A DNA stretch of 34,118 nucleotides. Source: Paracoccaceae bacterium (GTDB lineage: Bacteria > Pseudomonadota > Alphaproteobacteria > Rhodobacterales > Rhodobacteraceae). The position numbers and the translations under genes were made by a program. Where the stretch lies: the NCBI GenBank assembly GCA_028749255.1, contig JAQTYE010000012.1, positions 1 to 34,118 on the forward strand, in the 5' to 3' direction. Position 1 is the first letter of the stretch. Each line of letters opens with the position of its first letter. A model generated the notes under the pieces. It had not been told where the DNA came from. It ran no database searches and was given only the letters and a program-made list of their open reading frames with translations. Of this stretch, positions 1 to 34,118 are shown piece by piece.

Positions 1-1
1 A

Positions 2-115
2 CTTCCGGGGCGTTTGTACGAAGTGTTTGACGAATACAAACAAGACGAGTGGACGCGCTTCCTGCGCGAGGTCACCAATTGGGACGTGGAGCAATACCTG
101 CACTGCGTCCCGTAA
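2..115 (+). CDS. C-terminal fragment of a glutamine synthetase-family protein (type III / GlnT or gamma-glutamyl-amine synthetase-like); 5' end outside window
   Basis: Frame 2 reads LPGRLYEVFDEYKQDEWTRFLREVTNWDVEQYLHCVP*, resembling the C-terminus of non-GSI glutamine synthetase family members. Supported by the downstream amine-catabolism context. Confidence 0.55.
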   Translation, partial: LPGRLYEVFDEYKQDEWTRFLREVTNWDVEQYLHCVP

Positions 116-152
116 TCCGGGCCTTGCCCGAAACCCCGAGGAGAACCACCGT

Positions 153-1343
153 ATGATCACACGCAAGACCGACCGCACCGCGATGACCGACCTGCTGAGC
201 GCGGACGGCCGGATCGTGCAGATCTGTACGGCGCAGGAAACCGCGCTGGGGCTGGCCCCCGGCGCGGCGACGGGGGCGCCGTGGTCGGTGATCTACCCGC
301 TGGAGGCACGCGAGCGGCTGCAGGCGGTTCTGGCGGGGCCGGGGCCGGGGCCGCATGTCATGGCGCTTGATCTGCGCCGCACCGAGGGGCCGCTGATGGC
401 GGTCAGTGCGGTGATCGAACGGATCGACCATCCCGATCACGGCACCTGTCTGCATCTGACAAAATGGCCTGCGGGCAGCACGCTGGATGAACTGGCGCGG
501 CTGGCCGAGGAAAATGAAATCCTGACGTCGATCCTGGCCACCTCGGATGATGCGGGTTGGTGCATGGAATGGGCCGATCCGGTCGATCTGTCCGCGCCCG
601 AGCAGGAAATCATCCGCCAGGTCTTTGAAAACAGCCCGCGCTGGCGGTTTTGCAACGGCGCGATGGCGCGGCTTTATCGCACCCCCGAGGGCGAGGATTT
701 CAACGCCCGCCCGGTGCATGAAACCTTCCCGCGTACCGAAGAAAACGAAACCTTCGTGCGCCGTCTGGTGCGCGCCAGCTTTGACATCAACGCCCAGCCG
801 TCGCGCGATCTGCGCTATGACGGGGTCTATATCGAAGTTGAAAACGATGTGCGCGGCCATATCCGGGGCAACCGGCTGTATCGGATGTGGGGCACGGTGC
901 GCGACGTGTCCAAACACGCCCGCCGGGCCGCGGTGCTGCGCGACGAGATCGACACGCTGGCCGCGATCCTGGCGGCCTTGCCCGACGCGGTGCTGGTGGT
1001 GGATCGGGCGGGCCATGTGCTGCGTGCCAATCTGGCGGCCGAGGAGTTGCTGGGGCTGACCGCCGAAACCCTGCCGGCACGCGAACTGGGCGATCTGATC
1101 GAGATGCAATTGCCGCTGGCGCAGCTGTTCACGGCGGTCGATGCGCAGATGCCGGGCCATCCGAACCGGATATTCGCTGCCGGTGTGCGCCGCCCCGATG
1201 CAGCCTTGCGCGCCGAGATGACGGCGCGGCTGCTGCGCCTGCGCGAGACCGATTATCTGGTGCTGAGCCTGCGGGCGCGGCTGGGCATGGCCGGTGCGGG
1301 CGGCGGGGCGCCGCGCGTGACCCGCCTGCGGGCCGAGGGTTGA
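153..1343 (+). CDS. PAS domain-containing protein (no kinase or output domain recognised)
   Basis: The ORF listed from 27 very likely starts at MITRKTDRTAMTDLL (153), with GAGGAG upstream. C-terminal PAS-like segment LAAILAALPDAVLVVDRAGHVLRANLAAEELLGLTAETL. High-GC3 coding frame. Confidence 0.75.
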   Translation: MITRKTDRTAMTDLLSADGRIVQICTAQETALGLAPGAATGAPWSVIYPLEARERLQAVLAGPGPGPHVMALDLRRTEGPLMAVSAVIERIDHPDHGTCLHLTKWPAGSTLDELARLAEENEILTSILATSDDAGWCMEWADPVDLSAPEQEIIRQVFENSPRWRFCNGAMARLYRTPEGEDFNARPVHETFPRTEENETFVRRLVRASFDINAQPSRDLRYDGVYIEVENDVRGHIRGNRLYRMWGTVRDVSKHARRAAVLRDEIDTLAAILAALPDAVLVVDRAGHVLRANLAAEELLGLTAETLPARELGDLIEMQLPLAQLFTAVDAQMPGHPNRIFAAGVRRPDAALRAEMTARLLRLRETDYLVLSLRARLGMAGAGGGAPRVTRLRAEG

Positions 1344-1361
1344 GCGATGGGGGGGCAGGAC

Positions 1362-2761
1362 ATGACCCGACGCTCTGACATTGGTGCCGCGGGCGCGGGC
1401 CTTGATGCGGCCCTGAACGCATTGCCCGACGGGCTGATCGTGCTGGATCAGGCGGGGGTCGTGCGGTTTTGCAACCGCGAGGCGGGCACGATTGCGGGCC
1501 TCGCACCGGCGGCGGTGATTGGCGAGAGATTTGCGCAGATTCAGGACTGCTCGGCATTGAACTGGGTCTCGGTGCTGGAACTGATCGAGGCCGGGCGCAG
1601 TGGCAATCTGATGCTGCGCGGCGAGGCGGTGGGGGCGATCTTTGTGATCGTGCGCCGAATGACCGAACCGGGGGGGGCGCCTGCACCGGCTATGCGATCA
1701 CCCTGCGCGATCTGGCGGTGTTCGACCACGCCCGCCGTCAGGCCAGTGGCCAGCGCGAGGCGGTGGCGTTTTCGGGCACCGCCGAGCGTCGCCTGCGCCC
1801 CGACTTCGCCCGCCAGCGCCATATCTCGCCCTGGCTTGACAAGATGATGTCGCGCGGGGAACGGGCGTTGTTGCAGGGCGCGCGGGTCATCATCACCGGC
1901 GAATCCGGCGTCGGCAAGACCGAGATCGCGCGCCATCTGCATTCCTTCGTGGCCAATGGCAGTGACCCGTTCATCGCGGTCAACTGCGCCGCGATCCCCG
2001 AAAGCCTGTTTGAATCCGAACTCTTCGGCTATGAAAAGGGCGCTTTCACCGGCGCGCTGACCGAAGGCAAGCGCGGGCTGATCGAGGCGGCCGAGGGCGG
2101 CACGCTGTTTCTGGACGAGATCGGGGAAATCCCGCTGCCGCTGCAGGCCAAACTGCTGAGCTTTCTGGAAGATGGCATGATCCTGCGGATCGGCGGCACG
2201 CGCCCGCGCCGGGTCAATGTGCGGGTGATTTCGGCCACCAACCGCGATCTGCTGGCAATGGCCGAGGATCGCCGCTTTCGGCTCGACCTTTATTATCGGC
2301 TGGCGGTGGTCAACATGCCGATGCGCCCGCTGCGCGAGGTGCCCGAGCTGCTGGATCACCTGATCGAACGCTTCCTGACCGCGATCAATCAGCGCCGCTC
2401 GGTGCCGCTGGCGCTGTCGGACGATCTGCATGACCGGCTGCGCGCCTATCACTACCCCGGCAATATCCGCGAACTGTGGAACCTGATGCAGCAAATCTCG
2501 GTGCTGGGCGAGGATGAGGATGAATTGCCGCGCCGCCTGATGGCGACCACGCCCCGGCGTGACACGGGCCCTGCCAGCGGCCCCGACGCAGACACCGACC
2601 CCACCCCGGACCCGGGCCAGAGCCTGCGCGAGGTGGTGGCCGATTTTGAATTGCGGATCATCGAAGATGCGATCCGTATCCACGGCAGCAAGCGCAAAGC
2701 CGCTGCCGCACTGGGTGTCGATATCGGCACCATTTCCCGAAAAACCCGAAAAGAGCCCTGA
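1362..2761 (+). CDS. sigma-54-dependent transcriptional activator (PAS - AAA+ - Fis-type HTH), disrupted by an apparent frameshift in a G8 run at 1670-1677
   Basis: PAS-like N-terminus in frame of 1347/1362; AAA+ in the frame of ORF 1469: [11 protein letters not shown] (Walker A), GAFTGA loop, [15 protein letters not shown]-terminal Fis-like [22 protein letters not shown]. The reading frame changes at the poly-G tract. Confidence 0.85.
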
Positions 2762-2794
2762 AGCGGCCGAATGACCCAACAGATGGAGCGACAC

Positions 2795-3838
2795 ATGACA
2801 CCGACCAAACTGATCACCGCAGGCGTTCTGCTTGCCCTTTCGACCAGCACCGCGCTGGCCGGCAATACGATCAACGTGCTGACCTGGGAGGGCTATTCCG
2901 ATCCGTCCTTCATCAGCACATTCGAGGAGCAGTCGGGCTGCAAGGTCAATGCGACCTATGTCGGTTCGAACGACGACTTCGCGCCGAAACTGATGGCGGG
3001 CGGCGGGGTTTACGACCTGATCACGCCGTCGATCGACACCACCAAGCTGATGATCGACCTGGATTTCGTCGAGCCGCTGGACACCGCGAAAATCGACAAC
3101 TGGGACAAGATCTATCCGAAATTCCTGGGCCTCGACGGGATCCAGAAAGACGGCGCCTATTACGGCATGCCCTATGTCTGGGGTGCGATCGCCTTCATGT
3201 ATCTGGACAGCGCGTTTTCCACGCCGCCGACCTCGATTGCCGATCTGTGGAACCCGGATCTGAAGGGCAAGATCTCGCTGTGGGACGACAAAAGCTCGAT
3301 CTATGTCGCGGCGCGCAAGAATGGCGACATGAACATCTATGATCTGAGCGACGAACAGATCGCCAAGGCGCAGGCCGCGCTGTTGGAACAAAAACCGCTG
3401 GTGCGGAAATACTGGGCCACGGCGGGTGAACTGGTCGATCTGTACAAGGCCGGTGAAGTCGTGATCTCGAACACCTGGGCGGGGTATCAGTCGGGGCTGC
3501 TGGCGGCCGAAGGTGTGAAGGTCACCGAATTCATCCCGACCGAGGGCGCCGAAGGCTGGATGGATAGCTGGATGGTCGTCAAAGGCACGCCCAACAAGGA
3601 ATGCGCCTATAAATTCCTGAACATGCAGCTGTCGGAACTGGGGCAGTGCGGGGTCGCCAATATCAACGGTTATTCCGTGACCAACCCCGCCGCCGCGAAG
3701 GCCTGCATGAGCCCCGAGCAATACGCCGCCCTGCATCAGGAAGATCCGGCCTATCTGGACAGCCTGATGGTCTGGCAGCCGCTGGGCGACCGGTTCGAGG
3801 CCTACACCAACGCGTGGAACGCCGTGAAGGCGCAATAA
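2795..3838 (+). CDS. Spermidine/putrescine-type ABC transporter substrate-binding protein (PotD/PotF family)
   Basis: Signal peptide MTPTKLITAGVLLALSTSTALA followed by NTINVLTWEGYSDPSFISTFEEQSGCKV. First gene of an SBP-ATPase-permease-permease operon. Start at 2795 preferred over 2771 (GGAG upstream). Confidence 0.85.
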   Translation: MTPTKLITAGVLLALSTSTALAGNTINVLTWEGYSDPSFISTFEEQSGCKVNATYVGSNDDFAPKLMAGGGVYDLITPSIDTTKLMIDLDFVEPLDTAKIDNWDKIYPKFLGLDGIQKDGAYYGMPYVWGAIAFMYLDSAFSTPPTSIADLWNPDLKGKISLWDDKSSIYVAARKNGDMNIYDLSDEQIAKAQAALLEQKPLVRKYWATAGELVDLYKAGEVVISNTWAGYQSGLLAAEGVKVTEFIPTEGAEGWMDSWMVVKGTPNKECAYKFLNMQLSELGQCGVANINGYSVTNPAAAKACMSPEQYAALHQEDPAYLDSLMVWQPLGDRFEAYTNAWNAVKAQ

Positions 3839-3954
3839 CTGCCGCGATCTGCCGGGCCCGGGGTGTGTAGCGCTCCGGGTCGGGCCACCAATCAATAAGC
3901 GCGCGGGGGGTCGGGGAGGAGCTCCCGCGGCGCAAACTTCAGGGAAAAGGCGCA

Positions 3955-5052
3955 ATGGCCGCAATCATCGAATTGGAGAATATCTCCAAGCATTACAGCC
4001 CGACGATCATCGGCGTGGACAAGGTCTCGCTGGCGGTCGAAGACGGCGAATTCGTCACGCTGCTCGGCCCTTCCGGCTGCGGGAAATCGACGCTTTTGCG
4101 GATGATCGGGGGCTTTGAGGAGCCGACCGCCGGCACCATCCGTCTGGCGGACAAGGACGTGACCTGGGACCCGCCCTATAAACGCGAAGTCAACATGGTG
4201 TTTCAGGACTATGCGCTGTTTCCGCATATGACCGTGGGGCAGAACGTGGCCTATGGGTTGAAGACCATGAAGGTGGCCAAATCCGAGATTGCCACCCATG
4301 TGCGCGACGCGCTGACGCTGGTGGGGCTGTATGACAAGGTCGATCAGCGCCCGCAGCAATTGTCGGGCGGGCAGCGCCAGCGGATCGCGCTGGCCCGGGC
4401 CATCGTGCGCAAGCCCAAGGTTCTGCTGCTGGACGAACCGCTGTCGGCGCTGGATGCAAAACTGCGCGAACAGATGCAGCTGGAACTGAAACACCTGCAT
4501 GAAAAGGTTGGCATCACCTTCATCATGGTCACCCACGATCAGGGCGAGGCGCTGGTCATGTCCGACCGCGTGGTGGTGATGGAGAAGGGCCGGATCGCCC
4601 AGCAAGGCAAGCCGCAGGATCTGTATGATCACCCGGCCTCGCCCTATGTCGCCAATTTCATCGGCACCACGAATTTCCTGCCCGGACAGATGGCCGCAAC
4701 CGGCGCGGGCCTGGTCAGCATCGAAATCGGGGCAGGCACGATTTCGGCGCTGCCCGATGTTGCCCTGCCCAAGGGCGGTGTGGTCACCGTGGGGTTCCGC
4801 CCCGAAAAAGCGCGTCTTCTGGCCGAGGGCGAGACGGCGGAAAACATCCTGGAAGGCAAGATCGCCGAGGTGATCTATTACGGGCTCGGGCTGCGGGTCG
4901 CGGTGGAACTGGCCAATGGCGAGCGGGTCTCGGTCGATAGCCTGCTGCCCGACCGTCTGGCGCGCTCTGCGGTGCCGGTCGTCGGTGCGCCTGCGCGCGT
5001 CGCGGTCGAGCCGCATAACGTCTTTGTCTTTGAGGGGAGCGTGGCGCCATGA
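3955..5052 (+). CDS. ABC transporter ATP-binding protein, PotA-like
   Basis: Walker A GPSGCGKST, signature LSGGQRQRIALARA, Walker B VLLLDEPLSALD, TOBE-type C-terminus. Confidence 0.92.
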   Translation: MAAIIELENISKHYSPTIIGVDKVSLAVEDGEFVTLLGPSGCGKSTLLRMIGGFEEPTAGTIRLADKDVTWDPPYKREVNMVFQDYALFPHMTVGQNVAYGLKTMKVAKSEIATHVRDALTLVGLYDKVDQRPQQLSGGQRQRIALARAIVRKPKVLLLDEPLSALDAKLREQMQLELKHLHEKVGITFIMVTHDQGEALVMSDRVVVMEKGRIAQQGKPQDLYDHPASPYVANFIGTTNFLPGQMAATGAGLVSIEIGAGTISALPDVALPKGGVVTVGFRPEKARLLAEGETAENILEGKIAEVIYYGLGLRVAVELANGERVSVDSLLPDRLARSAVPVVGAPARVAVEPHNVFVFEGSVAP

Positions 5053-5915
5053 CCCTGATCCGTCGCAACCTTGCGGGCGCGCTGATCCTGGGGATTCCGT
5101 TTCTGTGGATCGCCCTGTTCATGCTGCTGCCCTATGGCATCATCGTCACCTATTCGTTCTGGATCAAAACCTATCCAACCTTCAAACCGGCGTTCCAGTT
5201 CGGCAATTACCTGACGCTGTTCACCGACCCGCAATATTTGCAGGTGATGCTGCGCACGTTGAAAATCGCGCTGCTGGTGTCGCTGTGCTCGTTTCTGCTG
5301 GCCTATCCCTTCGCGTTCTATCTGGTGTTTCGCTGCAAATCAGCGGCGTTGCGGACCTGGCTTTACATGGCGGTGATCGCGCCGCTGTGGGTCAGCTATC
5401 TGCTGCGCGCCTATGTCTGGAAAACCATTCTGGGTACCGAAGGCATCCTGAATTCATTCCTGATGTCGGTGGGGATCATCGACCAGCCGTCGGATATCTT
5501 CCTGTATAACCAGTTCGCGATGGTGGTCACGCTGACCTATATCTTCATCCCGTTCATGGTGATGCCGATCTATACCGCGCTGGAAAAGATCCCGTTGAAC
5601 CTGACCGAGGCCTCGGCCGATCTGGGGATGGGGCCGTGGCGCAGTTTCTGGCATGTCACGTTGCCCCTGTCGCTGCCCGGTGTGGCAGCGGGGTTCACGC
5701 TGACGTTTTGTCTGTCGTTTGGTGATTTCGTCGCGCCGTTCCTGGTGGGCGGGCCGGATGGCAACCTGATGGCCAATGTGATTGCCACGCAATTTGGTGC
5801 GGCGCTGAACTGGCCGTTGGGCTCGGCTCTGGCGATCGTGATGCTGGTGGTGGTGCTGTCGATCGTGTCGATGTCCGACCGGTTGGAGCGCAAAGGCGCG
5901 GCGGGAGGGTTCTGA
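5049..5915 (+). CDS. ABC transporter permease, PotB-like
   Basis: Multi-TM protein with inner-membrane-component motif EASADLGMGPWRSFWHVTLPLSLPGV. ATGA overlap with the ATPase gene. Confidence 0.88.
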   Translation: MTLIRRNLAGALILGIPFLWIALFMLLPYGIIVTYSFWIKTYPTFKPAFQFGNYLTLFTDPQYLQVMLRTLKIALLVSLCSFLLAYPFAFYLVFRCKSAALRTWLYMAVIAPLWVSYLLRAYVWKTILGTEGILNSFLMSVGIIDQPSDIFLYNQFAMVVTLTYIFIPFMVMPIYTALEKIPLNLTEASADLGMGPWRSFWHVTLPLSLPGVAAGFTLTFCLSFGDFVAPFLVGGPDGNLMANVIATQFGAALNWPLGSALAIVMLVVVLSIVSMSDRLERKGAAGGF

Positions 5916-5916
5916 T

Positions 5917-6723
5917 ATGGCAAACCGTAATCCGAACCTGTTGTCGCGCTATGGGGCGGACACCGCCTTCATGACCTTTGTCGCGGCGCTGATGGCGTTC
6001 CTGTATGTGCCGATCTGGGTGCTGATCGCATTTTCGTTCAACAGTTCGCGTTCGTTGACCTGGCCTTTGTCGGGCTTCACCTTCGAATGGTATGAAAAAC
6101 TGTGGAACAATGGCGATCTGCTGACGGCCATTGGCAACAGCTTTTATGTGGCCTCGGGGGCAACCGTGCTGACCCTGATTGTGGGCGTGCCCGCGGCGCT
6201 GGCGCTGCACAAGTTCCATTTTCCGGGCAAGGTGATCTTTCGGCGGATGATCTTGTTGCCGATCACCCTGCCGGGGATCGTGACGGGTATCTCGATGCTC
6301 AACATGTTCCGGCTCTTCGGGTTCCAACTGAGCCTGGAAACGGTCATTCTGGGCCATGCCACGGCGCTGTTGGGCGTGGTGGTGACACAGGTTTTTGCCC
6401 GGCTGCAACGCCTGCCAAAATCGCTGGAAGAGGCCGCCTTCGATCTGGGCGCGGGACCGTGGCGCAGTTTCATCGACATCACGCTGCCCAATATCCGTTC
6501 GGCGATCATCGGCGCGGGGCTGCTGTCCTTCGTGCTGAGCTTTGACGAAATCCCGGTGACCTTCTTCCTGACCGGACGCGACAACACGCTGCCGATGTAC
6601 ATCTATTCGACGCTGCGCCGTGGCGTGACCCCGGAAATCAACGCCGTGGGCTCGATCATCGTTTTGATGTCGCTGGTGCTGATCATCGTTTCCGTGATCG
6701 CCACCCGTGACCGTAACAAATAA
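5917..6723 (+). CDS. ABC transporter permease, PotC-like
   Basis: Multi-TM protein with motif EAAFDLGAGPWRSFIDITLPNIRSAII. Adjacent to the PotB-like gene. Confidence 0.88.
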   Translation: MANRNPNLLSRYGADTAFMTFVAALMAFLYVPIWVLIAFSFNSSRSLTWPLSGFTFEWYEKLWNNGDLLTAIGNSFYVASGATVLTLIVGVPAALALHKFHFPGKVIFRRMILLPITLPGIVTGISMLNMFRLFGFQLSLETVILGHATALLGVVVTQVFARLQRLPKSLEEAAFDLGAGPWRSFIDITLPNIRSAIIGAGLLSFVLSFDEIPVTFFLTGRDNTLPMYIYSTLRRGVTPEINAVGSIIVLMSLVLIIVSVIATRDRNK

Positions 6724-6737
6724 CCCAGAGGTATGAC

Positions 6738-8234
6738 ATGACACTGACCCACAAAGACTGGACTGCCCGCGCCGCGGCCCTGCGCCCCGAAACCCGGATG
6801 TTCATTGACGGCAAGTTCGTCGATGCCACCTCGGGGGCGACCTTCCAGACGATCAACCCGGCCAATGGCGAGGTTGTCGCCGAAGTCGCCCGGGGATCGT
6901 CCGAAGACGTTGACCGCGCGGTGGCCGCCGCCCGCAAGGCGTTCAAATCGGGCGTCTGGTCGCGGATGGCACCGACCGACCGGATGGCGGTGATGCGCCG
7001 CTTCGCCGATCTGATCGAGGCGCATGCCGAAGATATCGCGCTGCTGGACACGCTCGACATGGGCAAGCCGATCTCGGACATGTTCAACATCGACATTCCC
7101 GGATCGCTGATGACGATCCGGTTCTTCGCCGAAACCATCGACAAGATGGAGGGTGTGGTGACCGCGACCAATGCGGACGCGCTGCACTACATCCTGCGTC
7201 AGCCGCTGGGCGTGTGCGGGATCGTGGTGCCGTGGAATTATCCGCTGATGATGGCGGCGTGGAAACTGGCGCCGGCGCTGTCGTGCGGCAACTCGGTCGT
7301 GTTGAAACCGGCGGAACAATCGCCGTTGTCGGCGCTGCTGCTGGCGAAGCTGTTTGCCGAGGCGGGCGGACCGGATGGCGTGTTCAACGTGGTCACCGGC
7401 TTTGGTGAAGACACCGGCAAGCCGCTGGCGCTGCATATGGATGTGGACAAGATCGGTTTCACCGGCTCGGGCGAAGTCGGCAAGCTGATGATGATCTATG
7501 CCGGGCAATCGAACATGAAGCGCGTGACCACCGAATGCGGCGGCAAGTCGCCGCAAATCGTGCTGGCCGATTGCGAGGATCTGGCGAAGGCCGCGACCTT
7601 TGGCGTCGCCGGGATCTTTGGCAACCAGGGCGAGGTTTGCTCGGCCGGGTCGCGCATTCTGGTCGAACGCGCGATCTATGACGATTACATCGCCGCCTTC
7701 ACCGAGGCCGCGAAGGACATGCATGTGCCCGGCGACCCGCTGGACCCGGCCACCACGATGGGGCCGCTGGTCACGCCGGAACAACAGGCGCGCGTGCTGT
7801 CCTATATCGAGGCGGGCAAGCGCGAAGGTGCCACGCTGGCCTTCGGGGGCGGCGTGCCCGCGGCCTTCAACACCGGCTGTTATGTCGAACCCACCCTGTT
7901 CACCGGGGTCAACAACAAGATGAAAATCGCGCAGGAAGAAATCTTTGGCCCTGTCGCCTCGATCATTCCGGTGGATAACCTGGATCACGCGATCGAGGTG
8001 GCCAATGACACGATCTATGGGCTGGCCTCGGCGATCTGGACTTCGAATGTGAAAAACGCGCACCGGTTCGCGCGCGACATCGAGGCGGGCATCGTCTGGG
8101 TCAACGCCTATGAGGCGGGGGATGCGACCACGCCTTGGGGCGGCTACAAACAGTCGGGCAATGGCCGCGACAAATGCCTTGAGGCGCTGACGCAATACAC
8201 CCAGACCAAATCGGTCTGGATCGAACTGGGCTAA
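6738..8234 (+). CDS. Aldehyde dehydrogenase (PuuC-like, gamma-glutamyl-gamma-aminobutyraldehyde dehydrogenase type)
   Basis: PWNYPLMMAAWKLAPAL, FTGSGEVGK, TECGGKSP and catalytic GNQGEVCSAGSR motifs. 498 aa. Confidence 0.9.
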   Translation: MTLTHKDWTARAAALRPETRMFIDGKFVDATSGATFQTINPANGEVVAEVARGSSEDVDRAVAAARKAFKSGVWSRMAPTDRMAVMRRFADLIEAHAEDIALLDTLDMGKPISDMFNIDIPGSLMTIRFFAETIDKMEGVVTATNADALHYILRQPLGVCGIVVPWNYPLMMAAWKLAPALSCGNSVVLKPAEQSPLSALLLAKLFAEAGGPDGVFNVVTGFGEDTGKPLALHMDVDKIGFTGSGEVGKLMMIYAGQSNMKRVTTECGGKSPQIVLADCEDLAKAATFGVAGIFGNQGEVCSAGSRILVERAIYDDYIAAFTEAAKDMHVPGDPLDPATTMGPLVTPEQQARVLSYIEAGKREGATLAFGGGVPAAFNTGCYVEPTLFTGVNNKMKIAQEEIFGPVASIIPVDNLDHAIEVANDTIYGLASAIWTSNVKNAHRFARDIEAGIVWVNAYEAGDATTPWGGYKQSGNGRDKCLEALTQYTQTKSVWIELG

Positions 8235-8241
8235 GGGGCAG

Positions 8242-8270
8242 GGCGGGGGCCGCCGTGGCGTGCCCCCGCC
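8242..8270 (+). other. Intercistronic RNA hairpin (possible attenuator or mRNA stabiliser)
   Basis: GGCGGGGGC-CGCC-GT-GGCG-T-GCCCCCGCC: perfect 9-bp outer stem and 4-bp inner stem, between the aldehyde dehydrogenase and amidotransferase genes. No T-tract. Confidence 0.6.
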
Positions 8271-8279
8271 GATATCACC

Positions 8280-8999
8280 ATGAAAATTTGCATTCTCGAA
8301 GCCGACCGCCCCGCCGAGGCCTTTCAACCCGCGCACGGCACTTATGCCGGCATGTTCGAACGCTGGCTGGGCGCGGCCCTGCCAGAGGCCACCTTCACCC
8401 GGATTTTCGTGGCGGGCGGCGAGGCCCTTCCCGAGGATCCGACCGTTTTCGACGGGTATCTGGTTACCGGGGCGCGCGCCGGGGTTTACGAAGACCACGA
8501 CTGGATCGCGCCGCTGGGCGCCTTTTTGCGGGACTGTGCGGCGGCGCGCGTGCCGCTGACCGGGGTCTGTTTTGGCCATCAGATCATGGCGCAGGCCTTC
8601 GGTGGCGAGGTCCGCAAATCCGACGCGGGCTGGGTCATCGGGCGGCATGCGCATGATCTGACCGATGACGGGGCCGCGTTGTTTGGCGCGGGGCCGCTGG
8701 CGGCGCTGTCGTTTCATCAAGATCAGGTGATCACGCCCCCCGCGGGCGCCCGGCGCGTGCTGTCAAGCCCGGCCTCGCCCAATGGCGGGCTGTGCTATGA
8801 CTTTCCGGCGCTGTCGGTGCAGTTCCATCCTGAATTCGCGCCCGCCTATATCCGTGATCTGCTGGTCGCGGCCTCTGGCATCCGGGTGCCGCAGGATCTG
8901 GCCCAAACCGCGCTCGACAGCCTGTCGGCGCCGCTGGACGGGGACCGTGTCGCGAAAGGCTTTGCGAATTTTCTGCGGGCCCATACACTGGCGCGGTGA
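8280..8999 (+). CDS. Type 1 glutamine amidotransferase (class I GATase, GMP synthase-like)
   Basis: Nucleophile elbow TGVCFGHQIMAQAFGG and catalytic His/Glu motif SVQFHPEF. Confidence 0.85.
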   Translation: MKICILEADRPAEAFQPAHGTYAGMFERWLGAALPEATFTRIFVAGGEALPEDPTVFDGYLVTGARAGVYEDHDWIAPLGAFLRDCAAARVPLTGVCFGHQIMAQAFGGEVRKSDAGWVIGRHAHDLTDDGAALFGAGPLAALSFHQDQVITPPAGARRVLSSPASPNGGLCYDFPALSVQFHPEFAPAYIRDLLVAASGIRVPQDLAQTALDSLSAPLDGDRVAKGFANFLRAHTLAR

Positions 9000-10243
9000 T
9001 GAAACTCGCCCATGAAACCGCGCTGCGCCAGACCACCGGGCTCAAGCAAACGCTTGGGCTCGAGGCGCGCCGGGCGATTGGCTTTCTAAGTCTGTCGAAC
9101 ACCGATCTGACCGAACTGCTGCGCGAGGCGGCATCGGACAATCCGGTGCTGCGGTTGCGGTTGCCGCCCGTGGTGTCCAACCCGGTCGAGGCCGAGGCGC
9201 AGGGCCCGTCGCTGAGCGCGCATGTGCTGGCGCAGTTGCCCCGGCTGGTGCCGCGCGCGCCCGATCAGCGCGTGGCGCTGGCGCTGGCCGAGGCACTGGA
9301 CGGCGCGGGGTTTGTCACACAGCCGCTGGACCAGATCGCGGCGCGGCTGGGCTGCACGGTGGCGCGGGTCGCGCAGGTGCTGCGCGCGCTGCAACAGATC
9401 GAGCCGCGCGGGTTGTTCGCGCGCTCTCTCGCCGAATGTCTGGCGTTGCAACTGGCCGAACGCGGGCCGATTGACCCCGAGATGCAGCGTGTTCTGGATC
9501 ACCTGCCCAGCCTGGCCGGGGGCGGGGTTGCGGCGCTTGCGGTGCGCACGGGGGTAAGTGATGCGCGCCTGGCGATGCATCTGGCGCAGCTGCGCGACCT
9601 GGATCCGCGCCCGGCGGCCGCCTTTGCGCAGGATCTGGCCGCGACCCGGGTGCCCGACCTGATTTTCAGCTGCGAAGCGGGCATCTGGCAGGCGTTGCTG
9701 AACCCCGAAACCCTGCCGCAGGCCTGGCTGGACCCTGCGCTGTTGGGAACGATCCCACGCGGGTCGGCACTCAGCCATAACCGCCAGCAGGCCCGCCATC
9801 TGCTGCGCGCCCTCGATCAGCGCAACCGGGCGCTTCTGGCGCTGGGGGCGGTGTTGGCGCGGGCGCAGGCCGGGTTTCTGGCACAAGGGGCGGCGGTGCT
9901 TGCGCCCCTGACAATGCGGCAGGTCGCGCAGGAGATCGGCATGCACGAAAGCTCGGTCGGGCGGATGGTGAATTCCGGCTCGGCCCGCACGCCCGCAGGC
10001 ATCGTGCCACTGCGTGCGTTTTTCAGCCGGCCTGCCTCGCGCTCCGAGGAGGGCACCGCGACCAGTGCCGCCGCTGTCATTGCGCGGCTGCAGGCATTGA
10101 TCGCGGCGGAAACCACAGCCCTGTCGGATGCGGCGCTATGCGATGTGCTTGGGGCGGCGGGGGTGCAGATTTCGCGTCGCGTGGTGGCAAAATACCGCGC
10201 GCAGGCGGGTATTCCGCCCGCGCATTTGCGGCGCGGGCGTTAG
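8999..10243 (+). CDS. rpoN: RNA polymerase sigma-54 factor (RpoN), divergent paralogue-like
   Basis: Region I-like GLKQTLGLEARRAIGFLSLSNTDLTELLREAASDNPVL; core-binding region with LAPLTMRQVAQEIGMHESSVGRMVNS; RpoN box variant ISRRVVAKYRAQAGIPPAHLRR. TGATG overlap with the GATase stop. The listed ORF begins at GTG 8996; ATG is at 8999. Confidence 0.92.
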   Translation: MKLAHETALRQTTGLKQTLGLEARRAIGFLSLSNTDLTELLREAASDNPVLRLRLPPVVSNPVEAEAQGPSLSAHVLAQLPRLVPRAPDQRVALALAEALDGAGFVTQPLDQIAARLGCTVARVAQVLRALQQIEPRGLFARSLAECLALQLAERGPIDPEMQRVLDHLPSLAGGGVAALAVRTGVSDARLAMHLAQLRDLDPRPAAAFAQDLAATRVPDLIFSCEAGIWQALLNPETLPQAWLDPALLGTIPRGSALSHNRQQARHLLRALDQRNRALLALGAVLARAQAGFLAQGAAVLAPLTMRQVAQEIGMHESSVGRMVNSGSARTPAGIVPLRAFFSRPASRSEEGTATSAAAVIARLQALIAAETTALSDAALCDVLGAAGVQISRRVVAKYRAQAGIPPAHLRRGR

Positions 10244-10246
10244 GGC

Positions 10247-11248
10247 TCAGCCCGCCGTCAGCAAGCGCGCGGCAGTGGGCGCGAAATAGGTCAGCACCCC
10301 GTCACAGCCCGCCCGGCGGAACGCCATCAGGCTTTCGAGCACCACCTTGTCATGGTCGAGCCAGCCATTCTGGATCGCCGCCATCAGCATCGCGTATTCA
10401 CCCGACACCTGATAGGCATAGGTCGGCACGCCGAACGCGTCTTTGACCCGGTGGCAGATGTCGAGATAGGGCATCCCCGGCTTGACCATCACCATATCGG
10501 CGCCCTCGGCCAGATCGCGCGCGACCAGCCGCAGCGCCTCGTCCGAATTGCCGGGGTTCATCTGATAGGTCTTCTTGTCGCCCTTCAGCGCCCCCGAGGC
10601 GCCGACCGCATCGCGAAACGGGCCGTAAAACGCGCTGGCGTATTTCGCGGCGTAACTCAGGATCGTCACGTCGGTATGGCCCGCCGTTTCCAGCGCCGAG
10701 CGCAGCGCGCCGATCCGACCATCCATCATGTCCGACGGGCCCAGAATGTCGGCGCCTGCCTCGGCCTGCGCGACGCCCATTTTTACAAGGCATTCAACGG
10801 TTTCATCGTTCAGGATCACCCCGTCACGCACCAGCCCGTCATGGCCATTGGCATTATAGGGATCAAGCGCGATATCGGTCATGATCGCGATTTCGGGCAC
10901 CGCCGCCTTGATCGCACGGATCACCTGATTGACGAAATTGTCCGGCGCCCAGGCCATCTCGCAGCGTTCGGTTTTGACGGCCGGGTCGGTATAGGGAAAC
11001 AGACAGATCGCCGGGATGCCCAGGGTCGCGGCCTCTTCGGCGGCGCGGATCGCACCCTCAAGTGTGCGGCGCACCACACCCGGCATCGAGGAAATTTCGA
11101 CATCGGCGCCGGGCACATCGGTGATGAAAATCGGCCAGATCAGGTCTTTTACGCTGAGCCGATGTTCCTGCGCCAGATCGCGCAGGGCGGCGGTGCGGCG
11201 CAGACGGCGCAGGCGGGTATGGGGGAAGGGCGGAAGGATCGGGTGCAT
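10247..11248 (-). CDS. hemB: Delta-aminolevulinic acid dehydratase (porphobilinogen synthase)
   Basis: RLRRLRRTAALRDLAQEHRLSVKDLIWPIFI, MDGRIGALR, YAAKYASAFYGPFRDAVGA, KGDKKTYQMNP, VKPGMPYLDI. Confidence 0.97.
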   Translation of the reverse strand: MHPILPPFPHTRLRRLRRTAALRDLAQEHRLSVKDLIWPIFITDVPGADVEISSMPGVVRRTLEGAIRAAEEAATLGIPAICLFPYTDPAVKTERCEMAWAPDNFVNQVIRAIKAAVPEIAIMTDIALDPYNANGHDGLVRDGVILNDETVECLVKMGVAQAEAGADILGPSDMMDGRIGALRSALETAGHTDVTILSYAAKYASAFYGPFRDAVGASGALKGDKKTYQMNPGNSDEALRLVARDLAEGADMVMVKPGMPYLDICHRVKDAFGVPTYAYQVSGEYAMLMAAIQNGWLDHDKVVLESLMAFRRAGCDGVLTYFAPTAARLLTAG

Positions 11249-11444
11249 GGGCTGACTCCTCTGGCTGTGCCTGAGGTGCCACGGATCGGCGCCGGGCTCA
11301 AGCCTTGGTGCGTGGGCAAATCCGTGAAACGGGTGGTTTCGCTGGGCGTGAACATGGTCTAGTCTCGCGCCAAATCAGGCCGGAACGGCCCGTTGTGTGA
11401 GGCGTTGCGTGCATATTTTCGACACCGTGCTAGAGTTGATCAAC

Positions 11445-11942
11445 ATGCGCTCTTTTTCCAACCTGTGGTATTGGATCGCGTTGGCGGTGACCTGGTCATC
11501 GGCCTCGCATTGGGTGCTGGGGGTGCCGTTCGACATGGTGTTGCGCGCCCGGCGCAGGGGCGGGCGCGCGGCCGAGGATCTGGTCACGCTGACCCGCGTC
11601 AATGTGGCGCGGCTATTGATGATCGGGCGCGAGGGCGGGATGGTTCTGTCGGTGGTGGCATCCTTCGTGCTGACCAGCCTGGGCGTTCTGGGCTTTGGCT
11701 ATCATATGGAATTCGCGCAGGCGGTATTCCTGATGGCATTTCCGCTGGCTTTCGTGGGGCTGCTGAGCCTGCGTGCCGCCGCCCGGTTCGAACCGCTGCT
11801 GGAAAACGGGGTCGCGCCGGACGCGGTGGCAAAGATGCTGGCACGGCATCGGGTATCGGTTCAAGCGGTGGGAATGGTGGCCATTCTGGTGACCACGATG
11901 TGGGGCATGCTGCAAAATTTCAGCATCTCGGTTCTGGGCTGA
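11445..11942 (+). CDS. Conserved small integral membrane protein of unknown function
   Basis: Likely start MRSFSNLWYWIALAVTWSSASHWVLGVPFDMVL; several hydrophobic segments. The ORF as listed starts at 11397. Confidence 0.7.
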   Translation: MRSFSNLWYWIALAVTWSSASHWVLGVPFDMVLRARRRGGRAAEDLVTLTRVNVARLLMIGREGGMVLSVVASFVLTSLGVLGFGYHMEFAQAVFLMAFPLAFVGLLSLRAAARFEPLLENGVAPDAVAKMLARHRVSVQAVGMVAILVTTMWGMLQNFSISVLG

Positions 11943-12004
11943 CAAGGGGCGCAGTGCCGCGGCACGGGCTTGACAGCGCCGCGTAAGGGGCTAGCGAAGA
12001 CGCG

Positions 12005-15000
12005 ATGGAGCATTTTCTACTTTCCGGTGCCCCCGAGGGGTTTGACGCGCAGCTTCTGGCGAAGGAACTGGCCAAGGGCCAGCCCGTCGTGCATGTCGCG
12101 CGCGATGATCGGCGGCTTGAGGCGATGCGCGCGGCGCTGGCGTTTTTCGCCCCCGATGCGGTGGTTCTGACGCTGCCCGCCTGGGATTGTCTGCCCTATG
12201 ACCGGGTTTCGCCCAATCCCGATATTTCGGCCACGCGGATGGCCACGCTGGCGGCGCTGCAGGCCGGTCTGCCGGGACCGTTCATCTTGCTGACCACGCT
12301 GTCGGCGGCGATGCAGCGGGTGCCGGCGCGCGACGTGCTGGCGCGTTCAAGCTTCACCGCCAAGGTCGGTGGGCGCATCGACGAGGCGGCGTTGCGCCAG
12401 TTTCTGGTGCGGATGGGGTTTTCGCCCGCCTCGACCGTATCCGAGCCCGGCGATTACGCGGTGCGCGGCGGCATTATCGACATCTTTCCGCCGGGCGAGG
12501 GTGGTCCGGTCCGGCTCGATCTGTTCGGCGATGTGCTGGATGGGGCGCGCCGCTTCGATCCGGTCAGCCAGCGCACCATCGAGCCGTTGAAAGCCATCGA
12601 GCTGGCCCCGGTCAGCGAGGTCATTCTGGACGAGCCCTCGATCGCGCGGTTCCGGCAGACCTACCGCGTGGAATTTGGCGCGGGCGGCGCCGAAGACCCG
12701 CTTTATGAGGCGGTCAGCGCCGGGCGCAAACATGCGGGCATGGAGCATTGGCTGGGCTTCTTCCACGAGCGGTTGGAAACGATTTTCGACTATCTGCCGC
12801 GCGCCGCCATCGTGCTGGACGATCAGCTTGACGCGATCCGCGAGGCGCGCTGGGTCAGTATCGCCGATCAATACGACACCCGCCGCGAGGCGATGAGCCG
12901 CCGTGACCGGGTGGACAGCGTCTATAAACCGGCGGCGCCCGATCTGCTGTATCTGGACGAATCCGGCTGGACCGCAGCACTTGCAGCGCGCCGGGTGCTG
13001 CGGCTGCAAGTGCTGGCCGCGCCGCCGGGGCCGGGGATTTTGGCGACAGGCGGGCGTATCGGGCGCAACTTTGCCCCCGAACGCCAATTGGAAAACGTTA
13101 GTCTTTTCCAAGCCTTGAAAGACCATGTTACGGCGCGCCTGGCGGTGGGGCCCGTGGTGATTGCCAGTTGGTCCGAGGGCGCGCGCGAACGCCTGAAAGG
13201 CCTGATGGAGGACGAAGGCGTCACCGGCGCCCGGCTGATCCGCGATGCGCGCGACATCGGGCCGGGGGTGAACCTGTGCATCTGGCCTCTGGATCAGGGT
13301 TTCGAGGCCAGCGCGCCCGCACAGCCGATCACGGTGATTTCGGAACAGGACGTGCTGGGCGACCGGCTGATCCGCGCGCCGCGCAAGAAGCGCAAGGCCG
13401 AGAACTTCCTGACCGAGGCGCAATCGCTCAGCCCCGGCGATCTGGTGGTGCATGTCGATCACGGCGTCGGGCGCTACAAGGGGTTGGAAACGATCACCGC
13501 GCTGGGGGCGCCGCATGATTGCGTGGCGCTGGAATATGCGGGCGGTGACCGGCTGTTCCTGCCGGTTGAAAACATCGAATTGCTCAGCCGTTACGGCCAT
13601 GAAGAGGGGCTTCTGGACAAGCTCGGCGGCGGTGCGTGGCAGGCCAAGAAGGCCAAGCTGAAAGAACGTATCCGGCAGATTGCCGACAAGCTGATGCGGA
13701 TCGCCGCCGAAAGGTTGTTGCGCGCAGCCCCCATTCTGGAGGCGCCGCATCACGAATGGGAGGCCTTCGCCGCGCGTTTCCCCTATACCGAAACCGATGA
13801 CCAGATGGCCGCGATCGAGGATGTGGTGGGCGATCTGGCCTCGGGGCGGCCGATGGACCGGCTGATCGTGGGCGACGTGGGCTTTGGCAAGACCGAGGTG
13901 GCGATGCGCGCGGCCTTTGTAGCGGCGCAATCGGGGGTGCAGGTTGCGGTGATCGCGCCCACGACCCTGTTGGCGCGCCAGCATTACAAGACCTTCACCG
14001 AACGCTTCCGCGGCACCGCGATCACCGTGCGCCCGCTGTCGCGGTTCGTGTCGGCGAAAGAGGCTGCGAAAACCCGCGAAGGTTTGGCCGAGGGCACCGT
14101 CGATATCGTGATCGGCACCCATGCGGTGCTGGCCAAATCGGTGCGCTTCAAACATCTGGGCCTTCTGGTGATCGACGAGGAACAGCATTTCGGCGTGCAG
14201 CACAAGGAACGGCTGAAGGAGATGCGCAGCGAAATCCATGTGCTGACGCTGACCGCGACGCCGATCCCGCGCACACTGCAGTTGTCGCTGACCGGCGTGC
14301 GCGACTTGAGCCTGATTGGCACACCGCCGGTGGACCGTCTGGCGATCCGCACCTATGTCAGCGAGTTCGACGCGGTGACGATCCGCGAGGCGCTGCTGCG
14401 CGAACGCTATCGTGGCGGGCAAAGTTTTTATGTGGTTCCGCGAATTTCTGATCTTCCAGAAATCGAGGAATTCCTGAAAACCCATGTCCCCGAGGTCAGC
14501 TATCTGGTGGCGCATGGGCAGATGGCGGCGGGCGAGCTCGACGACCGGATGAACGCATTTTACGACGGCAAATTCGATGTGCTGCTTGCTACGACCATCG
14601 TCGAAAGCGGGCTGGATATTCCGACCGCGAACACGATGATCATCCACCGGGCCGATATGTTCGGGCTCAGCCAGCTGTATCAGATCCGCGGCCGGGTCGG
14701 GCGATCCAAGGCGCGGGCCTATTGCTATCTGACGACAAAACCGCGGATGCCCCTGACACCGCAGGCCACGAAACGGCTGCGGCTGCTGGGCAGTCTGGAC
14801 AGTCTGGGCGCGGGGTTCAGTCTCGCCTCGCAAGACCTTGACCTGCGCGGCGCGGGCAACCTGCTGGGCGAGGAACAGTCGGGCCATATCAAGGAAGTCG
14901 GATACGAGCTGTATCAGGCGATGCTGGAAGAGACGATTGCCAAGCTAAAATCGGGCGAGCTGACCGAGGCGGGCGACGATGGCGAATGGTCACCGCAGAT

Positions 15001-15454
15001 CAACCTTGGCGTGCCGGTGATGATCCCCGAGGCGTTCATCCCCGATCTGGATGTGCGGCTGGGCCTGTATCGTCGGCTGTCCGGGCTGACCACCAAGGTC
15101 GAACTGGAGGGTTTTGCCGCCGAACTGATCGACCGCTTCGGCCCGCTGCCAAAAGAGGTGAACACCCTGCTTTTGGTGGTGCGGATCAAGGCGATGTGCA
15201 AACGTGCCCATATCGCGCGGATGGATGCCGGGCCAAAAGGCGCGACCGTGCAGTTCCACATGGACAAATTTCCCAACCCGGCCGGGCTGGTGGAATTCAT
15301 GCATGCGCAAAACGGCATGGCCAAGATTCAGGGCAACAAGGTTGTGGTGCGGCGCGACTGGGGTTCGGACGCCGACAAGATCAAGGGCGCCTTCGCGATT
15401 GCCCGCGATCTGGCCGAAAAGGTCATCGCCGCCAAGAAAGCCGCCAAGGGCTGA
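12005..15454 (+). CDS. mfd: Transcription-repair coupling factor Mfd
   Basis: 1149 aa. Motifs LSPGDLVVHVDHGVGRYKGLETI (RID), DRLIVGDVGFGKTEVAMRAAF, VIDEEQHFGVQHKERLK, TATPIPRTLQLSLTGVRDLSLI, GRVGRSKARAYCYL, GYELYQAMLEE. Confidence 0.97.
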   Translation: MEHFLLSGAPEGFDAQLLAKELAKGQPVVHVARDDRRLEAMRAALAFFAPDAVVLTLPAWDCLPYDRVSPNPDISATRMATLAALQAGLPGPFILLTTLSAAMQRVPARDVLARSSFTAKVGGRIDEAALRQFLVRMGFSPASTVSEPGDYAVRGGIIDIFPPGEGGPVRLDLFGDVLDGARRFDPVSQRTIEPLKAIELAPVSEVILDEPSIARFRQTYRVEFGAGGAEDPLYEAVSAGRKHAGMEHWLGFFHERLETIFDYLPRAAIVLDDQLDAIREARWVSIADQYDTRREAMSRRDRVDSVYKPAAPDLLYLDESGWTAALAARRVLRLQVLAAPPGPGILATGGRIGRNFAPERQLENVSLFQALKDHVTARLAVGPVVIASWSEGARERLKGLMEDEGVTGARLIRDARDIGPGVNLCIWPLDQGFEASAPAQPITVISEQDVLGDRLIRAPRKKRKAENFLTEAQSLSPGDLVVHVDHGVGRYKGLETITALGAPHDCVALEYAGGDRLFLPVENIELLSRYGHEEGLLDKLGGGAWQAKKAKLKERIRQIADKLMRIAAERLLRAAPILEAPHHEWEAFAARFPYTETDDQMAAIEDVVGDLASGRPMDRLIVGDVGFGKTEVAMRAAFVAAQSGVQVAVIAPTTLLARQHYKTFTERFRGTAITVRPLSRFVSAKEAAKTREGLAEGTVDIVIGTHAVLAKSVRFKHLGLLVIDEEQHFGVQHKERLKEMRSEIHVLTLTATPIPRTLQLSLTGVRDLSLIGTPPVDRLAIRTYVSEFDAVTIREALLRERYRGGQSFYVVPRISDLPEIEEFLKTHVPEVSYLVAHGQMAAGELDDRMNAFYDGKFDVLLATTIVESGLDIPTANTMIIHRADMFGLSQLYQIRGRVGRSKARAYCYLTTKPRMPLTPQATKRLRLLGSLDSLGAGFSLASQDLDLRGAGNLLGEEQSGHIKEVGYELYQAMLEETIAKLKSGELTEAGDDGEWSPQINLGVPVMIPEAFIPDLDVRLGLYRRLSGLTTKVELEGFAAELIDRFGPLPKEVNTLLLVVRIKAMCKRAHIARMDAGPKGATVQFHMDKFPNPAGLVEFMHAQNGMAKIQGNKVVVRRDWGSDADKIKGAFAIARDLAEKVIAAKKAAKG

Positions 15455-15480
15455 GCCCGCGCGGGACATTCTGCGCGACG

Positions 15481-15597
15481 GGGGGCGCCGCCCCCTCTGC
15501 GGCTGCGCAGCATTCACCCCCGGGATATTTGGACCAAAGTGAAAGGGCGTCGTTGTTCTTCACTTTGGTCTCAATTGCCCCGGGGGCCGCGCCCCTG
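15481..15597. repeat. Structured intergenic repeat, copy A (inverted pair between convergent genes; likely bidirectional terminator)
   Basis: GGGGGC-GCC-GCCCCC hairpin, then CCCCCGGGATATTTGGACCAAAGTGAA (15517-15543), loop, then the inverted arm TTCACTTTGGTCTCAATTGCCCCGGGGG (15559-15586). Confidence 0.75.
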
Positions 15598-15599
15598 CG

Positions 15600-16826
15600 T
15601 CACCCTAGGTCAACCGTGCGGCGCATCAGCACCCAGGCCAATGCCGAACAGATCAGCGTGGCGCAGATGATCGGCAGGGCCGAGCCGTTGAACATCAACC
15701 CCACCGGCGCCGCGATCATCACCGCGCCCACGGTGGACAGGGCGGTGACGACAGAGGCCGTCATTCCCGCCAGATGCCCCATCTTCTGCATCGCCAGCGC
15801 GTTCAGGTTGCCAAAGGTCACGCCTGCCATGAAGAACACGCTGACCGACCACACGAACACCGCGCCAAAGCCCACGCCGCCCATCGGCAGGCCAAGACCC
15901 ACAAGCACCAGCATGATGCCCGAGCAGATCACCTGCATCAGATAGGCCGCCGTCGCGATCCGGCGCATTCCCAGATGCACAACGAATTTCGCGTTCAGCA
16001 CCGATCCCGACCCCGCCAGCAGCGCCATCAGAGCGAACCATTTCGGAAACGCCTCGGCGCTGGAGCCATAGGCCGTGAACAGTTGTTGCGACGAGGACAG
16101 CAGCGCGAACATCTGCCCGAAGCCCAGCGTCAGGATCAGTGTGTAAAGCCGCACTTCACGCTCGGCCAGCACTTCGCGCACACCCGCGACCAGCGTGCCA
16201 AGGCGCAGCGGGCGGCGGCGTTCCGGGGGCAGGGTTTCTGGTTGACGCAGATTGACCCAACTCATTCCGATCATACCAAAGGCGATGAACGCCCAGAATA
16301 CGCCACGCCAGTCGCTCAGCCCGATGATCACCGCGCCGATGGACGGGGCGACGGCTGGCACAAGAATGAAAATCATCATGATGATCGAGGTGACCCGCGC
16401 CATTTCGCGTCCGGAATACAGATCACGCACCAGCGCCATCGGCACGATCCGCGGGGCGGCGGCCCCCAGACCCTGCAGCGTGCGCGCGATCAGCAGCGCC
16501 TCGAGGCTGTTGGCCTGCGTCGCCAGAAGCGTGCCAAGCATATAAATCACGATGCCCACGGTGATCGTGCGTTTGCGCCCGAAGGCATCTGACACCGGGC
16601 CCACAACAAAGGTGCCCACCCCCATGCCCAGCACGAAGGCGGTCAGCACCAGTTGTGCGCGATTGATATCGTTCGGCGACAGCTGTGCGGCGATCTCGGG
16701 CAGGGCGGGCAGCATCGCGTCGATGGAAAATGCCACCGTCGCGGTCAGCGAGGCCAGCATTGCGGTGAATTCCGGCAACGCCAGACGGCGCGGCCCCGGA
16801 GCGGCGGGAGAAACGGATTGGGTCAC
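15600..16826 (-). CDS. MFS transporter, Bcr/CflA drug-resistance family
   Basis: LPEFTAMLASLTATVAFSIDAMLPALPEIAAQL, GPVSDAFGRKRTITVG, RTLQGLGAAAPRIVPMALVRDLYSG. Likely GTG start VTQSVSPAAPG at 16826; the ORF opens further upstream to 16943. Confidence 0.88.
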   Translation of the reverse strand: MTQSVSPAAPGPRRLALPEFTAMLASLTATVAFSIDAMLPALPEIAAQLSPNDINRAQLVLTAFVLGMGVGTFVVGPVSDAFGRKRTITVGIVIYMLGTLLATQANSLEALLIARTLQGLGAAAPRIVPMALVRDLYSGREMARVTSIIMMIFILVPAVAPSIGAVIIGLSDWRGVFWAFIAFGMIGMSWVNLRQPETLPPERRRPLRLGTLVAGVREVLAEREVRLYTLILTLGFGQMFALLSSSQQLFTAYGSSAEAFPKWFALMALLAGSGSVLNAKFVVHLGMRRIATAAYLMQVICSGIMLVLVGLGLPMGGVGFGAVFVWSVSVFFMAGVTFGNLNALAMQKMGHLAGMTASVVTALSTVGAVMIAAPVGLMFNGSALPIICATLICSALAWVLMRRTVDLG

Positions 16827-16955
16827 GGAAGATCTTTCGAGGTTCTGAACGCAGCAAGACACGCTCTGCGCGGCAAAAAACCAGAGATTGCGCATGAAAC
16901 CAAGGGGGCGTTGCCGCGCAGAAGCCCGGCTCTCTGTGCACAAACGCCGGGAGGT

Positions 16956-17651
16956 TTAGCCCTGCGCCTGCCAGGCAGGATCTGCGGCCTCGGTGTCGGG
17001 CCCCGCCTCGGCCGCGCGTGCGCGGGCCAGATCGGCCAGTTCGTCGATCACCGAAAGCCAGAATTCGGGGCTTTGCGCCCCCTCGATCACATGCTGTTCG
17101 CCCAGAATGAAGGTCGGCATCGCCCGCACCCCGCGTTCGCGTGCATGGGCGTCATGCGCCAATACCGTGTCGCGATCAGCGTCGCTGGCCAGCAGCCGCG
17201 CGATCAGCGCCCGGTCGAGCCCGGAATTCGCGCCGATTTCGGTCAGCACCTCTAGATCGCCGATATTGCGCCCCTCGTGCCAGAACGCGCGCATCAACGC
17301 CGACATCACCCGGGTCTGACAGCCCTCGACCCCGGCCCAATGCAGCAAACGCAGCGCATTGACGGTGTTGGGCATCCAGTCAATCGCGGCCAGGTTCAGC
17401 GTGATCCCGCTTTCGGCGGCCGCCTCCAGCACCGGCAGTTGCCGTTTCGCCAGCGTCTCGCGGCCGAATTTTGCGGCCAGATAGGCATCGCGCCCCATGC
17501 CTTCGGGCGGCATCGTCGGGTTCAGCTGAAACGGATGCCATGCCAGAACGATCCCGTGTTCGGGGCGCGCCTCCAGCGCACGATCCAGCCGTGCCTTTCC
17601 GATCAGACACCACGGACAAACCGGATCAGCAAAGATATCGAGTGTGATCAT
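16956..17651 (-). CDS. DsbA family oxidoreductase (FrnE-like thioredoxin fold)
   Basis: MITLDIFADPVCPWCLIGKARLDRAL (CPWC active site), later RGVRAMPTFILGEQHVIEGAQ. Start at 17651 rather than 17723. Confidence 0.88.
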   Translation of the reverse strand: MITLDIFADPVCPWCLIGKARLDRALEARPEHGIVLAWHPFQLNPTMPPEGMGRDAYLAAKFGRETLAKRQLPVLEAAAESGITLNLAAIDWMPNTVNALRLLHWAGVEGCQTRVMSALMRAFWHEGRNIGDLEVLTEIGANSGLDRALIARLLASDADRDTVLAHDAHARERGVRAMPTFILGEQHVIEGAQSPEFWLSVIDELADLARARAAEAGPDTEAADPAWQAQG

Positions 17652-17784
17652 TGCGGTCCCATTTCGGTGCCTGTCTAAAATGATTCTACCGCAGCGTGTG
17701 CCGCAGCAGGCGAACTTTCCCAAAAATATCTTTTAAACATAGGAAAATAAAGCCGAAACTTGGATTTCCTGATTGACGCAAGGG

Positions 17785-19299
17785 TCAATTGGTTCGGGGC
17801 CAGGTCTCGCGCAAGCTGCGGCGGTTGATCTTGCCGTTGGGATTGTGCGGCAGCGCGGGCAAGGCGCGCCATAGCCGTGGCTGTTTGTAGCGCGCAAGCC
17901 GGGCATTTGCATGCGCGGCCAGATCGGCCTGGGCGGCAGGGCCGGTCCAGGCCAGGGCAATCAGGCTGGTCTCGCCCGAGATGCGGATCTCGACCGCTGC
18001 CACCTCGCCCGCGCCGGGGCAGGTGGCCATCACGGCCTCGACCTCAAGCGGGCTGACGCGAAACCCGCCCGCGTTCATCATGTCATCATCGCGGCCCAGA
18101 TAGGTGATCGCGCCATCGTCGGCCATCGCCACGGTGTCGCCGGTCACGAACCAATCGCCCGCGACCCGCGCGGCGGTTTCTTCGGGCGCGCCCCAATAGC
18201 CCAGAAACAGCCCCGGGTCGCTGCGGTGCACCGCCAGCGTGCCGGGGGTGCCACGTGGCACCGGCTGGCCTGCGTCATCCAGCACCGCGACGCGGCGCCC
18301 GGTTTGCGGATACCCCGCCGTGCCGGGCGGCGCCGGGCGGTCAGGCGCGCCCGAGATGAAGGTCGAGCATTCCGACATCCCCAGAGCCTCGAAGATTTTC
18401 GTGCCGGTGGCCGTGTTCCAGCGCGCCCGCAGGGTGTCGGGCAGGGCCTCGCCCGCGCTCAGGCCGTGGCGCAATTTGGGCAGGGACAGCGTGTCGTGAT
18501 GCTTCAATATCTGCCGGTAAACCCCTGGGGCCGCAGCGAAAAGCGTCGCGTCAAAGCGGCGCAGCAAGAGCGGCAGCTGAGCGGGCGTGACGCCTGCGCC
18601 CGGGATCAGCGCGGTGGCGCCCAGCGTCCAGGGGTCCATCAGTCCGGTGCCCAGCGTATAGGTCCAGTTGAAGGCGCCCGCATGCAGCAGCCGGTCGGCC
18701 TCGGTCAGCCCGTACCAGCCCTGATGCATCATCTGCCGCGCCCAGATCGCCCGATGGGCGTGCATCACCGCGCGCGGCTGGCCCGAGGTGCCGGAGGTGA
18801 AGATGATATAGGCCAGACGGTTCGGGTCGCTCCTGTCATAGGCGCAGGGTGGCAGTGCCTCGAACCCGCGCAGGTCGGCTTCCGACAGGATCCGCATCGG
18901 CAGATCGGGCAGGGCGATGCCCTCGCCCGCCACCACCGCCGCAGGCGTGATCTGCGCGGCCATCTTGGTAATCTCGGGCGCTGTCAGCTGCGATGCGGTT
19001 GGCACCGGCACCAGCCCCACGGCAATCGCGCCCAGATAGGCCACCGGAAATTCGGGCGTATTGCCCAGCCGCAACAAAACCCGGTCGCCGGGTTGCAGCC
19101 CCGCCGCCAGAAAGCCGCTGCCCGCACCGCGCACCGCCGCCTCGAGCCGGGCATAGGACCACCGCTCGGCACCGCCGGGGCGCAGGATCTGCAACGCGGA
19201 TTTCTCGGCCAGATCGGGCGCACGCGCCAGCACATGCGCGGCCATGTTGAAGGCCTCGGGCGCCGGCGGCAGTGGCGGTGATGCGTGGACAGAGTTCAT
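17785..19299 (-). CDS. AMP-dependent acyl-CoA synthetase/ligase (benzoate-CoA ligase/ACS-like)
   Basis: AMP-binding motif YIIFTSGTSGQPRAVMHAHRA; C-terminal YLGRDDDMMNAGGFRVSPLEVE and NPNGKINRRSLR. Confidence 0.9.
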   Translation of the reverse strand: MNSVHASPPLPPAPEAFNMAAHVLARAPDLAEKSALQILRPGGAERWSYARLEAAVRGAGSGFLAAGLQPGDRVLLRLGNTPEFPVAYLGAIAVGLVPVPTASQLTAPEITKMAAQITPAAVVAGEGIALPDLPMRILSEADLRGFEALPPCAYDRSDPNRLAYIIFTSGTSGQPRAVMHAHRAIWARQMMHQGWYGLTEADRLLHAGAFNWTYTLGTGLMDPWTLGATALIPGAGVTPAQLPLLLRRFDATLFAAAPGVYRQILKHHDTLSLPKLRHGLSAGEALPDTLRARWNTATGTKIFEALGMSECSTFISGAPDRPAPPGTAGYPQTGRRVAVLDDAGQPVPRGTPGTLAVHRSDPGLFLGYWGAPEETAARVAGDWFVTGDTVAMADDGAITYLGRDDDMMNAGGFRVSPLEVEAVMATCPGAGEVAAVEIRISGETSLIALAWTGPAAQADLAAHANARLARYKQPRLWRALPALPHNPNGKINRRSLRETWPRTN

Positions 19300-19347
19300 G
19301 GCTTTCTGCTACGTCAGGGGTCTGAGCGATGCAAGCCGGAGCCGGCC

Positions 19348-19971
19348 ATGAGTGAAATCGAACACGCCAAAATCATTCGGATCGCGCGCGAGACCGGCGA
19401 AGAGGTGGTGCCCGAGCCGATTGATCTGGCGCATCGGGTGCGTGAGCTGCGCCGCGCGCGGGGCTGGACGCTGGAGCAGGCGGCGGGTGCCGTCGGGCTG
19501 GCGCGCTCGACCCTGTCGAAGATCGAGAACGGGCTGATGTCGCCGACCTATGAGGCGCTGAAAAAGCTGGCCGAGGGGCTGGAGATTTCGGTGCCGCAGC
19601 TGTTCACCCCGCCCAGCAAGGGGCAGATCACCGGACGGATGGCGGTGACCAAATCGGGTGAGGGGCAGGCGCATATCACCACCACCTATGAACATGAACT
19701 GTTGGCCGGGCCGCTGCGGGCCAAGCAGATGCTGCCCTATCGCGCCCGGATCCGCGCCCGGTCGTTCGAGGAATTCCACGGCTGGGTGCGCCATGACGGC
19801 GAAGAATTCCTGTATGTGCTGACCGGGATCGTGCGGTTGTACACCGAGTTTTACGAACCCGTCGATCTGAAGCGCGGCGACAGTGCCTATTACGACGCGA
19901 CGATGGGGCATAACCTGATTTCGATCAGTGACGAGGATGCGACCGTGTTGTGGGTGACCTCGTTGACCTGA
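19348..19971 (+). CDS. XRE-family transcriptional regulator with C-terminal cupin domain
   Basis: HTH: VRELRRARGWTLEQAAGAVGLARSTLSKIENGLMSPTYEALKKLAEGL; C-terminal cupin-like HDGEEFLYVLTGIVRLYTEFYEPVDLKRGDSAYYDATMGHNLISI. Divergent from the acyl-CoA synthetase. Confidence 0.9.
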   Translation: MSEIEHAKIIRIARETGEEVVPEPIDLAHRVRELRRARGWTLEQAAGAVGLARSTLSKIENGLMSPTYEALKKLAEGLEISVPQLFTPPSKGQITGRMAVTKSGEGQAHITTTYEHELLAGPLRAKQMLPYRARIRARSFEEFHGWVRHDGEEFLYVLTGIVRLYTEFYEPVDLKRGDSAYYDATMGHNLISISDEDATVLWVTSLT

Positions 19972-20010
19972 GCGCAGCCGTCAAGCGATGCGCTCAGGCG
20001 GGGACGATGC

Positions 20011-20074
20011 AGGGGGCGCTGCCCCCTCGGGCCTTTGGCCCTTCCCCCCCGGGATCTTTGGGCCAAAGTGCAAT
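20011..20074. repeat. Structured intergenic repeat, copy B
   Basis: AGGGGGC-GCT-GCCCCCT hairpin, GGGCCtttGGCCC, then CCCCCCGGGATCTTTGGGCCAAAGTGCAA. Lies between convergent genes; no inverted partner seen. Confidence 0.7.
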
Positions 20075-20111
20075 GGGGGGCGGACCCGAACCAGCTGGGC
20101 CGGGATCGGCC

Positions 20112-20429
20112 TTAGCCGTCGTCGCCAAACCGCGCGTCATCGTCGGATTCGTCTTCGCCTTCGCCCACATATTTCGCGCTCAGCTGGATCGAGTGATTGT
20201 CGTGATGCGGGTCCATCACCACATCGGCGGGCAATTCGCCGCGCAGCCAGTCGAGGATCTCTTCGCGGGCCTCGGCGGTGCTTTGCGCGCTCAGCCCGGC
20301 GATATAAGTGATGAAGGCGCGTTGATCGCCATCGACGGCTTCCAACTCGACCTCGTCGGCGGCGGGCCAGCGTTCCAGGATTGCGTCAGAAAACGCAGCC
20401 CAGTTTTCCTGAACGTGATGCCATTTCAT
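20112..20429 (-). CDS. Small acidic protein with CsbD-like sequence pattern
   Basis: MKWHHVQENWAAFSDAILERWPAADEVELEAVDGDQRAFITYIAGL... resembles the CsbD pattern (W..I.GNW..F.G...E.W..L...EL..I.G....), followed by a divergent acidic tail. Confidence 0.6.
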   Translation of the reverse strand: MKWHHVQENWAAFSDAILERWPAADEVELEAVDGDQRAFITYIAGLSAQSTAEAREEILDWLRGELPADVVMDPHHDNHSIQLSAKYVGEGEDESDDDARFGDDG

Positions 20430-20540
20430 GTCTGTTCTCCTCCTGACGGCGCCCCCTCTGCGCTGCCAAGGTCAAGTTTGCGCCCGCGCGGCGGGGATGC
20501 AAAGCAAAATCGCACGAGAGGGTTTGCAAAGGCTTGCGGA

Positions 20541-20657
20541 TCAGAACCAGTTCTGAACCGTGCGCGCCCCGCCTGCCACATCTTCGCCAACGCCGGCCAC
20601 TGTGTTGCATCCGGCCATAGCAATGGCCAGAGCGGCCATAAGGATCAGTTTCTTCAT
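20541..20657 (-). CDS. Entericidin-like small lipoprotein (38 aa; not in supplied ORF list)
   Basis: Reverse-strand translation MKKLILMAALAIAMAGCNTVAGVGEDVAGGARTVQNWF*. Lipobox AMAG-C and EcnA/B-like CNTxxGxGxD motif. Start overlaps the upstream gene's stop (ATGA). Confidence 0.85.
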   Translation of the reverse strand: MKKLILMAALAIAMAGCNTVAGVGEDVAGGARTVQNWF

Positions 20658-22477
20658 TGATCTGCCTCATACCACCAAACATCGGGCTGAAAGCCCGGCC
20701 AATCCCCATATAGCGGAAGCCGTGCGGGGAAGTGAAGGGTGCGGGTATGCGCAAGGCGGGAAACCCGCGCATACCAGCTGGGAATGACATAGCGCCCCGC
20801 CGTCAAGATCCGGTCAAGGGCCTGCACCGCGGCGGTAAAATCCGCCGGATCGCGCGCATTCAGCATCGCGTTCACCATCGCCTCGGCGGCGGGCACATCC
20901 ATGCCCATCCAGTTGCGCGAGCCCGGTTCGTTCACCCCGCGTGCGCCCCAATAGAGCATCTGTTCATTGCCCGGGCTGAGGCTGAGCGCGCGCCAATACC
21001 ACGCCATGTCGAAGTCGTAGGCATTGGTGCGGGCCTTGTATTGCGCATCATCCACGGTGCTGACGCTCGGGAAAATTCCCAGCCGCGAGAGGGCCTCGAT
21101 ATAGATATCGACCACTGACGAGGTTTCGGCCGCCCCCTGTTGCAGCACGATTTCAAAGCGGAACGGCATGCCCTGTGCGTTTTTCAAAACCCCGGAGTCA
21201 TCCACCCGCCACCCCGCTTCGTTCAGCAGTTTCAACGCTTTGCGGGTATTGGCGCGGTTCAGTTCCGTGCCGTCCGAGACCGGCAGCGTGTAGCCCTCCA
21301 TCACACCCGGAAGCAGATCGGCGGCATAGGGTGCCAGCAGATCGGCCACGCGACCTTCGGCGGGCCCCGGCGTCATCCCAAGCCCCGAGTTCGAGAAATA
21401 CGAGGTGATCCGCGGCTCGGTGCCGCTGTTCAGCGTGGTGTTGATGAATTCGAAGTTGAACGCCAGCGTCAGCGCCTCGCGCACCCGCCAGTCGGAAAAC
21501 AGCGATTTGCGGGTGTTCATCACCAGCCCCTCGATCCCCGAGGGCCGCTGGTGCGGGATTTCGGATTTCACGACAGCGCCCGATTTCACCGCCGGGAAAT
21601 CATACTCGCGCGCCCATTTCGCGGCGTTGGTTTCGCGCCAGGTATCGATTTCACCGCCCTTGAAGGCCTCGAACACCACGCCGCCGTCGCCGAAATAATC
21701 ATAGCGGATCTCGTCGAAATTGTGCAGCCCGTGGTTGAAACCCAGATCCTTGCCCCACCAGTCGGGGTTGCGTTTCAGGCTGATGTATTTGCCCTGCTCG
21801 ACATGGTCGATCACATAGGGCCCGGACCCCACCGGCACGATCTGCGTTGCGTTGGCGAAGTCATGGCCCTGCCATTGCGCCTTTTCCAGCACCGGGCGCA
21901 TCCCCATCAGCAGCGCCAGTTCGCGGTCAGGTTCGGAAAACGTGAACCGGACCGAGCGCGGCCCGGTCTGTTCCATCTTTGCGACCTTGCGCCAGGCGTT
22001 CTGATACCGCGGGTGGCCTTCGGTGCCCAAGGTCTCATAGGACCACATCACGTCCTCCACGGTGACCGGGGCGCCGTCGGAAAACCGCGCGCCCTCGCGC
22101 AGGGTGAATTCGACCCAGGAGCGGGCGTCGTCGGTATCGACGCTTTCGGCCAGCAGACCATAGAGCGTGAAGGGTTCATCCATCGACCGCGCCATCAGCG
22201 ATTCGGCGACATAAGCGGAAATGCCCTGGGCTGCGCGGCCGTTCAGGATCCAGGGGTTGAGCGAATCGAAACTTCCCGATTCGCCCATCCGAATCCGACC
22301 GCCTTTGGGGGCATCGGGGTTGGCGTAGGGAAGATGATCAAAGCCCGCAGGCAGGGCCGGTGCGCCATACATGGCGATTCCATGCTGCGGCTCGGCCCAG
22401 GCCGCAGCCCCAAGCAAAACAGGGGCCAAAGCGACGACTGCACCGCGAAGCGCATGGAAAAACACCGATCCTGTCAT
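20654..22477 (-). CDS. Extracellular solute-binding protein family 5, YejA-like (peptide/microcin-C type ABC transporter)
   Basis: Signal peptide, then EPQHGIAMYGAPALPAGFDHLPYANPDAPKGGRIRMGESGSFDSLNPW. Start MTGSVFFHALRG at 22477. Confidence 0.88.
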   Translation of the reverse strand: MTGSVFFHALRGAVVALAPVLLGAAAWAEPQHGIAMYGAPALPAGFDHLPYANPDAPKGGRIRMGESGSFDSLNPWILNGRAAQGISAYVAESLMARSMDEPFTLYGLLAESVDTDDARSWVEFTLREGARFSDGAPVTVEDVMWSYETLGTEGHPRYQNAWRKVAKMEQTGPRSVRFTFSEPDRELALLMGMRPVLEKAQWQGHDFANATQIVPVGSGPYVIDHVEQGKYISLKRNPDWWGKDLGFNHGLHNFDEIRYDYFGDGGVVFEAFKGGEIDTWRETNAAKWAREYDFPAVKSGAVVKSEIPHQRPSGIEGLVMNTRKSLFSDWRVREALTLAFNFEFINTTLNSGTEPRITSYFSNSGLGMTPGPAEGRVADLLAPYAADLLPGVMEGYTLPVSDGTELNRANTRKALKLLNEAGWRVDDSGVLKNAQGMPFRFEIVLQQGAAETSSVVDIYIEALSRLGIFPSVSTVDDAQYKARTNAYDFDMAWYWRALSLSPGNEQMLYWGARGVNEPGSRNWMGMDVPAAEAMVNAMLNARDPADFTAAVQALDRILTAGRYVIPSWYARVSRLAHTRTLHFPARLPLYGDWPGFQPDVWWYEADQ

Positions 22478-22552
22478 GGCAACAATCCTTGGTTTACCTG
22501 TCTTTTCAGTGCGGAAGCTAATGGGGCGACGGGGGGGACGCAAACTTTTCCC

Positions 22553-22581
22553 TTGGATGCGGACGATGAAACGCTTATAAA
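22553..22581 (+). promoter_or_regulatory. Candidate sigma-70-type promoter driving the candidate sRNA
   Basis: TTGGAT (22553-22558) - 17 nt - TATAAA (22576-22581). Confidence 0.55.
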
Positions 22582-22587
22582 GTCCTC

Positions 22588-22662
22588 ACTGCTCGATAGG
22601 TTTCTTGCCTGTATGAAACCTGCCTCATGACTTAACGCCCGCCTTGTGCGGGCGTTTTTTTT
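22588..22662 (+). ncRNA. Candidate trans-acting sRNA (~75 nt)
   Basis: Starts ~7 nt after TATAAA. 5' stem-loop AGGTTTC-(TTGCCTGTAT)-GAAACCT (22598-22621), single-stranded linker, then intrinsic terminator ACGCCCGC-CTTGT-GCGGGCGT + T8. No ORF of note. Confidence 0.55.
22635..22662 (+). terminator. Rho-independent terminator
   Basis: 8-bp perfect GC-rich stem ACGCCCGC/GCGGGCGT, loop CTTGT, followed by 8 T. Confidence 0.88.
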
Positions 22663-22789
22663 GGCGCGATGGCCAGAGCGGGGCAAGACCCCGCGCCGCC
22701 CGATCACAGAGCTTTGTTCTTCAGCCATGGATATTGCCGCGCCTTGGGCTAGTGTTGCGGCAGACCAAGACTGCAGGAGGCAGACTACA

Positions 22790-23563
22790 ATGACGCTCAA
22801 AGGCAAGACCGCCATCATCACCGGCTCCAACTCGGGCATTGGCCTGGGGGTGGCGCGCGAACTGGCAAAGGCGGGGGCAGATGTCGTGCTCAACTCTTTC
22901 ACCGACCGCCCCGAAGATCACGCGCTCGCCGCCGAGATCGGCGCGGAGTTCGGGGTGAACGCACGGTATATCAAGGCGGACATGTCGAAAGGTGAGGACT
23001 GCCGCGCGCTGATCGCACAGGCAGGCAAATGCGATATTCTGGTCAACAACGCGGGCATCCAGCACGTCGAGCCGATCGAAACCTTCCCGCCCGCGACCTG
23101 GGACCGGATCATCGCGATCAACCTCAGCTCGGCTTTCCATACCACCGCGGCGGCCCTGCCGATGATGCGGGCTGCAGGCTGGGGACGGATCATCAACATC
23201 GCCTCGGCGCATGGCCTGACGGCCTCGCCGTTCAAATCGGCCTATGTCGCGGCGAAACACGGCGTTGTGGGCTTTACCAAGGTTGCCGCGCTGGAAACCG
23301 CGGAGGAGCCGATCACCTGCAACGCGATCTGCCCGGGCTATGTGCTGACGCCGCTGGTCGAGGCGCAGATCCCTGATCAGATGAAGACCCACAACATGGG
23401 CCGCGAAGAGGTGATCAAGAAGGTCATGCTGGAACGCCAGCCCTCGCGCGAATTCGCCACCACCGAACAGATGGGCGGCACTGCCGTGTTCCTGTGCTCG
23501 GATTACGCGGCGCAGATCACCGGCACCACGATTTCGGTCGATGGTGGTTGGACCGCATTGTAA
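22790..23563 (+). CDS. bdhA: 3-hydroxybutyrate dehydrogenase (SDR family)
   Basis: TGSNSGIGLGVA cofactor motif, NNAGIQHVEPIETFP, SAYVAAKHG active site, CPGYVLTPLVEAQIPDQMK, DGGWTAL C-terminus. GGAGG upstream of ATG 22790. Confidence 0.92.
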   Translation: MTLKGKTAIITGSNSGIGLGVARELAKAGADVVLNSFTDRPEDHALAAEIGAEFGVNARYIKADMSKGEDCRALIAQAGKCDILVNNAGIQHVEPIETFPPATWDRIIAINLSSAFHTTAAALPMMRAAGWGRIINIASAHGLTASPFKSAYVAAKHGVVGFTKVAALETAEEPITCNAICPGYVLTPLVEAQIPDQMKTHNMGREEVIKKVMLERQPSREFATTEQMGGTAVFLCSDYAAQITGTTISVDGGWTAL

Positions 23564-23588
23564 GCGCGCACGGAACTCAAAGCGGGCA

Positions 23589-23684
23589 GGGGGCGCCGCC
23601 CCCCGCTTCGCGTCCCCCGGGATATGTGTGCTTTGTTGACAGCCGAGACCTGTCTTCAACAAAACGCAACTATCCCGGGGGGTG
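23589..23684. repeat. Structured intergenic repeat, copy C (inverted pair)
   Basis: GGGGGC-GCC-GCCCCC hairpin, CCCCCGGGATATGTGTGCTTTGTTGAC (23614-23640), loop, then CAACAAAACGCAACTATCCCGGGGGG, which is the reverse-complement-like arm. Confidence 0.7.
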
Positions 23685-23727
23685 AATATGCGCATGGTGC
23701 CAAGACCCTGCCTTGAAAGGACAGCCA

Positions 23728-24777
23728 ATGAAAGCCAAGCGTATCAATCTGGCGCTGCAGGGGGGCGGCGCGCATGGCGCCTTTACCTGGGGGGTTCTGG
23801 ATCGGCTGCTGGATGAACCCTGGCTTGAATTTGCCGCGATTTCGGGCACGTCAGCCGGGGCGCTGAACGGGGCCGCGCTAAAGGCGGGGTTGGTGCGGGG
23901 CGGGGCCAAGGCCGGGCGGCAGCATGCGCGTGAAAATCTGGACTGGCTTTGGTCGCAGGTGGCCGAGGTGAACGACCTGCGGCTGGATCGCTGGGTGTCG
24001 GCGCTGTTTCCCTATCCGCAGGCGATCAACCGCTGGATCGAAGCTTTCGCCCCCGCGACCTGGATGGAACAGCTGGGGCGGATGGTGTCGCCCTATGATT
24101 CCGGTCCGTTCTATGTCAACCCGCTGGAGCGGATCGTGGCGCGATTTGAATACGAACATGTCTGCGCCCAGGCGGGGCCTGCGTTTTTCGTATCGGCCAC
24201 CAATGTGCGCACCGGCAAGATCCGGGTGTTTTCGGGCGCCGAGGTCAGCGCCGATGCGATTCTGGCTTCGGCCTGTTTGCCGAACCTGTTTCGCGCCATC
24301 GAGATCGACGATCCAAAGACCGGCCAGCGTGAGGCATTCTGGGACGGCGGCTATACCGGCAACCCGGCGCTGTTCCCGCTGTTCGAACCACAGTTTCCGC
24401 GCGATATCGTGATCGTCAACATCAACCCGCTGCGGCGCGAAGAGCTGCCCCGCACGCCCAGCGAAATCGAAGAGCGGATCAACGAGATCAGCTTCAACTC
24501 ATCGCTGCTGCGTGAATTGCGCGCGGTGAATTTCGTGCGTCGTCTGCTGGCCGATCAGCGCCTGCCCGAGGGCACGATGAAGGATGTGCTGATCCATATG
24601 GTGGGCGACGATGATACGATGACCGATCTGGGGGCCTCGTCCAAGGCCACGCCCGCGCTTGGCACGCTCAAGCGGTTGAAAGAGGCGGGGCAGGCGGCCG
24701 CGGACCGTTTCCTGACCGCGCATAGCGGCGATCTGGGTCAGCGTGCCTCTGTCGATTTGACGGCCTTGTTTTCCTGA
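23728..24777 (+). CDS. Patatin-like phospholipase family protein
   Basis: LALQGGGAHGAFTWGVLDRLL (oxyanion hole), ISGTSAGALNG (GxSxG), FWDGGYTGNPAL (catalytic DGG). Confidence 0.92.
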   Translation: MKAKRINLALQGGGAHGAFTWGVLDRLLDEPWLEFAAISGTSAGALNGAALKAGLVRGGAKAGRQHARENLDWLWSQVAEVNDLRLDRWVSALFPYPQAINRWIEAFAPATWMEQLGRMVSPYDSGPFYVNPLERIVARFEYEHVCAQAGPAFFVSATNVRTGKIRVFSGAEVSADAILASACLPNLFRAIEIDDPKTGQREAFWDGGYTGNPALFPLFEPQFPRDIVIVNINPLRREELPRTPSEIEERINEISFNSSLLRELRAVNFVRRLLADQRLPEGTMKDVLIHMVGDDDTMTDLGASSKATPALGTLKRLKEAGQAAADRFLTAHSGDLGQRASVDLTALFS

Positions 24778-25466
24778 GCTTTCGCGGTTTTACCCTCGGC
24801 AGATTTTGCAGGTTTCGGGCTGGGATAGACCAGTCCGGCCGAAATGATCAGCTTGGCCGCATCTTCAACCGACATTTCCAGATAGGTGATCTGGCTTTCC
24901 GGCACGAACAGCAAGAACCCCGACGTCGGGTTCGGCGTGGTCGGCAGGAAGACCGAAATCAGCGGGTCCTCCGCAGTTCCCTGCCGGGCGACCTCGCCCT
25001 TGGCGCGCGATGACACAAAGGCGATCGCTTTCAACCCCGGGCGCGGGTAATCCAGCATGCAGGCACGGTCGAATTTCGCTTCGTCCGAGGTGGAAAACAC
25101 CGTCTCGGCGATCTGTTTCAACCCGTTATAGACCGAGCGCACAACCGGCATCCGATCCACCAGATGCTCGCCCCAGCGCAGCAATGACCGCCCGATCAAC
25201 CCCTTGGCCAGCCAGCCGACAATCACCGTGAAGATCAAAAAGATCAGCACGCCGATACCGCGCAGATTGATGCCGATGTAATGTTCGGGGCGGTATTGCG
25301 CAGGGATCAGCGGCAGCACCCAGCTGTCCACCCAGCCCGCCACCGTCCACATCAGCCAGATCGTCAGGCCAATCGGGGCGATCACCACCAGCCCGGTCAG
25401 GAACGAGGCGCGCAGCCGCGCAAAACGGCTTTTGCGGCGGACAGGTTCATGCGGGGGGATGGTCAT
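24738..25466 (-). CDS. DUF502 family membrane protein
   Basis: FLTGLVVIAPIGLTIWLMWTVAGWVDSWVLPLIP, RMPVVRSVYNGLKQIAETV, FLPTTPNPTSGFLLFVPE. Ends inside the convergent patatin gene (40-bp overlap). Confidence 0.9.
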   Translation of the reverse strand: MTIPPHEPVRRKSRFARLRASFLTGLVVIAPIGLTIWLMWTVAGWVDSWVLPLIPAQYRPEHYIGINLRGIGVLIFLIFTVIVGWLAKGLIGRSLLRWGEHLVDRMPVVRSVYNGLKQIAETVFSTSDEAKFDRACMLDYPRPGLKAIAFVSSRAKGEVARQGTAEDPLISVFLPTTPNPTSGFLLFVPESQITYLEMSVEDAAKLIISAGLVYPSPKPAKSAEGKTAKAQENKAVKSTEAR

Positions 25467-25535
25467 GGCGGCGGGGATCCTGTGGCGGTTTGATCGTTTA
25501 GGTAGGCGCCCCCGGCCCCCGCCGCAATGGGCGCG

Positions 25536-26450
25536 CTAACGTTGCGCCACGATTTCCGCTGCAATGCGGCTTGCCAGTCGCGCATTGTTCAAAACCAGCG
25601 CGATATTGGCCCGCAACGACCGCCCGCCGGTCAGTTCGAAAATCCGCTGCAGCAGGAAGGGCGTGACCGCCTTGGCCGCAATCCCCTGCGCGGCGGCTTC
25701 GGCCAGCGCGGTTTCGATCACCGGGGTGATCTCGGCGCGCGGGATCTCGGCTTCGGCGGGGATCGGGTTGGTGATCAGCTGCCCGCCCGGCAGGCCAAGG
25801 CGCGCGCGCATCAGGTGGGCGCCTGCGATCTCGGCCGGGGTGTCGGCGCGCAGGGGGGCGGTCAGGCCGGAACTGCGCGACCAGAAGGCGGGCAGGTCGT
25901 TCTGGCCATAGGCGATGACCGGCACGCCGTTGGTTTCCAGAACTTCCAGGGTTTTCGGAAGATCCAGAATGGCCTTGGCGCCCGCCGCCACCACCGTCAC
26001 CGCGGTCTGGCCGAGTTCCGCCAGATCGGCGGAAATATCAAAGCTGTTTTCGGCCCCGCGATGCACGCCACCAATGCCGCCGGTGGCAAAAACCGCAATC
26101 CCCGCCAGTTGCGCACAGATCATCGTGGCCGCGACCGTGGTGGCGCCGGTCGCCCCCGAGGCCAGACAGACCGCCAGATCGGCGCGGCTCAGCTTCATTA
26201 CGCCCTGCGCCTGCGCCAGCCGCTCCAGTTCGGCCTCGGTCAGACCGATGTGGATATGCCCGCCCATCACCGCGATGGTGGCGGGCACGGCGCCTGCGGC
26301 ACGCACCTCGGCCTCGACCGCGCGGGCGGTTTCAAGGTTCTGCGGATAGGGCATGCCATGGGTGATGATGGTGGATTCCAGCGCCACGACAGGGCGGCCC
26401 GCATCCAGGGCGGCGCGGACTTCGGGGGCATAGGTGAGGGGGGCGGTCAT
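25536..26450 (-). CDS. psuG: Pseudouridine-5'-phosphate glycosidase
   Basis: VALESTIITHGMPYPQNLETA, TIAVMGGHIHIGL, FATGGIGGVHRGAENSFDISADL, LTGGRSLRANIALVLNNARLA. Confidence 0.95.
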   Translation of the reverse strand: MTAPLTYAPEVRAALDAGRPVVALESTIITHGMPYPQNLETARAVEAEVRAAGAVPATIAVMGGHIHIGLTEAELERLAQAQGVMKLSRADLAVCLASGATGATTVAATMICAQLAGIAVFATGGIGGVHRGAENSFDISADLAELGQTAVTVVAAGAKAILDLPKTLEVLETNGVPVIAYGQNDLPAFWSRSSGLTAPLRADTPAEIAGAHLMRARLGLPGGQLITNPIPAEAEIPRAEITPVIETALAEAAAQGIAAKAVTPFLLQRIFELTGGRSLRANIALVLNNARLASRIAAEIVAQR

Positions 26451-27340
26451 GTGGCCATATCTCCTGAAACGTAACGGGCGGCGGCGCGCAGCGCGCGGGC
26501 AAGCGCATCGGCGCGCGCGGCGCCTTCGCGTTCGGCCACGATATGGGCTGCCATGAATGTATCGCCCGCGCCGGTCACGCGGGTGACCATGACGGCGGGT
26601 GGTTGGGCGGTCAAAACCCCGTCAGGTGCGGCATCGGCCGCCACCCCGCCGCCATCGGTGACCAGCACCCGCTGGGCGCCCCGCGCCAGCAGACCCGCGG
26701 CGGCACTGGGCGCATCGGGAAAATCGCGCTGGCACAGGATGCCCGCCTCTTCAAGGTTCACATAAAGCGTCGCGCGCGGGTGGGACAGCAGCGGCGCCAG
26801 CCGCTCTGCCTTGCCGGGGCTGGCGGGCGCGACCCGCAGATCGGCCTGCGCAAACAGCGGCGATTGCGCGATCTCGCTCAGCAGCGCCTGCGTCAGGTTG
26901 CCATCCAGCGCGACCAGCCCGGACCAGGGCGCAGCCGCATCGCCCAGCCGACCATCGGCCAGCGGACGCAGGATCTTGTCGCCCGCCGATTCCAGCGAAT
27001 GGGCATCGGCGATGGCGGCAATCAACCCGTTCGCGCCTTCGATCGCCATATAGCGGTCGGTCGGCAAATCCTCCGAGCGGTACACATGGGCGCAGTCGAT
27101 GCCCAGCATCGCGGCCTCGGCCATCAGATCCGCGCCCTGACTGTCGCGCCCGATGGCGGTCAGGACCGCCGGACGCAGCCCGAACCGCGCCAGTGTCATC
27201 GCGATATTCATCGCCACGCCGCCGGGAATGCGGGTGATCCGCCCGGCCACATCCGAGCCCGCCCGCATATGCACTGGCGCGCGACCGATGATGTCCCACA
27301 GCACCGAACCGATGCACAAAATATCTGGTGTCTTGTCCAT
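26447..27340 (-). CDS. psuK: PfkB-family carbohydrate kinase, probable pseudouridine kinase
   Basis: [54 protein letters not shown] (PfkB signature 2). ATGA overlap with psuG. Confidence 0.85.
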
Positions 27341-27389
27341 GCCCTTTGGTGCCCCGCCTTTGACCCGTGCGCAAGAGCCCAGAGCAGGC

Positions 27390-27492
27390 AGGGGGGCGTT
27401 GCCCCCCTCTGGCTGCGCCATTCACCCGCCAGAGTATTTGTGCCAAAGAGAAACCTGCGCGCGTCGTCTTGGCCAAATACGCCCGCCGGAGG
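27390..27492. repeat. Structured intergenic repeat, copy D (inverted pair, divergent from A-C)
   Basis: AGGGGGGC-GTT-GCCCCCCT hairpin, CCCGCCAGAGTATTTGTGCCAAAGAGAAA (27425-27453), then the inverted arm GTCTTGGCCAAATACGCCCGCCGGAGG (27466-27492). Confidence 0.65.
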
Positions 27493-27523
27493 CATCCCGG
27501 CCATGCCAAATGGCATCTTGGGC

Positions 27524-27552
27524 TTGCAACGGGGCGAAAACCCGGCTAAAGG
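27524..27552 (+). promoter_or_regulatory. Candidate rpsB promoter
   Basis: TTGCAA (27524-27529) - 17 nt - TAAAGG (27547-27552), upstream of the structured rpsB leader. Confidence 0.35.
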
Positions 27553-27566
27553 GCGCGCACTTCACA

Positions 27567-27639
27567 GGCGGAGGCGGGCCCTCGGGGGAGAAATCCCTGA
27601 ACGGTCCACCGGTTGGGCGTATGCCCTTGCTCCTCCGCT
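27567..27639 (+). promoter_or_regulatory. Structured 5' leader of rpsB (candidate autoregulatory RNA)
   Basis: Long-range pairing GGCGGAGG (27567-27574) with CCTCCGCT (27632-27639) enclosing GGGGA-GAAA-TCCCT (27585-27598), AACGGT..ACCGGTT and GGGC-GTAT-GCCC (27615-27626). Confidence 0.45.
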
Positions 27640-27668
27640 CAGGCGTAAACCGGAAAAGGACCAATAGA

Positions 27669-28433
27669 ATGGCGCTTCCCGAATTCTCGATGCGTCAGCT
27701 GCTTGAAGCTGGCGTTCACTACGGCCACCAAACGCAACGCTGGAACCCCCGCATGGGCGAGTTCATCTATGGCGAGCGGAACGGCATCCACATCCTCGAC
27801 CTGACGCAGACCGTTCCGATGCTGGACGCGGCGCTGAAAGTCGTGCGTGACACCGTCGCGAAAAACGGCCGTGTGCTGTTCGTCGGCACCAAGCGTCAGG
27901 CGTCGAAAGCCGTCGCTGACGCCGCTGAAAAATGCGCGCAGTACTACATGAACCACCGCTGGCTGGGTGGCACGCTGACCAACTGGAAAACCGTGTCGCA
28001 GTCGATCTCGCGTCTGAAACAGATCGACGAGATCATGGCATCGGGCGCCGAAGGCCTGACCAAGAAAGAGCGTCTGGGCATGGAACGCGAGCAGGCCAAA
28101 CTGCAAGCGTCGCTCGGCGGGATCCGCGAAATGGGCGGTCTGCCGGACCTTCTGTTCATCATCGACGTGAACAAGGAAGACCTGGCGATCCTGGAAGCCC
28201 AGAAACTGGGGATCCCGGTTGTGGCCGTGGTTGACACCAACTGCTCGCCCAAAGGCGTGGACTACATCATCCCGGGCAACGACGACGCGGCCCGTGCGAT
28301 CGCGCTGTATTGCGACCTGGTTTCGCGCGCGGCGCTGGACGGTATGACCGCGCAAATGGGCGCGGCCGGTGTGGACCTTGGCGCGCTTGAAGACGCGCCG
28401 GTCGAGGAAGCCGCCGAGGCAGCCGAAGCCTGA
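27669..28433 (+). CDS. rpsB: 30S ribosomal protein S2
   Basis: [49 protein letters not shown]; characteristic S2 sequence throughout. Confidence 0.98.
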
Positions 28434-28440
28434 TCTTGAT

Positions 28441-28464
28441 GGGGGCGCGCCGTGGCGGGCCCCC
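28441..28464 (+). other. Intercistronic hairpin between rpsB and tsf
   Basis: GGGGGC-G-CGCC-GT-GGCG-G-GCCCCC; same architecture as the hairpin at 8242-8270. Confidence 0.55.
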
Positions 28465-28551
28465 AACCGCGTGCGACGGCATGAACCGTCACACCACTGA
28501 CACGGGGCGGGGGTACCCCGCCTTCGACATTCCCATTCGAGGAGAGCCCAG

Positions 28552-29463
28552 ATGGCAATCACCGCAGCGATGGTGAAGGAACTGCGCGAGACGACCGGCG
28601 CAGGCATGATGGACGCGAAAAAAGCGCTGACCGAAAACGACGGCGACATGGAAGCCGCCGTTGACTGGCTGCGCACCAAAGGCCTGGCGAAAGCCGCCAA
28701 GAAAGCTGACCGTGTGGCCGCCGAAGGTTTGGTGGGCGTGGCTGTGACCGACGGCAAGGGCGTCGCGGTCGAGTTGAACTCGGAAACCGATTTCGTTGCG
28801 AAAAACGCCGACTTCCAGTCGTTGGTGCGTGAAATCGCGAAAGTCGCGCTGGAAACCGGCGAGTCGATCGAAGTGCTGAAAGCCGCGCATCTGAACGGCA
28901 CCCCGGTGGAAGACGTGCTGACCGGCGCCATCGCCCGGATCGGCGAGAACATGACCCTGCGTCGCATGCACGTTCTGGAAGGCGACACGGTTGTGTCCTA
29001 CGTCCACAACGCCGCAGCCGAAGGCATGGGCAAGATCGGCGTTCTGGTTGCGCTGACCGGCCCGGCCGACAAGGCACAGGAAATCGGCAAGCAATTCGCC
29101 ATGCACATCGCCGCCACCGCGCCGCTGTCGCTGTCGGAAGCCACCCTTGACCCGGTTCTGGTCGAGCGCGAGCTGCAGGTGCAAACCGCCAAGGCGCTGG
29201 AAGAAAACGCCTCGTCGAACAAACCCAAGCCCGATGCCGTGATTCACAACAACATCATCCCGGGCCGGATGAAGAAATTCCTTGCCGAGAACACGCTGCT
29301 CGGTCAGGCGTTCGTCATCAACCCCGACTTGACGGTTGAACAAGCCGCGAAAGAAGCTGGCGTTGAAATCACCGGCTATGCCCGCGTCGCCGTTGGCGAA
29401 GGCATCGAGAAAAAAGAAGAAGATTTCGCCGCCGAGGTCGCCAAGACCCTGCAAGGCGCCTGA
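28552..29463 (+). CDS. tsf: Translation elongation factor Ts
   Basis: [57 protein letters not shown]. Confidence 0.98.
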
Positions 29464-29484
29464 TCGCTTCTGGCAAGATCTGCA

Positions 29485-29510
29485 AACGCCGTCCTTCGGG
29501 GCGGCGTTTT
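29485..29510 (+). terminator. Rho-independent terminator of rpsB-tsf
   Basis: AACGCCGTCC-TTCG-GGGCGGCGTT (10-bp stem with one wobble, UUCG tetraloop) followed by TT.GCGTTT. Confidence 0.75.
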
Positions 29511-29536
29511 GCGTTTACGGGCGCGGGCAGGGGGCA

Positions 29537-29567
29537 AAAATATCCGCGGTGCCCCTATGGGCACCGC
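29537..29567 (-). terminator. Candidate terminator on minus strand
   Basis: GCGGTGCCC-CTAT-GGGCACCGC perfect 9-bp stem (29546-29567), followed on the minus strand by GGATATTTTTG. Confidence 0.55.
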
Positions 29568-29737
29568 AGACACTGACACACGGGATGATCGTGAAAATAG
29601 TCACGGCCCAGACAGTCGATAATACGCCGCAGGGCCGCATCCGGTTGCCCGGAAAAAAACAGACGCACCGCGACCAAAACCCACGGCTGTCTATTTTCTG
29701 TTCCTGGCCGAAGCCACCACTCAAGGAACATGTCCAT
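29555..29737 (-). CDS. Candidate small protein (60 aa, CxCxxC C-terminus), downstream of LuxR regulator
   Basis: MDMFLEWWLRPGTENRQPWVLVAVRLFFSGQPDAALRRIIDCLGRDYFHDHPVCQCLRCP*. Stop codon lies in the terminator loop. No clear Shine-Dalgarno. Confidence 0.35.
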   Translation of the reverse strand: MDMFLEWWLRPGTENRQPWVLVAVRLFFSGQPDAALRRIIDCLGRDYFHDHPVCQCLRCP

Positions 29738-29835
29738 AAAAGTCAATTTGCCCGGCGCTGGCTAGTCGGGTATCCCTGACCTTGCGTAATTTATTTTGCA
29801 CCTGCAGCATTTGCGCGGGCAAATTTATACGTTTC

Positions 29836-30621
29836 TCAGGGTTTCATGGCGTTTTGGGACGTGGGGTTTGGGGACGTGCTGGACAGGAAGATCTGTTTTT
29901 GCAGTGATGCCTTCAGCACAGCCTGCGCCGTGGTGTCCACATCCAGCGCCTCGCGCGCAAGGCGCAGGTGCTTTTCCACCGTGGCCACAGTCAGTCCCAT
30001 GATCAGTGCGATATCGGCGGTGGTTTTGCCATCCCCCACCCATTCCAGAACTTCGCGCTGACGTGCCGTCAGCGGGCGTCGGGCAGTGGCGAAGGGCATC
30101 GAGGAAATCCGCAAATGGGTGATCGTGTTGATCACCATCAACTCGCGCCCGTGTTCGTCCCAGATCGCATCGACATCATGCTGCCGCAGGGCAGCCTCGG
30201 CACAAAGCCCGATACCGCCCTTGCTGCGCACGTTGCGGTCCGGGAAGGAAATCGACACGCCGGCGCGCACGTTATGGCGCAGATTGAACTCGACCACCCG
30301 CTGCTCGGCCGCGCTGAGCCTGCCTGCGCGCATTTCGCTATCAATCCAGCGCCACGAGCAGGCCCCGACATTTTGCGCCGCCCATTTCACCATCGGCGCG
30401 TCGTTGAATACGCCCCCGCCGATGAATTCATCCAGATAGGCCTCGTCATGGTTCGACAAGATCAGCGTATCTTCCAGATTTCCAAAGCCATTTCCGGTGC
30501 GGAACCGGGTGAAAGCGTAAAACAGTCGATCAAACCCGAATTCGGCCATTCGCGCACAGTGCAAAGACCAGATCTGGTCGATTTCATGCAGGTTCAATAG
30601 TTTTTCGAGATGATCAAGCAT
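29836..30621 (-). CDS. LuxR-family transcriptional regulator with autoinducer-binding domain (solo; no luxI in window)
   Basis: C-terminal HTH PLTARQREVLEWVGDGKTTADIALIMGLTVATVEKHLRLAREALDV; N-terminal autoinducer-binding-like region with W..Y/ W.D pattern (CSWRWIDSEM). Start MLDHLEKLLNLHEID at 30621. Confidence 0.88.
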   Translation of the reverse strand: MLDHLEKLLNLHEIDQIWSLHCARMAEFGFDRLFYAFTRFRTGNGFGNLEDTLILSNHDEAYLDEFIGGGVFNDAPMVKWAAQNVGACSWRWIDSEMRAGRLSAAEQRVVEFNLRHNVRAGVSISFPDRNVRSKGGIGLCAEAALRQHDVDAIWDEHGRELMVINTITHLRISSMPFATARRPLTARQREVLEWVGDGKTTADIALIMGLTVATVEKHLRLAREALDVDTTAQAVLKASLQKQIFLSSTSPNPTSQNAMKP

Positions 30622-30791
30622 CGCGCCCTCTTGAAGCAAGCGGTGTGGCTCGAATGCTGTGCCGCTCCTCCAAAGGCTGTTTTGCACGCATAGCAGGGCT
30701 CAATCAAGCATTTGTGAAGGTCTGGCGCCCGGGTGATGTGTCGCTGCGGAAAGAAGGATCAATCTTGCAACGGTTTGGGGCACAACGGGGC

Positions 30792-32543
30792 TCAGCGCGC
30801 CGTTTCGCACCGCGCCAGGGCCAGGGTTTCCTGCGTCAACGCCGGTGCCAGCGCGTTCAGCGCATCAAAATGCGTCAGCCAGACCTGCCCGCCGAGATGG
30901 GTGATCAGATCCGAACGCACCAGCCGGTCCATCACCGGGCCCTTGACCTCGGACAGATGCAGCCGGACGCCCGCATCTTTGAGCTGGGTATTCACAGCTT
31001 CCAACGCCTCAAGCGCCGAGGCGTCGATGAAATTCACCGCCGGACAATTCAGGACCACATGGCGGATCGCCGGGTCTGCTGCGACATGGCCATAGATCGT
31101 GTCTTCCACAAACCGGGCATTCGGGAACCACAGGCTTTCGTCAAAGCGGATCGACAGAACTTCGGGGGCCAACATCACGCGATGGCGGCGGTCGTTGCGG
31201 AAATGCTCGGTCCCGGGCACCTGGCCCATTACCGCATAGTGGGGGCGTGAACTGCGCCACAGATGCAGCAGGATCGACAGGCCGACGCCCGCGGAAATCC
31301 CGGTCTCGACGCCCATCGTCAGGGTCACCACAATCGTCGCGACCATCGCGGCCGCATCGCCCGGGCTATAGGCGAAGGTGCGCCGGATCGCGCCCAGATC
31401 GACCAGTGTCAACACTGCCACCACAATCGTGGCCGCCAGCGTCGCCTGGGGCAGGTAGTACAGCGCAGGGGTCAGCACCAGCGTGGCCAACGCCATGCCA
31501 ATGGCGGTAAAGGCACCCGCCGCCGGGGTTTCGGCGCCGGCATCGAAATTGACGACCGAGCGGGCAAAACCGCCCGTCACCGGAAACCCACCCGACAGCG
31601 CCGAAGACAGGTTCGCGCCGCCAAGGGCCACCAGCTCCTGATCCGGGTCGATCCGCTGGCGGCGTTTGGCAGCCAGGGTTTGCGCCACCGAAATCGTTTC
31701 GACATAGCCCACGATGGAAATCAGCAGCGCGGGCAGGGCCAGTTGCCCCCACAGCGCCAGATCAAAGGGCGGCAGCGCAGGCATCGGCAGGCCTTGCGGC
31801 ACCGCACCGACAACCTTGACACCGCGCGCCTCAAGTCCCAGCGCCCAGGTCAGCACGATTGTCACGATCACCGCCACCACGGGGGCCGCGCGCACCAGCA
31901 GGGCGGCCAGACGCGGCGTCACGCCACGCGCTTCAAGAACGGGTTTCAAGCCCTTGCGGGACCAGAATAAAAAACCAGTCGCAAAAATCGCGATCAGCAC
32001 CGTCGGGATGTTGATATCGCCGAGATGCCCGGCCAGTCCGGCCAGAATATCAGGCAGGGTCTTGCCGCTGGCAGAGACCCCCAGAAGGTGCTTGATCTGG
32101 CTGGCGGCGATCAAAATTCCCGAGGCCGAGATGAAGCCCGAAATCACCGGATGGCTCAGGAACGAGGCAATAAACCCCAGCCGAAGCAGCCCCATCGCCA
32201 GCAGCATTGCCCCGGACAAAAACGCCAGCGCAATCGCGGCCCCCAGATATTCGGGCGTGCCCTTGACCGCGATTTCCCCGACGGCCGCCGCCGTCATCAG
32301 CGAGGCCACTGCCACCGGCCCAACCGCCAGCGCCCGCGAGGTGCCCAGAAGCGTATAGATCAGCAAGGGCGCAATCGACGCATAAAGCCCGACCTCGGCC
32401 GGAAGCCCCGCCAGCAGCGCATAGGCCAGCGACTGCGGGATCAGCATGATCGTCACGATAATCGCGGCGACCAGATCAGCCTCCAGTGTTGCGCGGCTAT
32501 AGTCGCGCCCCCACGTCAAAATCGGAAAATAACGTTTTATCAT
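30792..32543 (-). CDS. SulP family inorganic anion transporter with C-terminal STAS domain
   Basis: MIKRYFPILTWGRDYSRATLEADLVAAIIVTIMLIPQSLAYALLAGLPAEVGLYASIAPLLIYTLLGTSRALAVGPVAVASL; STAS: IRHVVLNCPAVNFIDASALEALE. Confidence 0.95.
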   Translation of the reverse strand: MIKRYFPILTWGRDYSRATLEADLVAAIIVTIMLIPQSLAYALLAGLPAEVGLYASIAPLLIYTLLGTSRALAVGPVAVASLMTAAAVGEIAVKGTPEYLGAAIALAFLSGAMLLAMGLLRLGFIASFLSHPVISGFISASGILIAASQIKHLLGVSASGKTLPDILAGLAGHLGDINIPTVLIAIFATGFLFWSRKGLKPVLEARGVTPRLAALLVRAAPVVAVIVTIVLTWALGLEARGVKVVGAVPQGLPMPALPPFDLALWGQLALPALLISIVGYVETISVAQTLAAKRRQRIDPDQELVALGGANLSSALSGGFPVTGGFARSVVNFDAGAETPAAGAFTAIGMALATLVLTPALYYLPQATLAATIVVAVLTLVDLGAIRRTFAYSPGDAAAMVATIVVTLTMGVETGISAGVGLSILLHLWRSSRPHYAVMGQVPGTEHFRNDRRHRVMLAPEVLSIRFDESLWFPNARFVEDTIYGHVAADPAIRHVVLNCPAVNFIDASALEALEAVNTQLKDAGVRLHLSEVKGPVMDRLVRSDLITHLGGQVWLTHFDALNALAPALTQETLALARCETAR

Positions 32544-32562
32544 GGGGATGCGATGCGTTCTT

Positions 32563-32994
32563 TCAGTGGCCTTCAGCGTGCTGGCGCAGCAGGGGCGCCA
32601 GACCCGAGTGATCATATCCCGCGCGTTCAGCGGCGGCGACGATGGTCCCGACCGGCGTGCCTTCGCGCGCCTGCCACATCGCCCACAGGTGCGAACTGCG
32701 CGTGCCCGAACGGCAATAGGCCAGAACCGGGGTTGCGACATCGGCCATCACCGCCTCGAAATCGGCGACCAGATCGGGGGTCAGCGCGCCGGGGAAATAG
32801 GGCAGGTGGTGATAGGCCATCCCCGCCGCCGCCGCCGCCGCCGCCATCGCCGCACTGTCGATCTGTTCCTCGACCTCGGTATCGGGGCGGTTGTTGATCA
32901 AGGTGCGATATCCCAAGGCGGCCGCCTGCGCGACCTCTTCGGGGGTAATCTGCGGCGCGACCGCAAATTCCGGCGTAATCTGCCGCAAATCCAT
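32563..32994 (-). CDS. TIGR01244/DUF442 family protein (Blh-associated phosphatase/sulfur-transferase-like)
   Basis: MDLRQITPEFAVAPQITPEEVAQAAALGYRTLINNRPDTE; HLPYFPGALTPDLVADFEAVM; CRSGTRS catalytic loop. Confidence 0.85.
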   Translation of the reverse strand: MDLRQITPEFAVAPQITPEEVAQAAALGYRTLINNRPDTEVEEQIDSAAMAAAAAAAGMAYHHLPYFPGALTPDLVADFEAVMADVATPVLAYCRSGTRSSHLWAMWQAREGTPVGTIVAAAERAGYDHSGLAPLLRQHAEGH

Positions 32995-33039
32995 GTCTGT
33001 CTCCCTTGGCCCGGTTCTCCCTCGGGCGGTATTGCCAGC

Positions 33040-33909
33040 TCAGAGGCCGTTGACCGGCACCTTCAGATAGGTCCGCCCGTCATCTTCGGGGGGCGGCATC
33101 TGGCCTGCGCGCATGTTGACCTGCAGCGAAGGGATGATCAAGCGGGGCATTGCCAGTGTGGCATCACGTTCGGTGCGCATCTTGACGAATTCTTCGGCCG
33201 ATTTGCCGGCGCCGACATGGATATTGCGGGCCTTTTCCTCGGCCACGGTGGTTTCCCAGGCGTATTCATCGCGCCCCGGGGCCTTGTAATCATGCGCCAC
33301 AAATATCCGGGTCGCATCTGGCAGCGCCAGAATTTTCTGGATCGATGCAAACAGCGCCTCGGCCGAACCGCCGGGGAAATCACAGCGCGCGGTGCCGAAA
33401 TCGGGCATGAACAGCGTGTCGCCCACAAAAGCCGCGTCGCCGATCACATAGGTCAGGCAGGCGGGGGTATGACCGGGCGTGTGCAGCACATGGCCAGTAA
33501 GCGCGCCGATTTCGAACCTGTCGCCCTCGACGAACAGCTTGTCGAACTGACTGCCGTCGCGCTGGAATTCGGTGCCTTCGTTGAAGATCTTGCCAAAGGT
33601 GTTCTGCACCACCTTGATCCGGTCGCCGATGCCGATCTTGCCGCCCAGATGTTGCTGAATATAGGGCGCGGCGGACAGGTGGTCAGCATGCACATGGGTT
33701 TCCAAAATCCACTGCACATCAAGGCCTTGATCGCGAATATAGGCGATCACCGCATCCGCCGACCGGGTATCGGTGCGCCCCGAGGCATAGTCGAAATCCA
33801 AAACGCTATCCACCACCGCGCAGGCGGTGCTGGTGGGGTCCTTGACGACAAAGGTCACGGTGAAGGTGGCCTCGTCGAAGAAGGCTTTGACCTCTGGGTT
33901 CAACATGTC
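33040..33909 (-). CDS. MBL-fold metallo-hydrolase, persulfide dioxygenase/Blh-like
   Basis: ILETHVHADHLSAAPYIQQHLGG, HTPGHTPACLTYVIGDAAFVGDTLFMPDFGTARCDFPGG, VAHDYKAPGRDEYAWETTVAEEK. Start MLNPEVKAFFD (33909) or MMETDMLNPE (33921). Confidence 0.92.
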   Translation of the reverse strand, partial: DMLNPEVKAFFDEATFTVTFVVKDPTSTACAVVDSVLDFDYASGRTDTRSADAVIAYIRDQGLDVQWILETHVHADHLSAAPYIQQHLGGKIGIGDRIKVVQNTFGKIFNEGTEFQRDGSQFDKLFVEGDRFEIGALTGHVLHTPGHTPACLTYVIGDAAFVGDTLFMPDFGTARCDFPGGSAEALFASIQKILALPDATRIFVAHDYKAPGRDEYAWETTVAEEKARNIHVGAGKSAEEFVKMRTERDATLAMPRLIIPSLQVNMRAGQMPPPEDDGRTYLKVPVNGL

Positions 33910-33996
33910 GGTCTCCATCATTGTGGCGTGGTCTTGTCTTTAGATATGGGGCCGGGGGCCGTGCGGATCAATCGGGCGCCCAGGCGGATTGGGCGC

Positions 33997-34118
33997 TCAA
34001 GCCCAGGGAAACTGCGCGACAATTCCGCCCAGCATGGCGAAATCGGAAAACGCGATGGCATGCGGCAACTCGGCCACCGGGGTTTTGCGATAGCCTTCGG
34101 TGAACAGCGCAAAGGGCA
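33997..34118 (-). CDS. C-terminal fragment of an unidentified protein (continues past window end)
   Basis: Reverse frame reads ...PFALFTEGYRKTPVAELPHAIAFSDFAMLGGIVAQFPWA*; more protein-like than the listed overlapping 34112 ORF. Open to the window edge. Confidence 0.4.
   Translation of the reverse strand, partial: PFALFTEGYRKTPVAELPHAIAFSDFAMLGGIVAQFPWA

Follow-up and report, generated by a model that had tools for sequence, protein, structure and literature searches.

Genes and layout of the operon

The window, that is the whole stretch of 34,118 nucleotides analysed here, begins inside a 14-gene operon with the order P450, ferredoxin, ferredoxin reductase, GS-like 1, GS-like 2, PAS1, activator, PotDABC, aldehyde dehydrogenase (ALDH), class I glutamine amidotransferase (GATase) and rpoN. 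The assembly of the window genome consists of 243 contigs, and the 5' half of the operon is found on contig C33, which overlaps the start of the window by 14 bp. An earlier note, made from the window alone, had assigned the window genes to the operon correctly but missed its start, since the P450, ferredoxin, reductase and GS-like 1 genes and most of GS-like 2 are located on C33. The features are as follows (coordinates of the window, strand).

Contig C33 (L205), -: P450, 3Fe-4S/4Fe-4S-type ferredoxin, ferredoxin reductase and GS-like 1
2..112, +: GS-like ligase 2, last 36 codons (Pfam); remainder on C33
153..1343, +: PAS1, soluble, with PAS domain(s), probable sensor partner (Pfam PAS; present in all relatives)
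1362..1677, +: sigma-54 activator (bEBP), PAS part, frame 1
1670..1677, +: G8 run, frame break of the activator (frames of the relatives intact)
1682..2761, +: activator AAA+ domain with GAFTGA loop and Fis-type HTH, second frame
2795..3838, +: PotD-like periplasmic binding protein (Pfam)
3955..5052, +: PotA-like ATPase (Pfam)
5049..5915, +: PotB-like permease (Pfam)
5917..6723, +: PotC-like permease (Pfam)
6738..8234, +: aldehyde dehydrogenase, PuuC-like (Pfam; PuuC is the top-scoring model, without reaching the equivalog cut-off)
8280..8999, +: class I glutamine amidotransferase / gamma-glutamyl hydrolase-like (Pfam)
8996..10243, +: operon RpoN (sigma-54), last gene (Pfam, tree, RpoN box)

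The domain assignments of the earlier note were borne out, all of them scoring above the Pfam cut-offs: the GS C-terminus, the PAS protein, the GAFTGA AAA+/Fis-type activator, the series of substrate-binding protein, ATPase and two permeases, the ALDH, the class I GATase and a full RpoN (AID/CBD/DBD). For PAS1 an AF2 model suggests three PAS-like units with modest confidence (pLDDT 66). The reported overlap of the GATase stop with the RpoN start was also confirmed; it comprises 4 bp (8996-8999) and is the same in all eight genomes measured, namely the window genome and seven relatives.

The activator, previously read as one ORF at 1362-2761, is in fact divided between two frames, with the PAS domain in frame 1362 and the AAA+ and HTH domains in frame 1469. 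The switch falls in a stretch of eight consecutive G (1670-1677), which is the longest of its kind in the window. In G007, a close relative, this stretch carries an additional base and the activator frame is open over 470 aa; a single intact frame is absent in the window genome and present in the relatives. This frameshift may be an artefact or a mutation. If it were real, the module of the window strain would be decaying, and the operon could be silent, run constitutively by an AAA+ protein that lacks PAS and starts internally, or subject to phase variation through slippage at the G run. The break lies precisely at the longest G run, and a comparison of 13 genes with G007 shows only the activator to be broken, as decay would predict. 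However, this is also where homopolymer miscalls occur, the AAA+ and HTH domains are 93% identical to their G007 counterpart and the remaining operon genes are intact. We consider decay rather unlikely, and it would touch one genome, not the system.

Conservation across genomes

Nine genomes carry the operon: the window genome, six others of its genus (G001, G006, G007, G010, G012 and G016) and two from other genera of the family (G327 and G356). Gene order is kept in all eight relatives, contiguously in six and split over contigs in two. As the same order recurs in at least six relatives, the grouping exceeds chance. In every copy rpoN is the final gene, while the 3' neighbours vary between genomes. 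Therefore, rpoN belongs to the operon unit. The distribution of the operon is patchy and its insertion sites differ between genomes. Among nine proteins compared, RpoN evolves fastest, with a mean pairwise identity of 60.7% in five relatives versus 65-90% for the others. A search of the genome contigs with RpoN as the only query returned one close relative (UBA6796) and four distant matches.

The operon RpoN

The rpoN of the operon is neither the only one in the window genome, which has two, nor a member of the housekeeping clade, in agreement with the specialised paralogue proposed earlier. In a tree of 116 RpoNs all nine operon RpoNs formed one clade (9/9, SH-aLRT 100, stem 0.59). The housekeeping RpoNs of Alphaproteobacteria, those linked to nif and the four of G067 all fell outside it. 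The tree ruled out a housekeeping, nif or flagellar rpoN as its identity.

Regions I-III are intact, and the domain scores of 26.7 (PF00309, AID), 125 (PF04963) and 141 bits (PF04552) all exceed their cut-offs. With 267.9 bits against a cut-off of 277.35 the protein falls below the NCBIfam equivalog TIGR02395 and is a divergent member. The RpoN box reads SRRVVAKYRA in place of ARRTVAKYRE, as noted before. Region I, also described there as looking degenerate, is not lost; its AID score of 26.7 bits lies above the cut-off of 23.8. The SRRV of the box is constant in the aligned members of the operon clade.

Predicted promoter and enhancer

The earlier note had proposed looking for a -24/-12 element upstream of the glutamine-synthetase gene. 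Such an element was found upstream of the operon, but before the P450 gene. In all nine genomes a predicted sigma-54 element, TGGAAY-N4-CTTGCA (TGGAAYNNNNCTTGCA), precedes the start codon of the P450 gene by 57-72 bp, and the sequence around it has diverged; the canonical -24 is TGGCAC. An exact motif search of the nine genomes, which may overlook degenerate targets, gave 11 matches, all within the operon, compared with eight for a reversed control pattern. Of these, nine coincide with the promoter; the other two, in G010 and G016, fall within the 3' end of GS-like 2. The latter TGGAAC, located before PAS1, may represent a second promoter; it is kept as a possible one only, since the same bases encode the conserved VERYLH.

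Other RpoN-linked clusters have other promoter types, namely TGGCACGnnnCTTGCT for nif, TGGCAYGnnnCCTGCA for a peptide-transporter cluster and TGG(C/A)AAGAAACCTGC(T/A) for the carboxylase-type cluster. P450/GS clusters with a canonical RpoN box, found in G474 (housekeeping RpoN) and on a plasmid of Paracoccus sp. TOH, have TGGCAC, which ties the -24 shift to the divergent RpoNs by correlation only. The match of TGGAAC to the RpoN box is likewise correlative: RpoNs of a second clade, whose boxes read SRRT or SRRA, deviate at the -24 too.

Further upstream, dyads of the form YGMTGC-N6-GCAKCR occur at a distance of 123-157 bp from the -24 in each of the eight genomes whose available sequence reaches far enough, often in pairs 19 bp apart. 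The best dyad score was equalled by between 0 and 44 shuffles in 1000, depending on the genome; these figures are optimistic because the pattern was built from the tested sequences. Dyads with 19-20 bp spacing also occur upstream of five homologous operons outside the pattern-building set.

Pairing of RpoNs and activators

The pairing of this rpoN with the local activator, suggested in the earlier note, is supported by counts and by linkage in six genomes and appears to extend beyond the operon. When GAFTGA loops were counted by alignment, the ratio of GAFTGA activators to intact RpoNs was 2:2 in G000, G006, G007, G010 and G327 and 1:1 in G356. Every GAFTGA activator of the six genomes shares a cluster with an RpoN, and in their remaining activator-like proteins the motif is either missing or altered (GAFPGA-like). 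The other pair of the window genome is found in a carboxylase-type cluster, and G007 has in addition a third rpoN, a fragment at a contig end. In G356 the RpoN and activator of the operon are the only ones in the genome, and the exact motif search found one promoter, with TGGAAC as its -24. Across 109 RpoN loci an activator was located at most 9 kb from RpoN in 35, versus about 2.7 expected by chance. The operon combines what defines a dedicated pair: a separate RpoN clade, a linked activator and a promoter type of its own.

Pathway chemistry

Use of gamma-glutamylated amines, as proposed before, is in line with the ligase and GATase genes but is too narrow, because the operon also comprises a class-I P450 system (Pfam p450, Fer4_15, and Pyr_redox_2 with Reductase_C). 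The heme-ligand motif FxxGxxxCxG of the P450 is present as FGFGGGAHHCLG (L142); among PDB entries this P450 is matched best by 3p3l, another and distant P450. GS-like 2 resembles glutamate-methylamine ligase (GoaS/GMAS-like). It has FKGNL where the aligned GS has FDGSS, and a lysine at the position of Asp50, the residue which binds ammonium in GlnA. The GATase matches general amidotransferase models only. GS-like 2, the GATase and the PuuC-like ALDH together point to amine gamma-glutamylation. The operon probably breaks down an amine, and its gene content points to gamma-glutamylation combined with the class-I P450, in an order of reactions that we infer.

A PotD-like binding protein, a PuuC-like ALDH, GS-like ligases and a class I GATase would also be found in an ordinary putrescine operon of the E. 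coli Puu type, next to which an unrelated rpoN could have come to lie. Yet no PuuB oxidase was found in the operon, which has the P450-ferredoxin-reductase set instead, and rpoN is syntenic in every copy, its start overlapping the GATase stop wherever measured. Moreover, all Puu equivalog cut-offs were missed (PuuC 593 versus 850 bits; GGputSyn 138-193 versus 650 bits). A plain Puu operon was rejected on these cut-offs, and we regard this explanation as highly improbable. Common to both systems are a gamma-glutamyl ligase, a PuuC-like ALDH, a class I GATase and polyamine-type uptake. The operon differs by its P450 system, two ligases, ABC transporter and predicted sigma-54 control; E. coli Puu uses PuuB, PuuP and PuuR at the corresponding points.

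P450-ferredoxin-reductase sets near a GS gene have been described as the pip/mor/bioI type in Mycobacterium and Gulosibacter (PMC9477822). The P450 is likened to the pip/mor type by gene set only, and the oxygenase family and the substrate may differ. Glutamylation-first pathways are reported for aniline (AtdA), isopropylamine (Ipu) and 1-naphthylamine (Npa) (PMC11335346). An oxygenase and a GS-like ligase are shared between the operon and those pathways, and a GATase-like enzyme with the aniline type. The consulted portions of both sources describe no unit of transporter, PAS protein, bEBP and rpoN for the pip/mor/bioI or glutamylation-first systems (PMC9477822, PMC11335346). The operon may indicate an uncharacterised P450/gamma-glutamylation amine pathway.

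A proposed private sigma-54 regulon

Judged from sequence, the operon may best be read as a self-contained, private sigma-54 regulon for the uptake and oxidation of an amine, to which we assign a probability of roughly 0.78. It encodes both a sigma-54 factor and the sole activator likely to act with it, and the exact promoter motif occurs essentially nowhere else in the nine genomes, so that the operon looks like a private copy of a switch which in other bacteria serves many genes in common. A cationic amine would enter via PotDABC, and PAS1 together with the PAS domain of the activator would sense the substrate, a derivative or the redox state. The AAA+ activator would bind the tandem dyads, about 125-155 bp upstream of the promoter, and remodel RNA polymerase carrying the operon RpoN at TGGAAY-N4-CTTGCA before the P450 gene. 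The resulting transcript would yield the P450 system, two gamma-glutamyl-amine ligases, the ALDH and a gamma-glutamyl hydrolase. It would also renew the activator and RpoN, which amounts to a double positive feedback, and the first RpoN and activator molecules would require a weak second promoter or read-through. We infer that the operon's own RpoN, rather than another, reads the P450 promoter, and the positive feedback, the signal and the substrate are assigned in the same manner.

Alternatively, rpoN could be a hitch-hiking paralogue that serves several promoters or activators of the cell, or either RpoN could read the operon. Its patchy distribution at different sites would suit a passenger, and in other bacteria two such factors of the same cell may overlap, as described for RpoN1 and RpoN2 (PMC7970052). 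However, six genomes have just as many GAFTGA activators as RpoNs, and each of these lies in a cluster of its own, the exact promoter motif is confined to the operon, and G356 has no second RpoN. Hence, we find a hitch-hiking rpoN improbable.

Sigma-54 is normally one shared factor, and specificity comes from many activators. In the genomes considered here this textbook logic might be inverted, in that each paralogue is encoded in a cluster and has one activator and one promoter type, so that orthogonal channels arise; we lean slightly towards this generalisation. In the operon itself, sigma factor, activator, enhancer and promoter form a single cassette together with the enzymes under their predicted control, which would be a natural example of an orthogonal and transferable transcription channel. 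The matched sets TGGCAC/ARRT and TGGAAC/SRRV offer material for identifying the residues which set -24 recognition.

Dedicated pairs are established in Cereibacter (Rhodobacter) sphaeroides, where RpoN1 acts with NifA, RpoN2 with FleQ-FleT and RpoN3 with AprX (PMC11999139). Both cases share several RpoN paralogues, each with its own activator, as well as regulon-specific promoters and the same broad bacterial group. In contrast, the operon RpoN forms a clade to which none of the four RpoNs in the C. sphaeroides-like G067 belongs, is encoded within its predicted target operon and would serve a one-promoter regulon with a shifted -24. No description of this operon was found in the literature searched. 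Within that literature an rpoN closing the catabolic operon which it predictedly serves would be new, as would the shifted -24 element and the apparent one-to-one matching, within a genome, of every sigma-54 factor to a sigma-54-competent activator, with none left over on either side.

Related operons without rpoN

All ten activators with a linked rpoN (the nine and that of Paracoccus TOH) have GAFTGA, whereas six of seven homologous activators without a linked rpoN lack the loop, an association that corresponds to one or two evolutionary events on the tree, not 17. The remaining one, G474, retains GSFTGA without an operon rpoN and has one housekeeping rpoN. In the loop-less operons no strong sigma-54 site was found near PAS1. 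The dyads are kept in the five rpoN-less sister operons checked, and in several loop-less operons a -35-like TTGAC precedes them. The loop-less sister operons fit a switch to sigma-70 control.

Such control has been described for the NtrC proteins of R. capsulatus and Caulobacter, bEBPs without GAFTGA that act with sigma-70 (PMC10274813). The sister-operon activators share the missing loop with these NtrCs. Unlike them, the loop-less forms described here are known from sequence and belong to homologous operons, with dyads beside a -35-like sequence. A comparison of GAFTGA-bearing and loop-less activators that share these dyads may show how an activator can shift between sigma-54 and sigma-70 control.

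Variant activators and additional rpoN modules

In the homologous PAS-activator-Pot-ALDH operons of loci L125, L127, L128, L129, L130 and L303 the activator has lost GAFTGA, the sigma-54 contact loop. Upstream of the operons of L125 and L127-L130 we found the same tandem dyads (YGMTGC-N6-GCAKCR), several of them directly 3' of a -35-like TTGAC. These GAFTGA-less activators are possibly repressors or sigma-70 activators. Activators with a threonine-to-proline exchange in this loop (GAFPGA, GSFPGA or GAVPGA; L005, L006, L007, L311, L316, L320, L321, L324 and L325) also recur in the genomes compared and are probably not sigma-54-competent.

The second rpoN of the window genome, G000, is likewise local to its gene cluster (L065 on contig C195, L207 on C162; also L053, L055 and L126). 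A cobW-thiolase-rpoN set lies divergent from a GAF/AAA+ activator and hydantoinase-type genes that are acetone/acetophenone carboxylase-like, and promoters in these clusters read TGGAAAGAAACCTGCA or TGGCAAGAAACCTGCT. In a third type of module a peptide/glutathione-type ABC transporter adjoins rpoN (L048, L050, L133, L138, L139, L249), together with a short activator and a TGGCAYGnnnCCTGCA promoter 5' of the binding-protein gene; in L048 the module also includes genes for an acyltransferase (AAT) and an AtuA-family protein. Further rpoN genes are plasmid-borne or fragmentary:

L302, Paracoccus sp. TOH plasmid p2, 14460-18359: consecutive PAS, activator and rpoN genes
L305, Paracoccus aminophilus pAMI4, 8968-10230: rpoN adjoining a soluble di-iron monooxygenase cluster
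L208, G007:C16:22-381: third rpoN of the nearest relative, a fragment at the contig end with the DNA-binding domain only

On p2, an unannotated P450 gene, two GS-like genes and an ALDH gene lie nearby, the promoters read TGGCACGGGANTTGCA and the RpoN box is canonical.

Two details concern the studied operon itself. One lies in the activator gene:

Window 1670-1677: G8 run, coinciding exactly with the activator frame break

This run could be an artefact, a mutation or a slippage site. The other is that the promoter motif has a second exact match, TGGAACGCTACTTGCA, in the same-genus genomes G010 and G016 (L052/L142); this copy lies within coding sequence, in the 3' end of GS-like 2, shortly 5' of PAS1.
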